Positions 1 to 64,000 of a stretch of 64,000 nt of DNA are shown here, one piece after another. A program made the position numbers and the translations under genes. This DNA comes from Sediminibacterium sp. Gen4 (GTDB lineage: Bacteria > Bacteroidota > Bacteroidia > Chitinophagales > Chitinophagaceae). Numbering within the stretch: position 1 is the stretch's first letter; each line of letters opens with the position of its first letter. The notes beneath the pieces are model-generated. The model did not search any database and was not told the DNA's origin. It was given only the letters and a program-made list of their open reading frames with translations. The stretch spans positions 49,616 to 113,615 of the forward strand of contig JACBFI010000008.1 in NCBI GenBank assembly GCA_013391385.1, read 5' to 3'.

Positions 1-413
1 TCCCACAGGAAACGGATGGTACGTCCACGGCTGGTGGTGTTGTCGATCACTTCAGCAACCAGTTCTTCGTTGTCGCCGAAATACAATTTGTTGCCCACAC
101 GAATCTTTCTTGCGGGATCAACGATCACATCCCACAGACGGTTGGGTTTGTTGAGTTCACGCAGTAAGAATACTTCGATCTTGGCGCCGGTTTTTTCTTT
201 GCGGCCATACATACGTGCAGGGAACACTTTGGTATTGTTCACTACAAATACGTCTTTGTCGTCGTAGTACTCCAGGATATCACGGAAATGTCTGTTTTCC
301 ATGTGACCACTTTTACGATCAACAACCATCAATCGGCTGTCTTCTCTTTTCTTGGTCGGGTGCTGCGCAATAAGGTTAAGGGGTAAATCGAACTTAAATT
401 GAGATAATTTCAT
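1..413 (-). CDS. queA: S-adenosylmethionine:tRNA ribosyltransferase-isomerase, N-terminal part (runs off the left edge)
   Basis: This is the first 137 codons of QueA, read leftwards from an ATG at 413-411. QueA transfers the ribosyl part of SAM onto preQ1-modified tRNA to make epoxyqueuosine in the cytosol. The translation begins [19 protein letters not shown] and continues with [20 protein letters not shown], the family's conserved N-terminal segment, followed by [20 protein letters not shown], also typical. The C-terminal two thirds lie outside the window. A promoter-like CAAAGGTA (TACCTTTG on the minus strand) lies 28 bp upstream of the start. I see no frameshift in the visible part. The identification rests on long motif agreement. 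Confidence 0.93.
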
Positions 414-441
414 GTTACGGCATGATTTTTTATGAAGTCGG

Positions 442-449
442 CAAAGGTA
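442..449 (-). promoter_or_regulatory. Predicted -7 promoter box for queA
   Basis: TACCTTTG on the minus strand matches the Bacteroidota sigma-ABfr -7 consensus TAnnTTTG and lies 28 bp upstream of the queA ATG. I see no convincing -33 TTTG at the usual distance. Confidence 0.5.
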
Positions 450-537
450 CGGAATTTTCCCTGCTTTAAAAACTGTTGTTACAGATTTAGGGGGATAATA
501 TTTTCCAATTCCGTAGACATATTGAAGGGCTTTCACC

Positions 538-545
538 TAATTTTG
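538..545 (+). promoter_or_regulatory. Predicted -7 promoter box for the ccmC-like gene
   Basis: TAATTTTG matches TAnnTTTG and ends 54 bp before the preferred ATG at 600. The nearest TTG upstream (522-524) is only 13 bp away, shorter than the usual 17-20, so the -33 element is unconvincing. Confidence 0.45.
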
Positions 546-599
546 CGCCAACAGTTGTTAGTTTGACTGGTGTTAAGGGAAAACTGTAAAAACCCGATC

Positions 600-1280
600 A
601 TGATTCGAAAAGTCTGGTGGAAGATATTAGCTATTGTTCTATTGCTCTACACCTGTTCCTATGGGTTTCTGGTGAAAATACCCAAGTTGGATGACCGATT
701 ACAAGAGTCTATCCGCAATTTCTTTTTCCATGTACCTATGTGGTTTGCCATGATGATTCTCTTGGGTGTTTCTGTTGTATACGCTATCAAGTATCTGCGC
801 AGCAGGAATCAGGTCCATGACTTTTACTCTTCTGCCTTCGCGATTACAGGTACCATTTTTGGTTTCCTAGGTCTTACTACCGGAGCCATCTGGGCCAACT
901 ACCAGTGGGGAAGTCCTTGGAGCGGTGATCCCAAACAAAACGGAGCCGCTATCGCTATGCTCATCTACCTGGCCTATTTCGTTTTGCGTGGTAGTATGAA
1001 TGAAGAAGAAAAGAAAGCAAGGATTGGGGCAGTCTATAATATTTTCGCCTTTTTTATGCTTTTTCCAACACTTTGGATTCTACCCAGACTTACAGAGTCC
1101 TTGCATCCGGGTGGAGAAGGCAGTGAAGGTAATCCTGGTTTGAATGGGAAAGATATGGACGCCAATATGCGTTCTGTCTTTTATCCGGCAGTGATTGGCT
1201 GGACTTTACTCGGTGTTTGGATCAGTACTTTGCGTATTCGATATGAAATTTTAAAAGAACAACAACTTATTCATGAATAA
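600..1280 (+). CDS. ccmC: Cytochrome c assembly protein, CcmC/CcsA family heme-handling membrane protein
   Basis: This is a polytopic inner-membrane protein of 226 residues from the ATG at 600. It belongs to the CcmC/CcsA/CcmF heme-handling superfamily, which presents heme on the periplasmic side for cytochrome c maturation. The family's tryptophan-rich heme motif appears as WANYQWGSPWSGDPKQ near residue 100, and several hydrophobic helices are evident, for example around residues 5-25, 45-60, 85-100, 120-135, 155-170 and 200-215. A GTG at 570 would add ten residues of charged sequence, so I prefer 600, where MIRKVWWK leads straight into the first helix. The stop overlaps the start of the next gene by 8 bp, so the two are translationally coupled. 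The related ccmB lies 3 kb away on the other strand. Confidence 0.88.
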   Translation: MIRKVWWKILAIVLLLYTCSYGFLVKIPKLDDRLQESIRNFFFHVPMWFAMMILLGVSVVYAIKYLRSRNQVHDFYSSAFAITGTIFGFLGLTTGAIWANYQWGSPWSGDPKQNGAAIAMLIYLAYFVLRGSMNEEEKKARIGAVYNIFAFFMLFPTLWILPRLTESLHPGGEGSEGNPGLNGKDMDANMRSVFYPAVIGWTLLGVWISTLRIRYEILKEQQLIHE

Positions 1281-1488
1281 ACTACTGAAAACCATTTATA
1301 CATTCGCAGCCATATTGCTGTTCCATGTTGCTGCATCAGCACAAGAAGTTGCAGCTGAAAATGATGTGATGAGAAGTAATGGTAAGATATACGTAGTGAT
1401 GGCAGTAGTACTTACGATCATTATCGGATTATTCATCTACCTAGCATCATTAGATAAAAAGATCAGTAAACTAGAAAAGAAAAGTTAA
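1273..1488 (+). CDS. ccmD: CcmD family small membrane protein
   Basis: This 71-residue protein has an N-terminal hydrophobic segment ending in ASAQ (signal-peptide-like), then one transmembrane helix around residues 40-58 (VVMAVVLTIIIGLFIYLASL), and a short basic tail KKISKLEKKS. Size, topology and the 8-bp overlap with the upstream CcmC-like gene fit the Bacteroidota CcmD-family protein that accompanies the heme exporter CcmABC. Its role would be to assist heme release from the exporter to the downstream chaperone. Small single-helix proteins diverge quickly, so the name rests on context as much as on sequence. Confidence 0.75.
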   Translation: MNKLLKTIYTFAAILLFHVAASAQEVAAENDVMRSNGKIYVVMAVVLTIIIGLFIYLASLDKKISKLEKKS

Positions 1489-1494
1489 TAGTCC

Positions 1495-1524
1495 ATAGAC
1501 CATGGTCCATGGACTATGGTCTAT
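1495..1524. repeat. Near-perfect 30-bp palindrome, 7-bp phased
   Basis: ATAGACCATGGTCCAT is followed directly by its reverse complement with one mismatch. It lies between ccmD and the glutamate dehydrogenase gene, both on the plus strand. The same word family (GTCCATG repeats) recurs at about 16590, 55946, 58758 and 62715. Confidence 0.8.
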
Positions 1525-1571
1525 CAACTATCAGCTAAACCATAAAAGTCAAAAACAAAAACGATTAGCTC

Positions 1572-2993
1572 ATGTCAGATCACAAACCGTATAGCTTCTT
1601 TCAAAGTGTTGAGAGAAGTTTTGATAAAGCGGCCAAGTTTACCAAATGGGAGAAGGGTTTGCTAGAACAGATCAAAGCCTGTAACAGCATCTACAGTATG
1701 CGTTTTCCCGTAAAAATGGATGATGGCCGTATTGAAGTTATTGAAGCATACCGTGTGCAACATTCGCAGCATAAATCGCCTTGTAAAGGTGGTATCCGTT
1801 TCAGTGAAGAAGTGAATCAGGATGAAGTGATGGCACTGGCATCTTTGATGACTTACAAATGTGCGATTGTAAACGTACCATTTGGTGGTGGTAAAGGCGG
1901 TATCAAAATCAACCCTCGTAACCACAGTGCGTATGAATTAGAAAAAATCACACGTCGTTATACTGCTGAACTGGTGAAGAAAAATTTCATTGGTCCAGGT
2001 ATTGACGTGCCTGCTCCGGATTACGGAACAGGCGAACGTGAAATGGCATGGATAGTAGATACTTATGCCTCTTTGAAACCAGGTGAAATTGATGCTGCGG
2101 GTTGTGTTACCGGTAAACCTGTTACACAAGGTGGTGTTCGCGGAAGAAAAGAAGCTACCGGCTTAGGTGTTTTCTACGGTATCCGTGAAGTATGCAATAT
2201 GCCCGATGTGATGAAAAAACTCGGATTGGCTATTGGTGTGCAAGGAAAATCTGTTGTTGTACAAGGGTTGGGTAATGTGGGATACCATTCTGCAAAATTC
2301 TTCCGTGAAGCAGGTTCAAAAGTAATATCTATCGCGGAATATGAAGGTGCTATTTTCAATGCAGATGGATTGAATGAAGAAGAAGTATTCCAGCATAGAA
2401 AGAAAACAGGATCTATTTTAAATTTCCCCGGCGCTACCAACTTGGCAAAGAGTACAGATGCATTGGAACTGGAATGTGATATTTTAATTCCTGCTGCTTT
2501 AGAGAATGTCATCAATGGCGATAATGCTCCTCGTGTAAAAGCAAAAATTATCGGAGAAGCTGCTAACGGACCATTAACTCCGGAAGCAGATGAAATATTT
2601 GCCGCCAAAGGAACATTGGTAGTTCCTGATATGTACCTGAATGCAGGTGGTGTAACCGTTTCTTATTTTGAGTGGTTAAAGAACCTGAGTCATGTGCGTT
2701 ATGGTCGTATGGAAAAACGTTTTACTGAAAACATGAATAACCATATCCTCGGACAAATTGAGGAGCTTACTGGTAAGCAGGTTTCAGGGAAAGAGCGTTC
2801 TTTCATTTTACATGGACCTGAAGAAGTAGATCTGGTACACAGTGGATTGGAAGAAACCATGATCACTGCTACTCGTGAGATCATGGAGATTTGGAAGAAT
2901 AATCCTGAAATTCCTGATATGCGTACTGCAGCATATGTATGTGCCATCAATAAAGTAGGCACTTCATACGCTGAGTTGGGTATATTCCCATAA
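1572..2993 (+). CDS. gdhA: Glutamate dehydrogenase (Glu/Leu/Phe/Val dehydrogenase family)
   Basis: A 473-residue cytosolic enzyme that interconverts glutamate with 2-oxoglutarate and ammonium using NAD(P)(H), linking carbon and nitrogen metabolism. The N-terminal substrate domain shows [12 protein letters not shown] and [10 protein letters not shown], which carry the conserved active-site lysines, followed by [14 protein letters not shown]. The nucleotide-binding domain has the Rossmann motif [15 protein letters not shown] near residue 230, and [13 protein letters not shown] lies near 330. The length agrees with the family's longer Bacteroidota members. The ATG at 1572 has no Shine-Dalgarno sequence, as is normal here. 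Cofactor preference cannot be judged by eye. It is a single-gene unit followed by an inverted repeat that probably ends transcription. Confidence 0.95.
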
Positions 2994-3011
2994 TAGTACC
3001 GATCTATTTTA

Positions 3012-3074
3012 GATGTCGGATATCGGATGTCTGATTTGAATTTTACGTTCAATCAGACATTAGATATCCGATAT
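3012..3074. terminator. Inverted heptad repeat between convergent genes (probable bidirectional terminator)
   Basis: Two opposed blocks built on the word GGATGTCTGAT / ATCAGACATCC face each other across about 14 bp. The right block has a 5-bp insertion relative to the left. The blocks sit between the convergent stops of gdhA and the HsdR-N-like gene. Confidence 0.6.
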
Positions 3075-3077
3075 TTT

Positions 3078-3512
3078 TTATTGGTAGGAGGGAATGGTAT
3101 TCAAAGTAGTAAACTGATTATTTTCTTTTCCGATTCCTCGGGTTTCATTTCCATTGGTAACAATCAAGTAATCTGCTTGAACGATGGTTTGATAACGCAG
3201 TAATTGTTGCATGACAGATTCATTGATGGGGACATTCATTTCCTTACATTCAATCAATAGCCAAGGATAATCATTTTTATATACAAGAATATCAAAGCGC
3301 TTTTTTAATTCTCCGATTTGTATTTCTTTCTCGATGGCTATCAATGATGCAGGATAATGCATCACTTGCAGCAGGTACTGAAGAAAGTTTTGTCGCACCC
3401 ATTCTTCCGGTGTTAGCCGGATCCATTTTTTCCTCAAAGGATCAAAAATATACTCCTTCTCTTCTCTGGTTTCTATTTTGAAAGGATAGGAGGGGTAGCT
3501 TATTTTAATCAT
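3078..3512 (-). CDS. Orphan type I restriction enzyme R-subunit N-terminal-like nuclease domain protein (HSDR_N_2)
   Basis: A 144-residue protein consisting almost entirely of the HsdR N-terminal-like PD-(D/E)XK fold. The nuclease core is visible as RFDILVYKNDYPWLLIECKE, where the D and the ExK form the usual catalytic set. FDPLRKKWIRLTPEEWVRQ near residue 25 is the conserved lead-in of the stand-alone Bacteroidota family. No helicase, methylase or specificity gene is nearby, so this is not part of a restriction-modification system. Orthologues are widespread single-domain proteins of unknown physiological role. It is divergent from the AMP nucleosidase gene across 86 bp and convergent with gdhA. 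Confidence 0.82.
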   Translation of the reverse strand: MIKISYPSYPFKIETREEKEYIFDPLRKKWIRLTPEEWVRQNFLQYLLQVMHYPASLIAIEKEIQIGELKKRFDILVYKNDYPWLLIECKEMNVPINESVMQQLLRYQTIVQADYLIVTNGNETRGIGKENNQFTTLNTIPSYQ

Positions 3513-3598
3513 ACTACTTGCAAATAGAATTGATTTTTTGTATTTTAGCCAATTAGCCTGATCAAAGATAACCGGCAGTCCATCAAAATAGTCATGTT

Positions 3599-4369
3599 AT
3601 GAAAACGAAAGCGGAAATTGTGAACAATTGGCTCCCCCGATATACAGGAGAGAAATTAGAGAACTTTGGTAAGTATGTTTTACTGACCAATTTCAGCAAC
3701 TATGTAACCATGTTTGCGAAATGGAATAAAGTAAAAGTGATTGGGGCTGACAGACCCATGCAATGTGCAACCGCCAACGGTATCACCATTATTAATTTTG
3801 GAATGGGTAGTCCGGGTGCAGCCACTATCATGGATCTTTTAACTGCCATCGCCCCTGAAGCGGTACTATTCTTGGGGAAATGCGGTGGGTTAAAAAGAAG
3901 AAATAAGATTGGAGATCTGATTTTGCCTATTGCCGCTATCAGAGGAGAGGGTACTTCCAATGATTATTTCCCTCCTGAAGTTCCTGCTATGCCTGCGTTT
4001 GCGCTGCAGAAAGCTATTTCAACTACCATCAGAGATTATAAAGTAGATTATTGGACAGGTACTGTTTATACCACCAACAGAAGGGTTTGGGAACACGATG
4101 ATGCATTCAAAGCCTATCTTACCAAAGTACGTGCTTATGCGATTGATATGGAAACAGCCACCATTTTTACGGTCGGATTCTTTAATAAAATTCCAACAGG
4201 TGCATTACTCTTAGTAAGCGATCAACCCATGATACCCGAAGGAGTAAAGACAGAAGCCAGTGATAAAAAAGTAACTGCCGACTACGTAGAAAGACACCTC
4301 AAGATCGGTATCGACTCCCTCAAACAACTCATCAATAAAGGACAAACAGTGAGACACCTTAGGTTTTGA
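3599..4369 (+). CDS. amn: AMP nucleosidase, short form
   Basis: A 256-residue cytosolic enzyme of the PNP/UDP family that hydrolyses AMP to adenine and ribose 5-phosphate and so adjusts adenylate pools. The phosphorylase-type fold shows INFGMGSPGAATIMDLL, then FLGKCGGLKRRNKIGDLILP, and the nucleoside-binding AIDMETATIFTVGF near residue 190, followed by LLLVSDQPMIPEGVK. The protein lacks the extra N-terminal domain of the enterobacterial enzyme (about 480 residues), as is usual for the Bacteroidota form. A 23-bp perfect hairpin follows the stop and separates it from the convergent ccmB. Confidence 0.9.
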   Translation: MKTKAEIVNNWLPRYTGEKLENFGKYVLLTNFSNYVTMFAKWNKVKVIGADRPMQCATANGITIINFGMGSPGAATIMDLLTAIAPEAVLFLGKCGGLKRRNKIGDLILPIAAIRGEGTSNDYFPPEVPAMPAFALQKAISTTIRDYKVDYWTGTVYTTNRRVWEHDDAFKAYLTKVRAYAIDMETATIFTVGFFNKIPTGALLLVSDQPMIPEGVKTEASDKKVTADYVERHLKIGIDSLKQLINKGQTVRHLRF

Positions 4370-4382
4370 TGTATGATGTAAG

Positions 4383-4435
4383 ATGTCGGATGTCTGATGT
4401 CGGATATATTAAATCCGACATCAGACATCCGACAT
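4383..4435. terminator. Perfect 23-bp stem hairpin between convergent amn and ccmB
   Basis: Arm 4383-4405 and arm 4413-4435 are exact reverse complements separated by a 7-nt loop. The left arm and the sequence before it run in 7-bp steps of ATGTnnG. The position between two convergent stops fits a bidirectional transcription terminator. Confidence 0.8.
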
Positions 4436-4440
4436 TTACT

Positions 4441-5100
4441 TTAGTCTTTCCACAAAAAAGGAAACAAAATCACCGCTAGTGCAACCACAAGGATATCTAG
4501 TCCTACCAGCATGAGTACCATTTGCCACCAGCCGGCTTGAATCACATCAGAAAATCCGGTGCCAGCAATTTTCATGAGTAATAGTAGTTGTGGGATAATC
4601 AACGGGAATCCCATGATGGCCATCAATGCAGCCTGCTGTTGCGCTTTGGCTGCGATAGCGGCTAAGAAAGTGAATACAAGACTCAGGCTCATACCACCCA
4701 GACAAGCAATGGCAGTAAAAGTGATAAAGTTTTCAAGCGGATTGCCTAATAATACAGCAAAGATTCCCAAACTGAGTAAGCTCATCAGTACCATGAGCAG
4801 CAGATTGAAGATCAGTTTGGAGAGTACAAAGTCAATAGGCCCGGCAATTGAATAGAAGTACAACATGCGGCCCCTGCTTTCTTGTAAAAAACTTTTGGCG
4901 ACAGCGTTCACACACACGAATAATTGAATCACCCAGAAAAGTCCATTCCATACGGTATCATCGGGTTGTCCCATAGACAGGTACACAACAAAAATGGTAG
5001 ATGCCACGTACAATAGGATACCATACAATGTGTACTGCTGTCGCATTTCCAGCAACAGGTCTTTTTTAACCAATGATAATATCGTGTGGCTACTTTTCAT
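4441..5100 (-). CDS. ccmB: Heme exporter protein CcmB
   Basis: A 219-residue polytopic membrane protein, the permease of the CcmABC complex that works on heme release for cytochrome c maturation. It opens [20 protein letters not shown], the amphipathic CcmB lead, and shows about six hydrophobic helices, with the family signature [18 protein letters not shown] near residue 75. I start it at the ATG 5100-5098, which overlaps the last 11 bases of tdk; the alternative further upstream lies inside tdk. No ccmA ATPase gene is next to it here. The overlap with tdk indicates shared transcription. Confidence 0.9.
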
Positions 5101-5656
5101 GGAAACATTTTCGACAACGAGGTTCATAGGTTTCTTTTTCGCCTAATAATACCTGCCCATCACCCTCTATTTTTCTGTAAGATACATTAGCAATATTGCC
5201 ACATTTCATGCAGATGGCGTGTAATTTTGTGATATAATCTGCAACTGCCAGCAAATTCGGCATTTGACCAAAGGGGCGTCCTAAATAATCCATATCTAAC
5301 CCTGCTACAATCACCCGGGTACCTCTCAATGCAAGTGTTTCGCATACATGCATGATCTCGGCATCAAAAAATTGAGCTTCATCAATGCCTACCACATCCA
5401 CATCTTGGGCCATCAGTAAGATGGTCTGTGAATTTTCAATAGGCGTACTTTGTATGCTATTGGCATCATGACTCACCACTTGTGTTTCATCGTAACGAAC
5501 ATCAATAGCGGGTTTGTATATTTCTACTTTCAGGTTGGCAATTTTGGCTCTTTTCAAGCGACGGATCAATTCTTCGGTCTTACCGCTGAACATGCTTCCG
5601 CAGATCACTTCGATCCAACCCCTGCGTTCACCTGTTAAATTTGGTTCAATAAACAT
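5090..5656 (-). CDS. tdk: Thymidine kinase (type II, zinc-binding)
   Basis: A 188-residue cytosolic enzyme that phosphorylates thymidine to dTMP in the salvage pathway. The P-loop is [18 protein letters not shown] at residue 21, the Walker B-type lasso start is VGIDEAQFF near residue 90, and the C-terminal zinc site is formed by CMKC and CRKC. Length and motif order match the bacterial type II family. Its TAG stop overlaps the ccmB start, so the two genes form one unit reading leftwards. It is divergent from a small secreted protein gene. Confidence 0.95.
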
Positions 5657-5707
5657 ATAAATAGAGAATCAAGGCGGGCAAATTAGTCTAAACGAAACTT
5701 ATTTTCA

Positions 5708-5715
5708 TATTTTTG
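5708..5715 (+). promoter_or_regulatory. Predicted -7 promoter box for the efflux region
   Basis: TATTTTTG matches TAnnTTTG and ends 53 bp before the ATG of the small secreted protein at 5769, the first gene on the path to the RND efflux genes. Confidence 0.45.
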
Positions 5716-5768
5716 TCTTGCATCTTACAAACAAACTAAGTCCGGAAAAAGCAAGTAGGTATTTAAGC

Positions 5769-6179
5769 ATGAAAACTATCTTACAAAAGTTTTTTGTATT
5801 GCTGCTGCTGATCTCCTTCGCCAATATAGTGACTGCGAGACCCGGATGCCATTTGAGAACGGTAGAGACATCTGCCGATGCCGAAGACCTTAAGTTCAAT
5901 AAGACTGAATCATTTACACTTATTGAGTTTCTTCTGGAACGGGTACATGGTCTTTCAGATAATATACCCAATAATGAGGAAACCGGTGTTCATTACAGTG
6001 TTTTTAGGACTCACGGTAAAATTACCTCTACTCCACGTATTAAATCTACAGAACAGCTAAAGGATGTCATTTCCTTGGTATCTGTTCCTACTGTCGATTT
6101 GGAGCACCATACGATTCGGTATAGTTCACCTCTTACAGGTATCTTTCATAGCTTTCTTTTTAGGCTAACACCATTTTGA
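5769..6179 (+). CDS. Small secreted protein of unknown function upstream of the RND efflux genes
   Basis: This is a 136-residue protein from the ATG at 5769. MKTILQKFFVLLLLISFANIVTA is a clear Sec signal peptide, and the mature part starts at about RPGCHLR. The mature domain is short, with one cysteine, and ends in a hydrophobic stretch GIFHSFLFRLTPF. I recognise no family. An ATG at 5718 would add 17 residues ahead of the signal peptide and is less likely. The gene lies 88 bp before the efflux adaptor on the same strand and may be co-transcribed with it; a periplasmic accessory or sensing role is only a guess. Confidence 0.6.
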   Translation: MKTILQKFFVLLLLISFANIVTARPGCHLRTVETSADAEDLKFNKTESFTLIEFLLERVHGLSDNIPNNEETGVHYSVFRTHGKITSTPRIKSTEQLKDVISLVSVPTVDLEHHTIRYSSPLTGIFHSFLFRLTPF

Positions 6180-6267
6180 TCTCTACTTGTCTTCGTCTTT
6201 TTTCTTTGCTTCCAATTCGGTGAAGCATGCACATGATTCGTACTATTCATCAATTTAAACGAGTGAA

Positions 6268-7386
6268 ATGAGATCAATTTTACCTGTAATGGGCGTATGC
6301 ATATTATTATTCTTTTCTTGTACATCTGAAAATAAGGAAGGGCAAAAAGAACAGGAAATGATTTTGCCTGTTCTTGAGATCACAAAAACCGATACACAAC
6401 TGCTGGTTGATTATGTATCAGATATTCAAGCCGTAAAAAATGTTGAGATACGTGCACGTGTCAATGGTTTCTTGGAGAAAATTTTTGTTGATGAAGGACA
6501 AAACGTAAAAAAAGGACAACTCCTTTTCCAAATCAATGATTTAGAATACACCACTGATCTGGCAAGAGCAAAAGCCAATGTGTCTAATGCCCAAGCGGAA
6601 GCAAAAGCTGCTGAATTGGAAGTGTCAAGGACAAAGCTCTTGGTGGAAAAGAAAGTGATATCCTCTACAGAATATGAGTTAGCGTCAGCCAGACTCAGGG
6701 CAGCTAATGCAAAAGTAGAAGAGGCATTAGCGTTGCAGGCAAGTGCTCAAAACAAATTATCCTTAACAAGTGTAAAGTCTCCATTTGATGGCATCATTGA
6801 TCGTATTCCATTGAAGATTGGAAGTATGATTGATCCGGGGGCTTTATTAACAACCATTTCAGATATTCATGATGTATTTGCTTACTTCCATATTTCAGAG
6901 AGTGAATACTTGCGGATCAAAAAGGGGATGAGTGATACGCGTCAGAATGTTCCAGTGCAATTGATCTTGGCTGATGGTACAAAATACCTTCAAGAAGGGA
7001 GAATTGAAACGGTTGATGGGGAAATCAATGAAAATACCGGCGCCATTGCTTTCAGAGCAAGGTTTCCCAATCCTGATAAATTATTGCGACATGGCGCTTC
7101 TGGGAAAGTGCGATTGATTAGTGAAATAAAAGATGCCATGTTGATACCACAGAAATCAGTATTTGAAATACAGGATAAAAACTATGTTTTTGTGGTTGGT
7201 TCAGACAATATTGTTAAGATGCGTGGGTTCACTTATAGCAAACGCGTTGCAAATTTTTATATAGCAGAACAAGGGTTGATGGCGGGCGAGAAAATTGTAT
7301 ATGAAGGTGTACAAAATATTCGCGACGGCATTAAAATCAAACCCAAAATGATCACTGCTGCTAATATGATTGCTTACAAAAAATAA
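6268..7386 (+). CDS. RND efflux system periplasmic adaptor (membrane fusion protein), lipoprotein
   Basis: A 372-residue HlyD/AcrA-type adaptor that bridges the inner-membrane pump and the outer-membrane channel. The N-terminus MRSILPVMGVCILLFFSC is a lipoprotein signal with Cys18 as the lipid-bearing residue. The biotinyl-lipoyl-like domain shows VRARVNGFLEKIFVDEGQNVKKGQLLF-type sequence around residues 65-90. A long helical hairpin covers about 95-170 (AKANVSNAQAEAKAAELEVS), followed by VKSPFDGIIDRI and the beta-barrel and membrane-proximal domains. The pump gene starts 8 bp after the stop. The substrate cannot be inferred from sequence. Confidence 0.93.
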   Translation: MRSILPVMGVCILLFFSCTSENKEGQKEQEMILPVLEITKTDTQLLVDYVSDIQAVKNVEIRARVNGFLEKIFVDEGQNVKKGQLLFQINDLEYTTDLARAKANVSNAQAEAKAAELEVSRTKLLVEKKVISSTEYELASARLRAANAKVEEALALQASAQNKLSLTSVKSPFDGIIDRIPLKIGSMIDPGALLTTISDIHDVFAYFHISESEYLRIKKGMSDTRQNVPVQLILADGTKYLQEGRIETVDGEINENTGAIAFRARFPNPDKLLRHGASGKVRLISEIKDAMLIPQKSVFEIQDKNYVFVVGSDNIVKMRGFTYSKRVANFYIAEQGLMAGEKIVYEGVQNIRDGIKIKPKMITAANMIAYKK

Positions 7387-7394
7387 TCCATCCC

Positions 7395-10300
7395 ATGTTT
7401 GATATATTCATCAAGCGACCCATCTTGTCGCTTGTTATTTCGTTATTAATTACATTGTTGGGATTACTAGCTTTGTTTACTCTTCCGGTAACTCAGTTTC
7501 CTGATATTGTTCCTCCATCTGTTACAGTAACTGCTAAATATACTGGTGCTAACGCTGAAGTATGTGCAAAGGCAGTAGCTACTCCATTGGAAAGAGCCAT
7601 TAATGGTGTTCCCGGTATGACCTATATGTCGTCTGTGTCTAGTAATAATGGTATTACATTAATTACAGTTTCATTTAAAGTAGGTACTGATCCTGATCAA
7701 GCAGCAGTGAATGTACAAAACCGTGTTACCACAGTATTGGATGAACTGCCCGAGGAAGTAATCAAAGCGGGTGTTACTACTGAGAAGGAAGTGAATAGTA
7801 TGTTGTTGTACCTGAATATCATGAGTGATGATAGTACGGCAGATGAAAAATTCATTTACAATTTCGCAGATATCAATATCCTGCAAGAGCTCAAGAGAAT
7901 TGATGGCGTTGGTTTTGCTGAGATCATGGGTTCGAAAGAGTACGCAATGCGTGTTTGGCTGAAACCGGATAAAATGCTTACCTATAATATCTCAGCCAAT
8001 GAAGTGGTTGATATTCTTCGTAATCAAAATGTGGAAGCCGCACCAGGAAAAACCGGAGAAAGTTCTGGGATGGATGCAGGCTCATTGCAATATGTACTTC
8101 GTTATACCGGTAAAAAAGCCAGTGCTCCTGAGTATGAAAATATTGTCATCAGATCTGAACAGAATGGTTCTGTTCTTCGACTAAAAGATATTGCCGATGT
8201 TGAATTTGGGTCGATGACTTATAGTATGGTGTCTGAAACCGATGGCAAGCCATCTGCTTCTATCATGCTAAAGCAAAGACCGGGATCGAATGCTAGAGAT
8301 GTGATCAAGAATGTAAAGCAACGAATGGCTGAACTCCAGGAAAGTTCTTTTCCTCCGGGTATGAAATACAATTTTGCCTATGACGTCTCCCGCTTTTTGG
8401 ATGCATCTATTAAAGAAGTACTTAAAACATTAGTGGAAGCCTTCATCCTAGTGTTCATTGTAGTATTCATTTTTCTGCAGGATTTTCGCTCTACTTTGAT
8501 TCCTGCATTAGCAGTACCTGTAGCGCTGATTGGTACGCTGGCCTTTATGCAGATGTTAGGATTCTCGATTAACCTTCTCACATTATTTGCCTTGGTACTC
8601 GCTATTGGTATTGTGGTTGATAATGCCATTGTTGTAGTTGAAGCCGTACATGTAAAAATGACCGAGCATCATATGACACCTATGAATGCTACAATTGCAG
8701 CCATGAAAGAAATCAGCGGCGCATTGATTGCAATTACACTGGTAATGTCTGCGGTGTTTGTTCCGGTAGCGTTTCTTTCGGGTCCCGTAGGTGTATTTTA
8801 TCGTCAGTTTTCTTTAACACTGGCTATCTCTATCGTGATATCAGGTATCAATGCTGTTACGCTTACACCTGCCTTATGTGCTTTGATGTTAAAGCATGAA
8901 CCAACTCGAGTAAAAAAGAATCTGTTAGCTAAATTCTTTGATGGGTTCAATAAAAGATATGATCAGACATCTTCAAAATATCAAAGACTGATAGGGGCCA
9001 TCGTTACAAAGCGAATGGTTACAATGGCGCTTCTAGTTACTTTTTTTGTAGCAACATGGGGAGTATCAACGATTCTGCCAAGTGGCTTTATACCAACAGA
9101 AGATCAGGGAATGGTATATGTGAATGTAACAACACCCCCGGGGTCTACTGTTGAAAGAACCGAAACAGTAATGCAACAAATGCAGGAAGCCATTAAAGAT
9201 ATTGAAGCGATTGAGAATATTTCAACATTGGCCGGATATAGTTTAGTGACAGAAGTTGCGGGTGCATCATATGGAATGGCAATGATCAATCTGAAGCCAT
9301 GGAAGGAGAGGTTTGTATCCGTTAATCAACTGATAGAAGAACTCAGGGAAAAAACTGCTTTTATCAAAGATGCAGATATTGAATTTTTTCCACCACCTAC
9401 AGTGCCTGGTTTTGGTAATGCAAGCGGATTTGAAATGCGGATATTAGATAAAACAGGAACCGGTAATCTTCAACAGACAGCTGCGGTTGCTAATGATCTG
9501 ATTGATTCATTAAAGAAAACAAAAGAGATCGGATCAGCTTTTACCAGTTTTGATCCCGACTTCCCGCAATACCTGATACATGTGGATCAGGACATGGCAG
9601 CAAAAAAAGGAGTTACTGTTGAGAATGCAATGAGTACACTACAAACCTTAATCGGAAGTTATTATGCTACCAACTTTATTCGATTTGGACAGATGTATAA
9701 AGTAATGGTACAAGCATATCCGGAATATCGAAATAAACCGGAAGACCTGCTAAATCTGTATGTGAAGAATGATAAGGGTAATATGATTCCTTATTCTACT
9801 TTCATCAGATTGGAAAGAGTATTTGGTCCTGAACAACTCACCCGTTATAACATGTATACCTCTGCATTGATTACAGGAGATGCAGCTGCCGGTTACAGTA
9901 GTGGGGAAGCTATTGAAACATTAAAAGCAAAAGCTGGTGAATTATTACCCAAAGGATTTAGTTATGAATGGTCTGGCATGACAAGAGAACAGATTCTTTC
10001 AGGTAATCAGGCTGTTTTCATCTTTGGTATCTGTTTATTATTCGTATACCTGTTACTAGCGGCGCAATATGAAAGTTTCTTACTGCCATTATCTGTGATC
10101 TTATCATTACCTGCAGGTATTTTCGGTGCTTTCTTGAGTTTGAAATTATTTGGATTAGAAAACAATATCTATGCTCAAGTAGCTTTGGTGATGTTAATTG
10201 GTCTATTAGGAAAAAATGCCATCTTGATTGTAGAGTTTGCGATTCTCAGACGCAAACAGGGGCATCGTATTGCAGATGCCGCCATCGAAGGAGCGGTATC

Positions 10301-10568
10301 CAGATTGCGTCCGATTCTAATGACTTCTTTTGCCTTTATTGCCGGATTGATACCATTGTGTATTGCTTCCGGCGCAGGAGCAATGGGAAACAGATCTATT
10401 GGTACAGCCGCCGCCGGAGGTATGTTGATAGGAACCATTTTCGGGGTACTCGTGATTCCAGGTTTATACTACTTATTCGCAGTTTTATCTGAACGTACCA
10501 AACCAAAGTCAGTAACGGAATCAGTCGCAATAGCAGATGAGAATACAGAACAATTCAGTGATCAATAA
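7395..10568 (+). CDS. RND multidrug efflux permease (AcrB/HAE1 family)
   Basis: A 1057-residue proton-driven inner-membrane pump. It opens MFDIFIKRPILSLVISLLIT, the first transmembrane helix, with PVTQFPDIVPPSVTV following. The middle helices carry ALVLAIGIVVDNAIVVVEAV, whose aspartate belongs to the proton relay. The second half repeats the architecture with LPSGFIPTEDQGMVYV and LIGLLGKNAILIVEFA. Twelve helices and two large periplasmic loops fit the length. It lies between its adaptor and a TolC-type channel, so this is a complete tripartite system. Substrate is unknown, although the HAE1 class usually exports hydrophobic and amphiphilic compounds. Confidence 0.95.
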   Translation: MFDIFIKRPILSLVISLLITLLGLLALFTLPVTQFPDIVPPSVTVTAKYTGANAEVCAKAVATPLERAINGVPGMTYMSSVSSNNGITLITVSFKVGTDPDQAAVNVQNRVTTVLDELPEEVIKAGVTTEKEVNSMLLYLNIMSDDSTADEKFIYNFADINILQELKRIDGVGFAEIMGSKEYAMRVWLKPDKMLTYNISANEVVDILRNQNVEAAPGKTGESSGMDAGSLQYVLRYTGKKASAPEYENIVIRSEQNGSVLRLKDIADVEFGSMTYSMVSETDGKPSASIMLKQRPGSNARDVIKNVKQRMAELQESSFPPGMKYNFAYDVSRFLDASIKEVLKTLVEAFILVFIVVFIFLQDFRSTLIPALAVPVALIGTLAFMQMLGFSINLLTLFALVLAIGIVVDNAIVVVEAVHVKMTEHHMTPMNATIAAMKEISGALIAITLVMSAVFVPVAFLSGPVGVFYRQFSLTLAISIVISGINAVTLTPALCALMLKHEPTRVKKNLLAKFFDGFNKRYDQTSSKYQRLIGAIVTKRMVTMALLVTFFVATWGVSTILPSGFIPTEDQGMVYVNVTTPPGSTVERTETVMQQMQEAIKDIEAIENISTLAGYSLVTEVAGASYGMAMINLKPWKERFVSVNQLIEELREKTAFIKDADIEFFPPPTVPGFGNASGFEMRILDKTGTGNLQQTAAVANDLIDSLKKTKEIGSAFTSFDPDFPQYLIHVDQDMAAKKGVTVENAMSTLQTLIGSYYATNFIRFGQMYKVMVQAYPEYRNKPEDLLNLYVKNDKGNMIPYSTFIRLERVFGPEQLTRYNMYTSALITGDAAAGYSSGEAIETLKAKAGELLPKGFSYEWSGMTREQILSGNQAVFIFGICLLFVYLLLAAQYESFLLPLSVILSLPAGIFGAFLSLKLFGLENNIYAQVALVMLIGLLGKNAILIVEFAILRRKQGHRIADAAIEGAVSRLRPILMTSFAFIAGLIPLCIASGAGAMGNRSIGTAAAGGMLIGTIFGVLVIPGLYYLFAVLSERTKPKSVTESVAIADENTEQFSDQ

Positions 10569-10581
10569 ATGTTTGTCAACT

Positions 10582-12027
10582 ATGAATCTACATACTTTGA
10601 ATAATAAGGTCATCATAATGATGATGGGAATCATTTTACTGGGAAGTTGTGCGGTACCTAAAGATGCCAATCAGTTTAAAGAAATGGAACTGCCTGGTTC
10701 ATTCACAGATAAAAAAGATACAGTAAGTCTTGCGCAATTAGATCTAAAAACATTTTTCAGCGATACTACTTTGTATGGATTGATTGAAATAGCCATTGAA
10801 AACAATCCCGACATACAAAAAGCTTTAAGAAGAATTATGATGGCTCAAGCTCAATTGCAAATGGCACATAATGCAAGACTTCCTGTATTAGATGCCGTTG
10901 CATCCGCAGGCTTCAATAAGTTTGGAAAATATACCATTGATGGTGTGGGTAATTTTGATACCAATCTATCACCCAATATTAATAAGGATCAGCGTATACC
11001 TGTATTGACACCTGATCTATTTCTTGGCTTTAGAAGCAACTGGGAAGTGGATATATGGGGCAAATTGAATGATAAAAAGAAAGCGGCTTTATCAAGGTCA
11101 TATGCTTCAGAAAAAGAACGTCAATGGCTTACTACTCAATTAGCAGCCCAAGTGGCATCTATGTATTATGAGTTGTTGGCATTAGACAGTGAGCTGGATA
11201 TTTTGTATAAGAATTTACGTCTGCAAGAAGATGCATTGGAAGTAGTTAAAATTCAAAAGAGCGGTGGAAGGGCAACGGAACTTGCAGTACAACAATTTGA
11301 ATCACAATTATATACTACCCGAAGTTATATAGTGAGTTTGAAGCAGGGTGTTATTAAAACTGAAAATGAACTGAATCTTTTATTAGGTAGGTTGCCACAG
11401 CCGATTAAAAGATCTAAAAATATTTTTTCCGAATCGGTACTGCCGGAGATTCGCACAGGAATACCTTCACATTTGCTGGTAAGAAGACCAGATATCCAAG
11501 CTTCACAGATGAAGCTGATGGCCGCAGGGTTTGATGTGCGTGCTGCAAGAAAATCTTTTCTGCCTTCATTGAATATTACACCTTACACCGCATTCAATTC
11601 TTTCAATCCATCTATGATGTTAACACCTGCATCTATTGCTTATGGGTTGATAGGGGGTATCAGTGGCCCGGTTTGGAATCGGGGCAGACTAAAAGGAATG
11701 TTAAAAGAAGCGGTGGCTTCAGAGGGAGAAGCCTGGTATGATTACCAACAATCTGTATTCAGGGCATACCAAGAAGTCGTAACCTGCATGAATGCCATCA
11801 CTAATAATACCGATTTATTTGATCTGAAAAAGAAACAGGTGTCTGTATTGGAATCAGCTGTAAAAACGGCGCGGGAGCTGTATGTTACGGGATATGCTTC
11901 TTATTTAGAAGTGATTACTGCCCAAAAAGGAGCACTGGAAACCCAACTGGAATCAGTAGCCACTTACAAGAATGTATTATTGTCGCAGGTAGATCTTTAC
12001 AGGGCATTAGGCGGCGGCTGGCAATAA
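10582..12027 (+). CDS. TolC family outer membrane efflux lipoprotein (OprM/NodT type)
   Basis: An outer-membrane channel of 481 residues from the ATG at 10582. The start MNLHTLNNKVIIMMMGIILL leads to LLGSC with the lipobox cysteine at residue 23, as in OprM. Two repeats of the outer-membrane efflux family are visible: the first with NPDIQKALRRIMMAQAQLQM, the second with RRPDIQASQMKLMAAGFDVR and the coiled region ending in GYASYLEVITAQ. An upstream ATG at 10537 would overlap the pump gene by 32 bp and add residues before the signal peptide, so I prefer 10582. It completes the efflux operon. Confidence 0.92.
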   Translation: MNLHTLNNKVIIMMMGIILLGSCAVPKDANQFKEMELPGSFTDKKDTVSLAQLDLKTFFSDTTLYGLIEIAIENNPDIQKALRRIMMAQAQLQMAHNARLPVLDAVASAGFNKFGKYTIDGVGNFDTNLSPNINKDQRIPVLTPDLFLGFRSNWEVDIWGKLNDKKKAALSRSYASEKERQWLTTQLAAQVASMYYELLALDSELDILYKNLRLQEDALEVVKIQKSGGRATELAVQQFESQLYTTRSYIVSLKQGVIKTENELNLLLGRLPQPIKRSKNIFSESVLPEIRTGIPSHLLVRRPDIQASQMKLMAAGFDVRAARKSFLPSLNITPYTAFNSFNPSMMLTPASIAYGLIGGISGPVWNRGRLKGMLKEAVASEGEAWYDYQQSVFRAYQEVVTCMNAITNNTDLFDLKKKQVSVLESAVKTARELYVTGYASYLEVITAQKGALETQLESVATYKNVLLSQVDLYRALGGGWQ

Positions 12028-12102
12028 AATGGTTGCTGACATAATAATGGCGTTTGGAATACGTTTTGTAACTTGAGCAGGCCTTAATGCCATCAAACCC
12101 CC

Positions 12103-12810
12103 ATGTCTGTTATGGAAAGAGTAGGCACATTAATCAATAAGCTCAAAGAGCAATTGGAGCAGGGAGCGGATGCTGCTTCTTTATTAATGAATACACGCTT
12201 ATTACTGGCTGAGTTACAAACCCAGTTGCAGCAGAATCCTGTGCCATTAAAGGGTAAAGTATCTGTAGTCATGCCTGGATCTTTTGAAACAAAGCCATGT
12301 GCGGAGGAGTCAGAAAAGGTGATTGCAACTGAAGTACCATCGCCAGTCCAAGAAAAAGTAATTACAGAACATCAGGAACCCTCAGTTGCGGATACCAATT
12401 GGGCTATGAATATACCTGTTGAAATCCCCACTTTAGTTCATCAGGCTTCCATAAATGGAACTAAGGAAGTATATGAATTGAATCAAATGCTGGTTGCAAA
12501 ATTTGAACAACCTGAGATCAATGAAAGATTAAGAGAAGACAAAACAGAAGTAGCTACCGTATTACAAGCAGCACCGGTTCGGGATCTGAAAAAAGCAGTA
12601 GGTATTAATGACCGCTATTTATTCGTAAACGAACTTTTCCGCGGTGATGAAAGCATGTATGAGCGAAGCATGAAAACCATCAACGGGTTTTCAATTTATC
12701 CCGAAGCGCAATATTGGATCGAACGCGAATTAAAAGTAAAAATGGGCTGGGATGAAGGATGTGAAACGGTTAAACTATTTGATCAATTGGTAAGAAGACG
12801 ATTCGCTTGA
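12103..12810 (+). CDS. Conserved hypothetical protein, 235 residues
   Basis: A cytosolic protein without signal peptide or membrane helix. Residues 1-45 form a probable coiled coil (MERVGTLINKLKEQLEQG and LLAELQTQLQQN). A proline- and glutamate-rich linker covers about 50-140. The C-terminal 80 residues are compact, with VGINDRYLFVNELFRGDESM and QYWIERELKVKMGWDEG, which I recall as a conserved segment in Chitinophagaceae hypothetical proteins. Function is unknown. The 3' end overlaps the convergent waaA by 28 bp, so the two mRNAs would have complementary ends. It follows the efflux operon after 75 bp but is probably a separate unit. Confidence 0.75.
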   Translation: MSVMERVGTLINKLKEQLEQGADAASLLMNTRLLLAELQTQLQQNPVPLKGKVSVVMPGSFETKPCAEESEKVIATEVPSPVQEKVITEHQEPSVADTNWAMNIPVEIPTLVHQASINGTKEVYELNQMLVAKFEQPEINERLREDKTEVATVLQAAPVRDLKKAVGINDRYLFVNELFRGDESMYERSMKTINGFSIYPEAQYWIERELKVKMGWDEGCETVKLFDQLVRRRFA

Positions 12811-14039
12811 ATATAATCCATGATCTTATAACAAGCTCCCGATTTTTCTTTTACATAGGTTCCGGCTACCTTCCCTGAATGATTCAATAAAGCTGGATCA
12901 TTCAATAGAGATGTTAATCGTTCTTCCAACTCTAATGCATCTTCAATACTATAAGCAGCTTCTCTTTCAATTAGTTCAATAGCTTCGGTATACTTATCAT
13001 ATACAGGTCCAAATACCAACGGCTTATTAAATACTGCAGCTTCTAAGGCATTGTGAATGCCATCATCTCCAAATCCCCCGCCAATATAAGCGATGCTGGC
13101 ATAACGGTACAAGCTGCTAAGCATTCCCATATTATCCATAATTAAAACATGTACACCGTCGGGTACTTGTTTCTTTTCTTTAAGTAATGAATACCGAATG
13201 GTATGGGTATACAGTTGCTCACATTCTTTCAATCGATCTTGATCAATATCATGTGGTGCTATGATGAAACGGATATCCGGATGATGATTCACAAAATGAT
13301 CCAAAGCTTCATCATCTTCTGTCCAGGTACTACCCGCAATGATCACCGGGTAGTTACTACAGAACTGTTCAATGAGTTCAAAGGAAGCTGATGCATTGGC
13401 GATCTGAATCACGCGATCAAAACGGGTATCTCCACTGATGGAAGCTTTATGGGCATATCCAATTTGTGCTAACCTTGACAGTGAACTTTCGTTCTGAACA
13501 AACAAATGTGAAAAGCACTCTAGCATCTTTCTATAAAAACCGCCATACCACTTAAAAAAAGGCTGATCTTCTCTGAACACGCCTGAGATCAATAGCAGTG
13601 GAATATCTCTTTCTTTGATTTCAGTCAGGTAATAAAACCAGTATTCATATTTTACGAAAAGCACCAATGATGGCTGTACGATATTTAAAAATTTTTGAGC
13701 CGTGTAGGGTCGATCCATCGGTAAATAACATATATGGTCTGCAACCGGATCATTCTTTCTGACCTCATATCCCGATGGAGAAAAAAAAGTCAGCAAAATA
13801 AAATAATGGGGATAACGATGTCGGATGGATTCCAGCACAGGTTTGCCCTGTTCAAATTCACCCAATGAAGAACAGTGCATCCATACGACCGGACGCTCAT
13901 TCTTATGGAATACTGCATGCAGTTTCCTGAATTGATCTTTTCTTCCACTGACCCATAGACCTGCTTTTGGGTTGTAAAAAGAGAGCAACCAGGCTGCTTT
14001 TGGATAAAGCCATACAAACAAACGATAGAGTAGACGCAA
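12783..14039 (-). CDS. waaA: 3-deoxy-D-manno-octulosonic acid (Kdo) transferase
   Basis: A 418-residue inner-membrane-anchored glycosyltransferase (GT30) that adds Kdo from CMP-Kdo to lipid IVA in lipopolysaccharide synthesis. The N-terminal hydrophobic anchor is RLLYRLFVWLYPKAAWLLSF. The conserved acceptor-side motif WMHCSSLGEFEQGKPV follows, and the C-terminal nucleotide-binding half shows IAGSTWTEDDEAL and IGGGFGDDGIHNALEAAVF. The only in-frame start before a stop is TTG at 14039 (an ATT lies two codons further up), so a TTG start is called. It overlaps the upstream convergent gene. Confidence 0.93.
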   Translation of the reverse strand: MRLLYRLFVWLYPKAAWLLSFYNPKAGLWVSGRKDQFRKLHAVFHKNERPVVWMHCSSLGEFEQGKPVLESIRHRYPHYFILLTFFSPSGYEVRKNDPVADHICYLPMDRPYTAQKFLNIVQPSLVLFVKYEYWFYYLTEIKERDIPLLLISGVFREDQPFFKWYGGFYRKMLECFSHLFVQNESSLSRLAQIGYAHKASISGDTRFDRVIQIANASASFELIEQFCSNYPVIIAGSTWTEDDEALDHFVNHHPDIRFIIAPHDIDQDRLKECEQLYTHTIRYSLLKEKKQVPDGVHVLIMDNMGMLSSLYRYASIAYIGGGFGDDGIHNALEAAVFNKPLVFGPVYDKYTEAIELIEREAAYSIEDALELEERLTSLLNDPALLNHSGKVAGTYVKEKSGACYKIMDYIQANRLLTN

Positions 14040-14123
14040 ATCAATGATTTATGGCCACAAATTAAGAACTTAAACCGATTTAGATCATGTTGAGTGCGAA
14101 ACCTATTTCAGGCATTTTTACAG

Positions 14124-14131
14124 TAGTTTTG
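14124..14131 (+). promoter_or_regulatory. Predicted -7 promoter box of the sugar-nucleotide operon
   Basis: TAGTTTTG matches TAnnTTTG and ends 19 bp before the ATG at 14151. No clear -33 TTTG is visible at the usual distance. Confidence 0.5.
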
Positions 14132-14150
14132 CAGCGAAAGGAATGAATAT

Positions 14151-15281
14151 ATGAGACCCATACAAATGGTGGATACCCGTACGCAGTACGAACATATCAA
14201 AACAGAAGTAGATGCTGCCATACAAGAAGTATTGAATAGCGCAGCTTATATCAATGGTAAAGCCGTACAGGATTTTGCCTCATCACTCAGTCAATATTTA
14301 GGTGTAAAACATGTAATTCCCTGCGCGAATGGTACAGATGCCTTACAAATAGCCATGATGGCTTTAGGGCTACAACCGGGAGATGAAGTCATTACACCTT
14401 CTTTTACTTATATCGCAACTACAGAAGTAGTAGCTCTATTAAAGCTCACACCTGTTTTTGTAGAAGTAGATCCAAAAACATTTTGTATTGATCCGGAAGC
14501 CATACGCAAAGCTATTACTCCTAAAACAAAAGCGATTGTTCCGGTTCATTTGTACGGACATGCAGCTCCTATGGAAGAAATATTAGCCATAGCCAAAGAA
14601 TTCAATCTCTATGTTATTGAAGACAATGCACAGGCCATTGGGTGCGATTATACTTTTTCTGATGGAACAGTGAAAAAAACGGGCACAATGGGTAACATTG
14701 GAGCCACTTCTTTTTATCCCAGTAAGAATTTGGGCGCATATGGAGATGGGGGTGCTATTTTTACCAATGATGATACCTTGGCAAAACAACTGAAAATGGT
14801 GGCAAATCATGGACAGCAAAAAAGATATTATCATGAAGTGGTAGGATGTAATTCTCGATTAGATACCATTCAGGCAGCTATTCTGAATATTAAATTGGGA
14901 AAACTGGATGCTTATAATGCGGCGAGACAATCTGTTGCTGATTTTTATAACAAAGCTTTTGCCGGTAACGCAAAGATCATTACGCCATTTGTAGCGGCAT
15001 ACAGTAATCATGTCTATCATCAGTATACATTGGTACTGAATGATGTAAATAGAGATGAGTTAGTAGCTTACTTGGCTGCGCAAAACATACCTTCTATGAT
15101 TTATTACCCGGTACCCGGACATAAGCAGGATATGTTCAAATCATTTGCTTTGCCAAGTTATCAGTTAGATACTACGGATTGGTTAACAGAACGAGTAATA
15201 TCATTACCTGTTCATACTGAAATGGAAACAGAACAATTGGAATACATTACCAAACACGTTTTAAATTTTGTAAACAGATAA
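14151..15281 (+). CDS. DegT/DnrJ/EryC1/StrS family PLP-dependent sugar aminotransferase
   Basis: A 376-residue cytosolic enzyme that transaminates a nucleotide-linked keto sugar for surface polysaccharide or LPS. The fold is shown by VIPCANGTDALQIAMMALGL, PGDEVITPSFTYIAT, the aspartate loop YVIEDNAQAIGCDY, and the PLP-lysine motif TSFYPSKNLGAYGDGGAIFT near residue 190. GCNSRLDTIQAAIL is also characteristic. It heads a four-gene operon with UDP-sugar dehydrogenase, decarboxylase and RfbD genes; 3 bp separate it from the next gene. WecE-, WbpE- and perosamine-type enzymes all share these motifs, so the exact sugar is undecided. Confidence 0.9.
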   Translation: MRPIQMVDTRTQYEHIKTEVDAAIQEVLNSAAYINGKAVQDFASSLSQYLGVKHVIPCANGTDALQIAMMALGLQPGDEVITPSFTYIATTEVVALLKLTPVFVEVDPKTFCIDPEAIRKAITPKTKAIVPVHLYGHAAPMEEILAIAKEFNLYVIEDNAQAIGCDYTFSDGTVKKTGTMGNIGATSFYPSKNLGAYGDGGAIFTNDDTLAKQLKMVANHGQQKRYYHEVVGCNSRLDTIQAAILNIKLGKLDAYNAARQSVADFYNKAFAGNAKIITPFVAAYSNHVYHQYTLVLNDVNRDELVAYLAAQNIPSMIYYPVPGHKQDMFKSFALPSYQLDTTDWLTERVISLPVHTEMETEQLEYITKHVLNFVNR

Positions 15282-15284
15282 AGA

Positions 15285-16586
15285 ATGAAAATAGCTGTTG
15301 TTGGAACCGGATATGTTGGATTGGTAACAGGCACCTGCTTTGCTGAAACAGGCAATAAAGTTACTTGTGTGGATATTGATCAATCAAAAGTTGAGAAATT
15401 ATCAAATGGTGAGATTACGATTTACGAACCCGGATTGGAGAAGATATTTCTTCGTAACCTAAAAGAAGGGCGGTTGAAATTCACGACTAGTCTGGAAGAG
15501 GGAATTCGGGAAGCTGATATTATTTTTCTAGCATTGCCTACACCGCCCGGTGCTGATGGAGCTGCTGATCTTAAATATATTTTATCTGTTGCAGATCATT
15601 TAGGTAAGATACTAGACGGATATAAAGTAATTGTTGATAAGAGCACTGTTCCTGTTGGCACAGCCGATAAAGTGAAACAAGCCGTTGCTGCTCATTACAA
15701 AGGAGAGTTTGATGTGGTGAGTAATCCTGAATTTTTACGTGAAGGAGTTGCTGTTGATGATTTCATGAAACCTGATCGAGTGGTGGTGGGTACGGAATCA
15801 GAAAGAGCCAGAAAAATCATGGGCGATTTGTTTGCTCCATTTGTGAGACAGGGAAATCCGATCATTTATATGGATGAGCGCTCAGCTGAACTTACAAAGT
15901 ATGCAGCCAATTCTTTCTTAGCCATGAAGATTTCCTTTATGAATGAAATTGCACAGCTATGTGAAAGAATGGGAGCAGATGTTGATATGGTACGTAAAGG
16001 CATTGGAAGTGATGAACGAATTGGTAAACGCTTTTTATTTCCGGGTATTGGTTATGGGGGAAGTTGTTTTCCGAAAGATGTGCAAGCTTTGATCAGGTCT
16101 TCGTCTGAAGTGGGCTACCAATTTAATATTTTAGAAGCTGTGGAGAAAGTCAACGCAAACCAAAAGCTACACTTGGTGCATAAAATTGCGAAATATTTTG
16201 ATGATCAGTTGTCCGGCAAACATTTTGCCGTGTGGGGCTTATCCTTCAAACCAAACACTGATGATATCAGAGAAGCACCATCATTGGAAATGATCCAAGC
16301 TTTACTGGAAAGAGGCGCAACTATTACTGCATTTGATCCGGAAGCCATGCCCAATGTGCGTAAGCAATTAGGAGATCGCATTCAATTGGCTTCAAATCAG
16401 TATGATACACTGCATCAAGCAGATGCATTAATTATAGCTACAGAGTGGAGTGAATTTCGTACCCCTGATTTTGAAATGATTGAAAATAAGCTCAAGCAAA
16501 AAGTTATTTTCGACGGACGAAACTTATTTGATGTGAAGCAGATGGAAGAATTGGGGTATCATTATGAAAGTATTGGACGAAAATAG
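15285..16586 (+). CDS. ugd: UDP-glucose 6-dehydrogenase
   Basis: A 433-residue cytosolic NAD-dependent enzyme that oxidises UDP-glucose twice to UDP-glucuronate. The N-terminal Rossmann motif is MKIAVVGTGYVGLVTGTCFA. STVPVGTADKVK and NPEFLREGVAVDDFMKPDRV follow. The catalytic cysteine lies in GIGYGGSCFPKDVQAL near residue 260, and the C-terminal UDP-binding domain has WGLSFKPNTDDIREAPS. The next functional gene is a UDP-glucuronate decarboxylase, so this enzyme most likely supplies its substrate and the pathway leads to UDP-xylose or a related sugar. Confidence 0.95.
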   Translation: MKIAVVGTGYVGLVTGTCFAETGNKVTCVDIDQSKVEKLSNGEITIYEPGLEKIFLRNLKEGRLKFTTSLEEGIREADIIFLALPTPPGADGAADLKYILSVADHLGKILDGYKVIVDKSTVPVGTADKVKQAVAAHYKGEFDVVSNPEFLREGVAVDDFMKPDRVVVGTESERARKIMGDLFAPFVRQGNPIIYMDERSAELTKYAANSFLAMKISFMNEIAQLCERMGADVDMVRKGIGSDERIGKRFLFPGIGYGGSCFPKDVQALIRSSSEVGYQFNILEAVEKVNANQKLHLVHKIAKYFDDQLSGKHFAVWGLSFKPNTDDIREAPSLEMIQALLERGATITAFDPEAMPNVRKQLGDRIQLASNQYDTLHQADALIIATEWSEFRTPDFEMIENKLKQKVIFDGRNLFDVKQMEELGYHYESIGRK

Positions 16587-16589
16587 TTA

Positions 16590-16619
16590 ATAGACCATGG
16601 TCCATGGTCCATGGACTAT
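16590..16619. repeat. GTCCATG heptad repeat with dyad symmetry inside the operon
   Basis: Three 7-bp GTCCATG steps lie between ATAGACC and GACTAT, giving an imperfect 30-bp palindrome between ugd and uxs. It supplies a spurious in-frame ATG (16611) upstream of the real uxs start. Confidence 0.75.
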
Positions 16620-16625
16620 TTTTCT

Positions 16626-17603
16626 ATGGAAAAAAAACGCATACTCATCACCGGTGCAGCCGGATTTCTTGGATCGCATCTTTGTGATCGATTCATTCGT
16701 GAAGGTTATCATGTTATTGGTATGGATAACCTGATTACAGGCGATATGAATAACATCGAACACTTATTAAAGTTGCCGGATTTCGATTTTCATCATCATG
16801 ATGTTACCAAATTCATTCATGTATCCGGACATCTGGATTATATCCTTCATTTTGCATCTCCTGCCAGTCCGATTGATTATTTGAAAATTCCGATTCAGAC
16901 TTTGAAAGTGGGCGCATTAGGTACCCATAATTGTTTGGGTTTAGCCAAAGCTAAAAAAGCGAGAATACTTGTGGCATCTACCAGTGAGGTTTATGGTGAT
17001 CCATTGGTGCATCCACAAACAGAAGAGTATTGGGGGAATGTGAATCCTGTTGGTCCAAGAGGTGTGTATGATGAAGCCAAACGTTTTATGGAGTCCATCA
17101 CCATGGCCTATCATACCTATCATGGTGTTGAAACCAGAATTGTTCGCATATTCAATACCTATGGTCCACGTATGCGATTGAATGATGGGCGGGCATTGCC
17201 TGCTTTTATTGGACAAGCATTGCGCGGAGAAGATATTACGGTGTTTGGTGATGGTAGTCAAACCCGCTCTTTCTGTTATGTAGATGATCTGGTAGAAGGG
17301 ATTTACCGTTTACTCATGAGTGATTATAGTATGCCGGTTAACATCGGTAATCCCAATGAAATCAGTTTATTGGATTTTGCAAAAGAAGTGCTCAAGTTAA
17401 CAGGGGCAGGTGTTAAGATTATTCATAAACCATTGCCTGTTGATGATCCAAAACAACGCAGACCAGATATCACAAAAGCTAAAGAGATATTAGGATGGGA
17501 GCCTACTGTTGATAGGGCAGAGGGGTTAAAAATGACATACGCATATTTTAAAAATCTTCCCAAAGAAGAATGGACCAAGCAGCCTAAAGAATTCACGAAT
17601 TAG
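16626..17603 (+). CDS. uxs: UDP-glucuronic acid decarboxylase (extended SDR family)
   Basis: A 325-residue NAD-dependent enzyme that converts UDP-glucuronate to UDP-xylose. The Rossmann motif is [16 protein letters not shown], and [14 protein letters not shown] is characteristic of UXS proteins. [16 protein letters not shown] and the catalytic [14 protein letters not shown] (YxxxK) follow, then [10 protein letters not shown] and [21 protein letters not shown] place the start at ATG 16626, because the in-frame ATG at 16611 lies within the intergenic heptad repeat. It directly follows the gene for the enzyme that makes its substrate. Confidence 0.93.
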
Positions 17604-17608
17604 TAAAT

Positions 17609-18481
17609 ATGCAAAAGCCACTCATTGTTGTTACAGGAAAGAATGGTCAGTTGGGATGGGAGCTGATGCAATTAGCGCAACAATATGCCAATGATTTTGC
17701 GTTTCTTTTTACTGATAGAGATCAATTGAATCTCGCGGAAGAACAATCCATTACTCAATTCTTTAAAACGCATCAACCAGCTTATTTTATTAATTGCGCG
17801 GCTTATACAGCAGTAGATAAAGCTGAATCTGAACAAGAACTTGCGTATCGTATCAACGCACAGGCGGTTGCCGAGATCGCTCATTACTGCAGTCTTTCTA
17901 ATACCATCTTGATACATTTTTCAACGGATTATGTTTTTGATGGAAAGGGGACTGTTCCTTATACAATCAATACGGCTACCAGTCCTATAAATTATTATGG
18001 GTATACCAAAAGAGTAGGCGAGCAATTGGCTTTGGAAAATCACTCTTCTACGATCATCATCCGAACATCATGGGTATACAGTTCTCACGGACATAATTTT
18101 GTAAAGACCATGTTGCGCTTGATGAAAGAACGTGATTCGATAAAAGTAGTGGCTGATCAAAAAGGTTGTCCTACTTATGCGGCTGATTTGGCTGCGGCAA
18201 CGATGAACATCATAACAGCTTCTCAAAACGGGAATTTTCATCCCGGAATTTTTCATTACAGCAATGCCGGAGAAACCAACTGGTATGAATTTGCAAAAGC
18301 CATTCGTGATGCTGCCGGATTGACTTGTGCGGTGGAACCGATTACGACAACTGAATATCCTACACCGGCCAAGCGTCCGGGTTACTCAGTAATGGACCTG
18401 TCTACCATTACTGAACAATATCATATTCAACCAAAGGCATGGCAGGAAAGCCTGAGCCATTGTTTGGCCCTGTTGAAATAA
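17609..18481 (+). CDS. rfbD: dTDP-4-dehydrorhamnose reductase
   Basis: A 290-residue NADPH-dependent SDR-type reductase for the last step of dTDP-L-rhamnose synthesis. Motifs are VTGKNGQLGWELMQL, NCAAYTAVDKAESE, HFSTDYVFDGKG, and the catalytic tyrosine-lysine pair in INYYGYTKRVGEQ. The C-terminal part has GIFHYSNAGETNWYEFA and KRPGYSVMDLS. It starts 5 bp after uxs. The usual partners rfbA, rfbB and rfbC are not in the window and must be elsewhere if the pathway is complete. Related reductases for other dTDP-sugars cannot be excluded. Confidence 0.92.
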   Translation: MQKPLIVVTGKNGQLGWELMQLAQQYANDFAFLFTDRDQLNLAEEQSITQFFKTHQPAYFINCAAYTAVDKAESEQELAYRINAQAVAEIAHYCSLSNTILIHFSTDYVFDGKGTVPYTINTATSPINYYGYTKRVGEQLALENHSSTIIIRTSWVYSSHGHNFVKTMLRLMKERDSIKVVADQKGCPTYAADLAAATMNIITASQNGNFHPGIFHYSNAGETNWYEFAKAIRDAAGLTCAVEPITTTEYPTPAKRPGYSVMDLSTITEQYHIQPKAWQESLSHCLALLK

Positions 18482-18483
18482 GA

Positions 18484-18600
18484 AGGGGTGAAATAAGAAA
18501 TCAGGAATAAGAAATAAGAAAGTGATTCTTGAGTCTTGTTCCTTCCCTGTTTCTTGTCCCTTGTTTCTCATTCTTTATTCCTTATTTCTCTGTTCTCCTC
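18484..18600. repeat. Heptad-phased inverted repeat (AATAAGA word)
   Basis: The left block is built on AATAAGA-like 7-bp steps and the right block on CTTATTC/TTTCTTG-like steps of the opposite strand. They lie between rfbD and the GNAT gene, both on the plus strand, and may fold into an imperfect hairpin that ends the rfbD operon. Confidence 0.6.
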
Positions 18601-18648
18601 TCTTTCGCCATTCATCATTTCGGGTATTTCCATTACAGATTGGCAACC

Positions 18649-18656
18649 TATTTTTG
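18649..18656 (+). promoter_or_regulatory. Predicted -7 box placed for a leaderless GNAT mRNA
   Basis: TATTTTTG matches TAnnTTTG and ends 4 bp before the ATG at 18661, so transcription should start at or next to the start codon. Confidence 0.5.
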
Positions 18657-18660
18657 AAAT

Positions 18661-19167
18661 ATGGAGATCAGGAATAGTACGATTACCGATATTGAAACCA
18701 TTTTTGGTTTGTATCGAATGGCTTCGCAATATATGAAAGAGCGCTTTCCTGTGCATTTCCCTGAATTTGATCGAGATATGGTGGTGAAAGAAATTGAAGA
18801 GGGAAGACAATGGAAAATGCTGATCAATGGAGAACTGGCATGTATATGGGCCATTACGTGGAATGATCCGCAAATATGGGAAGAGAAAGACAGTGATCCT
18901 TCTATTTATATTCATCGAATCACAACCGTACCCGCTTTTCGTGGTAGATATTTGGTGAAAGAGATCGTACGATGGGCCATACAATATGCAAAAGATAATA
19001 ACAGAAACTACGTTCGTTTAGATACTGTTGGTGAGAATCAAAAACTGATTCAACATTATCAGGAAAGTGGATTTACATTTTTAGGAATGGTACAGTTGAA
19101 AGATACCAGTGGACTGCCGGATCATTATAAGCTGGATAAAGTGAGTTTATTTGAGTTGCAGGTTTAA
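18661..19167 (+). CDS. GNAT family N-acetyltransferase
   Basis: A 168-residue cytosolic acyl-CoA-dependent transferase. MEIRNSTITDIETIFGLYRM is the usual beta1-alpha1 opening of the GNAT fold. YIHRITTVPAFRGRYLVKEI contains the acetyl-CoA-binding V-x-x-x-x-R-G-x segment around residues 85-105. NYVRLDTVGENQKLIQHYQESGFTFLG-type sequence gives motif B. The substrate is unknown. The start is fixed by the fold and by a promoter box only 4 bp upstream. The stop overlaps the end of the convergent carboxypeptidase-regulatory-like gene by 4 bp. Confidence 0.85.
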   Translation: MEIRNSTITDIETIFGLYRMASQYMKERFPVHFPEFDRDMVVKEIEEGRQWKMLINGELACIWAITWNDPQIWEEKDSDPSIYIHRITTVPAFRGRYLVKEIVRWAIQYAKDNNRNYVRLDTVGENQKLIQHYQESGFTFLGMVQLKDTSGLPDHYKLDKVSLFELQV

Positions 19168-19883
19168 CTCTTTTTTTTCTTAGACTTGGACTGAGGTCCA
19201 ACTATTATGACTTCTCCTAGGAGATGGTTACAAGATTCAACCATTTTTATTTTGATCTCATTGTTATAATCTTTCTTGGTGAGGATTAGCTCTTGTTTTT
19301 CAAAACTTATGTAAGTGATCTCAAGAACTTTTTTTCCTTGTAAATGAGTGTCCGGGATTGTCAGGCTAAACCTGCCATTTTTATCCGCGACTGTACCAAT
19401 CTTACTACCTTTTAAAAAGATAGTTGCTCCTTGGAGTGGTAAAAATTTATCATCAGTAATCTGTCCTTTTATAGTACGCTTGGGTTGGTTATCGAGTGTG
19501 TGTTCATTTACTTCTTTGTTTTGTGCTATTATATTTTGGGGTATTGTAATAGTAATAACTTCTTGTTCTTCGGATAAATTGGATGCAATTGTATCGTTTG
19601 ATTGAATGAATAAAAGACTTGATAACAAAGCATAAAGAGAAGAGCGCTTGGTGGGTTCGTGATATTCTAGAAATCTATTTGCCTGAGATGTATGTAATCT
19701 GCCACACACTTTTCCTTGATTATTTTCCATGTATTTTCTTATCTCATTGTCTGACATAGCAGTGAAATCAATGACTATTTTGGAACAATTCATACAGAAG
19801 TGCCCATCAGGTTGACTTTTCATGTCACTCCAATTTTGCTGACAGGGACTAGTGATTGCTAATTGGTATTTCGTCTTTTTCAT
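19164..19883 (-). CDS. CarboxypepD_reg-like domain protein with N-terminal cysteine-rich segment
   Basis: A 239-residue protein from ATG 19883; a TTG two codons upstream is possible. The N-terminal 60 residues hold conserved cysteines (SPCQQNW, HFCMNCSKIVIDFT, GKVCGRLH), a segment I recall in Chitinophagaceae proteins of this kind. A hydrophobic stretch SSLYALLSSLLFI near residue 80 is probably a membrane anchor. The C-terminal half is the carboxypeptidase-regulatory beta-sandwich: TIKGQITDDKFLPLQGATIF, GTVADKNGRFSLTIPD and VLEITYISFEKQEL. Such domains usually act in surface or TonB-related proteins. The function is unknown. Confidence 0.72.
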   Translation of the reverse strand: MKKTKYQLAITSPCQQNWSDMKSQPDGHFCMNCSKIVIDFTAMSDNEIRKYMENNQGKVCGRLHTSQANRFLEYHEPTKRSSLYALLSSLLFIQSNDTIASNLSEEQEVITITIPQNIIAQNKEVNEHTLDNQPKRTIKGQITDDKFLPLQGATIFLKGSKIGTVADKNGRFSLTIPDTHLQGKKVLEITYISFEKQELILTKKDYNNEIKIKMVESCNHLLGEVIIVGPQSKSKKKKS

Positions 19884-19911
19884 ATCCAATACATTTGAAT
19901 GATAAGATGCT

Positions 19912-20376
19912 TTACTTATTCTTTTCCATACAAACTGATGGCTCCACAGAATAATCTAGAGAAACAATCTTCCAGCCCTCTTGGGTTTTCAAGAAAGTGA
20001 ATACATCAATTCCGCAATGATTGAAATTTTGATTGATACTTAGTGTATAGGGCACCCATGCCATGGCGATTCTTCCATGAATCTTCACTTCTGCGGAAAG
20101 CATTTTTTCATAGATCACAGCCTGAGGATTTACAAAGCTCTTCATTCTGTCTTTGAATAAAGCTGTCCTTATCAGTAAGCTGTCATTTTGGGTGCGGATG
20201 GAAGTGGTTTGTCCGTCTAGTACTACAATACTTTTTAAGAGAATGGTGTCCTGCTTCTCTAATGCCTCGAAAAATTGATTCACTTTTTGAAGAATCTGTT
20301 TTTCTTCAGAAGGTATGGATTGTCCGTACAATTGTAAGGAACACAACAAGCTAAATATGAACAGAATTTTTTTCAT
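19912..20376 (-). CDS. Secreted NTF2-like (DUF4440/SnoaL-type) protein
   Basis: A 154-residue protein from ATG 20376, with signal peptide MKKILFIFSLLCSLQLYGQ. The mature domain has the NTF2-like cone fold pattern: a helix KQILQKVNQFFEALEKQDTI, strands around SIVVLDGQTTSI, and the terminal sheet IHGRIAMAWVPYTL and VFTFLKTQEGWKIVSLDYS. Members act as enzymes or binding domains and the family name does not predict substrate. An in-frame start 7 codons upstream would put charged residues before the signal, so 20376 is preferred. It lies 28 bp upstream of the preceding minus-strand gene and may be co-transcribed with it. Confidence 0.75.
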   Translation of the reverse strand: MKKILFIFSLLCSLQLYGQSIPSEEKQILQKVNQFFEALEKQDTILLKSIVVLDGQTTSIRTQNDSLLIRTALFKDRMKSFVNPQAVIYEKMLSAEVKIHGRIAMAWVPYTLSINQNFNHCGIDVFTFLKTQEGWKIVSLDYSVEPSVCMEKNK

Positions 20377-20444
20377 GTGATGATCGTTTGAATACATCTT
20401 AACAGGGACCTCGATTTGTAAGTTAATAAAAGGCTATAACTTAA

Positions 20445-21005
20445 TTATACTTTTAATGCGGCTCTAAATCCTCTGGCGGCATAATAGGATTGGGCACCAT
20501 TGTGGTAAATGAATACTTGTCCGTACCGATGATCGCCAAAAATGGCACCTCCTTCTTTTCGAATGGCAAGAGGCGTTAATAACCAGCTGGATGTTTTACG
20601 GTCAACCGGTTCCAATGATTGGAGAAGACGGTATTGTTCTTCATTCAACAAATCAATACCCATTTCTTTGGCCATATCCATTGCTGAATTTTTGGGAGCA
20701 TGTTCTTTTCTGGATTCTAGTCCTTCGCGATCATAACAAACACTTCTTCTTCCGGTTGGACTCTCTGCAGAACAGTCTACAAATAAATAACTGTCTGTCT
20801 TTTTATCATATGCAATCACATCAGGTTCACCACCGGTTTGTTCCATTGCTTGTAATGACCATAATTTTTGCGGTTGCGATTCTAATTTGACTTGTACTTT
20901 TTTCCAATCGATTCCTTTGTGACGGTATTCATTTTCTTGAAAACGTGTATGAAGTTGTGCTAATATTTTTTTTATTTCTGATGAGGATAATTTATTTTTT
21001 GACAT
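20445..21005 (-). CDS. DUF4256 domain-containing protein
   Basis: A 186-residue soluble protein covering the whole DUF4256 family length. Recognisable segments are QKLWSLQAMEQTGGEPDVIA, FVDCSAESPTGRRSVCYDRE, NAMDMAKEMGI-like sequence (SAMDMAKEMGIDLLNEEQY), and the end GQVFIYHNGAQSYYAARGFR. The family is widespread in bacteria and its function is unknown to me. No signal peptide is visible. The gene lies alone on the minus strand, divergent from the NamZ-like gene. Confidence 0.85.
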   Translation of the reverse strand: MSKNKLSSSEIKKILAQLHTRFQENEYRHKGIDWKKVQVKLESQPQKLWSLQAMEQTGGEPDVIAYDKKTDSYLFVDCSAESPTGRRSVCYDREGLESRKEHAPKNSAMDMAKEMGIDLLNEEQYRLLQSLEPVDRKTSSWLLTPLAIRKEGGAIFGDHRYGQVFIYHNGAQSYYAARGFRAALKV

Positions 21006-21371
21006 GCTATATGTTTTAAAGATGTTAGTTAATGCAGAGTAGGAAACAAGTTATTGATAAAACTGCTTATAATCGTGCTTGATGGATACGTTATCAGTTT
21101 TGTTGACTCCTTAATCTTTTGGCAGATTTTTAAGCTCATGTTTCCAAATGGGAAAATTACTAACTTAAAATAGTTTATAGAAATAAGGCAAAGTGTGTGT
21201 TACATTTTTTGGAATGCTCCAAAAATTTACTTTTCTACTCATTAATATGTTCAAAAAGAGCAATTCTCTGATTCCATCCTGAAGTACTAACGTGTATAGA
21301 ACTTTGGAGAAGGAATTATTGCCGGTTTTAAGTGTCTGGTTGTACTTATATTTAACCTTCAAAACAACCTT
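21006..21371. other. Intergenic region between divergent DUF4256 and NamZ genes
   Basis: These 366 bp show no coding pattern on either strand that I trust. They are AT-rich and must contain the two divergent promoters, but I see no clear TAnnTTTG box close to either start. Confidence 0.5.
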
Positions 21372-22571
21372 ATGAAGAGATCCTTTCTTTGCTTTTTCAT
21401 GATCTTCGGTATTTCCTTGTTAGTAATGGCTAACGATCAGCCTGCTAAACCTATTCTTACCGGTGCAGAACAAACACAATTGTATTTGCCACTATTAAAA
21501 GGAAAGAGGGTTGCTATATTGGCAAATCCTACCACGGTAATCGGTAAAACACATTTGGTGGATAGTCTGCAAAAACTCGGAGTCAATATTGTAAAAGTAT
21601 TTGGTCCGGAACATGGTTTTAGAGGTAATGCCAGTGCGGGTGTGGTAGTGTCTGATGAAACAGATGTGGTAACAGGTATTCCCATTATTTCATTGTATGG
21701 CAAGAAAAATAAACCCAGTAAAGAAGACCTGGCAGATGTGGATCTCATGATCTATGATGTACAGGATGTAGGAGTACGTTTTTATACCAATATCAATGCA
21801 CTCGCTCGTTTAATGGAAGCCTGTGCAGAGAATGGAAAAGAACTGTTGATACTGGATCGTCCCAACCCAAACGGCTATTTGGTAGATGGACCGGTATTGG
21901 ATATGAAATATAAATCGGGTATCGGGATGTTTCCAATACCCATGTCACATGGATTAACCGTTGGTGAATTTGCATTGATGGCGAATGGGGAAGGGTGGCT
22001 TACAAATAAAGTGAAATGTAATATTCGTATCATACCTCTTGCCAATTATGATCATGATATGCCTTATACATTGCCTGTAAAACCTTCTCCTAATTTGAAT
22101 ACACAGCAGGCTATTATGTTGTACCCTTCCACTTGTATGTTTGAAGGGGTATACCTGAATCATGGAAGAGGTACCTATTATCCGTTTACAGTTTTGGGTA
22201 GTCCAGAGTTAAAAGGGGTCTATTCATTTTCATATACACCCACCAGTATCAAAGGCATGGCAGAAACGCCGCTCTTCATGGATCAGGTATGTTATGGGTT
22301 GGATCTTCGTAATTATGATGTAGAGCAATTGAGGAAATCTAAAAAGATCAATATCAGTTGGATCATGGAATTGTACAAAGCACATCCCTACAAAGAAAAA
22401 TTCTTTGAAAAACTAAGTGATCAAATGAATTCTATTGAAGTGCAAATTGGTGTGGGTGAATTCAGGCAACAAATCATCAATGGCGTTTCTGAAGAAGAGA
22501 TTCGCAAAACTTGGGAGCCGGGGTTGAGTGCTTATAAGGAGATGAGGAAGAAGTATTTGTTGTATCCGTAG
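21372..22571 (+). CDS. namZ: Exo-beta-N-acetylmuramidase NamZ-like protein (DUF1343, GH171)
   Basis: A 399-residue exported protein with signal peptide MKRSFLCFFMIFGISLLVMA. The DUF1343 family is now known through NamZ enzymes, which release terminal MurNAc from peptidoglycan fragments during cell-wall recycling. Conserved stretches are KRVAILANPTTVIGKTH, KVFGPEHGFRGNASAGVVV, IYDVQDVGVRFYTNINALA and LLILDRPNPNGYLVDGP, followed by YLNHGRGTYYPFTVLGSP in the C-terminal half. The protein probably acts in the periplasm. No MurNAc kinase or transporter gene is adjacent. A 34-bp perfect palindrome follows the stop. Confidence 0.9.
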   Translation: MKRSFLCFFMIFGISLLVMANDQPAKPILTGAEQTQLYLPLLKGKRVAILANPTTVIGKTHLVDSLQKLGVNIVKVFGPEHGFRGNASAGVVVSDETDVVTGIPIISLYGKKNKPSKEDLADVDLMIYDVQDVGVRFYTNINALARLMEACAENGKELLILDRPNPNGYLVDGPVLDMKYKSGIGMFPIPMSHGLTVGEFALMANGEGWLTNKVKCNIRIIPLANYDHDMPYTLPVKPSPNLNTQQAIMLYPSTCMFEGVYLNHGRGTYYPFTVLGSPELKGVYSFSYTPTSIKGMAETPLFMDQVCYGLDLRNYDVEQLRKSKKINISWIMELYKAHPYKEKFFEKLSDQMNSIEVQIGVGEFRQQIINGVSEEEIRKTWEPGLSAYKEMRKKYLLYP

Positions 22572-22608
22572 TGCGGATATTGATTATTTATCTGATCACC
22601 TATATTAC

Positions 22609-22642
22609 AACTTTTGGAAAGTTTCGAAACTTTCCAAAAGTT
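22609..22642. terminator. Perfect 34-bp palindrome after namZ (probable terminator)
   Basis: AACTTTTGGAAAGTTTC is followed without spacer by its exact reverse complement. It lies 37 bp after the namZ stop and just before the end of the convergent gene. A degenerate copy occurs at 45298-45330. Confidence 0.75.
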
Positions 22643-22672
22643 AATGCTCTAGCTTCGGTCTTTCGTATAAGA

Positions 22673-23524
22673 TCAGGAAGGCAAATACACTTTCAATATC
22701 TTCCCTGCTCCCACATATTTATTCGTTTTAACAAGTTGATCTGTGATAGGGGTGCCAAAAGTGATGCCTACAGCTATGGCTAGCGTATCTGAAGTATTTG
22801 TAAGTTCTTTTGTTGTTGTTTTCTTTTTTTTATCGATGATACTATCTGTTACAACAGGTAGCGCAATAGTACATTGTTGGGCCTCTATATTCTTTGTTCC
22901 AAATTGCCAATCACTATACCATGTTTTTTCTATTTGCCTGTATGAACCATCAAGCGAGGAGCCATATTTTTTATCGAAAAAGAATAGATCAGGAAGAGAG
23001 CCAAAAGTGATCACGATTCTCCAAGCAGCATAGTTGCCAATTGGAAGAAAATTAATGCCATGAATGATTTCGGGTAATTGAATGTCTACACTTCTGCGTT
23101 CAGCATAAAACTGAACATTGATAGAGCCACGTAATACAGATTCAAAACTGTTTTTTTTATTCAATTGAAATCCTTCGAGTATCGTACCAAATTTGCTGAA
23201 CAGGATAGCGCGTTCTCCTTTGGGCTGAATGAGATCACGTGTTTGAATGTTTTTGGCTAGTGCTGTTAAGGATCCTGATAAATTATAATCAGCCACAGGG
23301 GCCATATGAACTAAAAAATCGCGCAAACTACTGGCAGCTTTAGCACAACCACCCCACTCAGCATTGAGTTCCCTTGTGCGCTCAAAGGATTTTGCCGTTT
23401 TAATCTTTCTCTTGGTAGCACCGCCTTTCATGCGCAAAATTACTTTGTCGCTGTCTTTTCGGCGATAGGCACTGATATTACCCAAGCTACCGCTGAATTC
23501 GGTAAGGTTTTTAAGGATGGCCAT
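22673..23524 (-). CDS. Hypothetical protein of a Chitinophagaceae-type family, 283 residues
   Basis: No signal peptide and no membrane helix. The N-terminus FSGSLGNISAYRRKDSDKVILRMKGG, followed by a basic KRKIKTAKSFERTRELN, is a pattern I recall from multi-copy hypothetical proteins in this family of bacteria. The middle (residues 110-190) looks beta-rich (SVDIQLPEIIHGINFLPIGN). Near the end stand KKKKTTTKELTN and VGITFGTPITDQLVK. The function is unknown. The gene is convergent with namZ. A long AT-rich intergenic region lies upstream of its start. Confidence 0.65.
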   Translation of the reverse strand: MAILKNLTEFSGSLGNISAYRRKDSDKVILRMKGGATKRKIKTAKSFERTRELNAEWGGCAKAASSLRDFLVHMAPVADYNLSGSLTALAKNIQTRDLIQPKGERAILFSKFGTILEGFQLNKKNSFESVLRGSINVQFYAERRSVDIQLPEIIHGINFLPIGNYAAWRIVITFGSLPDLFFFDKKYGSSLDGSYRQIEKTWYSDWQFGTKNIEAQQCTIALPVVTDSIIDKKKKTTTKELTNTSDTLAIAVGITFGTPITDQLVKTNKYVGAGKILKVYLPS

Positions 23525-24003
23525 AGGTTGGTTGTAAAGTGGTTATTAATACCCTCCATCTTAGCATGTAGGAGGCTTATTCATATCTAATATGAATACA
23601 ATATACAAATTTTATTAATAAAATACAAACTTAATATGTATCTAAGTCCATCCTTAAAATATGAGCTTATAATGGGCTTATATAGGGCTTATATACAGTT
23701 TATATTGGTTTTATTGATGGTACAAGTATATTACTGAGACGAAGCAATAATGTGTCTTGTACTGAAAAAACTTTCCAAAACTTTACTTCAATGCTTACCA
23801 AGAGCCCCCTAGATTTCGATCAGATTTTATTACCAAATCAGACCCGGTTTATTCTTGATGTATCGTCATCAGCAGCATTTATGAAGCTAATTCATTATAT
23901 ATTTTCAAGTCTATTTGGTATTCATTGAATCATACAACAAATTTTAAATCAAGATGTTATTACATTCTTTTTTGGAAAAAATTCTATTATTTTAGAATTG
24001 TAA
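23525..24003. other. AT-rich intergenic region
   Basis: I see no gene here. Small palindromes are present: TTCATAT-cta-ATATGAA near 23579-23595 and ATTTTATTAATAAAAT near 23609-23624. Short direct repeats of GGGCTTATAT lie around 23672-23693. The region contains the upstream part of the minus-strand hypothetical gene. Confidence 0.5.
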
Positions 24004-24516
24004 ATGAAAACGACCCCTCATGACCCCCCAAATTTTTATCAGTTTTGCGACTGTAAAATTGAAAATTCCGGAAGCCGTACATCTACATCTATATTGGTTA
24101 GCTCCTGGGATTATTTGGCGTGACGATATTTTTAAATATTTCAAGTCAAGCTTGGGCAATATCATAGATCTGCTTGATTATGTGTTTTGCGAGATGAATT
24201 GGTTTGCCGGTAGATTTAAAATCGAAAAACTTTCTTTTCTTAAATCCAACAAGATAAAGGGTACAATATCCTCCGATTTATTAGGGGTTGATTTTAGATC
24301 GGATAACAAGACAACTGCTGCTACCAATGCTGGATCAAAGAGATCTACAGCAGTATCTACAATGAGGCGGTTGCTTATGCGCAGTTATCGCCGTTCTATC
24401 TCGCAAGGAGATTACAACAATATTTATTGACGTATCACAGTGCTGTTAACACGGCTGTGAACTTGTATGGTATAGAGTATTTGTTGCTTACAAGGTGGAA
24501 AGTAATCGTTTTGTGA
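24004..24516 (+). pseudogene. Possible decayed gene with two frameshifts
   Basis: Three overlapping frames look coding in turn. Frame one starts at ATG 24004 (MKTTPHDPPNFYQFCDCKIE) and stops near 24122. Frame two carries RDDIFKYFKSSLGNIIDLLD up to about 24350. Frame three then reads IYSSIYNEAVAYAQLSPFYL and on to a TGA at 24516. Each piece has a helix-like residue pattern, but I recognise no family and none is long enough to be safe. A single open frame (24020-24430) exists only if the first and third pieces are ignored. Treat it as a weak call. Confidence 0.25.
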
Positions 24517-24623
24517 ATTGAAGTAGGCAAATCATGCAAAAAAGGATATTGAAGCTTATACTGGAATAATTGATAGATGATAGTTGGATGTACTGCCTTA
24601 TCATCTGATGAAACTGAGAAAAC

Positions 24624-26393
24624 ATGAAGAAAAAAGGACTACTGCTTTTGATGTTGATGCTGACAATGGGGCTGTATTCTTATGGGCAAACATTAAATGT
24701 GGATGAGCTAATTAAATTGTGGAGTGTGTCAGATACTTCGCAGACAAGAATATCTGGGGATGCAACAACGGATATTTTTGCGAACCCCAATAAGGAAAAA
24801 TTTTTATCGATAATATCGGAATTAAAAAAACGCAGCTTAAATGGGCGCATGCGCATAAGGGCTTATATCTACCAGTTCTACGGATACGACTTTTTTGAAA
24901 TCAACGATACGCTCACAAGCAAAACCTATTGTTTGGGTATGTTAAAAGAGGCTGCCCTAATAGGTGATCAACAGCTATTGTCGGAGTTGTATATTATATA
25001 TGGAGAACTATCTGTTCCGCAGGAAGAAATCTATTATCTATTGAAAGCTGCAGAAATACGAGAAAAAGGTTTGATAGCCACGGAATTCATGTATTCTATT
25101 TATTCGAGGTTAAGTCAGTTATCTTATGAGGTTATGCTTGACTATAAGAGTAGCGCTAGGTATGCTGCTCATAGTATTTCTATGTTTCGTACGCCAGATT
25201 TGAATTTGCACAATTACATTCTTTTACTTGATATCGCCGGCGATTCTTATATTAAATCGAATATGCCTGATAGTGCTATTTACTACTATCAGATGATTAA
25301 ACAGAAAGTAGCAAATTTTAAATTATTTCCTAGAAAAAATTCTTCCAATTTAGGTGTTGAGTTTCTTGATCTTTGGGATCATATTGCATCCGGTGGCATA
25401 GCAAGAGCTTTTATCCTAAAAGCTCAATACGATAAAGCCTATTCATTATTATTACAAAATTTGCGATCCAGTATTGATCGTGGGGAATGGGCAGATGTTT
25501 CTTTGGTACAGAGTGCGCTGGCTCAAATAGACTATGTCAGAAAAGATTTTTCTAGCGCGGCAAAGCGATACAGCTTGGCGCGTCAATTGGCCACAGGTGA
25601 CAAGAGAGATATTTTATTGAGCGAAGCATTAGAAGGTGGGGCAAAGGCATTTGCTGCATTGGGCAGATACGACAGTGCATATTTCTATCAAAAAGAGTAT
25701 TTGCTTTTAAAAGCAATGCTGGAAGCAAGAAAATACGAAAGTAAAATTGAAATGGCGCAAGCGCAGGTGAGATATGATGGCATTCAGGTATTGGTTGAGC
25801 AAACGAGAGATGAGATTGCTCGTCAAAAGCTATTGCGTAATGTCATTTTATGCGGTGTTTTTCTGCTGGGGGTGATTGGCTTATTGCTCTATAACCGTAG
25901 GCGACTGAAATATATCCTGCGGCAGACAGAATTAGAAAAGCAACATCAGTTGGCGGAATCAGAAGCGGAGCTTGCCCGCAAGAATATTCTTTATGCGCAA
26001 AACCAGTTGGCTGAAGTGGTAAACAATATTGCTGAGAAGAACAAGCTGATAGAAGGGCTCGAAAGTCAGTTGGCAAAGAATGAAAAAATAGAGATTCAGG
26101 AAACACTGCGCAATTTTACGATCATCACCGGTAATGACTGGCTTAAATTCAAAGACTATTTTGAAAAAGCATATCCGAATTATTGGGAAAGGCTGAACCA
26201 AAAACTACCCAAGCTGACCCAAAGCGATGAACGCTTACTTACACTCCTTAAACTTCAACTGGGTAATAAAGAGATCGCCGCAGCAACAGGTATATCTACT
26301 GAAAGCGTTAGGGTCTCTGTACATCGACTGCGTAAAAAAGTAGAAGCTTTTTATCCGGATATCTCATTCGAGGAGTTTATCGCAACGATTTGA
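24624..26393 (+). CDS. TPR-transmembrane-LuxR-type HTH regulator
   Basis: A 589-residue membrane-bound one-component regulator. It has a signal peptide (MKKKGLLLLMLMLTMGLYSYGQ) and a periplasmic TPR-like helical region over about residues 25-390 (LAQIDYVRKDFSSAAKRYSL is a typical helix pair). One transmembrane helix lies near 404-424 (NVILCGVFLLGVIGLLLY), then a coiled coil to about 495. A cytoplasmic C-terminal helix-turn-helix lies near 530-575 (LTQSDERLLTLLKLQLGNKE, then IAAATGISTESVRVSVHRLR). The layout is common in Bacteroidota, where such proteins often regulate adjacent genes. Here the next genes are a small membrane peptide and the giant T9SS cargo operon, with direct repeats and a small hairpin between. 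Confidence 0.85.
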   Translation: MKKKGLLLLMLMLTMGLYSYGQTLNVDELIKLWSVSDTSQTRISGDATTDIFANPNKEKFLSIISELKKRSLNGRMRIRAYIYQFYGYDFFEINDTLTSKTYCLGMLKEAALIGDQQLLSELYIIYGELSVPQEEIYYLLKAAEIREKGLIATEFMYSIYSRLSQLSYEVMLDYKSSARYAAHSISMFRTPDLNLHNYILLLDIAGDSYIKSNMPDSAIYYYQMIKQKVANFKLFPRKNSSNLGVEFLDLWDHIASGGIARAFILKAQYDKAYSLLLQNLRSSIDRGEWADVSLVQSALAQIDYVRKDFSSAAKRYSLARQLATGDKRDILLSEALEGGAKAFAALGRYDSAYFYQKEYLLLKAMLEARKYESKIEMAQAQVRYDGIQVLVEQTRDEIARQKLLRNVILCGVFLLGVIGLLLYNRRRLKYILRQTELEKQHQLAESEAELARKNILYAQNQLAEVVNNIAEKNKLIEGLESQLAKNEKIEIQETLRNFTIITGNDWLKFKDYFEKAYPNYWERLNQKLPKLTQSDERLLTLLKLQLGNKEIAAATGISTESVRVSVHRLRKKVEAFYPDISFEEFIATI

Positions 26394-26403
26394 TTTTCAA
26401 TGC

Positions 26404-26422
26404 CTGTAACGTTTTGTTACAG
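26404..26422. promoter_or_regulatory. Small inverted repeat (possible operator or terminator)
   Basis: CTGTAAC-gtttt-GTTACAG has 7-bp perfect arms and a 5-nt spacer. It starts 11 bp after the regulator's stop codon. With no T-run after it, an operator is as likely as a terminator. Confidence 0.5.
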
Positions 26423-26466
26423 ATGTTGCAACGCTTTACTACGCATGTTGCAACGCTTTACTACGT
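26423..26466. repeat. Two tandem 22-bp direct repeats upstream of the giant operon
   Basis: The unit ATGTTGCAACGCTTTACTAC plus two bases is repeated at 26423-26444 and 26445-26466, differing only in the last base. Each unit contains TTGCAA, a short palindrome. Two sites one 22-bp step apart lie on the same DNA face, which suits a dimeric regulator. Confidence 0.85.
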
Positions 26467-26512
26467 CTATTATTTGCAAAAGGGGCTTGCAGAGGGATAA
26501 GTTTATGTTCAA

Positions 26513-26650
26513 GTGAAAAAATCGAACCACAACAAGTCTACTAATGGAAAATCCTGGCAGTTGATCTTATTCATCATCATTGCCATTGTGATTATAGTGA
26601 TGTGGACTGTGTGGTGGTATTTTGAAGCAAGAATAAAAGCGATAAAATAA
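26513..26650 (+). CDS. Small single-helix membrane peptide, 45 residues
   Basis: The frame opens with GTG at 26513 and reads VKKSNHNKSTNGKSW, then a strongly hydrophobic helix QLILFIIIAIVIIVMWTVWW, and ends YFEARIKAIK before TAA. The basic N-terminus and single helix suggest insertion into the inner membrane. It sits 17 bp before the GTG start of the giant T9SS protein and after the direct repeats, so it could be the first gene of that operon. I recognise no family. Composition and position support it; there is no ATG in frame. Confidence 0.5.
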   Translation: MKKSNHNKSTNGKSWQLILFIIIAIVIIVMWTVWWYFEARIKAIK

Positions 26651-26667
26651 ACATCAACCCCTCGAGA

Positions 26668-29600
26668 GTGAAAAATATCTTTACCCTACGCTGGCTTTTC
26701 GTAACCCTGTTTTGTTGTATTGGCTATTGGGGACAATCCCAAGGCGTGGTAACAACTGACTGGGCAACCATTGGTGCCCGAAATGCGAATGGTGATTTCC
26801 AAATCATCGCCATTGGTAAATCTGATACAATTTACGCGCTTAGCTCTTATAATAGTGTGTACAAAATTACTCCGGCCGGTGCCGTAACTACTAACTGGCT
26901 TACATCAAGTGATATCTCTTCGGGCAGCAGTGTTGATATGACTGCCATATCTGTTAATAAAACCACAGGGGATGTTTATTTGCTATACACAGAATCAGGT
27001 AACTACAGGATCGCTAAAATCACGCCGGGTAAAACCATTGCAAAAAGTTGGTCAACGCTTGCTACTACAGGTAGCGTGAGCCTTGGTTATAAATTTATAC
27101 GGGTAGATGCTACTGGGGATATCTATCTATTAAAAAATAATGCATCAATAGATAAAATAGCTTCTACAGGAGGGAATCCGACTAATTTGATAACGCTGGA
27201 TAAAACATCTGCTTATGCGGGGGCAGATGCATCCGGAAATATGTTCTTGCTTTGTGATGATGGTTCTATTAGTAAAGTAACCAGTAGCGGCGTAGAAACA
27301 ACTAATTGGGCAACGTTTTCTAATTCTCTTGTAGAGATACCGCCCGTCACAGATGGATCGGGTAATGTGTATATGCTAGAAACGGATGGTTCTACCAACA
27401 ATCTTCTTAGGTTCAGCAGCTCTGGAGGAACGCAAGATAGATCAACAAGTGTTGGCGATGTTAACATCAGAAGTATGAGCATCGATGCTAGCGCTAACAT
27501 TTACATGCTGAATGATTTTAATAAAAAGATCATAAGAGTAACCTCTGCAGGAGTACTCAATTCAAGTTTTGCATCACTTCCCATTGATAACTATACCAGT
27601 ACCAGAGGTGCTATGGTGGTGGATGGGTCTAACAGCGTTTTTGTATTAAACACCGGTGAGAGTGGTGATGGGGGTAGTGATTTAATTTCTAAAATAACTT
27701 CAGCCGGTGTTGTTACCGACAAATGGGCCGATATGGCTGTTCCCCATCCTATGGGGATCACCAGAGATAACTCCGGAAACCTGTTTGTGGCCAATACTAA
27801 GAATAACACGGTCAGCAAAATAACTTCTGCAGGTTCGGTAACAGCGGCATGGTCTAATCTGCCTGTAGGTGCACATCCTCTTTATATAGTAGCAGATCAT
27901 TTGGGTAACGTATTTACGTCGAACAGGAATAATACGGTTAGTAAAATAAATTCTTCAGGTACTGCAACAGCTATTGCGGTGGGACCAGCCTACACTACGT
28001 ACTATCCAGGAAATCAAGCGTCACCCATCGCGCTTGATCAAAATGGCAACCTGTATGTGGGTATCAGAAATGGTGCAAGCAGTAAAATTGTAAAAATTGC
28101 TGCCGGAGGCACTACCACTGCCGACTTTGCGAATTTAGCATCTGACCCAGAATGGATAGCTGTTGATGTAACCAGAAATAGTTTATATGTTGCCCGTAAG
28201 GCAGCCAAAAGAATCAGTAAAGTTGATCTGACAAACAGTAATGCCGGTACTAATACTATTGCTGAGTGGGCTATATTAACAAATGATCCAATTCAAATAG
28301 CAGTAGATGCAACAACTGGAAATGTGTATACACTGAATCAAACATCTGGAAATGATAATGTAAGCAAAGTGACGTCGACGGGTACAGTCACAAACAATTT
28401 TGCATCTCTATCTGGAACCTCATCTGTGGGAATGTTTGCTGGAACTAATGGTAGTGTTTATGTATTAGATGATATTGATAAAACCATAACAAGGGTTAAA
28501 CCAGACGGTACCACTGAACAGATTGTATCTTCTGGTGATGGTTTGAATAGTGTGAGTCTTCAAAAGGCTGGAATGGTTTTTGACAATACGGCAACTTTTT
28601 ATTTAACAACCAGCGAAGGAAAAGTAGCAAGGGTGCAAGTACGTCCTACTGTAAATACAGTAACTATTGCTTCTGACAATGCCGATAACACCAAAGCAAA
28701 GTTGGGAAATAAAGTCACTGTAAACTTTACTACCAGCGAAGCCGTTAATACGCCCACTGCAACCATCGCAGGTACTTCTGCAACAGTAACCAATCTATCT
28801 GGTAATACTTCCTGGAAAGCAGAAGTAACACTAGGTACATCCAATACAACAGGTACGGCTACTTTTCTCATCAGTAATATTGTAAGTAGTTCTACCGGTG
28901 TTGCTGCTATAGATGTTAGTGCTACCACGAATGGTAGTAGTGTAGTTATTGATACGATCACTCCTACGTTGAGCACTTTAACCATTGTTTCCAATAATGC
29001 GAATACGGCTAAAGCGAAAGTAGGAGATCTAATCACCTTGAATTTCACTAGCAGTGAAGTGATCAATACACCTACCGTAACGATCGGAAGTGCTACCGCC
29101 ACTGTTACCAATCTATCCGGCAGTACTTCCTGGAAAGCTGAATTGACCATGTTAGCAGGTAATACGCAGGCGCAGGGGCAAGTGGTATTTAGTGTAGCCA
29201 TCAGCGATCCAACAGGAAATACAAGAACAGTTACTACTACTACCAATGGTAGTAGGGTTGTTTATGATACGATTCGTCCAACCCTTAATCCGGTAGCTAT
29301 TGCATCCAATGGAAGTTCTGCCTCCATAGCCGGACCGGCAGACTCTGTAACCATTACGTTTACAACCAGTGAAGCATTGAGCCTTACGCCTACTGTGTCA
29401 GTTAGCTCCGGCGGGCAAGTCATACAGAATCCGGTACAAGTTCGTCGGCCAAGCGGGAACAACTGGACTGCCGGATTTTATTTGGACCAGGCGAATGATT
29501 TATCCGGTGCTATTACATTTTCGATTACCAATGTGAGGGATACTACAGGTAATGTGGCGAATACAGTAACCACTACCACAAATGGATCGAGTGTAACATT

Positions 29601-32600
29601 CGTAAAATCAAAACCCACATTAACAAGTGTAACCATTGCCTCTAATAATGCAACAAACACAAGGCGAGCTACTACAGGTAATATTGTAACCTTGAACTTT
29701 ACTGCTAGTGAAGCTATCAATACCCCTGTTGTAAAACTTACGACGCTGCAGCGTACGGTGACAGCCACCAATGCATCAGGTGATAAGCTGAACTGGCAAG
29801 TTGCCTATACAACAGTAGTAGGTGACCCTGAAGATTCTGTGACGATTTCCATAGTGCCAACAAGTGTTTTTGGTATTGCCGGAGATGAAGTAAGAACTAC
29901 AACAAACGGTACTTATGTACTTTTTGATAAAACAAAACCTACACTGAGTAGTGTGGCTATTGTATCGAACAATCCACTAAATACAGCACGAGCCACAACA
30001 GGCAATTTGGTTACGCTTAGTTTTACAACGAGTGAACGTTTATCACAAAAGCCGAATATTTCAATAGCCGGACAAGTGATTCCGGCAGGTAGTGTAACCA
30101 ATATATCCGGTAATAACTGGAAAGGTGAATATACTTTAGCGGGTACCGAGACTGAAGATACGATCAGATTTTATGTATCCTATGTAGACTCAGCGGGTAT
30201 TAGAGGAGATACGGTAAGAATTACCAACAATAACAGTAGGGTGATCTATGATAAAACAAAACCTTTACTAACTAGTGTAGCAATTGTATCCAACAATACT
30301 ACAAATACCGCAAAAGCTACTACGGGCGATACTGTTACGGTTAATTTTACGACGAATGAAGCATTATCACAAAAGCCGAGTGTTTCTATAGCCGGACAAG
30401 TGATAGCTGCTTCCAGTGTAACCAATATATCCGGTAATAATTGGAAGGGTGTATATAAGTTGGTGGGTACGGAAGCAGAAGATACAGTTCGGTTCTTCAT
30501 ATCGTTTATAGATTCTGTAGGCATTAAGGGAGATACGGTACGAGCTACCACCAACAATAGCCGTGTAATTTTTGATAAAACAAAACCTACACTGAGTAGT
30601 GTAGCGATTATATCCAATAATGTTGTCAATACCGCAAGAGCTACCACCGGCGATTCTATTACAGTGAGTTTTACATCAAGTGAAGCGTTGTCACGAAAAC
30701 CAAGTGTTTCCATCGCTGGACAACTGATCGCTGATTCCTGTGTAACCAAAATATCCGGTAATAACTGGAAAGGCGTTTATAAATTGGTCGGAACCGAAAC
30801 AGAAGATACGGTTCGATTCTTTATATCATATGTAGACTCTGCGGGCATCAAAGGAGATACGGTACGAATCACCAACAACAATAGTCGTGTAATTTTTGAT
30901 AAAACCAAACCTACACTGAGTAGTGTAGCGATTATATCCAATAATGCTGCCAACACTGCAAGAGCGATAACGGGCGATTCTGTTACCTTGAGTTTTACAG
31001 CGAGTGAATTGTTGTCACAAAAGCCGAGTGTTTCCATTGCCGGACAAGTGATACCGGCATCCAGTGTAACCAATGTATCCGGCAATAACTGGAAGGGTGT
31101 ATATAGGTTTGCGGGTACTGAACCAGAAGATACGGTTCGGTTCTACGTATCGTATATCGACTCTTCAGGCAATAGAGGGGATACGGTACGGACTACCAAT
31201 AATAGTAGTATTGTAATTTTTGATAAAACAGCTCCTGCTTTAACTACAGTTGGCATTCTATCTAATAATATCAACAGTAACTCTCATGCTGCGATAGGTG
31301 ATACCATCACGCTGAATTTTACTGCTGCTGAGACCATCGTATCACCTAGTGTGCTCATCGCTGGACAGGCAGTATCATCAACGAATGTATCCGGTAATAA
31401 CTGGAAGGCTACTTACAAGACACAAAGTGGGGATACAGAAGGGACTGTCAGCTTCCAGATTGCCTATAAAGATGTGATTGGTAATGTTGATACGGTGAGA
31501 AATACCACTACCAATAATACGAGAGTTAGATTTGATAAAACAGCTCCAACATTAACTTCAGTAACCATTGCATCGAATGCGTCTGATCCGGCAATTGCCA
31601 TCATTAATAGTGTGGTTACGCTCAGTTTTGTTGCCAATGAAGGTGTGTTAACACCCACAGCTACCATCGCAGGTAATACCGTAACACCTACATTGGTATC
31701 AGGCAATAGTTGGACTGCTTCTTATACTATTAAAGCAACCGATACGGAAGGACAAATACCGTTTACTATTAACTATAAAGATTCGGCAGGTATTGCAGGC
31801 GTAGCGGTAACTACTACTACTAATAACAGTAAAGTTGTATTAGATAAATCAGCACTTGTGCTGAGTATGGTAAGTATTGCATCGAATAATACTACCGACA
31901 CAAGTCATGCTACTACCGGTGATATTATTACCATTAAATTCAAAGCCAGCAGGGAGATCAATATTCCAACTGTTTTACTGGCAGGCAATTCAGTTACAGC
32001 TACCAATACATCAGGTGATAAGATCAACTGGCAAGCGAGCTATACATCAAGGGTAACAGATACCGAAGGAGTAACTTCCATCAAAATTGATTTTACGGAT
32101 CTGGCAGGAAATGTGGGATTAACTGCTAACGGAACATTGGATAATACGAGGGTCATATTTGATAAAACACCACCTACCTTAAGCAGTATTGGAATCCTTT
32201 CTTCCAATGCGAATACAGCAAAGGCAAAAGTGGGCGATACGATCATCCTCAATATTGTATCCGGTGAAGGAATTATGGCACCTGTTGTAACGATCGCGGG
32301 ATCAGGTGCAAGTGTAACTTATATATCAGGTAATAACTGGAGAGCAAGTTATATTATACAATCCACCGTTGCAGAAGGAAATATTCCGTTCAGTATTGCT
32401 TATAAAGATTCTGCGGGGCTATCCGGTACAGCAGTAACAGCTACTACCAACAATAGTGCAGTTGTATTGGATAAAACGATACCCATATTAAACAGTGTAT
32501 CCATCATATCAAATAATGCGAATACAGTAAGAGCAAAAGTTGGTGATACGGTTACGCTTAGTTTTACTGCTAATGAAGGAATACTGACGCCTGTTGTAAC

Positions 32601-35166
32601 GATTTCAGGGCAAACAGCGAACGTAACGCAAATATCCGGTAACAACTGGAAAGCAAGCTATGTAATGAGGAGCACAGATGCAGAAGGAAGCATTCCGTTC
32701 AATATTGCATTTAAAGATGCTGCTTCCAATGATGGTATTGCTGTTACCTCTGTAACCGATAACAGTAGTGTGTTATTCGACAGAACCTTACCTCAACTAA
32801 CCAGTGTATCGATCGTATCAAATAGTAATATATCTACCAACAGGGCTGCAATTGGAGATATTATTACCCTTAGCTTCACTTCGAATGAAGTATTGTTAAC
32901 ACCAGTTGTAACTATTTCGGGACAAACAGCAAGTGTAACACTTGTATCCGGCAACAACTGGAGCGCAACTTATACCATGCGAGCTACTGATGTAGAAGGA
33001 AGTATAGCATTCACCATAGCATTTAGAGACGCTACTTCCAATGAGGGAAATATTGTTAGTGCTACTACAAATAATAGCAGTGTAATATTTGATAGAACAG
33101 GACCCCAATTGACCACAGTATCGATCGCATCCAACAATAGTGTGTTTAAAGGAAATGCGATTGCAGGCGATCAGGTTACGGTTAGTTTTCAGGCGAATGA
33201 AACCATTGACCCGCCTGTTGTAACAATTGCCGGAAAGAATGCAACTGTAACCAATACATCAGGTGATAAGATTAACTGGGTAGCAAGCTATACAATGGTT
33301 GCTGCAGATGCGGAAGGAAACATACCTTTTACCATTGCATTGAAAGACGTTCTTTCCAATGTTGGCACAACAGTTACCGCTACTACAGACAATAGCAAGG
33401 TAATATTTGACAAAACCAATCCGGTATTAACCAGTGTGAATATTAGCTCGAATAATCCGGTAACGGGTAGAGCAAGAATAGGCAATCAAATCACTGTAAG
33501 TTTTGTAGCGAGTGAAATGATACAGCCACCGGTTGTTACGATTGCCGGTCGTGCTGCTACAGTAACGGGTTCCGGACGTAACTGGTCGGCGGTGTATTCC
33601 ATGGTAAATGCAGACACGGAAGGAAATATATCTTTTGCCATTGCCTTCAGAGATTCTTCCGGCATAGCAGGTACAACTGTTACAGCAGTTACAGATGTCA
33701 GCAATGTGATATTTGACAAAACGGCTCCGGTTTTAAACAGCATCAGCTTTTCGTCCAATAACGCTGATAGAGAAAGAGCCCAACCGGGTGATATCGTAAC
33801 GGTGAATTTCACATCCAACGAAACATTACTGACACCATCAGTAAGTATTGTTGGTAGAACGGTGGATGCAACGAATGTATCAGGCAATAACTGGACTGCT
33901 TCTTATATCATGACGAGTCGTGATGTTGCAGATGTACAGTCGTACATGATCGCCTATAATGACCTTGCAGGTAATAAAGGAATAACAAGGTCTGCATCTT
34001 CCACCGTTACCAGTATTTGTCCTACATCATTCCCATATACATGGAATAATAATCAATATGCTGATACAGGTCGTTATAGTGTTATGCTGATCAATAGTGA
34101 AGGTGCTGATAGTACTACTGCGCTCATCTTGAGATTCCACCCTGTTCCGGCCATTCCTGTGATTATCCGCTCGGCAGCTTCTTTCTGTACCGGCGATAGT
34201 ATTTTGCTTGAGTCATCTGCGGTATTAAATAATCAATGGGTACTGAATGGAAATGATGTTATTGGTGCAACGGGTAAGTTCTTATCTACAAAAGAATTGG
34301 GTCTGAACACATATACTGTTCGTGTAACAAATAATCTGAGCTGTTATTCTGTGTCGGCTCCGGTAACTACACAATACTTGAATACAGTGGGTACAAAGCT
34401 TTCTCTGAATGACACGATGGTATGTAAAGCGATAGTGGTTCCTGTAACGGTTAACTCAGTAGAAACGGTGAGTAGTTATAGTTGGTCCTCCAGGAATACC
34501 GGTTTCACGGCTTCTACACAAACAGTGAATTTAGTCAATCAGGATCGTTATACCGCAACAGTTGTATTGAATAATGGATGTGTCGTTACGGATACCATCA
34601 ACTTTAGAACCACTGCCGATACGGCGATCAAAGCGCGTATGGTAATGTCGAAGCAGGCATTTGTGAACCAGCAAATAAAAGCGGTGAACCTTACTAGTCC
34701 GACTCCACAGACGCAGGTATGGGGGATACCTGCGGGAGCGGGCGTGGTTAGTAATACACCGAATGAGTTGGTGATTCGATTCGCTAATCCGGGTAATTAT
34801 ACATTGTATCTCAACAATACCTCTTATAATATTTGTAGGAGTAGTGATACGGCTAACATTGTAATTACTACCAATGATTCTGCAAATGTGTTATCGACTA
34901 ATACAACGATCATCAGGAATCTGACTATTGGACCTAACCCAACTACAGGTCGATTCAGGATCAATGTAGAACTGAACAGACCCGGTAAAACTTCTGTGAG
35001 AATTTATGACATGAATGGAGCTCCGGTATTCCAGAATATTTATCAGGAACCTATCGCTAAGTTTTCGAAAGACATAGATATTTCGTCACAGCCATCGCAA
35101 CGAACATATGTATTGATCGTACAGTCGGATGGTGGGTATGAAGTAAGGGCCATCATTAAAAACTAA
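26668..35166 (+). CDS. Giant secreted repeat protein: NHL/propeller-like N-terminus, 17 Ig-like repeats, T9SS type A sorting domain
   Basis: A 2832-residue exported protein starting with GTG. A signal peptide is followed by a propeller-like region (about residues 25-655) of short units such as GNVYMLETDGS and VSKITSAGSVTAAW, resembling NHL or Vgb-type repeats. Residues about 659-2447 hold 17 tandem units of roughly 105 residues, each with VSIASNNA, GDTVTLSFTANE, TPVVTIAG, SGNNWKASY, IAFKDAAGN-like segments and ending in TTNNSSVIFDKT. Two further beta domains follow. The C-terminus (from about 2754) shows IGPNPTTGRFRINVEL and TSVRIYDMNGAPVF, typical of T9SS type A sorting domains, so export by the Por system to the cell surface is expected. 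It heads a five-gene operon. Confidence 0.88.
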   Translation: MKNIFTLRWLFVTLFCCIGYWGQSQGVVTTDWATIGARNANGDFQIIAIGKSDTIYALSSYNSVYKITPAGAVTTNWLTSSDISSGSSVDMTAISVNKTTGDVYLLYTESGNYRIAKITPGKTIAKSWSTLATTGSVSLGYKFIRVDATGDIYLLKNNASIDKIASTGGNPTNLITLDKTSAYAGADASGNMFLLCDDGSISKVTSSGVETTNWATFSNSLVEIPPVTDGSGNVYMLETDGSTNNLLRFSSSGGTQDRSTSVGDVNIRSMSIDASANIYMLNDFNKKIIRVTSAGVLNSSFASLPIDNYTSTRGAMVVDGSNSVFVLNTGESGDGGSDLISKITSAGVVTDKWADMAVPHPMGITRDNSGNLFVANTKNNTVSKITSAGSVTAAWSNLPVGAHPLYIVADHLGNVFTSNRNNTVSKINSSGTATAIAVGPAYTTYYPGNQASPIALDQNGNLYVGIRNGASSKIVKIAAGGTTTADFANLASDPEWIAVDVTRNSLYVARKAAKRISKVDLTNSNAGTNTIAEWAILTNDPIQIAVDATTGNVYTLNQTSGNDNVSKVTSTGTVTNNFASLSGTSSVGMFAGTNGSVYVLDDIDKTITRVKPDGTTEQIVSSGDGLNSVSLQKAGMVFDNTATFYLTTSEGKVARVQVRPTVNTVTIASDNADNTKAKLGNKVTVNFTTSEAVNTPTATIAGTSATVTNLSGNTSWKAEVTLGTSNTTGTATFLISNIVSSSTGVAAIDVSATTNGSSVVIDTITPTLSTLTIVSNNANTAKAKVGDLITLNFTSSEVINTPTVTIGSATATVTNLSGSTSWKAELTMLAGNTQAQGQVVFSVAISDPTGNTRTVTTTTNGSRVVYDTIRPTLNPVAIASNGSSASIAGPADSVTITFTTSEALSLTPTVSVSSGGQVIQNPVQVRRPSGNNWTAGFYLDQANDLSGAITFSITNVRDTTGNVANTVTTTTNGSSVTFVKSKPTLTSVTIASNNATNTRRATTGNIVTLNFTASEAINTPVVKLTTLQRTVTATNASGDKLNWQVAYTTVVGDPEDSVTISIVPTSVFGIAGDEVRTTTNGTYVLFDKTKPTLSSVAIVSNNPLNTARATTGNLVTLSFTTSERLSQKPNISIAGQVIPAGSVTNISGNNWKGEYTLAGTETEDTIRFYVSYVDSAGIRGDTVRITNNNSRVIYDKTKPLLTSVAIVSNNTTNTAKATTGDTVTVNFTTNEALSQKPSVSIAGQVIAASSVTNISGNNWKGVYKLVGTEAEDTVRFFISFIDSVGIKGDTVRATTNNSRVIFDKTKPTLSSVAIISNNVVNTARATTGDSITVSFTSSEALSRKPSVSIAGQLIADSCVTKISGNNWKGVYKLVGTETEDTVRFFISYVDSAGIKGDTVRITNNNSRVIFDKTKPTLSSVAIISNNAANTARAITGDSVTLSFTASELLSQKPSVSIAGQVIPASSVTNVSGNNWKGVYRFAGTEPEDTVRFYVSYIDSSGNRGDTVRTTNNSSIVIFDKTAPALTTVGILSNNINSNSHAAIGDTITLNFTAAETIVSPSVLIAGQAVSSTNVSGNNWKATYKTQSGDTEGTVSFQIAYKDVIGNVDTVRNTTTNNTRVRFDKTAPTLTSVTIASNASDPAIAIINSVVTLSFVANEGVLTPTATIAGNTVTPTLVSGNSWTASYTIKATDTEGQIPFTINYKDSAGIAGVAVTTTTNNSKVVLDKSALVLSMVSIASNNTTDTSHATTGDIITIKFKASREINIPTVLLAGNSVTATNTSGDKINWQASYTSRVTDTEGVTSIKIDFTDLAGNVGLTANGTLDNTRVIFDKTPPTLSSIGILSSNANTAKAKVGDTIILNIVSGEGIMAPVVTIAGSGASVTYISGNNWRASYIIQSTVAEGNIPFSIAYKDSAGLSGTAVTATTNNSAVVLDKTIPILNSVSIISNNANTVRAKVGDTVTLSFTANEGILTPVVTISGQTANVTQISGNNWKASYVMRSTDAEGSIPFNIAFKDAASNDGIAVTSVTDNSSVLFDRTLPQLTSVSIVSNSNISTNRAAIGDIITLSFTSNEVLLTPVVTISGQTASVTLVSGNNWSATYTMRATDVEGSIAFTIAFRDATSNEGNIVSATTNNSSVIFDRTGPQLTTVSIASNNSVFKGNAIAGDQVTVSFQANETIDPPVVTIAGKNATVTNTSGDKINWVASYTMVAADAEGNIPFTIALKDVLSNVGTTVTATTDNSKVIFDKTNPVLTSVNISSNNPVTGRARIGNQITVSFVASEMIQPPVVTIAGRAATVTGSGRNWSAVYSMVNADTEGNISFAIAFRDSSGIAGTTVTAVTDVSNVIFDKTAPVLNSISFSSNNADRERAQPGDIVTVNFTSNETLLTPSVSIVGRTVDATNVSGNNWTASYIMTSRDVADVQSYMIAYNDLAGNKGITRSASSTVTSICPTSFPYTWNNNQYADTGRYSVMLINSEGADSTTALILRFHPVPAIPVIIRSAASFCTGDSILLESSAVLNNQWVLNGNDVIGATGKFLSTKELGLNTYTVRVTNNLSCYSVSAPVTTQYLNTVGTKLSLNDTMVCKAIVVPVTVNSVETVSSYSWSSRNTGFTASTQTVNLVNQDRYTATVVLNNGCVVTDTINFRTTADTAIKARMVMSKQAFVNQQIKAVNLTSPTPQTQVWGIPAGAGVVSNTPNELVIRFANPGNYTLYLNNTSYNICRSSDTANIVITTNDSANVLSTNTTIIRNLTIGPNPTTGRFRINVELNRPGKTSVRIYDMNGAPVFQNIYQEPIAKFSKDIDISSQPSQRTYVLIVQSDGGYEVRAIIKN

Positions 35167-35187
35167 TAAAACCCGTTGAACAATAAC

Positions 35188-36924
35188 ATGAAAAGAATAA
35201 TAACACTTGTAGCCATATTCACAACGGGATGCCTGCAATTGAATGGACAGGTCTTCGACCCGTTTAGTCTTTTTGGGAAAGGGAAACTTTTTAAATTGAA
35301 TGGTGGCATCAATGCTTCCATGCTCTACAATTATTCATCCGACAATAGTTTTGGAGGTATTCCATTTACTTATGTGATCGGTGGTAATGTAAACCTATAT
35401 GTAAAGGGTATTGACATACCATTGGATTTTACCTATTCCAATGCTCAAGTAGCAGTTAGGTTTCAGCCTATTCCATTTAACAGACTAGCGATACATCCGA
35501 GGTATAAATCATTCACTTTTCATGCCGGAACAATTGCTATGACATTTACACCCTACACATTGAATGGATTTCAGTTTAATGGTGCAGGTATCGATTATGC
35601 ACCTGGTAAATTTAAACTCTCGGTACTGGGTGGAAAATTCCTGAGAGGAAGTGGCGATTATATACAGAATCCTGATGCACCACCTACTTATTCAAGAATA
35701 GGAACAGGTATTGCAACCAGCTACCAGTTTAATAAAATGTTTGTAGGGGTCAATGTTTTTTATGCTAAAGATGATACAGCATCCGCCCAGAATATTCCTG
35801 TGGAGCAGGGGGTAAGCCCTAAGCAAAATTTAGTAGCCAGTTTGGTGACAAACGGAGATTGGAAAGGATTTAAATACAATGTTGAATTAGCAAATAGTCT
35901 GATGACTATCGATCAAAGATCTCCTTTAGCATACAAAGGTAATGCGCCTTTTTCAGGCTTGTTAAATAGGAATGGGACTACTGGAAACAAACAAGCACAA
36001 AACATTAAACTTACCCGAAACATTAAAACAGTAACGCTAGGCATGAGTTATGAGAAGGTAGACTTCAACTACGAAACGCTGGGCTCACTATATGTTACCA
36101 ATGGATTTGAAAACACTGCACTTACCTTCCAAATGCCTTTATTCAAAAGAAAAGTAGCTATAAGTGCTCAATTGGGTATCCAGCATATGTTGGCCAATAA
36201 AGAGGATACAGCAGTAAGCCAAGAAACTAGCACTCAGCTTACCAATGTCAGTATTACTTATACACCCAGTCAGAAATTATCTTTCAATGGATCCTATTCC
36301 AATAATAAAGGTGTAACCGACTTTCGTAACCTGAATAATATTGCCAATCAGAATAACCTCATACCGGTTTACCTCGATTCATTGCGATTGGTACAATTAA
36401 ATACCAATATGAGTGTCAATGCAAGTTATCAATTGCGATCAACGCCAACAGAGAATAGGGCATTGAGTGCAAGTTATTCGTACCAGAAAGGAGACCAGCG
36501 ACAAGGTGATTTCTTTTTGGATCTACAGGGTACCGCATTCCAAAATGCAACAGTAAGTCTTTTTACTGCTTATCCTAAAACAGGAGTGAAATGGAATATG
36601 AATCTGAATTATAGTTCCGTTCAACAGGGACCTGATTCCAACAATACAAAAGCCATCGGTGTCAATTTCAGTTTTGGAAAAAAAATATTTAAAAAGCGTG
36701 TAATGCTGATGCTTGGCTCGGGTTATAATACTACTAAAACGGTGGCAGATGCGCTGCGCGCAAATGTGATCAATTTTAAGGCAACTGCATCTTATACGCT
36801 CAAAAAGAAGCATGTATTTAATCTCAATGCAATTGTACAAAATAATGCAAGGAGTGGAATATCTACCCCGATGACCAGTACATCCACGGGCATCTTTTCA
36901 TTAAACTATAATTACAGTTTCTAA
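35188..36924 (+). CDS. Probable outer-membrane beta-barrel protein
   Basis: A 578-residue protein from ATG 35188; an in-frame TTG four codons upstream is less likely. The signal peptide is MKRIITLVAIFTTGCLQLNGQ. The rest consists of alternating amphipathic strands, for example FKLSVLGGKFLRGSGDY, ALSASYSYQKGDQRQGDFFL and KAIGVNFSFGKKIFKKRV. The chain ends in FSLNYNYSF, an aromatic C-terminal residue as in outer-membrane barrels. I do not recognise it as PorP/SprF or a TonB receptor. It starts 21 bp after the giant cargo gene and may anchor or accept the proteins encoded around it. That role is inferred from context only. Confidence 0.72.
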   Translation: MKRIITLVAIFTTGCLQLNGQVFDPFSLFGKGKLFKLNGGINASMLYNYSSDNSFGGIPFTYVIGGNVNLYVKGIDIPLDFTYSNAQVAVRFQPIPFNRLAIHPRYKSFTFHAGTIAMTFTPYTLNGFQFNGAGIDYAPGKFKLSVLGGKFLRGSGDYIQNPDAPPTYSRIGTGIATSYQFNKMFVGVNVFYAKDDTASAQNIPVEQGVSPKQNLVASLVTNGDWKGFKYNVELANSLMTIDQRSPLAYKGNAPFSGLLNRNGTTGNKQAQNIKLTRNIKTVTLGMSYEKVDFNYETLGSLYVTNGFENTALTFQMPLFKRKVAISAQLGIQHMLANKEDTAVSQETSTQLTNVSITYTPSQKLSFNGSYSNNKGVTDFRNLNNIANQNNLIPVYLDSLRLVQLNTNMSVNASYQLRSTPTENRALSASYSYQKGDQRQGDFFLDLQGTAFQNATVSLFTAYPKTGVKWNMNLNYSSVQQGPDSNNTKAIGVNFSFGKKIFKKRVMLMLGSGYNTTKTVADALRANVINFKATASYTLKKKHVFNLNAIVQNNARSGISTPMTSTSTGIFSLNYNYSF

Positions 36925-36925
36925 T

Positions 36926-38425
36926 ATGCATCCCCTAAAGAAATATATTACCATTTGCTTGCTTGCCTGCGGTTTAGTAGTGCAGCAATACGGAAAGGCG
37001 CAGGGTGTTATTAACTACCCGGTTGCTGTTACACCTGTTATCTATCCGCCATTCCCGTTCTCATTACAATACATTGGCAATGCTAACCTGCCATTTATGT
37101 ACGTGACTATCACGAATAAATCTTCAAATGCAGGTGTGTTGAATGCACGGCTAATGGTAAAGATAACTACTGGTTCATTTGTGGCGCAGACTAGTTCATT
37201 TTCTGTGGCATTACCGGTTACCTTAGTAGGAAATACGCCTGCACGACTATCTAATTTAGATATGAATTCGCTCTTTAGCTTCGGTAGGCTATCCGGCATC
37301 ACACTCGATCAATATAACAATACATTTCCGCAATCAACTATCACATACAGTTTCACATTATTTGATGCTGCAACGCAAAGACAGATTAGTGAAGAGTCAT
37401 CGTATAGTCTCACTTTTACAATGAACACTCCACCCATTACCACAGCGCCGCTGGACAAATCATTGCAGACGGCTCAGGGAGCACAGAATATTTTCTTTCA
37501 ATGGCAACCCAGACAAGGTACTGCAGCTGGTGGGGTTATCTATGTACTACAAATAGTACAGTTATTATATGAAGGACAGGATCCACTATCGGCATTTCTC
37601 ACCAATCCTATCTATTATACTGATAGCACTGTTACCACCGGGTATAATTATGATATCACTAAAACGCCGCCCTTGTTATCTAATAGAACATACGCATGGA
37701 GGGTGCAGGCTAAATCAAATGATAATGGTGGATTTACCGCCACAGTTTTTGCGAATAATGGTTACAGTAATGTGGCAACTTTCAAATATTCATCTCCTTG
37801 TCAGGCTGTAGCATTGTTTATGGGGGAGATGGATAGTACTAAAGCAGTGGTAAGCTGGTTAAATTTTGACAGTGATCCATTGTCACTGCAAATAAGCTAT
37901 AGAAAAGAATCGGATGCTAATTGGACTACCATGAAGATGCCTGCAGTATTAGGCGATAATGTTACGATTCCTAATCTTAAGTCAGCTACTGCTTATGAGG
38001 TAAGGGCAGTTAGGACATGTGTGGCAGCAACAAGTTATTCATCAGCGGTTACTGCAACTTCCAATGTGACTAAATTTTCTACGAATGATTCAAAAGGTCT
38101 TGCAGTAGTGGCTAAACAAGAAAATACTTCAACCACATCAGGTACAAACGCGATCAAGGCCTCTTGTGGGGCAAAACCGGTTATTACCAAGTTAGATGAA
38201 AGCAACTTATTGACAACGTTGGTTGAAAAAGATGTTATTAAAGCCGGCGACTTCAGTGTTACAATTAGCAATGCAACAGGTGGTGGTGGCACATTCAGTG
38301 GAGCAGGAATAGTTGAAATGTGGTTGGGTGGTCGTGTGTTTAAAGCTGAGGTAAAATTCAGTAGTATAAAAATCAATAAAAATAAAGAAGTGATTGACGG
38401 GGCCGTTAATTTATCAAATCAGTAA
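36926..38425 (+). CDS. Secreted FN3-like domain protein (TANFOR-like operon member)
   Basis: A 499-residue protein with signal peptide MHPLKKYITICLLACGLVVQ up to about KAQG. The N-terminal half is beta-rich (PPFPFSLQYIGNANLPFMYV, VTITNKSSNAGVLNARLMVK) and resembles what I recall of proteins annotated with the TANFOR domain, although I cannot confirm that. A fibronectin type III-like domain spans about 295-385 (KAVVSWLNFDSDPLSLQISY, ATAYEVRAVRTC). The C-terminal 100 residues form another beta domain (KAGDFSVTISNATGGGGTFS). There is no T9SS sorting domain. It starts 1 bp after the barrel gene, so it is translated from the same mRNA. Confidence 0.7.
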   Translation: MHPLKKYITICLLACGLVVQQYGKAQGVINYPVAVTPVIYPPFPFSLQYIGNANLPFMYVTITNKSSNAGVLNARLMVKITTGSFVAQTSSFSVALPVTLVGNTPARLSNLDMNSLFSFGRLSGITLDQYNNTFPQSTITYSFTLFDAATQRQISEESSYSLTFTMNTPPITTAPLDKSLQTAQGAQNIFFQWQPRQGTAAGGVIYVLQIVQLLYEGQDPLSAFLTNPIYYTDSTVTTGYNYDITKTPPLLSNRTYAWRVQAKSNDNGGFTATVFANNGYSNVATFKYSSPCQAVALFMGEMDSTKAVVSWLNFDSDPLSLQISYRKESDANWTTMKMPAVLGDNVTIPNLKSATAYEVRAVRTCVAATSYSSAVTATSNVTKFSTNDSKGLAVVAKQENTSTTSGTNAIKASCGAKPVITKLDESNLLTTLVEKDVIKAGDFSVTISNATGGGGTFSGAGIVEMWLGGRVFKAEVKFSSIKINKNKEVIDGAVNLSNQ

Positions 38426-38430
38426 TCCCT

Positions 38431-41400
38431 ATGCGAAAGAAAATAGCTATCATACAATATTTATCGATTTGTTTTTTATTGTTGGCTGGAGTGAATGCTT
38501 TTGCTAATGAAAAAGACAAGGATAAGACCGGTCCCGAAAAACACAAGGGCAATAAACTGTCGCCGGTGAAAACTCCGGCAACTACACCGGTACCTATGTG
38601 GTCTCCGGATATGCTTTCCAATGTTGTAATACCGGAAACACCATTAGGTCAGGAAGATGTATTAGTGATCGATTCTGCGAAAAATGCATTCGAGCAGATC
38701 ACCCGAAATGGTTCATGGGTAAATCTGCTGACAGAAAATTCTTCTGTGAAGTTTCCATTTGGTATGCTGAAGAAAATACCTAACTATTCCACGGTATATC
38801 AATTGGCTTTTACCAGTGTAAGCATTACAAAATCGGGAGCAGTAGCAAGGGTCTTTGGAAGAATGTTGCTGAACGGTTCACAGAATTCGGTGATCTATTT
38901 CCAGGGATTCGTAAATCTTTCAAGAATAGGTGGTGCAGGTAGTGGTAATAAACTAACACTGATAGGAGATCAAACAGTCAATAATAGCGTTGACTGGAGC
39001 TTTATATTGAATGGAGGAGGAAGCACTTCACCCACTACTATGAGTTTTGATTGTAATGGGTTTACCGGTTTGGATATTAATGGGTCTGTAAACCTGAATA
39101 AAGATAGATACAAACCTGTTGCCGCGGGTGGAAGTAATACAAATGAGGATCAGTTGAAATCGAAAATAACGGTGACTGGATTAACAAAATGGGAGGAAAT
39201 ATATGTAGAGAAATTACAGTTCAATGGTTATTTCACAGCAGCCTCACTTCCATTATTGGGGGGATATGCTTTTCGTATTTCGGAAGCAACACTGGACATG
39301 AATGATAATAAAAGTCCCTCCGGTGGTGATCTTGGTACCTATATTTCAAAAGATAATGCTAAGCCCGGTTTATGGCGTGGATTGGCCATAAATAAAATGG
39401 ATGTAAGTCTGCCTGGATATTTTTATACCGGCAAAAAAACGTCTCCGGTAGTGGGCGTTAAATATGCTGTTATTGATGACAACGGATTCAGTTTTTCTGT
39501 AGATGCTGCCAATGTTTTTGATTACAATACTGGTAGTGCCAACGGATGGGATATGAGCGTTACAAAACTCAATCTTTCTGTATTGAAAGGAGTATTTAAC
39601 GGAGGATCATTTTCAGGAAAGTTGGTATTGCCTATCGAAGATCCAAGTTTTAATGGGAGGGGTATTCCTTTTGAAACCATTATCAACGATGATGGTTCAA
39701 TAGAATCATCACAAGGTGAGGGTGATATCAAATATATTACCATGAAACCTTGGTACGGATATATTCATCCGGAGAATATTGCACTCACCATGGATATAGA
39801 CCTAGAGCGAAATAAACTCTTGCCAAAAGTCACGCTTTCAGGAACATTCGATTTTAGCATGAGTGGAGAAAACTCTCCTTACATACCTACCAAAGCACAA
39901 GATGAAAGAGACGAAAAAGCAAATTTTGGCATCCAGGATGTAGCATTGGAAGATATGGTGCTGCAAACAGAAGGGACCTATATGACAATTGGTTCATTAG
40001 GTGCAAGTACAGAACTGACCCTTGGAGGTTTTTCTGCTGCGGTAGCTGTTGAATTCAGGAATGAGGGTCCGGAAGATGCTGCGGATGCCAGCACGGCGCA
40101 ATATGCTACTTTACATTTTGACGCCAATATGCAATTAGGTGGTGGTAAAGTCAGTGGCGGTACCACATTTGATCTGTACATGAAATATGACACAACAAAA
40201 AAGAAATGGCAATATGTAGATTATCATATTTCAAAAGTGAAAGTAGGGTATGAAGGCGGACAAGTGAAGTTTAGTGGTGAGATCAACTACATGAAGGACA
40301 AAGTTTATGGATTGGCTTATGGCGGAACGATCAAGTTAACAGTATTGGGTAAAATAGAAATGGGGGCTTCTGTTTTGTTTGGTCATAAAGCAGCGCCTAA
40401 CGGGCAGATATATGATTATTTCAACGTGGATGCCATGGTCAAGAGTGTGAGATATCAGATCAACCCTTATCTGGTCATTACCGGTTTCAGTGGTGGTGTG
40501 ACTTATCGAATGGATCCAGTAACACCAGATGGAGTGATGCCGGTTTCTTTATCAGGGATTTCTTATAAGCCGAATGACCAATCTTTCCTTCGTGTGAGAG
40601 CGGGTGTTTATTTTGAAGTAGTAAAAGAACGCTTGATGACTGGTTGGGGCGGACTTGAAATTGCGTTTAACAGAAATTTCGGAGTAAGTGAAGTGTCCCT
40701 TAGTGGTAGAGCACAAATATTTTCTAAGCCTGATGGGGTGATTAAAAAGCCAGATGTTAATCCAATTAAAAATGGAGATGATAAAAGCGTGTCCGCTAAA
40801 AAATCTGGTAGTGATAAGAGTAAGAAAGATGAGAAGGAAGATGATGATGAAGAAGAGGATGGAGGTTCACCTCTTGGAGATAAACTAGCTGAATATACAG
40901 GTGGGGGCGATGAAGAGGAAGGGGAATCTAATAAAGGTTCTATGATTGGTGTAGGAGAAGCAGCTACAAGTACTGGAACCAGTAAAATTGAAACACTATT
41001 TCCTGCGAATAAATATGACCTGCCGGCAAAATTTGATTCAGCGACTTTAGAGAAAATGAGAGCGAGATACGTGATCAATAAACCTATTTACGATAGGGCT
41101 GTCACTGTTTTTGATTCTATGGCAACGATTGGGATTACTGTAAGTAGGACTTATGAAAGACTCAAAGAAGCCTCTAGAAAATTTGACCCTCGTTTTGATA
41201 CCCACCCTTATGTGCAATTTGAAAAAAGCCATGCGGCTTATTCAAAATTGGTTGATAATGCTGCCAATTGGAAAGAAGTGTGTCGAAGACTGAAGCTTCC
41301 TTATATAATTAATTCTAGGTCAATAGACAATACTTTCCCCTATGAAAGTAAATACACGATTCCTACACCTGCTGAGGTAGAAAGGGTGGGTAGGGTTGCC

Positions 41401-43200
41401 CCAAGTGAGATTGCTTCTCTAATACTGTTTAAGGCGGAGAATTCAAATGAGTATGGTGTTATTACAGTAGCAAAATTATTGGTGCCATATTATACGGATG
41501 TGCTTGATTTTAACTTGAAGCGTTTTGATTCTACCGATAAATACGAGAAATTATATAACTATTGGATCAAGGAAGTTGGGATGCGTGAGTACGAGAGAGC
41601 ATCTGGTGATCTGATGCGTGAATTGGGTATTACAAAAAATAATCCAGATTTACGCAATGCTTATGTAAATCTTCAAAGACTTGCGGGTACTAATTATGCC
41701 AAATTCAGAGGCTCCAAAAATTATGACACTGCAGCTGTTGCCGGTGGTACAACCGTAAGAGATTCTCTTTACACATATGAAGGCATGGTTGCAGTCAATA
41801 CCATTGTATATGATCTGGCAGTAAAAGCTAGATCTGCCAGAATTAAACAGGATGGTGGACTTTCTGTTTCAACTGCAGAGACATCAGCCATCCAAGCTTC
41901 TGATGAAGCTAATGAGAAATATGCTGCATTATTGAAAATGGCGAATCGTATCCAGGCAGTTAAGAAGCAGCAATCTCTTTATGAAGATGTAGTAGCCACA
42001 GCCGCATTGAAAAGACAAATCAATGCTACCTCTAATGCGACCACTAAAACAAATCTGAAAAATGAATTAGAAGTATTAAATGCAAGAATTGCCCAAGAAG
42101 GAAGGTCTCTTTCTAAAGAAGAGTTGCTATTCAACCCTTCCAAAGAACAAATGAATTATCTCGAGAAGAATTATTCAAAAAATAAGAATAACGATACACT
42201 GGGTGGTTTGCAAATATTGAGAAAGCCTGTTGATATGTCTGCTCAGGTTGCGATTGATATGGTTATCTATAACGATCTGAAGAAAGGAACAAAAGAGGAT
42301 GAAAAGGCAGCATTTAGAGAAATGGAAATCAGGAAGACACATGTGGGAGTAGCTGTTTCTTTACTTGAGATTGCTGACAATGAATTAAGACGTATAGCCG
42401 AAGAAGCAGAGGCCGCAAAGAATGCAACTACAACCACTACTTCATCTAATAAACTGGGTGGCGCCGTATTGGCAACATATGTAAAGCCTGATGGAGACCC
42501 AATAGTGTGGGGTGACTTTGTAGCCAAAATGGATATTGCCAATAGTACATTTAGTTTTGTACTACAGGCGTACACATCTGTAGAAGAAGGAGGGCAGACT
42601 ATCATGGAGGGTAGTGGTCCTAATGGTAGAGCCGGAGTAGCAGAATTATATGTATCAGGAAGTACTTTTAAAATCAATGTAGGAACCAAGGAAGATCCTT
42701 GTGGAGTAAATGTTCGTCCGCCAAAAATTGACTTTTTAAATGCTGCCGCATCATTCTACTTGCAAGTAACCAATGCCAAGGGTGATGATGGTTCTGATTT
42801 CTCAGTAAGAACCGGTATTGGTGCATCTGTGTCTTATGGGTTTAAGGTATCTTCTGGTGGGGTTGGTGCATTTGCGCGATTAGGTGGGTCATTAGCAATT
42901 GATCTTGCTTTGAAACGTTTTGAAAATTTTGTTTGTAATGGAAGGTCAGGAGGTGGTTTTCATGGATGGTATGGACAAGGTTCGGTATATGTAAATTTTT
43001 CGGGAGCTGCGGGTGTGATCATCGCAGGAAAAGAGATTGATATATTGAGTGGAAGTATAGCAACCACATTAACGATTACTGGTCCTTCTCCGATGTATAT
43101 TGCGGGTAATATTCGATTCGATTATAATGTACTTGGGTACAAAGGATCTAAGGAGATCAGTATGAGCTCCGGAACGAAATGTGATAATATTAAATTCTAA
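38431..43200 (+). CDS. Very large secreted protein of unknown function, 1589 residues
   Basis: The signal peptide is MRKKIAIIQYLSICFLLLAG to about AFAN. Residues 60-780 are long stretches of beta-rich sequence (MLLNGSQNSVIYFQGFVNLS, GGKVSGGTTFDLYMKYDTTK). A lysine/aspartate/glutamate-rich low-complexity linker spans about 785-835 (KKDEKEDDDEEEDGG). Residues 860-1330 are helical and charged (IQASDEANEKYAALLKMANR), and the last 250 residues are glycine-rich beta sequence ending SGTKCDNIKF. I recognise no named family and no T9SS sorting domain. Gaps to both neighbours are under 6 bp. It probably acts outside the inner membrane as a structural or carrier component, but that is inference. Confidence 0.72.
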   Translation: MRKKIAIIQYLSICFLLLAGVNAFANEKDKDKTGPEKHKGNKLSPVKTPATTPVPMWSPDMLSNVVIPETPLGQEDVLVIDSAKNAFEQITRNGSWVNLLTENSSVKFPFGMLKKIPNYSTVYQLAFTSVSITKSGAVARVFGRMLLNGSQNSVIYFQGFVNLSRIGGAGSGNKLTLIGDQTVNNSVDWSFILNGGGSTSPTTMSFDCNGFTGLDINGSVNLNKDRYKPVAAGGSNTNEDQLKSKITVTGLTKWEEIYVEKLQFNGYFTAASLPLLGGYAFRISEATLDMNDNKSPSGGDLGTYISKDNAKPGLWRGLAINKMDVSLPGYFYTGKKTSPVVGVKYAVIDDNGFSFSVDAANVFDYNTGSANGWDMSVTKLNLSVLKGVFNGGSFSGKLVLPIEDPSFNGRGIPFETIINDDGSIESSQGEGDIKYITMKPWYGYIHPENIALTMDIDLERNKLLPKVTLSGTFDFSMSGENSPYIPTKAQDERDEKANFGIQDVALEDMVLQTEGTYMTIGSLGASTELTLGGFSAAVAVEFRNEGPEDAADASTAQYATLHFDANMQLGGGKVSGGTTFDLYMKYDTTKKKWQYVDYHISKVKVGYEGGQVKFSGEINYMKDKVYGLAYGGTIKLTVLGKIEMGASVLFGHKAAPNGQIYDYFNVDAMVKSVRYQINPYLVITGFSGGVTYRMDPVTPDGVMPVSLSGISYKPNDQSFLRVRAGVYFEVVKERLMTGWGGLEIAFNRNFGVSEVSLSGRAQIFSKPDGVIKKPDVNPIKNGDDKSVSAKKSGSDKSKKDEKEDDDEEEDGGSPLGDKLAEYTGGGDEEEGESNKGSMIGVGEAATSTGTSKIETLFPANKYDLPAKFDSATLEKMRARYVINKPIYDRAVTVFDSMATIGITVSRTYERLKEASRKFDPRFDTHPYVQFEKSHAAYSKLVDNAANWKEVCRRLKLPYIINSRSIDNTFPYESKYTIPTPAEVERVGRVAPSEIASLILFKAENSNEYGVITVAKLLVPYYTDVLDFNLKRFDSTDKYEKLYNYWIKEVGMREYERASGDLMRELGITKNNPDLRNAYVNLQRLAGTNYAKFRGSKNYDTAAVAGGTTVRDSLYTYEGMVAVNTIVYDLAVKARSARIKQDGGLSVSTAETSAIQASDEANEKYAALLKMANRIQAVKKQQSLYEDVVATAALKRQINATSNATTKTNLKNELEVLNARIAQEGRSLSKEELLFNPSKEQMNYLEKNYSKNKNNDTLGGLQILRKPVDMSAQVAIDMVIYNDLKKGTKEDEKAAFREMEIRKTHVGVAVSLLEIADNELRRIAEEAEAAKNATTTTTSSNKLGGAVLATYVKPDGDPIVWGDFVAKMDIANSTFSFVLQAYTSVEEGGQTIMEGSGPNGRAGVAELYVSGSTFKINVGTKEDPCGVNVRPPKIDFLNAAASFYLQVTNAKGDDGSDFSVRTGIGASVSYGFKVSSGGVGAFARLGGSLAIDLALKRFENFVCNGRSGGGFHGWYGQGSVYVNFSGAAGVIIAGKEIDILSGSIATTLTITGPSPMYIAGNIRFDYNVLGYKGSKEISMSSGTKCDNIKF

Positions 43201-43203
43201 TCC

Positions 43204-45273
43204 ATGGGTATGATAAAAATAGTTAACCGGAGTATCTTGTTTTTATGTTGTTTGGGTATATCCTATATCCATGCACAAACCACTTCGAATTTTGAAACCA
43301 AACCAGTTGCTTTCAGGTCGGGTAATAAAGTATTCCTTCGCTGGTCAGTAAGTACTGCAGCACAATGGAGACAGGCAAATATTTTAGGGTATAATGTAGA
43401 AAGAGCGGAGGAAGGATCAACAAATTTTCAGCTTTTGAATACAACTCCCTTAAAGCCTATTACATTGTTAGCAGCCCAGAAATACGGAAGAGAAAGTGCT
43501 GTTTATATTGTTACCTCATTGATTCAGCAAAAGCCTGATCCAAAAGATAAAAACAGATCGGATGATAGTGAGTTATATGGGTATTATCTGTTGATGTCTT
43601 CTTATAATGCAGACGCTGCATCCTTGTCGGCATCTGCCTATACAGACTCCACCACCGTTCCCGGAAAGAAATATACCTATCGTATAACCGTCGCTACTAT
43701 CGCGCCGGAGAAACAACAAGCCTCTACAGTAACAGTGCAGGATGACAATACATTACCGGCACTTCCTTCCATTGTATCAAAATTCATGGAGAAAACGGTG
43801 AACCTTGAATGGAATATTAAACCGGTGATAGATGATTATATCGCTGTTGTAGTGGAACGATCAACAGACAGTATCAACTTCAGCACCATTACCAATCCTC
43901 CACTTTTGTCCAACTTGCAAAACGCGAATGAAAAGGAAAAAGATACGACCAAAAAGATGATGATCTTTAACGATGCGGATGTAGCACAGAATACAAAATA
44001 TTACTACAGAATAAAAGGAATCAATGTATTTGGCATCAATAGTGAACCAGGTACGGTTATTTCCGGTATTTGTCTTCCCGATATTCGTACTTTGCCCAAG
44101 ATCAAATCGATCGATACAGTGGCGGGTAAATTCGTTGTCAATTGGACGATGCCCGATTCAGTTAAAAGACTGGTGAAGCAATATGAGATCAGGGTTTCAC
44201 AAACCGGGGATGACAGCACGTACAAGAAAATATTTACATTCCCTGCAACAAAAGATTCTATCACTGCATTTGATTTTAAGCCTTCACAGTCTAATTATTT
44301 CACATTGCGTGCCATCAACCAGAAGGCAGATCAGTATGTAGAATCTTTTCCTTATCTCTACCAATTGAACGACTCTATTCCGCCTGCACTTCCTGTAGGA
44401 CTTAATGGAGTCATTGATAAGAGTGGTAATGTAACCCTTGCCTGGTCAGGGAATAAAGAGCCGGATATCTTGGCTTACAAAGTATATCGTTCCTTTAGTA
44501 ATACGGGAAGTTATTCGTTGATTACAGGAGAGCCAACCATCGAAACCATATTCAAAGAAAAACTGCCACTGAATCAGTTGAATGCAGATATATTTTATAA
44601 AGTATCTGCATTGGATAACAGATACAATGAATCTGCATTATCTGAACCCATACGCCTCAGCAGACCCGATACCATTCCACCAGCAATTGCAACACTGCTA
44701 GAGGTAAATATGGTTAACAATAAAAGTATGGAAGTAAAATGGAAGAAAAGTTTCAGTAAAGACGTAGTGAGTTATGCCCTTTTTCGTAAAGATATAGACG
44801 ATAGTCTTTCGACATGGATACAAATAGCTACGCCTGATGCTATGGATTCTGTTTATTCTGATCTGAATGTGGATCCAACCATTTCTTACGCGTATAAGAT
44901 ACAGGCTGTAGATAAGGGTGATTTGAAAAGCGGATTTTCCAATGAACGTTTTTATAAAGCTCCGGCGAAAGCAGCGGTGAAAGTCAAGATACTTTCCAAT
45001 CTAAATGCCTACACATCGCGAGGCGAAAAAAAATATATAGAGCTGAACTGGAATATCAATAGACAGATTGCAGAAAATATCCGGGAGTTTTGGGTCTATC
45101 GCGTAGTAAATGGTAATGAAGCAGAGATCGCTTTACAATCAGTGATACCCGGTACTTCGAAGATATTCGATGACGATGATGTTCGCGAAAACACAAGATA
45201 TACCTACTATATCAAAGCCGTTTATAAAACCGGTGGTAGCAGTGATCTTGAGAAAATAAATGTAGATTATTAA
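43204..45273 (+). CDS. Secreted multi-fibronectin type III domain protein
   Basis: A 689-residue protein with signal peptide MGMIKIVNRSILFLCCLGIS to about IHAQ. An equivalent ATG lies two codons later. It consists of about five to six FN3-like domains: strands VFLRWSVSTAAQW, VNLEWNIKPVIDDYIAVVVE, KFVVNWTMPDSVKRLVKQYE, VTLAWSGNKEPDILAYKVYR, MEVKWKKSFSKDVVSYALFR and ELNWNINRQIAENIREFWVY begin successive domains. No sorting domain is visible. It is the last gene of the operon, followed by a terminator hairpin. In related bacteria such genes often precede DUF6443/RHS genes, and a truncated RHS gene lies 1.1 kb downstream here. Confidence 0.8.
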   Translation: MGMIKIVNRSILFLCCLGISYIHAQTTSNFETKPVAFRSGNKVFLRWSVSTAAQWRQANILGYNVERAEEGSTNFQLLNTTPLKPITLLAAQKYGRESAVYIVTSLIQQKPDPKDKNRSDDSELYGYYLLMSSYNADAASLSASAYTDSTTVPGKKYTYRITVATIAPEKQQASTVTVQDDNTLPALPSIVSKFMEKTVNLEWNIKPVIDDYIAVVVERSTDSINFSTITNPPLLSNLQNANEKEKDTTKKMMIFNDADVAQNTKYYYRIKGINVFGINSEPGTVISGICLPDIRTLPKIKSIDTVAGKFVVNWTMPDSVKRLVKQYEIRVSQTGDDSTYKKIFTFPATKDSITAFDFKPSQSNYFTLRAINQKADQYVESFPYLYQLNDSIPPALPVGLNGVIDKSGNVTLAWSGNKEPDILAYKVYRSFSNTGSYSLITGEPTIETIFKEKLPLNQLNADIFYKVSALDNRYNESALSEPIRLSRPDTIPPAIATLLEVNMVNNKSMEVKWKKSFSKDVVSYALFRKDIDDSLSTWIQIATPDAMDSVYSDLNVDPTISYAYKIQAVDKGDLKSGFSNERFYKAPAKAAVKVKILSNLNAYTSRGEKKYIELNWNINRQIAENIREFWVYRVVNGNEAEIALQSVIPGTSKIFDDDDVRENTRYTYYIKAVYKTGGSSDLEKINVDY

Positions 45274-45297
45274 ATCTCAGCTTATAAGCTACGATAC

Positions 45298-45330
45298 AAC
45301 TTTTGAAAGTTCCGAAGCATTCTAAAAGTT
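45298..45330. repeat. Degenerate copy of the 34-bp palindrome found after namZ
   Basis: Aligned with 22609-22642, this copy lacks one base and has about five substitutions. Like the intact copy it lies shortly (24 bp) after a plus-strand stop codon. Confidence 0.55.
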
Positions 45331-45355
45331 TACTTCGAGGGTTAGCGATAAAGAG

Positions 45356-45386
45356 AAAGTCTCACAGTAATGTGAGGCTTTTTTCT
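45356..45386 (+). terminator. Rho-independent terminator of the giant operon
   Basis: AAAG-t-CTCACA, loop GTAA, TGTGAG-g-CTTT followed by a T-run. It ends the operon before the truncated RHS gene. Confidence 0.8.
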
Positions 45387-45545
45387 TTCCCCGCAGGAGG
45401 TCCAAATCGAATGAAGTTTGTCGCAGATATCTCCCGATCTCGCCTAGGGCGAGAGAGGGGACTTTTTTTCTCCGCAGGGTGTACAATTTAAAAGAAGTTT
45501 TTTTTCTCCGCAGGGTATCCAAATCGAAAGAAGTTCGTCGCATCG
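45381..45545. repeat. Three copies of a CTCCGCAGGG...AAAGAAGTT element
   Basis: Copies start near 45381, 45466 and 45501. The shared pattern is TTTCTCCGCAGGGTGTCCAA, then about 6 bases and AAAGAAGTTC, often followed by TCGCATCG. Further copies occur at 45798, 45911, 50361, 50568 and 50896. The first copy is the most divergent (CCGCAGGAGG). Confidence 0.8.
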
Positions 45546-45705
45546 TTTTCTATGACTTAACCAACCCTTTATTTCTATTTTACTTTTGTATTTATGCACA
45601 TTTTCTTACATAGTTTTCCTCAAACATTCTTTCATCTCTAAGTACAGCGTACACACGGTGAACAAGTTTATTCCTTACCGCATTAATAACACTCATCTTA
45701 TTTTT
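45538..45705. repeat. 168-bp direct repeat, copy 1 (copy 2 at 50402-50569)
   Basis: The two segments look identical by eye over 168 bp, 4864 bp apart in the same orientation. They include the end of the IS110 remnant and flank the truncated RHS gene and its candidate immunity gene. Confidence 0.85.
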
Positions 45706-45797
45706 GCCATCCATAACTTTTCTCTCAAAATACAAATGAAGTTCTTTGTCGTTTTTGATTGCCGATAATGCGCACAGGTGTAAGAGTTTTTTCAATT
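45592..45797 (-). pseudogene. IS110 family transposase, C-terminal remnant
   Basis: Read leftwards from about 45797, the frame gives KLLHLCALSAIKNDKELHLY, FERKVMDGKNKMSVINAVRN and KLVHRVYAVLRDERMF, ending in TAA at 45594-45592. This is the C-terminal tail of IS110-type DEDD transposases (GKNKM...NAVRNKL...R). The whole N-terminal catalytic half is missing, replaced by a CTCCGCAGGG element at 45798. It is a fossil, not an active element. Part of it is duplicated exactly at 50456-50569. Confidence 0.75.
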
Positions 45798-46317
45798 TTT
45801 TTTTTCTCCGCAGGGTGCCCAATTTAAAAGAAGTTCTCCGCATCGTCTCCCGAGGAACGAGGGGACGTTGCGGTGTTACACAGCTAGGGTGTTAGCATAA
45901 AACAAGCGCATTCTTTCTCCGCAGGGTGTCCAAATAAAAAAGAAGTTCATCGCATCGTCTCCCGAGGTACGAGGGGACGTTGCGTGTTACACAGCCGGTG
46001 TGTATCATTTGCTTTTAGGCTTACTAATTTGTTACCAAAGAATAGATCATAAAAATTAATGATTAACTTTCATTAGTATGAGTGGTCACAGAGTCTCCAT
46101 AGGAGTCCTTCGGACCTCTATGAGAGCTGCGAGTTACGTTCAAAAAAAGTAAAACCTGCTGTGAAGGAAAAGACAAAGATGCAAATAGAATGATACCTAA
46201 GAAAAGTTGTAGTGGCCGCAACGTCCCCTCGTACCTCGGGAGACGATGCGGGGAACTGCTTCTTTTTAAGATGATGGGTGGAGTGGAGAGAGTAAACTCT
46301 GCGGAGAAGGAATGATG
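45798..46317. mobile_element. REP-like pair without a transposase gene (RAYT-less derivative)
   Basis: The left part 45798-45912 is nearly identical to 50896-51011, and a second left-type copy follows at 45911-45995. The right part 46186-46317 is nearly identical, in inverted orientation, to 51646-51772. Both ends carry the GTCTCCCGAGGTACGAGGGG core. Between them, where 51052-51630 has a transposase, only about 190 bp remain, including a hairpin CATAGGAGTCC-TTC-GGACCTCTATG-like sequence near 46099-46122. This is a deletion or non-autonomous form of the downstream module. Confidence 0.75.
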
Positions 46318-46373
46318 ATAGTGAAAAAAACAAACGTTTCATCGTACGTAATCAATACAATGAGCTAGGACAG

Positions 46374-48998
46374 TTGCTGCAAAAAAGATTGGGACAGGTA
46401 AATGCAACGGATACAGCTGCATTGGAAGTGCAGGATTTTACTTATTCTATTCGTGGTTGGTTGCATGGCGTTAATAAAGACTACAGCAGAGGAAATGGTA
46501 AGCGTTGGTTTGGAATGGAACTAAATTATGACTGGGGTTTTGGTCAATCTCAATACAATGACAATATTGCCGGGATGCAATGGCGTAGTGGGGGGGATGG
46601 TATCAGAAGAGCTTATGGATATGGATATGACCGAGCTAACCGATTATTGTTTGGGGATTTTGCACAGGATAATGGAACTGATTTTGCGGATATAGGTGCC
46701 TTTAATTTTGATGTACTTATGGGAGATGGTGTGCAACAATCTAGCGCGTATGATGCCAACGGAAATATCTTACGTATGCAACAGTGGGGGATGAAAGGCA
46801 CAGGGTCTACCAAACTGGATGATCTTCAATACTCCTACCGAACACAAAGTAATCAACTGAAGAACGTATTGGATGCAAACAACGATACACAGACCCGATT
46901 GGGAGATTTTAGAAGTTCCTCTATGTATCTGCAGTCTATTGGAACAAAAACTACGGCAGCGGAGGATTATACCTATGATGTGAATGGTAATTTATTAAAA
47001 GACTTGAATAAGGATATTGTAGCAGTATCCGGAGATCCGGGAATTGTATACAATCATTTGAATCTACCTGCTTCCATACTGGTTAAAAAAGATGCGGCAA
47101 GCTTGAAGGGAACCATTGGCTATGTTTATGATGCGTCCGGTAACAAATTGCAAAAGCAAGTCATTGAAAATGCAGATACTACGACTACTTTATATTCCGG
47201 AGGTATTGTTTTTGAAAATGACAGTTTACAATTTTTATCTCATGAGGAAGGCCGTATCCGCAGGAATGCAAAAGGTCAATGGGTGTTTGATTATTTTTTA
47301 AAGGATCATTTGGGTAACACAAGGGTGGTGCTTTCAGATGAACAGCAAAAAGATGAATACCCTGTTGCTTCCCTGGAAACGAATACCCTCACCAATGAAC
47401 AATTGTATTATACAATACCTGATGCGGGTGGTGTTCGCGTGGAAAAGACCGGTATACCCGGTTATCCTACAGACAATTACACTAACCCGAATGAGTTTGT
47501 ACACAAACTGAGTGGTAGTGGAACTAAAGTAGGAACGAGCATAGTTTTGAAAGTGATGCAGGGCGATAGTGTGCGCGTACGGGCGAATAGTTGGTACCGA
47601 CTCAATGGTGTTAGTCCAGATCAACCTGCTAATCCTATTGAAGAGTTGATAGCGGCACTGGCAGGTGGAATCAGTAGACTCAACAGCGCGAAATTTACGT
47701 ACGCAGAACTTGTGCAATCGGGCATTTTGAGTCCTGGAATGACGGAGTTGTTAAACTCGCAAACCTTCAGCAGTACCAAGCCAAAAGCATATTTAAATTG
47801 GGTATTGTTGGATGACCAGTTCAAGTTTGTGGGTAATAGCAGTGGATTTGATCAGGTAGGAAGTGATGAGGAATTTAGGACACATTTTTTACCGGGTGTA
47901 CCGATCACAAAGAATGGATATTTGTATATTTATGTGAGCAACGAGACACCGAACGTTGACGTGTTCTTTGATAATTTGCAGGTGACGCATGTAAGAGGTC
48001 CCTTATTAGAGGAAACGCATTATTATCCATTCGGGTTGACGATGGCGGGGATTAGTTCTAAAGCAGTTGGTAAACTAGATAACAAGTATGAGTACAATGG
48101 TAAAGAGAAACAGGAGAAGGAGTTTAGTGATGGTTCAGGACTTGAATGGTATGATTATGGAGCAAGGATGTATGATGCGCAGATTGGGAGGTGGCATGCA
48201 ATAGACCCTCTTACAGATTTAAGTAGAAGATGGAGTACATACACATATGCTTATAACAATCCAATATTGTTTATAGACCCAGATGGAATGTTTGCTGATT
48301 ATTATGATGTAGATGGTAAACATTTAGGCAATGATGGGAAAAATGATAATAGAGTTTATGTGTCGACTCAGAAAACAATTGATAATGCTACGGAAAAAGG
48401 TAAAACTGATTGGGGAACAGTTGCTGAGAAATCACAGCTACTAAATATTGGTCATGATGAACTTGTTGTAGCCGCCAATGTTGTAAAACATGAATCATCA
48501 GGCAATAAAACCGAAAGCCTTTGGATTGCACATGCAGCAAATAATGCTAAGGATAATAACAGTATAGATTGGAGGAGGCAAAATTCTACTTTAACTCAGC
48601 AATTGACAGATCAGGAGTATTCCACAACCCCAGCATCAGCGCGAACCCCTTTGGCAGATGGTGATAATAGTTCTTCCGCTAAAAATGCAAGGGCTGCAAT
48701 AATTGATGTTGCTTCTGGAAAACCTGACCCAACTGGGGGATCAGTTCTTTGGGATGGATCTGATTTTCATAGAAAAGGATCTTCTCACAATAAATTTAAG
48801 GAATATTCAAATGTGTCAATTTCAGCAGGAGATTTGCAAACATATTCTTCTGCTCAAAAAGGAAAACCAGCATCTATATTTCAAAACTCAATAAATACTG
48901 GAGCATCGTTTACTAGTAAAGGGCGTGGTAGATATAACTCATTGCATTCTACTGGAGCTTATGGGAAGTCTATATTTTGGAAACTTGGAAAAAAATAA
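46374..48998 (+). CDS. RHS repeat-associated core protein, 5'-truncated, with SleB-like C-terminal tip
   Basis: An 874-residue reading frame is counted here from a TTG, but the same frame is open further left ([20 protein letters not shown]) and enters the REP element near 46320 without a plausible start. The original N-terminus is therefore lost. YD/RHS-type repeats run to about residue 570 ([20 protein letters not shown]). The core motif follows: [40 protein letters not shown] and [15 protein letters not shown] near 580-645. After it comes a variable tip of about 230 residues with [18 protein letters not shown] and [14 protein letters not shown], which resembles SleB-type cell-wall hydrolases. 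No signal peptide remains, so export is doubtful in this form. A lipoprotein gene follows 3 bp after the stop. Confidence 0.85.
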
Positions 48999-49001
48999 TT
49001 T

Positions 49002-49724
49002 ATGAATGCGAAAACATTTGGCTTTTTGATAAACGTTATGATAATGTCAATAGCTTGTTCAGATTTTAAAAACACTAAAGCTGATTTGACCAATGTAAAT
49101 CATTTCGATACTATTAAATTCGAAATGCCTAATTTGAATGAGTTGGATGATAGCTGTGTTACTGCCTCAAAGTCATATTACAAGAGATTTGGGTTAGTTC
49201 TATCGCAATATTACATTGTTGAAGATAGCTTGGCTATTGATTTGAATAGTGATTCTAAAATCGATACGGTTTTCGTTCTTTCACCTGTAAGTCTTCAATT
49301 TGTTGAGTGCAATAAGCTGCTAAGATTTGATAGTCTTCCAAATCGATTATTAGTTGAGGCACTGAACTACGGAAATGGAGTGTCACGAATCCGAAAAATT
49401 TATGATAATCTTATTTCCAATGCTGGTGGTGTATTATCAAAATACAATGGAATGAATATTACATCAGAAGGATTTGCTATTAATCATCAGGCTGGCAGTA
49501 GATATTCGTGGGAATACTCAATGATTTTATCAACAAAAGAATCGGATTCCTTGAGGCTCATTCAAATAATAAAAAAATGTTCATTTGATGAGACTGAAAA
49601 GAAAATCAGTTACAATTATTATCCTAATGGAAAAAGTGTTGCTAACATTAAAATAAATGATACGATTAATTTACAATGTAATTGTGATAGCATTTGGCAT
49701 CAGCTAGAAAAAGAGAAAAAATAA
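49002..49724 (+). CDS. Putative lipoprotein, candidate immunity protein for the RHS tip
   Basis: A 240-residue protein starting MNAKTFGFLINVMIMSIACSD. Cys19 follows a hydrophobic stretch and could be lipidated (SIAC is an acceptable, not ideal, lipobox). Mature sequence includes DSLAIDLNSDSKIDTVFVLS, which resembles an EF-hand-like or beta-propeller calcium loop, and CNCDSIWHQLEKEKK at the end. I recognise no family. It begins 3 bp after the RHS stop, the usual place of an immunity gene, and a periplasmic or outer-membrane lipoprotein would be in the right compartment to block a wall hydrolase. The immunity role is inferred from position. Confidence 0.6.
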   Translation: MNAKTFGFLINVMIMSIACSDFKNTKADLTNVNHFDTIKFEMPNLNELDDSCVTASKSYYKRFGLVLSQYYIVEDSLAIDLNSDSKIDTVFVLSPVSLQFVECNKLLRFDSLPNRLLVEALNYGNGVSRIRKIYDNLISNAGGVLSKYNGMNITSEGFAINHQAGSRYSWEYSMILSTKESDSLRLIQIIKKCSFDETEKKISYNYYPNGKSVANIKINDTINLQCNCDSIWHQLEKEKK

Positions 49725-49747
49725 AGATCGGTTAATGATTTATACCA

Positions 49748-49770
49748 ACCACTCCACAAAACGGGGTGGT
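49748..49770 (+). terminator. Rho-independent terminator after the lipoprotein gene
   Basis: ACCACTCC, loop ACAAAAC, GGGGTGGT (8-bp stem with one G-T pair), followed by TTGTTTA. It begins 24 bp after the stop of the lipoprotein gene. Confidence 0.7.
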
Positions 49771-49794
49771 TTGTTTATACTCAAAACTCATGTT

Positions 49795-50097
49795 ATGAAA
49801 ATGAATACAGAGAACACAAATTGTTTTGTTTATGAAACAGATGAACTGCTAATAGAACTGTTAGGAGGAATACGAGTAGAAGGACTGGACAGAATGAGGG
49901 TAACCATGAAAGTAAGTGTAGTAAATAGAAAACACCCACAATACACAAATGAATTAGCTGATTTAGCTATCAGACACAATTTAGATTTGTACAATGATAC
50001 ACAGGTAGAGAAGTTTGTGAGGAGGGTAGCTGAGAAATTAGAAGTGGGGAGTATTGCACTTACCAAAGCCATTGCAGCAATTACCTGTAGAAGTTAA
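49795..50097 (+). CDS. Truncated protein, N-terminal fragment interrupted by an IS481-type remnant
   Basis: This is a 100-residue fragment from ATG 49795 (MKMNTENTNCFVYETDELLI). It contains ELLGGIRVEGLDRMRVTMKV, RHNLDLYNDTQVEKFVRRVA and EKLEVGSIALTKAIAAI, then stops within six residues at the point where the IS481-like end begins. I recall similar N-termini in larger primase-like proteins of Bacteroidota mobile elements, but cannot confirm that. The protein is cut mid-domain, so it is most likely non-functional. An in-frame start at 49735 lies before the terminator hairpin and is unlikely. Confidence 0.5.
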   Translation: MKMNTENTNCFVYETDELLIELLGGIRVEGLDRMRVTMKVSVVNRKHPQYTNELADLAIRHNLDLYNDTQVEKFVRRVAEKLEVGSIALTKAIAAITCRS

Positions 50098-50099
50098 GA

Positions 50100-50282
50100 G
50101 TTGATCTGACAATTGGGATTAAATTTAAGTAACGACACTTTTATTTAATAAACCCAAAATGTCAGATCATGAACTCTGAAACTAAATTAATCAAATCCCG
50201 CGTTGGGCTATTAAATTTGGCCGAACAATTGAACAATGTAACCCGTGACCTCCCCCCGAAAAACTGGACCGTTGTAAATTAG
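50100..50282 (+). pseudogene. IS481 family remnant: left end and transposase N-terminus
   Basis: A terminal region with TTGATCTGACAATTGGGATT and AACCCAAAATGTCAGATC precedes ATG 50169. The frame then reads MNSETKLIKSRVGLLNLAEQ LNNVTR, the N-terminus of IS481-type transposases. At 50246 the sequence switches to the end of a different element and the frame closes at 50282. Only about 25 residues of the transposase remain. Confidence 0.65.
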
Positions 50283-50389
50283 AAAAATCGGGTAATTACT
50301 GATAGCTTTAAAAACAGATAATTACCATGAAAAAGTCAAAATTCACGGAAGCGCAAATTGCTTTCTTTCTCCGCAGGGTGTCCAAATAA
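50246..50389 (+). pseudogene. IS3 family remnant: left end and OrfA N-terminus
   Basis: TGACCTCCCCCCGAAAAACT is a typical left end of Bacteroidota IS3-type elements. It is inserted into the IS481 remnant. ATG 50327 opens MKKSKFTEAQIA, the usual start of IS3 OrfA. At about 50361 the sequence is replaced by a CTCCGCAGGG element and the frame stops at 50389. Only 12 residues of OrfA are left. Confidence 0.7.
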
Positions 50390-50401
50390 AAAAGAAGTTC
50401 A

Positions 50402-50569
50402 TCGCATCGTTTTCTATGACTTAACCAACCCTTTATTTCTATTTTACTTTTGTATTTATGCACATTTTCTTACATAGTTTTCCTCAAACATTCTTTCATC
50501 TCTAAGTACAGCGTACACACGGTGAACAAGTTTATTCCTTACCGCATTAATAACACTCATCTTATTTTT
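50402..50569. repeat. 168-bp direct repeat, copy 2 (partner 45538-45705)
   Basis: This is a visually identical second copy of the segment next to the RHS gene. It contains the last part of the IS110 remnant on the minus strand (NKMSVINAVRNKLVHRVYAV to the TAA at 50458-50456). It is bounded on both sides by CTCCGCAGGG elements. Confidence 0.85.
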
Positions 50570-50666
50570 TTCTCCGCAGGGTGCCCAATTTAAAAGAAGT
50601 TCTCCGCAGATTCTGTGATAAAATCCAAATATTTTTTACCTTTAAAGTACAAAACCAAGAGCGGAT

Positions 50667-50890
50667 TTAATCCAGCTCGATTAGGGCAGCTTCAACAGGC
50701 TGCTCTAAACATTTATAAGGTTCATTCTTCTTCCATAAATTGAATATCAACATCAGCAACTTTCTTTGTACTGCAACATACCCCTTCATCTTTATTGCTT
50801 GTCTTTCGACTATTCGTTCATGTAGATTCTTTAACGACTTGTTGTATTTAACAGCAGTAAAAGCTGGAAAATGCAAACATTGCCGCAAAT
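50667..50890 (-). pseudogene. Second, different IS110 family transposase C-terminal remnant
   Basis: Read leftwards the frame gives LRQCLHFPAFTAVKYNKSL, then KNLHERIVERQAIKMKGYVA and VQRKLLMLIFNLWKKNEPYK. This matches the C-terminal segment of Bacteroidota IS110-type transposases (KMKG.VAVQRKLL...LWK). It differs in sequence from the remnant at 45592, so a second parent element is involved. The N-terminal part is missing, and the REP-type element at 50896 takes its place. Confidence 0.72.
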
Positions 50891-51039
50891 GAATATTTTT
50901 TTCTCCGCAGGGTGTACAATTTAAAAGAAGTTCTCCGCATTGTCTCCCGAGGTACGAGGGGACGTTGCGGTGTTACACAGCTAGGGTGTTAGCATAAAAC
51001 GAGCGCATTGCAATACGCGAGTACCGAAGTGAACTAGAA

Positions 51040-51047
51040 TATCTTTG
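51040..51047 (+). promoter_or_regulatory. Predicted -7 box for a leaderless RAYT mRNA
   Basis: TATCTTTG matches TAnnTTTG and ends 4 bp before the ATG at 51052, the same spacing as at 18656 and 58290. Confidence 0.5.
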
Positions 51048-51051
51048 TAAG

Positions 51052-51630
51052 ATGTCAGTTCGTAAACAAATAACTGAAGAGAGCGGCGTATATTTTATCA
51101 CTTTTACCTGTGCCAGATGGATGCCGTTATTCGAATTAACCAATGGTTATGATGCAGTATATAAATGGTTTGACTATTTAAAAGCAAGAGGGCATTATAT
51201 AGTAGGATATGTCATCATGCCCAATCATCTTCATGTAATGATTGCATTTTCTAAAACCGATCAGTTAATTCATACGATTGTGGGTAATGGCAAAAGATTT
51301 ATGGCGTATGAATTAGTGAAACGACTAAAGTTGCTAAATAGAAGTGATATACTATCTCAATTGTCGGGATGGGTCAATAAAACAGATCAACAGAAGCATA
51401 AAAAGCATGAGGTATTTGAGCCTTCGTTTGATAGGAAGGAATGCTATTCAATAGCGTTTATGAAGCAGAAGATTGATTATATTCACTATAACCCGTGTAA
51501 AGATAAATCGTTAAGCATAAGATACCCTGAAGACTATGCTCATAGTTCGGCAAAATATTATTATACAGCAAAACAAGGTGTTTATCCGGTGATTACTTAT
51601 ATGGAATTACAGGACGTATATTTAGGATGA
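51052..51630 (+). CDS. REP-associated tyrosine transposase (IS200-like Y1/HUH family)
   Basis: A 192-residue HUH single-strand endonuclease. SGVYFITFTCARWMPLFELT is the usual first strand. The HUH-type histidine pair is in YVIMPNHLHVMIAF near residue 60, and the catalytic tyrosine is expected in KQKIDYIHYNPCK near residue 140. The frame is intact. Such enzymes cut at REP hairpins and are thought to spread or maintain them; here inverted REP-like elements flank the gene. A TATCTTTG box (51040-51047) ends 4 bp before the ATG, so a leaderless mRNA is likely. Confidence 0.9.
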   Translation: MSVRKQITEESGVYFITFTCARWMPLFELTNGYDAVYKWFDYLKARGHYIVGYVIMPNHLHVMIAFSKTDQLIHTIVGNGKRFMAYELVKRLKLLNRSDILSQLSGWVNKTDQQKHKKHEVFEPSFDRKECYSIAFMKQKIDYIHYNPCKDKSLSIRYPEDYAHSSAKYYYTAKQGVYPVITYMELQDVYLG

Positions 51631-52039
51631 AAAAGCGAAGAACAAAATAGAATGATACCTAAGAAAAGTTGTAGTGGCCGCAACGTCCCCTCGTACCTCG
51701 GGAGACGATGCGGGAAACTGCTTCTTTTTAAGATGATGGGTGGAGTGGGGAGAGTACACTCTGCGGAAAAGGAATTCCATGCATTTGCAATTAAATTCGA
51801 TTCTATAAAATTTTATTTACAGCGGTTCGAATCCATTGCTGGTGACCGTAGTTTTTCTCGAACCAAATTCTATAAGAAAAAGGAGTATTCTTATGAAACC
51901 CTTTATTAGTAAGGGTTTCAATGTGTAAGCTGAAAACAATTTTTAGTTCAATGTACAAAGATTAGAGAAATGGTAGTTCTACCGAAGGTTTCCCATGTAA
52001 TGTTTATGTAGTAGGGGTTTCAGAAGGATATAAATAAAG

Positions 52040-52065
52040 AAGGAAAGGTTGATTAACCTTTCCTT
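52040..52065 (-). terminator. Rho-independent terminator of tRNA-Gln
   Basis: AAGGAAAGGTT, 4-nt loop, AACCTTTCCTT: a perfect 11-bp stem. On the minus strand it follows the tRNA 3' end by 4 bp and runs into CTTTATTTAT. Confidence 0.85.
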
Positions 52066-52069
52066 AACA

Positions 52070-52142
52070 GTTGCCCGACCTGGATTCGAACCAAGACATA
52101 CTGAACCAAAATCAGTTGTACTACCCTTATACTATCGGGCAA
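52070..52142 (-). tRNA. tRNA-Gln (anticodon TTG)
   Basis: On the minus strand the acceptor arms TTGCCCG and CGGGCAA pair over 7 bp. The D-arm contains AGTATAAGGGTAGTAC, and the anticodon stem ACTGA/TCAGT closes the loop TTTTGGT, giving anticodon TTG. The T-arm has the usual GGTTCGAATCC. CCA is not encoded. A terminator hairpin follows directly. Confidence 0.93.
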
Positions 52143-52216
52143 TCCGACCTATTCATTTCTGAATGGGGTGCAAAAATAGGGGAGAAGATGTTTGGCTCCA
52201 AATTTTAGGATTAAAA

Positions 52217-52298
52217 TAGTTGACAGATGATAGTTGACAGTTGACAGAAAGAAGGAATTCTTTTCCTCCTGTCAACTGTCAACTACCAACTGTCAACC
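52217..52298. repeat. Heptad inverted repeat (GTTGACA word)
   Basis: The left block GTTGACA GATGATA GTTGACA GTTGACA and the right block CTGTCAA CTGTCAA CTACCAA CTGTCAA each run in 7-bp steps. Arms 52232-52247 and 52269-52284 are perfect 16-bp complements. The repeat lies just downstream of the minus-strand cphA stop and probably terminates it. Confidence 0.8.
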
Positions 52299-54920
52299 CT
52301 ATTCCCCATCTTCTTTCTCCTTCAGCGCCTTGATCAAATCCAACGCTTCCGCTACCACATCACACATAATCGTGATCAGCGAGCCGGGTTTGGCGGTGTT
52401 ATAGGCATGCATGATGGCCTCTTTTTCATTATAAATTATGGTCAAAGGGATGTCTTTCCCCTTGGTATCATTGATACCTTCTACCAGCAGGTTTACAATT
52501 TCTTCCGCCGTTCTACCCCTCAGATTTTTATCCTGCCGGATAATGATCTCATCAAAACTACGTCCGGAAATACGACCTAGTTCCCTGATATCTTCATCCC
52601 TACGGTCGCCGGTACCACTGATAATACCCACTTTAGGCGAACCATCCATTTTCCCCACAAAATCACAAAGCAGCTCCAATCCCGCCGGATTATGCGCAAA
52701 ATCCACCAAAAACTTAAAATGTTTGAACTCAAACAGGTTCAGTCTGCCCGGAGTTTGTGAAGGAGAAGGCACGAATGTGGTGAGTGCAGTTCGAATATCT
52801 TCTATACTGATGTCTTTAAAAAGATAGGTAGCCAAAACTGCCGGAAGGGTATTCATAATATTATGTACTGCCTTCCCGCCATAAGTAATCGGGATCTCAC
52901 TCACTTTAATCACGCGGATCTTCCAAGTGCCTTTCAGGATAGATACATATCCATTTTCAAAGACCACTGCATAGCCCCCTTTATTACAATGTTCCTGAAT
53001 ACGCGGATTCATCTCATCCATACTGAAATATGCCACATTGCAGCTGAGTCCCTTGTGCATGTTATACACCAGATCATCATCTGCATTCAAAATCGCAAAA
53101 CCATGATTGAAAGTGGTTTCAGGTATCACGGCTTTTACTCGAGCCATTTGTTCCAATGAATCAATACCTCCTAATCCCAGATGATCGGCAGTTACATTGG
53201 TGACAATACTTACATTACAATTTTGAAACGCAAGCCCGGCTTTTAATAAACCACCACGAGCACATTCCAGCACCGCAAAGTCAACGGTAGGATCTCTCAG
53301 TACGAATTGCGCACTCAATGGACCCGTACAATCACCTTTCATCATCAATTGGTTCTGTATGTATACGCCATCACTGGTGGTATATCCCACTTTTCGTCCG
53401 GCTGTTTTACAAATATGTGCGGTGAGTCGGGTAGTGGTGGTTTTACCATTGGTGCCTGTTACAGCAATAATCGGGATACGACCATCAGAACCTTTGGGGA
53501 ATAACATATTGATCACCGGCTCCGCCACATTTCGTGGCAATCCTTCTGCAGGTTCAATATGCATACGGAAACCGGGAGCTGCATTGACTTCCAGAACAGC
53601 CCCTCCATTTTCATAAATAGGTGCACGCAGATCAGGCGCCATGATATCAATGCCACAGATATCCAATCCAATGATCTTGGCAATTCTCTCTGCCAGAAAA
53701 ATATTTACCGGATGCACTTCATCGGTCACATCGGTAGAAGTACCACCGGTACTCAGGTTGGCAGTGGGTTTCAGTAATACCAATTCATCTTTTGGTGGAA
53801 TGGTCTCTAAAGTATATCCCTTCTCATCCAGCATTTTTTGTGTGAACTGATCGATGGTGATCTGGGTCAATACTTTTTCATGTCCATACCCTCTGCGCGG
53901 ATCTTTATTGGTTTCATCAATCAGCCACTGAATGGTATGTACACCATCTCCGATGACGGATGCAGGTGTTCTGAGTGCGGCACAAACAAATTTGTAGTTG
54001 ATCACCAATACTCGAAAATCGACTCCGGTGATAAATTTTTCTACAATAACAGATCTGCTGTATTGTTTAGCCGCTTCAAATGCCCTGAGTGCCTGCTCCC
54101 AGTTGGTAATATTGGTCGTATTGCCTTTTCCATGATTACCGTCAATCGGTTTGATCACCAAGGGATAGCCAAATTTGGCAACAGCTTCTTCCAGTCCGAT
54201 CTCGGTTCTGATCACAGTTCCCTTTGGTACAGGTATTTCAGCAGCTTCCAGTAAATTTTTTGTTTCCTCTTTATCACAGGCAATATCCACGGCAATATTG
54301 GAAGTAGTACTGGCAATGGTGGCTCTGATTCTTTTCTGATGAACACCATATCCCAATTGTACAAGACTCTGTTTGTTCAATCGGATATAAGGAATACCAC
54401 GTTTAGCCGCTTCTTCCACAATACATCCTGTTGAAGGTCCTAAACGGGTGTCTTCCCGAATTTCACGTAAACGCTGGATGTCTTCAGACAAGTCGTAACT
54501 GCTTCCATCCACCAATGACTGCGCAATACGAACAGATGCTTTGGCGGCATACACACCAGCATCTTCTTCCATATAATTAAAGACCACATAATATTCTCCT
54601 TCTTTACCCGTGCCCCTCGTTCTACCAAAGCCACAATTCATACCTGCCAAGGTTTGTAATTCAAGGGCAATATGCTCAATCACATGTCCCATCCACGTTC
54701 CCTCATCTACACGCTGAAAAAATCCACCGGGTTTACCTACACTGCAGCGATGTGAGTACATGGAAGGAAAAAGTTTTTCGAGGCGTTCACGAAAGCCTTC
54801 AATGGTATTGGTGGGTCTTTGCTCCAGTTCTTCCAGATCCAATTTCATCTGAATGAGTTTGGGGCGACGAACACTCCAATAATTGGGTCCACGTAGTATT
54901 TTGATCTCTTCAATTTTCAT
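52299..54920 (-). CDS. cphA: Cyanophycin synthetase
   Basis: An 873-residue cytosolic enzyme that polymerises aspartate and arginine into cyanophycin with ATP, a nitrogen store. The N-terminal CphA domain opens MKIEEIKILRGPNYWSVRRP. The ATP-grasp domain (about 160-480) shows GYPLVIKPIDGNHGKGNTTN and CGIDIMAPDLR. The Mur ligase-like domain follows, with P-loop VTGTNGKTTTTRLTAHI near residue 490, then LECARGGLLKAGL and DFAHNPAGLELL. Length and order match CphA1. It is divergent from the cyanophycinase gene, so synthesis and breakdown are encoded side by side. Confidence 0.96.
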   Translation of the reverse strand: MKIEEIKILRGPNYWSVRRPKLIQMKLDLEELEQRPTNTIEGFRERLEKLFPSMYSHRCSVGKPGGFFQRVDEGTWMGHVIEHIALELQTLAGMNCGFGRTRGTGKEGEYYVVFNYMEEDAGVYAAKASVRIAQSLVDGSSYDLSEDIQRLREIREDTRLGPSTGCIVEEAAKRGIPYIRLNKQSLVQLGYGVHQKRIRATIASTTSNIAVDIACDKEETKNLLEAAEIPVPKGTVIRTEIGLEEAVAKFGYPLVIKPIDGNHGKGNTTNITNWEQALRAFEAAKQYSRSVIVEKFITGVDFRVLVINYKFVCAALRTPASVIGDGVHTIQWLIDETNKDPRRGYGHEKVLTQITIDQFTQKMLDEKGYTLETIPPKDELVLLKPTANLSTGGTSTDVTDEVHPVNIFLAERIAKIIGLDICGIDIMAPDLRAPIYENGGAVLEVNAAPGFRMHIEPAEGLPRNVAEPVINMLFPKGSDGRIPIIAVTGTNGKTTTTRLTAHICKTAGRKVGYTTSDGVYIQNQLMMKGDCTGPLSAQFVLRDPTVDFAVLECARGGLLKAGLAFQNCNVSIVTNVTADHLGLGGIDSLEQMARVKAVIPETTFNHGFAILNADDDLVYNMHKGLSCNVAYFSMDEMNPRIQEHCNKGGYAVVFENGYVSILKGTWKIRVIKVSEIPITYGGKAVHNIMNTLPAVLATYLFKDISIEDIRTALTTFVPSPSQTPGRLNLFEFKHFKFLVDFAHNPAGLELLCDFVGKMDGSPKVGIISGTGDRRDEDIRELGRISGRSFDEIIIRQDKNLRGRTAEEIVNLLVEGINDTKGKDIPLTIIYNEKEAIMHAYNTAKPGSLITIMCDVVAEALDLIKALKEKEDGE

Positions 54921-55019
54921 ACAGTAGGTTTGGTTGCTTATTTATTCACAGAAAATACCCATTAGGGAAGATGATGAATATAGTACATTTTTGCATAAGC
55001 CTTAGCCGATGAAATCACT

Positions 55020-55027
55020 TATTTTTG
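55020..55027 (+). promoter_or_regulatory. Predicted -7 promoter box for cphB
   Basis: TATTTTTG matches TAnnTTTG and ends 21 bp before the cphB ATG at 55049. Confidence 0.5.
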
Positions 55028-55048
55028 TTTGGAAAGAATTTCTACTGA

Positions 55049-55939
55049 ATGCGTATTCCGAAGGGTAAACTGATCGCTATTGGCGGAGCTGAAGACAAAG
55101 GAACTGATCTTGAAAAAGGGGAGTTTCATCGTAATAATCTCAATTTTTTTGAATTAGGTATTCTGCGTCGTATTGTGGAAGAAATAGGAGGCGTTCACTC
55201 TCGTATAGAAGTGATCACCACGGCTTCTACCATTCCTTATGAAGTAGGAGAGAACTACCTCAATGCTTTTGGAAAAATTGGTTGCACCGATATTGGACTC
55301 TTACACATCCGTAATCGCGAAGATGCCATGCGTGCTGATTATGTAGAACGTATTCGTAACTGTGCGGGCGTAATGTTCAGTGGCGGCAATCAACTCAGAC
55401 TCTCCGCTATTTTTGGCGGAACCGTTTTTTTGAAGACCATCCATGAAAGATATCAGTCTGAAAGTTTTGTGATTGCCGGAACTTCTGCTGGCGCCATGGC
55501 CATGAGCAATACCATGATCTATGAAGGCAATGCCACCCGCGCTCATTTGAAAGGAGAAGTAAAGATCACTACCGGATTGGCATTTATGGACAATGTCATC
55601 TTCGACTCCCATTTTGAAAAACGTGGACGTTTTGCAAGACTGGCACAAGCAGTAGCTGCCAATCCCTCTTGCATAGGCATTGGATTGGGAGAAGATACCG
55701 GTATGCTCATCACAGAAGGCAATCGAATGGAAGCCATTGGTAGCGGACCTGTGATCATTGTAGACGGACATGATATTCGTCACAGCAATATGGCCGATAT
55801 CCCCGAAGGAAACCCCATCACCATTGAAAACCTCAAAGTACATTTCTGCGCCAAAGGAAACGGATACTTGGTGGAGGAAAGAACTTTTGTAGAGCAAATG
55901 GGGACTAGCACCACGCCAGTGATGACGGATGTTTATTAG
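55049..55939 (+). CDS. cphB: Cyanophycinase
   Basis: A 296-residue S51-family serine peptidase that cleaves cyanophycin to beta-Asp-Arg dipeptides. The nucleophile motif is VIAGTSAGAMAMSNTMIYEG near residue 150. It is preceded by GVMFSGGNQLRLSAIFGGT and followed by VIFDSHFEKRGRFARLAQAV and IGIGLGEDTGMLI, all typical of CphB. No signal peptide is present, so it acts on the intracellular polymer. It is divergent from cphA over 128 bp. No isoaspartyl dipeptidase gene is in the window; one would be needed to finish degradation. Confidence 0.95.
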   Translation: MRIPKGKLIAIGGAEDKGTDLEKGEFHRNNLNFFELGILRRIVEEIGGVHSRIEVITTASTIPYEVGENYLNAFGKIGCTDIGLLHIRNREDAMRADYVERIRNCAGVMFSGGNQLRLSAIFGGTVFLKTIHERYQSESFVIAGTSAGAMAMSNTMIYEGNATRAHLKGEVKITTGLAFMDNVIFDSHFEKRGRFARLAQAVAANPSCIGIGLGEDTGMLITEGNRMEAIGSGPVIIVDGHDIRHSNMADIPEGNPITIENLKVHFCAKGNGYLVEERTFVEQMGTSTTPVMTDVY

Positions 55940-55945
55940 GGGCTT

Positions 55946-56092
55946 TTAGTCCATGGTCTATAGTCCATAGCGTATAGCATATAGATCATGGCAGATGGGA
56001 TGTTTGTATAAAAGCTGATAAAGAAATTGATACCCGATAACCAGATATCCCGATAACCTGATAACCTGATCACCCGATAACCCAATCACCCA
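55946..56092. repeat. Degenerate short-period repeats between cphB and the SGNH gene
   Basis: The first half repeats TAGTCCATGG/TATAGTCCATAGCGTATAGC-like 7-bp steps. The second half, just before the SGNH start, repeats GATAACCT/GATAACCC/AATCACCC with an 8-bp period. No gene is seen. Confidence 0.65.
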
Positions 56093-56773
56093 ATGAACAA
56101 ACTCATTCTCTTCACTTTATTCATCGCTGCAATGTTTCTATTGTCTGCTTATCGTTCTGATCGGAAAAAGAAGATTGTATTTTTTGGTGATTCTATTACA
56201 GAGTTGGGGGTGAAGTCGAACGGATATATACGCGTAATGGAGGAAATGATTCGTAATGAAGATAAATCTACCCAATACGAATTGATTGGTAAAGGAATCA
56301 GTGGCAATAAAGTGTATGATTTGTTTTTGCGGATGGAAGAAGATGTATTGAAGTTGCAACCACGTATTGTTGTGATCTATATTGGCGTGAATGATGTATG
56401 GCACAAGAGTATGATGGGAACGGGTACTGATTATGATAAGTTCGGGAAATTCTATCAAGCCATTGTAGATAAAATGAAAGCTGCAGGTATTCAGGTGATT
56501 TTATGTACACCGGCAGTGATCGGTGAAAGATATGATGGTACCAATCCGCAAGATGGAGAACTCAATCATTATAGCAACTGGATCAGGAACTATGCAGCAG
56601 ACAATCATTTACCCCTGGTAGATCTGCGAGCTGCTTTTTTAAATTATAGTAAGACCCACAACCCTAATAACCAAGATTCAAGAATACTCACCTATGATCG
56701 CGTGCATTTGAATGATGCAGGAAATAAATTGGTGGCAGAACAGATGTGGGAGAAGATAAAAACGATCAAATGA
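56093..56773 (+). CDS. SGNH/GDSL hydrolase family protein, exported
   Basis: A 226-residue protein with an N-terminal signal or anchor (MNKLILFTLFIAAMFLLSAY). The four SGNH blocks are visible: block I KIVFFGDSITELG with the serine, block II GKGISGNKV with the glycine, block III IYIGVNDVWH with the asparagine, and block V YDRVHLNDAGNKL with the catalytic Asp-x-x-His variant. The family covers esterases acting on acetylated sugars and lipids; the substrate cannot be told. Its start follows an 8-bp periodic repeat, and a hairpin separates it from the convergent tyrS. Confidence 0.88.
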   Translation: MNKLILFTLFIAAMFLLSAYRSDRKKKIVFFGDSITELGVKSNGYIRVMEEMIRNEDKSTQYELIGKGISGNKVYDLFLRMEEDVLKLQPRIVVIYIGVNDVWHKSMMGTGTDYDKFGKFYQAIVDKMKAAGIQVILCTPAVIGERYDGTNPQDGELNHYSNWIRNYAADNHLPLVDLRAAFLNYSKTHNPNNQDSRILTYDRVHLNDAGNKLVAEQMWEKIKTIK

Positions 56774-56811
56774 TCATCTGCATTCATCGAAAATTTTTGA
56801 GTAGGATGGGA

Positions 56812-56866
56812 CGCGGATTTTTATGATTTATTATGATGAATCATAACTGATCATAAAAATCTGCGG
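56812..56866. terminator. Hairpin between convergent SGNH and tyrS genes
   Basis: The arm GGATTTTTATGAT (within 56812-56827) pairs with ATCATAAAAATCTGCG (56850-56865), with one mismatch in 16 bp. It probably serves both genes as terminator. Confidence 0.7.
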
Positions 56867-56875
56867 CCCATCACA

Positions 56876-58159
56876 CTAAATCACTTTCACTAGAAAATAA
56901 TTCTTTTTACCTTTTTGGATCAACAGATATTTATTCTGTAGAAGGTCGGAACTTGTGAGTGTTGTTTTTTCTGTAGCTATTTTTTCTTTATTCAAACCTA
57001 CACCACCGGATTGCCACATTTTACGCGCTTCGCCTTTGCTGGGGAAGATATTCGTTTCGGCGAGAAAACTTACAAGATCATACCCTGCGTCTAACTGTGA
57101 TTTGTTGATTTCAACCGTAGGTACCCCTTCCATCACTTGTAATAATTGTTCTTCACTCAAGCTTTGTAAAACTTCTGTCGTGGCATTACCAAAAAGAATT
57201 TCAGAAGCTTTCACTGCAAAATCATAATCCGCTCTGCTGTGTACAAAACAAGTTAGCTCTTCCGCTAATTTTTTCTGGAGTGCGCGTTGATGAGGAGCGG
57301 CATCATGGGCACTGATAAGTGCCTCAATTTCTGCAACAGGTAATAGGGTGAATATTTTGATCCAGGTTTTTGCATCATCATCACTGGCATTCAACCAAAA
57401 TTGATAAAACTGGTAAGGAGAGGTTTTTTTAGGATCCAGCCATACATTTCCTTTTTCTGTTTTACCGAATTTACCACCGTCTGCTTTGCGTATCAGCGGA
57501 CAAGTAAAAGCAAAAGCTTCACCTCCTGCTTTTCTGCGAATGAGTTCGGTACCTGTGGTAATATTTCCCCACTGGTCGCTTCCACCCATTTGAAGTTTGC
57601 AGTTTTTATTTTGATACAGCCAATAGAAATCATACCCTTGAATTAATTGGTAAGTGAATTCAGTAAAACTCATTCCTGTATCACCATCCAGTCTTTTCTT
57701 CACACTGTCTTTCGCCATCATGTAGTTAACAGTGATATGTTTTCCGGCATCACGTATAAAATTCAAAAAGCTAATTCCCTTAAACCAGTCATAGTTATTC
57801 AGCATTTCAGCAGCATTGGGTTTAGCTGGGTCAAAATCCAGGAATTTTTCCAATTGTCTACGAACTCCCTCCTGGTTAAATGCCAGTATTTCTTCACTCA
57901 ACAGATTTCTTTCTTCACTTTTACCCGTAGGATCACCAATCATACCGGTAGCACCTCCCACCAGGGCCATGGGTTTATGTCCGGCACGCTGTAAGTGTAC
58001 CAATAATAAAATAGGAACCAAACTGCCAATATGTAAACTATCTGAAGTTGGATCAAAGCCAATATATCCGGAAACCATTTCCTTATTCAATAATTCCTCT
58101 GTGCCCGGCATGATATCCTGTATCATACCTCTCCAGCGCAGTTCTTCAATTAATGTCAT
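56876..58159 (-). CDS. tyrS: Tyrosine--tRNA ligase
   Basis: A 427-residue class I synthetase that charges tRNA-Tyr. [20 protein letters not shown] is the usual N-terminus. [20 protein letters not shown] contains the HIGH-type motif. [19 protein letters not shown] is the tyrosine pocket region, and [13 protein letters not shown] is the KMSKS equivalent. The C-terminal S4-like domain covers the last 80 residues. The frame is open 35 codons further upstream, but that stretch is heptad repeat DNA, and the TATCTTTG promoter box at 58184-58177 lies inside it. I therefore start at ATG 58159. Confidence 0.95.
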
Positions 58160-58176
58160 CTTGTGTTGATTTGCGG

Positions 58177-58184
58177 CAAAGATA
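58177..58184 (-). promoter_or_regulatory. Predicted -7 promoter box for tyrS
   Basis: TATCTTTG on the minus strand matches TAnnTTTG and lies 17 bp upstream of the tyrS ATG, which decides the start against the longer frame. Confidence 0.6.
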
Positions 58185-58187
58185 GTA

Positions 58188-58282
58188 TTTGGTGAATGGT
58201 GAATAGTCAATGGTAAATGATGAAGATGGAATCTTTTTTTAAAAGCCTGCTCTAGATTGACCATTCACCATTCACCATTCAC
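58188..58282. repeat. Heptad inverted repeat (GTGAATG word) between divergent genes
   Basis: The left block GTGAATG GTGAATA GTCAATG GTAAATG faces the right block of ATTGACC ATTCACC ATTCACC ATTCAC. It lies between the divergent tyrS and RDD genes, so it cannot be a terminator for either. Confidence 0.8.
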
Positions 58283-58290
58283 TAATTTTG
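58283..58290 (+). promoter_or_regulatory. Predicted -7 box for a leaderless RDD-gene mRNA
   Basis: TAATTTTG matches TAnnTTTG and ends 4 bp before the ATG at 58295. Confidence 0.5.
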
Positions 58291-58294
58291 CTCC

Positions 58295-58675
58295 ATGCGA
58301 AAAGTAGGAGAAGGTACCCGTACCTTGAATTTTGTGATCGATACCTTATTGATTTTATTTTTAGCTATCGGCTTTAATAAAGGCTGGACATTCTATGTTC
58401 GTTACTGGGGTTATCCTTATTTGAACTTTGGTTGGATCTTTTTTGGGGTATTGTTTGTCTACTACAGTTTTTTTGAGATCATTTTTCAAAGGAGTCCGGC
58501 CAAATGGCTGAGTTACTCTAAAGTGGTCAATCAAGGAGGTAAAAGAGCAGCTTTCTGGCGAATACTCATACGTAGTCTGGCAAGAATTACGGTGATCGAT
58601 CTTTTTTTCATCCCTATCATAGGTAAACCGCTGCACGATTGGGTGAGTGGGACGGAAGTGGTGAGTAGTGAGTAG
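58295..58675 (+). CDS. RDD family membrane protein
   Basis: A 126-residue inner-membrane protein with three hydrophobic helices: around LNFVIDTLLILFLAIGF, FGWIFFGVLFVYYSFFEIIF and RITVIDLFFIPII. The family's Arg-Asp-Asp pattern is visible in RTLNFVIDTLL and in RSLARITVIDLFF, and the loop QRSPAKWLSYSKVVNQGGKR corresponds to the conserved RDD loop (ATPGK-like). The function of most RDD proteins is unknown; a transport-related role has been suggested for some. The last residues VVSSE are encoded by the AGTGAGT heptad repeat that follows. Confidence 0.8.
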   Translation: MRKVGEGTRTLNFVIDTLLILFLAIGFNKGWTFYVRYWGYPYLNFGWIFFGVLFVYYSFFEIIFQRSPAKWLSYSKVVNQGGKRAAFWRILIRSLARITVIDLFFIPIIGKPLHDWVSGTEVVSSE

Positions 58676-58831
58676 TCAATGGTGAATGGTGAATTGTCAA
58701 TATTTTGAGTTTTTTTAATGGGTAGAAATTCTTCTGATTTAAGTGGCTTTTTCTAACTATCAGCCATGGACTATCAGCCATAAACCGTTTATGATTTCCG
58801 ATACTTTCTGATTTGTCATTCCCCTAAGGCG

Positions 58832-58839
58832 TATTTTTG
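58832..58839 (+). promoter_or_regulatory. Predicted promoter for the hscA-like gene
   Basis: TATTTTTG (58832-58839) preceded by TTTG at 58812-58815 (16-bp spacer) gives both parts of the Bacteroidota promoter, 18 bp before the ATG at 58858. Confidence 0.6.
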
Positions 58840-58857
58840 CGGTTCAAATTTGGAATA

Positions 58858-60714
58858 ATGGCAAAGATTGGGATCAATATTGCAACGGGTAGTTTACAAC
58901 AGGCTGAAATGATTGTTGGGATCGATTTAGGAACGACCAATAGTTTGGTGGCCATTATCCATCCGGAAAGTAAAGTGCCGGTAGCCCTTAAAGAATTTAA
59001 TACCAGCAGTCTGGTCCCAAGTGTTGTTCACTTTGATGCTTTTGGGAATCCAGAAGTAGGAGAAGGGGCCAAGCAGTATCTTGAAACTGATCCCGCCAAT
59101 ACCATTTTTAGTGCAAAAAGATTGATGGGAAAAAGCTATCGCGATGTAAAAGAGCACGCCGATCTGTTTACCTATAAAGTAATTGATGATGATACCGAGA
59201 GTTTAGTAAAAGTTCAGGTAGGCGATAAGTTCTATTCTCCCATTGATCTCTCTTCCTTCATTCTCAAGGAGTTAAAGCAGCGTGCTGAACATATATTAAA
59301 GACTCCTGTCACCAAGGCGGTAATAACTGTTCCGGCTTATTTCAATGATGCGCAAAGACAAGCTACCCGTGATGCGGGTAAGCTGGCCGGATTGGATGTA
59401 TTGCGGATTATCAATGAGCCCACGGCAGCCAGCTTGGCTTATGGCTTGGGGGTAAATAAAAATGAAGAGAAAACCATCGCTGTTTACGACCTGGGAGGCG
59501 GCACTTTTGATATTTCCATCTTGAAAATCTCCAATGGTATTTTTGAAGTGCTGAGTACCCATGGAGATACCTATTTAGGAGGTGATGATCTGGATAGGGT
59601 GATTGTTCAATATTGGATTAAAAAAGCAGGTATAGATTATAATGAATTGAAATCCAATAAAATATTATCTCAATCATTAAGATTAAAGGCTGAAGAAGCG
59701 AAGAAGTGGTTGAGTGATCATGATCGCTTCGATGCTGAGTTGAATGGAGATATATTGAGTATTACCAGAGACGAGTTTAATAGCTTGATTCAACCTTTGA
59801 TCGATCGAACCATGGACTGTTGTAAAAAAGCCATGGAAGATGCAGGACTCAAAACCAAGGATATTGATACGATTGTAATGGTAGGTGGAAGTACCCGTGT
59901 ACCCGCTGTAAAAGATGCGGTAAGCGCGTTCTTCGGCAAGCCGGTAAATGATGAAGTGAATCCTGACGAAGTGGTGGCATTGGGTGCAGCAGTTCAGGCG
60001 GATATTTTGGCGGGAAATAATACTGATTTCTTACTGTTGGATATTACCCCTTTGAGCTTGGGTATTGAAACCATGGGTGGTTTAATGGATGTATTGATTC
60101 CTAGAAATTCTAAAATCCCGACAAGGGTAGGTAGACAGTATACCACCCAAAAAGATGGACAGAGCGGTATGCGTATTTCCGTATTCCAGGGTGAGCGTGA
60201 CCTGGTAAAAGACAACCGTAAACTAGCAGAATTTAATCTGACAGGTATTCCCGGAATGCCAGCCGGTTTACCCAAGGTAGATGTTCAATTTTTAATCGAT
60301 GCAGACGGTATATTGATTGTGAAAGCCAAAGAGTTACGAAGTGGAGTAGAACAAAGTATTGAAGTAAAACCACAATATGGATTAACGGATCAGGAAGTGG
60401 AGCAAATGTTATTGGATAGCCTTACACATGCTAAGGACGACATGGTAACAAGAGCCTTGGTAGAAGCAAGAACCGAAGGAGAGCAGATACTGGGTGTAAC
60501 GGAGAAGTTTATCGCCAAAAATCCGGATCTAATGACCAAAGAGGAAATGCTGGCCACGGCTAACGCCATGCAAGCCCTCCAATTGGCATTGACGATGGAG
60601 GATAAAAATTTGATACAGAATAAGATAGAAGAGTTAAATGAAATAACCAGACCGTTTGCAGAGAGGGCAATGGACCAAGCGGTAGGGGCTGCGTTGAAGG
60701 GGAAAACGCTGTAA
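58858..60714 (+). CDS. hscA: Hsp70 family chaperone, HscA type (Fe-S cluster assembly)
   Basis: A 618-residue Hsp70 from ATG 58858; an in-frame start at 58837 lies within the promoter box. [20 protein letters not shown] is an N-terminal extension as found in HscA proteins, followed by the ATPase signatures [27 protein letters not shown] and [16 protein letters not shown]. The substrate-binding domain begins at about 390 with [17 protein letters not shown]. The C-terminus ends in GAALKGKTL, without the acidic EEVD-like tail of DnaK. HscA assists transfer of Fe-S clusters from the scaffold. No isc genes are next to it, so the assignment to HscA rather than another Hsp70 rests on the sequence. 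Confidence 0.85.
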
Positions 60715-60719
60715 TGAAT

Positions 60720-60799
60720 TAAAAAATCAAAAGTCAAAAGTCAAAATTGTGATTGTAGCCTGTCTTTATAATTTTGACTTTTGATTTTTGACTTTTTAA
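60720..60799. terminator. Heptad inverted repeat between convergent hscA and ribE
   Basis: The left block TCAAAAG TCAAAAG TCAAAAT pairs with the right block AATTTTGACTTTTGATTTTTG across about 25 bp. A stem of this length between two convergent stops fits a bidirectional terminator. Confidence 0.75.
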
Positions 60800-60802
60800 C
60801 CA

Positions 60803-61393
60803 TTACTTTCTCACCTGCCTCATTCTCTCAATATACTTCCCCAAAATATCAAATTCAATATTCACCACGGTACCCTCTTTTACTTCTTGTATGCTGGTAT
60901 GTTCAAAAGTATAGGGGATGATGGCCACCTTAAAACTGTTGTTGGTGATGTCGAAGCAGGTCAAACTGGTTCCATTCACAGAAATGGATCCTTTTTCGAT
61001 AATGAGGTGGGCATAAGATTCAGGTATTTGAAACCGGAATTCCCAACTGCCCGATAGTTCCTTTCTCTCTGTACAGGTAGCAGTACAGTCTACATGCCCC
61101 TGTACAATATGTCCATCCAGGCGCCCATTCATCACCATACATCTTTCAAGATTCACCACAGTATTAGCTTGCCAGTGGGAAAGATTCGTCTTTTTGAGGG
61201 TTTCTTCAATGGCTGTTACCCGGTGTTGTCCGGTTGATAGTTGGTCAACGGTCAGGCATACCCCTTCATGACTTACACTTTGGTCGATTTTTAATTCACC
61301 GGAAATAGGGGATGCTATCCAAAAACTGATATTAGAGCCGTTTTTCTCGAGTGAAACAACTTTTCCAATAGATTCTATGATTCCTGTAAACAT
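60803..61393 (-). CDS. ribE: Riboflavin synthase, alpha subunit
   Basis: A 196-residue cytosolic enzyme that dismutates 6,7-dimethyl-8-ribityllumazine to riboflavin. Two lumazine-binding repeats are clear: the first opens MFTGIIESIGKVVSLEKNG and contains SHEGVCLTV, the second opens GRLDGHIVQGHVDCTATC and contains SISVNGTSLTCFDI. The sequence agrees with the family from the first residue, so the ATG at 61393 is the start. It is divergent from rpsU, and a heptad inverted repeat lies between them. Confidence 0.95.
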   Translation of the reverse strand: MFTGIIESIGKVVSLEKNGSNISFWIASPISGELKIDQSVSHEGVCLTVDQLSTGQHRVTAIEETLKKTNLSHWQANTVVNLERCMVMNGRLDGHIVQGHVDCTATCTERKELSGSWEFRFQIPESYAHLIIEKGSISVNGTSLTCFDITNNSFKVAIIPYTFEHTSIQEVKEGTVVNIEFDILGKYIERMRQVRK

Positions 61394-61406
61394 GACTGCA
61401 AGTTAA

Positions 61407-61476
61407 TGTCTGATGTCTGATGTAGGATGTCTGATTAAAGAAATGCATCTAAATCAGACATCAGACATCAGACATG
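61407..61476. repeat. Heptad inverted repeat (ATGTCTG word) between divergent ribE and rpsU
   Basis: The left block runs ATGTCTG ATGTCTG ATGTAGG ATGTCTG, and the right block AATCAGACATCAGACATCAG plus ACAT is its near complement. The word is the same as at 3012 and 4383, but here the flanking genes diverge. Confidence 0.8.
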
Positions 61477-61493
61477 AAAAAATTCAAAAAGGA

Positions 61494-61524
61494 TTTGTAC
61501 GTTTAAATCATATCCCTATCTTTG
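61494..61524 (+). promoter_or_regulatory. Promoter of rpsU
   Basis: TTTG (61494-61497), a 19-bp spacer and TATCTTTG (61517-61524) match both parts of the Bacteroidota consensus. The box ends 35 bp before the ATG, leaving room for a leader with a Shine-Dalgarno site. Confidence 0.7.
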
Positions 61525-61542
61525 CACTCCTAAAAAACACCC

Positions 61543-61550
61543 GAGGAGGT
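61543..61550 (+). promoter_or_regulatory. Strong Shine-Dalgarno sequence of rpsU
   Basis: GAGGAGGT is 9 bp before the ATG at 61560. Other genes in this window lack such a site. In Bacteroidota, bS21 helps hide the anti-Shine-Dalgarno end of 16S rRNA, and a strong site on rpsU mRNA fits autoregulation by bS21 level. Confidence 0.85.
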
Positions 61551-61559
61551 ATAATCGTT

Positions 61560-61757
61560 ATGCTTATTATTGATTCAAAAGATTGCGAAAACATCGACAA
61601 GGCACTCAAGAAGTACAAGAAGAAATTCGAAAAGAGTAAGGTATTGTTACAATTGAGAGAGCGTCAGGCATTCACTAAGCCGTCTGTTAGACGTCGTGGT
61701 GAGGTGTTGAAAGCCATCTATAAGCAGCAGATCGCAAGCGGCAAGATCGAGGGATAA
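61560..61757 (+). CDS. rpsU: 30S ribosomal protein bS21
   Basis: A 65-residue basic ribosomal protein: MLIIDSKDCENIDKALKKYK, then LLQLRERQAFTKPSVRRRGE and LKAIYKQQIASGKIEG. The frame is open upstream to 61413, but that stretch is repeat and promoter DNA, and the Shine-Dalgarno sequence fixes ATG 61560. bS21 sits near the 3' end of 16S rRNA. It heads the conserved order rpsU-xerC-hpf. A terminator hairpin follows and its T-run touches the next gene's start codon. Confidence 0.95.
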   Translation: MLIIDSKDCENIDKALKKYKKKFEKSKVLLQLRERQAFTKPSVRRRGEVLKAIYKQQIASGKIEG

Positions 61758-61783
61758 TCACCTTCTTTCATCCGAATATATTC

Positions 61784-61820
61784 AGTAGCCTGAGTTTTGT
61801 AACTTTAGGCTACTTTTTTT
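61784..61820 (+). terminator. Terminator or attenuator between rpsU and xerC
   Basis: AGTAGCCT, 15-nt loop, AGGCTACT (8-bp perfect stem), then a run of T up to 61820. The next base is the A of the xerC ATG, so read-through decides xerC expression. Confidence 0.75.
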
Positions 61821-62708
61821 ATGTCTCAACCTGTCTATCCAGCCATACAGCCCTTTTTAGATCATCTGCGCTTTGAGAAGCGTTATTCCCAACATACCCT
61901 TATTTCTTATCAAACCGATCTCGAACAATTCTTTGCATATCTATCCAGTCAATTTGATAGTCCATCTATTGCAGAGATCAGCCCCATGTTTATTCGTAGT
62001 TGGTTAGCGGAAATGAAAGAGGAGGGTATGGAAAGCCGAAGTCTGAATCGAAAGATATCCGCGTTAAAGTCTTTTTTCAAATACCAGTTAAAAAATGGCG
62101 TCATAGCGCAATCGCCCATGACTACCATTGTCTCTCCCAAGTTGAATAAGCGTTTGCCTGTATTTGTTGAAGAAAAGGATATCAAGACCTTATTTGATCA
62201 TGTAGCATTTTCCGATGATTGGAAGGGTAGAACCGAAAAATTGGTCATGCAGTTGTTTTATAGTACCGGTATGCGTTTGAGTGAATTAATCGGTTTAAAA
62301 GAATCACAGTTGGATGCATCTTTATCGCAGATCAAAGTTTTGGGAAAGGGTAATAAAGAAAGGATCATTCCGATATCTCAGGAACTGGTACAAGCATTGC
62401 AGACATATATCAAAGAGAAACCTATGGCTAGTCCTAAGTTGTTTCAAACAGAAAAGGGTAAGCCTTTACAACCCAGACAAGTCTATGCTTTTGTTAAACA
62501 GTATTTAGCCGCTGTTACTACCATACAGAAAAAAAGTCCGCATATTCTCCGACACAGTTTTGCCACGCACCTGATGAACAATGGTGCAGATTTAAATGCG
62601 GTAAAAGAGTTATTAGGTCATAGTAGTCTTGCTGCCACGCAGGTATACACACACAATACCATTGAAAAGCTGAAAGAAGTGTTTAAGAAGGCGCACCCGA
62701 AGGCTTGA
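61821..62708 (+). CDS. xerC: Tyrosine recombinase XerC/XerD family
   Basis: A 295-residue site-specific recombinase, probably one of the two that resolve chromosome dimers at dif. The N-terminal SAM-like domain (about 5-95) shows HLRFEKRYSQHTLISYQTDL. The catalytic residues are R in YSTGMRLSELIGL near 152, K in VLGKGNKERIIPI, H-x-x-R in HILRHSFATHLMNNG near 240, H in LLGHSSLAATQ and the nucleophile Y in VYTHNTIEKL near 275. The ATG abuts the rpsU terminator T-run. The position between rpsU and hpf is conserved in Bacteroidota, which argues for a housekeeping Xer, not an integrase. Confidence 0.93.
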   Translation: MSQPVYPAIQPFLDHLRFEKRYSQHTLISYQTDLEQFFAYLSSQFDSPSIAEISPMFIRSWLAEMKEEGMESRSLNRKISALKSFFKYQLKNGVIAQSPMTTIVSPKLNKRLPVFVEEKDIKTLFDHVAFSDDWKGRTEKLVMQLFYSTGMRLSELIGLKESQLDASLSQIKVLGKGNKERIIPISQELVQALQTYIKEKPMASPKLFQTEKGKPLQPRQVYAFVKQYLAAVTTIQKKSPHILRHSFATHLMNNGADLNAVKELLGHSSLAATQVYTHNTIEKLKEVFKKAHPKA

Positions 62709-63060
62709 GGGGGGCCATGGTCCATAGTCCATGGGCTATAGCTTATGGTTCTGGCGAATAGTGAGTATTGAGTAGCATCTGACTGGTTCCATCCGTTTCC
62801 TCTATACACTATCTACCATGGACTATCGACTATGGTCTATAGCTTATGGTTCATGGCGAATAGTGAGTAGTGAGTAGCATCTGACTGATCCCATCCGTTT
62901 CCCTATACACTATCTACCATGGACTATGGAATATGGTCTATGACCTATACGCCATTAGCTATAAACCATTCGCATCCCTCCACAAATCACTTCCATCCTC
63001 ATACCTAAAACCTTGAATTCCTGTCAACTGTCAGCTATCAACTGTTAACTTTCATTTTCC
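62709..63060. repeat. Heptad-phased repeat region with a 101-bp tandem duplication
   Basis: The region between xerC and hpf is filled with 7-bp steps such as CCATAGT CCATGGG CTATAGC TTATGGT and AGTGAGT AGTGAGT. A unit of about 101 bp starting at 62736 (CTATAGCTTATGGTT) is repeated from 62837 with few changes. The last part (63018-63050) repeats CTGTCAACTGTCAGCTATCA, the word seen at 52269. No gene is present. Confidence 0.8.
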
Positions 63061-63204
63061 TCAAAAAATCCTGATTTTTTTCTTCTTTTTATCGGTATAA
63101 AAGATTAACTTGTAGTTACTGAAAAGAAACACGGAAAGCCGTTAAATATCCTCAGCAAATAAGTTCTTTTAAATAATTTTTTCACCGATTAAACGTGAGT
63201 TGCT

Positions 63205-63504
63205 ATGAACGTTAACATTCAAACAGTGCACTTTGATGCAGATGACAAATTGGTAGAGTATGTTTCACGTAAGCTCCAAAAGTTGAACACCTTTCATGAT
63301 CGAATTCTGAAAGCAGATGTGTTTTTGAAACTGGACAATGTGGTACATACGATCAAAGACAAAATCGTGGAGATAAGAGTGCATGTTCCGAGGCATGATT
63401 TTTTTGTGAAAGCCTCCTCAAAGTCATTCGAAGAGTCATTTGACTCAGCCATGGAATCCATTGTATCACAGATCAAACGAAAAAAAGAAAAATTAGCAGC
63501 CTAA
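63205..63504 (+). CDS. hpf: Ribosome hibernation promoting factor (HPF/RaiA, short form)
   Basis: A 99-residue ribosome-binding protein that blocks the A and P sites and promotes hibernation when growth slows. The sequence MNVNIQTVHFDADDKLVEYV, followed by SRKLQKLNTFHDRILKADVF, then VEIRVHVPRHDFFVKASSKS and SFDSAMESIVSQIKRKKEK, shows the beta-alpha-beta-beta-beta-alpha order of the S30AE domain with its basic ends. There is no C-terminal dimerisation domain, so this is the short form. It lies third in rpsU-xerC-hpf and is followed by a strong terminator. Confidence 0.93.
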   Translation: MNVNIQTVHFDADDKLVEYVSRKLQKLNTFHDRILKADVFLKLDNVVHTIKDKIVEIRVHVPRHDFFVKASSKSFEESFDSAMESIVSQIKRKKEKLAA

Positions 63505-63511
63505 AAAATTC

Positions 63512-63542
63512 AAAAACCCTGGTTAAATGCCGGGGTTTTTTA
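63512..63542 (+). terminator. Rho-independent terminator of hpf
   Basis: AAAAACCCTGG, loop TTAAATG, CCGGGGTTTTT: an 11-bp stem with one G-T pair, ending in a T-run 8 bp after the hpf stop. Confidence 0.9.
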
Positions 63543-63560
63543 TGGCAGGCTACGAGCTGC

Positions 63561-63614
63561 GAGCCACGAGCTATGAGCTTTGTAAGAGATAAAAAAGCTC
63601 ATAGCTCGTGGCTC
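63561..63614. repeat. Heptad inverted repeat (GAGCTAC/GAGCTAT word), perfect 20-bp arms
   Basis: Arm 63561-63580 and arm 63595-63614 are exact complements. The flanks extend the pattern in 7-bp steps (GAGCTGC GAGCCAC GAGCTAT GAGCTTT). It lies between the hpf terminator and the promoter of the tRNA-like array. Confidence 0.85.
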
Positions 63615-63672
63615 ATAGCTCACAGCTTTCTTCCCGTGTTAATAACTACCCGAAAAAATTCCAATCAAAATT

Positions 63673-63701
63673 TTGCTGAATAAAGTTTTCCATTACCTTT
63701 G
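63673..63701 (+). promoter_or_regulatory. Promoter upstream of the tRNA-like array
   Basis: TTG within TTTTG (63671-63675), an 18-bp spacer and TACCTTTG (63694-63701) match both halves of the Bacteroidota consensus. The first tRNA-like unit begins about 100 bp downstream. Confidence 0.65.
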
Positions 63702-63801
63702 CCATCCCAAAAAAGGGTAGTTCTTTGTTTTTTCTATACCAAAAAGCTGGTCAGAGAATTGGATTTTTTGCCGCTCGAAATGACCGCTTTTAAAATAAAA
63801 A

Positions 63802-64000
63802 GCCAATTAACTCAGTTGGTAGAGCATCCCGATGCAAATCGGGAAGGTCGCGGACCTTTAAACGAACTACTCTGAAAGATTAGGTAAAACAAGCCGAAGT
63901 AGCTCAGCTGGTAGAGCATCCCGATGCAAATCGGGAAGGTCGCGGACCTTTAAACGAACTACTCTGAAAGATTAGGTAAAACAAGCCGAAGTAGCTCAGC
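63802..64000 (+). repeat. Tandem array of about 92-bp tRNA-like units lacking a T-arm (continues beyond the window)
   Basis: Units start at 63802, 63893 and 63985 (91- and 92-bp steps). Unit 1 opens GCCAATTAACTCAGTTGGTA, units 2 and 3 open GCCGAAGTAGCTCAGCTGGT; both contain a normal tRNA D-arm (CTCAG...GGTAGAGC). All then share TCCCGA-TGCAAA-TCGGGA, a 6-bp stem in the anticodon-arm position, and AAGGTC-GCG-GACCTT, a second hairpin, where a tRNA would have variable loop and T-arm. No TTCGA T-loop and no 3' acceptor complement of GCCGAAG is present. Unit 2 and the visible start of unit 3 match over their overlap. A functional tRNA of canonical form cannot be drawn from these units. Confidence 0.7.

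Follow-up and report, generated by a model that had tools for sequence, protein, structure and literature searches.

The window, a stretch of 64,000 nucleotides, ends in a tandem array that is probably the upstream, ORF-less form of a Bacteroidota-wide tRNA-gene element driven by a nuclease and copied by recombination. Judged by their sequence, the array units resemble incomplete copies of a threonine tRNA gene, and a short palindrome interrupts each of them. Interrupted copies of this type lie beside tRNA genes, a placement that is well supported, and ORFs of ~80 amino acids with a GIY-YIG domain are found between evenly spaced rows of such palindromes.

An array of interrupted tRNA copies at a contig end

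The array fills positions 63802-64000 with one unit of 91 bp, one of 92 bp and the first bases of another, and Tandem Repeats Finder reports a period of 92 bp with 2.2 copies at 63800-64000. Because the last base of the window is also that of contig C57 (113,615 bases, in a source assembly of 59 contigs and 3.52 Mb), neither the copy number of the array nor its continuation can be read in the window. On the same (+) strand, the array is preceded by an rpsU-like gene for ribosomal protein S21 (61560..61757; Pfam PF01165, E 2.9e-14), by a tyrosine recombinase gene that we take to be xerC-like (61821..62708; PF00589, E 2.6e-38), and by an hpf/raiA-like gene for a ribosome hibernation factor (63205..63504; PF02482, E 1e-18), the latter two serving as synteny markers. 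The promoter-like boxes TTTG and TACCTTTG follow at 63672..63701 (+) and presumably represent the Bacteroidota promoter consensus; TACCTTTG is also present 5′ of tRNA-Thr(TGT) in the nine relatives compared. A leader stretch (63735..63801, +) exceeds the usual spacer of the relatives: TACCTTTG lies 100 nt from unit 1, compared to 31-43 nt from tRNA-Thr(TGT) in eight relatives and 115 nt in one (L165).

Each unit opens with the acceptor 5′ strand and D-arm. The palindrome TCCCGATGCAAATCGGGA then takes the position of the anticodon arm, only a stub is left of the variable loop and T-stem, and a spacer completes the unit. The outermost unit 1 (63802..63892, +) has a degenerate tRNA 5′ end and a degenerate D-arm, AACTCAGTTGGTAGAGC, with the palindrome replacing the anticodon arm at 63827..63844 and a second short inverted repeat, AAGGTC-GCG-GACCTT, at 63844..63858. 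Unit 2 (63893..63984, +) begins with a match to tRNA-Thr(TGT) positions 1-26, followed by the palindrome at 63919..63936 and a spacer. The final 16 bases (63985..64000, +) open either a third unit or the intact tRNA-Thr(TGT), which the contig end truncates. Units 1 and 2 are identical at 72 of 72 positions over a stretch of their common body and at 86 of 92 in the 92-bp register, where the mismatches fall in the 5′ end. The first bases of unit 2, GCCGAAGTAGCTCAG, are those of tRNA-Thr(TGT) in eight of nine same-genus relatives; in the ninth, this tRNA starts GCCGGAGTAGCTCAG. Within the window, the pattern TCCCGAN{2,12}TCGGGA occurs only at the two array sites, and it is absent from 100 shuffles.

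A first-pass annotation of this DNA had described tandem tRNA-like units at the expected tRNA-tuf locus, and both Tandem Repeats Finder and reading of the sequence bear this out. The length of 92 bp and the perfect D-arm that it gave apply to unit 2 (GCTC..GAGC), whereas unit 1 is 91 bp long and its D-arm is degenerate. Both hairpins that it listed, the 6-nt-loop hairpin TCCCGA-TGCAAA-TCGGGA and AAGGTC-GCG-GACCTT, are present in each unit, and its observation that the T-arm and acceptor 3′ half are missing agrees with the programs. ARAGORN finds no tRNA in the array, and the score with the Rfam tRNA model is 16 bits, below the cut-off of 29; no full cloverleaf that includes the acceptor stem and T-arm is found there. 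The units are not tRNAs.

Other repeats are present in the window. A 101-bp repeat (2.1 copies, 62731-62941) is located between the xerC-like and hpf-like genes, a long inverted repeat, gagctgcgagcc...ggctcatagctc (63544-63626), lies 3′ of the hpf-like gene with all Rfam matches below cut-off, and a 324-bp tandem repeat spans 4.1 copies at 29916-31230.

The tRNA-Thr locus in relatives and in the source genome

Nine same-genus relatives that we fetched carry an ordinary tRNA-Thr(TGT)-Tyr-Gly-Thr(GGT) cluster at the locus of the array, matching the earlier expectation that intact tRNAs lie past it. None of the nine has units before tRNA-Thr(TGT), although these relatives were chosen via a match to the tRNA D-arm, which weakens a clean comparison with 'empty' sites. 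A search of the nine loci for partial tRNA copies returned only one 11-base chance match. At locus L167 (genome G003), the sequence after tRNA-Thr(GGT) (2334-2390) has the palindrome TCCGGTGAAAGCCGGGA, the motif AGGTCG and a CGGCTC end, and looks like a decayed downstream copy that is too diverged for the copy search.

The locus is complete in L254, from the Bacteroidetes MAG record JAPLEH010000028.1. Here, xerC-like and hpf-like frames precede a protease-like frame and the promoter-like box also seen in the window; two ~95-bp units with TCCCGATTGATAAATCGGGA come next, and then a cluster of intact tRNA-Thr(TGT), Tyr, Gly and Thr(GGT) genes. After Thr(GGT) there are two downstream units with the 3′ end of this tRNA, the second of which stops at the end of the locus. 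The outermost upstream unit of L254 has a degenerate 5′ end, as does unit 1 of the window. The first-pass annotation had noticed the odd 5′ end of unit 1 and proposed a fusion of two tRNAs; the difference is real, but the comparison with L254 points to a degenerate outermost copy rather than a fusion.

In the source genome, the tRNA-Tyr (in part), tRNA-Gly, tRNA-Thr(GGT) and tuf genes that had been proposed for a search beyond the array are found on contig C47, along with one similar unit directly before tRNA-Thr(GGT). The tRNA-Thr(TGT) gene is not among the assembled tRNAs of this genome, as judged by ARAGORN over every stretch with an above-cut-off Rfam tRNA match, and probably sits in the assembly gap past contig C57. 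The first ~1.6 kb of C47 (1-1640) reaches a G+C content of 67%, compared to about 37-50% past base 1500. Since this G+C-rich sequence, which to us has the look of a cyanobacterium, is joined inside tRNA-Tyr, the start of C47 is probably chimeric with foreign DNA.

These features bear on whether the array is an assembly artefact. The end of the window is a contig end, and the expected neighbour contig C47 begins with unlike, G+C-rich sequence to about base 1600. However, the same architecture recurs in L254, where the locus can be followed beyond it, and other assemblies contain arrays like it, namely at L374 and inside G114, a genome of 7.3 Mb in a single contig. These cases rule out misassembly as the source of the architecture and leave an artefact at the contig end an extremely improbable reading. 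What stands of the suggestion of a misassembled contig end is that the contig ends in a repeat. The end of C57, the start of C27, the end of C34, the start of C18 and the end of C56 all fall in tRNA-copy arrays, and such arrays therefore probably fragment the source assembly.

Palindrome-interrupted tRNA copies across the Bacteroidota

Hairpins of the form TCCCGA-N3..12-TCGGGA occur 27 times in the source genome, compared to three times for the reversed control, and 15 of the 27 were manually read as residing in a tRNA-like context. Among 79 same-family genomes including the source, 31 contain GCATCCCGAN{2,10}TCGGGA, several with evenly spaced rows. A scan of named genomes with GAGCATCCCGAN{2,9}TCGGGA matched at least 118 stretches. 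Among the 80 matches listed, which provide a natural control, a nearby tRNA (same strand, up to 700 bp away) or GIY-YIG ORF (up to 350 bp away) is present at 30 of 37 Bacteroidota loci, two of 41 loci from other phyla (L231 and L246), and one of two unnamed loci, with the phylum assigned from record titles; the placement of the window in the Bacteroidota is itself inferred from the named loci. The seven listed Bacteroidota loci with neither feature include two (L224 and L270) at locus edges in a tRNA-like context. A further 38 scan loci (L283-L320) lie outside this classification by phylum and are included in the polarity, all-set palindrome, fold and GIY-YIG-to-tRNA distance counts.

The copies have a strong polarity. 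Copies of tRNA 3′ ends are located downstream of tRNA genes in 68 cases versus upstream in three, and copies of 5′ ends upstream in 51 cases versus downstream in six; part of these loci were picked by palindrome, and the main counts (68 and 51) are de-duplicated while the converse counts (3 and 6) are not. Breaks are clustered as well. Among the 68 3′ copies, 34 end 31 or 33 nt from the tRNA 3′ end, approximately at the end of the anticodon arm, and 18 end at 17-19 nt, in the T-loop, whereas 43 of 51 5′ copies break 25-30 nt from the 5′ end.

At loci chosen by protein (L142-L150 and L173-L202), 29 of 34 copies have a perfect palindrome, 6 bp or longer, directly adjoining the break (23 of 25 3′ copies and six of nine 5′ copies); the frequency at random positions is 119 of 1554 (7.7%). 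Over all locus sets, 109 of 122 distinct copies have a palindrome at the break, a count that includes L203-L320, which were fetched by palindrome pattern and are biased for breaks and palindromes. Figures free of this bias are the 29 of 34, the 30-locus phylum sample and the genus counts of small versus large GIY-YIG genes described below. The palindrome sequences vary: TCCCGA arms are commonest, with TCCGCC, TCCCCAC, TCCCGC, TGCGCC and others also represented.

Two arrangements are evident, with units of about 70-370 bp. The downstream form (L103, L112, L057 and L204) consists of a tRNA, a terminator, a GIY-YIG ORF, a segment with a degenerate D-arm, a palindrome and an exact tRNA 3′ end, and a terminator, and is tandemly repeated in some loci. 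At L112 and L121, the ORF stops within the D-arm, and the palindrome and tRNA 3′ half follow. The upstream form comprises the 5′ flank, an exact tRNA 5′ end and a palindrome, then an ORF or none, and then the intact tRNA; the ORF is present at L145, L150 and L194 and absent from the window, L245, L254 and L374. By reading, no integrase is encoded within the units of the printed loci, which either contain GIY-YIG ORFs or are too short for one.

Individual loci have further peculiarities. In tandem tRNA-Asp units of L142, two palindromes look like mutual reverse complements (loops GTAT and ATAC), as if inverted. L102 (G110:C19:530443-531076) has a row of 123-bp units at a tRNA-Met gene, six by pattern and seven in the read-out; in these units the palindrome is located in the T-loop, and a terminator-like hairpin is also present. 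At L103, L108 and L118, ARAGORN labels some interrupted copies tRNA-Stop, tRNA-Lys or tRNA-???.

The location of the units between promoter-like boxes and a tRNA gene raises the prospect that they form structured RNAs that act on the tRNA-tuf transcript as decoys, insulators or regulators. The window units indeed fold better than shuffled sequences, with z-scores of -3.74 for unit 1 and -2.27 for unit 2 (-1.89 in a second run). Once the palindrome is removed, however, 31 upstream units have a mean z of only -0.75 (s.e. 0.19), D-arm hairpin included. Moreover, no Rfam family matches above cut-off, and all nine same-genus loci fetched lack units before tRNA-Thr(TGT). A functional RNA is thus a quite improbable explanation, and the earlier proposal of a novel structured RNA array is weak at best. 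Of the four readings offered in that annotation, a tRNA-derived repeat family is the only one that fits. It recognized the derivation from tRNA and missed the GIY-YIG genes, the palindrome as the common part, and the rule that 5′ copies lie upstream and 3′ copies downstream.

Small GIY-YIG nuclease genes beside tRNAs

The source genome encodes 11 GIY-YIG domains, nine in small proteins and two in large ones (608 and 402 aa). All nine small genes are located at tRNA genes, seven within 80 bp and two as second tandem units, compared to neither of the two large genes. Likewise, a same-strand tRNA lies within 250 bp at nine of 12 small GIY-YIG loci of the genus by script (a tenth, L327, by reading), compared to a tRNA within 250 bp at none of 17 large loci. 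Small GIY-YIG frames occur in about 16 of 61 genus genomes, from a list read by eye. In a phylum sample, one GIY-YIG protein used as query matched 120 of 198 genomes, and the 30 loci fetched have a same-strand tRNA within 200 bp in 27 cases, at 218 bp in one and not at all in two. When loci fetched for their tRNA context are included, 75 of 80 GIY-YIG domains have a tRNA no more than 1 kb away, in no case on the opposite strand.

The relationships among these proteins also track the tRNA isotype. Over 59 loci, the GIY-YIG tree requires 24 isotype changes, compared to 41.5 ± 1.65 when labels are shuffled (0 of 500 shuffles); this test leaves out further ORFs per locus and five loci whose nearest tRNA is ambiguous (L256, L269, L277, L298 and L318), and the Lys label of L103 and L262 was assigned by hand. 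The tree is poorly resolved, with 83 columns and 10 of 72 inner branches starred, and the clustering by isotype could partly come from vertical descent.

Pfam PF01541 is matched by nine of nine proteins examined (E <= 0.001), the first with 57.4 bits against a cut-off of 22.6, and all nine small proteins of the source genome exceed this cut-off. Residues Y6, Y17, R28 and E64 are invariant in nine aligned proteins. On the basis of the domain and the conserved Y, R and E, the associated nuclease is a member of the GIY-YIG superfamily and is likely a DNA-cutting enzyme. Its nearest solved relatives, by sequence comparison with the PDB, are UPF0213 (1zg2, E 4.8e-14; 1ywl, 1.5e-12) and SLX1 (7cq2, 4.5e-7) rather than site-specific homing enzymes, and Pfam finds no separate DNA-binding domain in nine of the proteins. 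The group I intron endonuclease family TIGR01453 is matched weakly by five of nine members (best E 2.1e-5), with the first member scoring 16.7 bits, below the cut-off of 56.05, and PHROG homing endonucleases also match the small proteins weakly. No GIY-YIG gene is seen at the window's own locus or in the 8-kb locus of L254, and the link of the window array to the nuclease therefore rests on shared anatomy and on the other loci of the source genome.

Another origin would be passive pseudogenes that arise by slippage and are broken by a common dispersed, REP-like palindrome, with the GIY-YIG genes as unrelated hitch-hikers. About half of the TCCCGA hairpins of the source genome are outside tRNA contexts and many arrays lack an ORF, as this reading would predict. 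It does not account for the 5′/3′ polarity, the clustered breaks or the association with the nuclease across the phylum sample, and we consider it unlikely.

A proposed nuclease-driven tRNA-gene element

In the element that we propose, one host tRNA gene stays intact and is flanked by incomplete copies of itself, with 5′-end copies and their 5′ flank placed upstream, and 3′-end copies and their terminator downstream. Each copy is broken at the anticodon arm, the T-loop or, less often, the D-loop, usually with a short palindrome filling the break, and full units also encode the ~80-aa GIY-YIG nuclease. This enzyme may break DNA at the tRNA gene or at an interrupted copy, after which homologous recombination between tRNA halves would insert the element beside its cognate tRNA gene and, by the same repair, multiply units in tandem. 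The partial copy would act as a homology arm and leave an intact tRNA, so that the host would survive. Because the order of the tRNA halves matches the product expected when a broken tRNA gene recombines with matching halves, and because phage SegB provides a parallel, we take the arrays to be products of nuclease breakage and repair; cutting, homing, amplification and mobility are each inferred from this pattern.

The palindrome may have one of two roles in this process: it is either cut itself or shields the copy from cutting. In the first case, a UPF0213/SLX1-like nuclease would cut the extruded palindrome (a cruciform or hairpin) in the copy, repair from adjacent tRNA halves would expand the array, and the intact tRNA would never be cut. 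Palindromes of several different sequences at 29 of 34 breaks of the protein-chosen loci, and at 109 of 122 distinct copies overall, are consistent with recognition of structure, as are the best PDB matches (UPF0213 1zg2, 4.8e-14; SLX1 7cq2, 4.5e-7) and the lack of a separate DNA-binding domain in nine proteins by Pfam. Recognition of structure alone leaves entry at an empty tRNA gene unexplained, TCCCGA arms recur beyond what structure alone would need, and repair off the intact tRNA could erase the palindrome. We regard cutting of the palindrome as plausible while holding it with somewhat less than even confidence.

In the second case, the enzyme would home to an unoccupied tRNA gene by cutting its conserved anticodon arm or T-loop, and the palindrome would merely destroy the cut site in the copy. 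Breaks mainly in two conserved tRNA loops, the isotype link of the GIY-YIG relationships, the weak matches to homing endonuclease families and a patchy presence across the genus all fit such homing. Occupied and unoccupied alleles do exist among relatives, with all nine same-genus Thr(TGT) loci fetched lacking units and small GIY-YIG frames in ~16 of 61 genus genomes. However, any mutation would suffice to destroy a cut site, so the palindrome in 29 of 34 copies needs another reason. In addition, the intact tRNA would stay cuttable: in the sequences compared, it looks normal at occupied loci, with no general resistance change found, and a homing enzyme that cuts the tRNA would therefore keep cutting its host. 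We hold homing to the tRNA gene with slightly less confidence than cutting of the palindrome, which the frequency of palindromes favours.

Two T-loop variants were noted in this context. The T-loop of tRNA-Thr(GGT) is TCCGA rather than TTCGA or TTCAA in two of 18 sequences (L004, corresponding to C47 2047-2119, and L254), both from genomes with Thr arrays, which could reflect target-site resistance or shared lineage. The TTTGA variant of tRNA-Arg(ACG) at occupied loci is also present at unoccupied loci (30 of 30 Arg(ACG) rows listed, 26 of them without copies).

In its most specific form, our proposal is a minimal mobile element made of a UPF0213/SLX1-like GIY-YIG nuclease and a palindrome-interrupted half of a host tRNA gene. 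It would spread between cognate tRNAs and amplify tandemly across the Bacteroidota, with ORF-less derivatives such as the window array mobilised in trans. We advance this version tentatively. Should it hold, a minimal selfish element that remodels the flanks of tRNA genes would be present throughout a major bacterial phylum. Such an element could account for many small GIY-YIG genes of unknown role, for tRNA-like pseudogenes that annotation may list as odd or real tRNAs (ARAGORN 'Stop' and '???'), and for contig breaks at tRNA loci. As a tractable system, it would also help to examine how a host survives a nuclease that is tied to one of its essential, conserved genes.

Comparison with known systems

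A link between tRNA genes and GIY-YIG enzymes is already known in phages. Brok-Volchanskaya (2008) reportedly dealt with SegB-type enzymes as free-standing GIY-YIG homing endonucleases of T-even phages. According to a paper on phage T6 (PMC13096335), SegB is a GIY-YIG enzyme encoded beside tRNA genes, its breaks lead to tandem repeats of a tRNA segment via recombination, and the tRNA gene at its 5′ end shares microhomology with the 3′ end of segB. That paper treats how a tRNA-linked nuclease avoids killing its own host as an open question (PMC13096335). The elements described here resemble this system in the GIY-YIG gene adjoining tRNA genes and in the tandem amplification of a tRNA segment by recombination, and the ORFs of L112 and L121 that end in a D-arm recall the T6 microhomology (PMC13096335). 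They differ in their residence on bacterial chromosomes, palindrome-interrupted tRNA halves, 5′/3′ polarity and ORF-less arrays. Their proteins are also only ~80 aa in length, whereas the SegB family has an extra C-terminal part. Neither the L112 protein nor the window array had a match among 50,697 phage records.

The part of a 2006 survey of GIY-YIG proteins available to us does not mention tRNA adjacency of small members (PMC1564403). We found no description of these elements in the open-licence literature searched, in which chromosomal, palindrome-interrupted tRNA halves with 5′/3′ polarity and ORF-less arrays appear to be undescribed.

Three other types of element share some of these features. 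The atp6 element of Allomyces is a fungal mitochondrial endonuclease insertion that duplicates the end of its host gene. It likewise combines a nuclease gene with a duplicate of the host-gene end, through which the host gene stays complete, but it resides in a mitochondrial protein gene and lacks tandem tRNA arrays. Tyrosine-integrase elements integrate at tRNA att sites and have in common with our units the tRNA targets, breaks at the anticodon loop and T-loop, and a displaced tRNA 3′ end, whereas our units are about 70-370 bp long, bear palindromes in the copies and, in those read, encode no integrase. Finally, REP palindromes, which pair with RAYT transposases, are similarly short and dispersed, whereas those described here interrupt tRNA copies and occur next to GIY-YIG genes.
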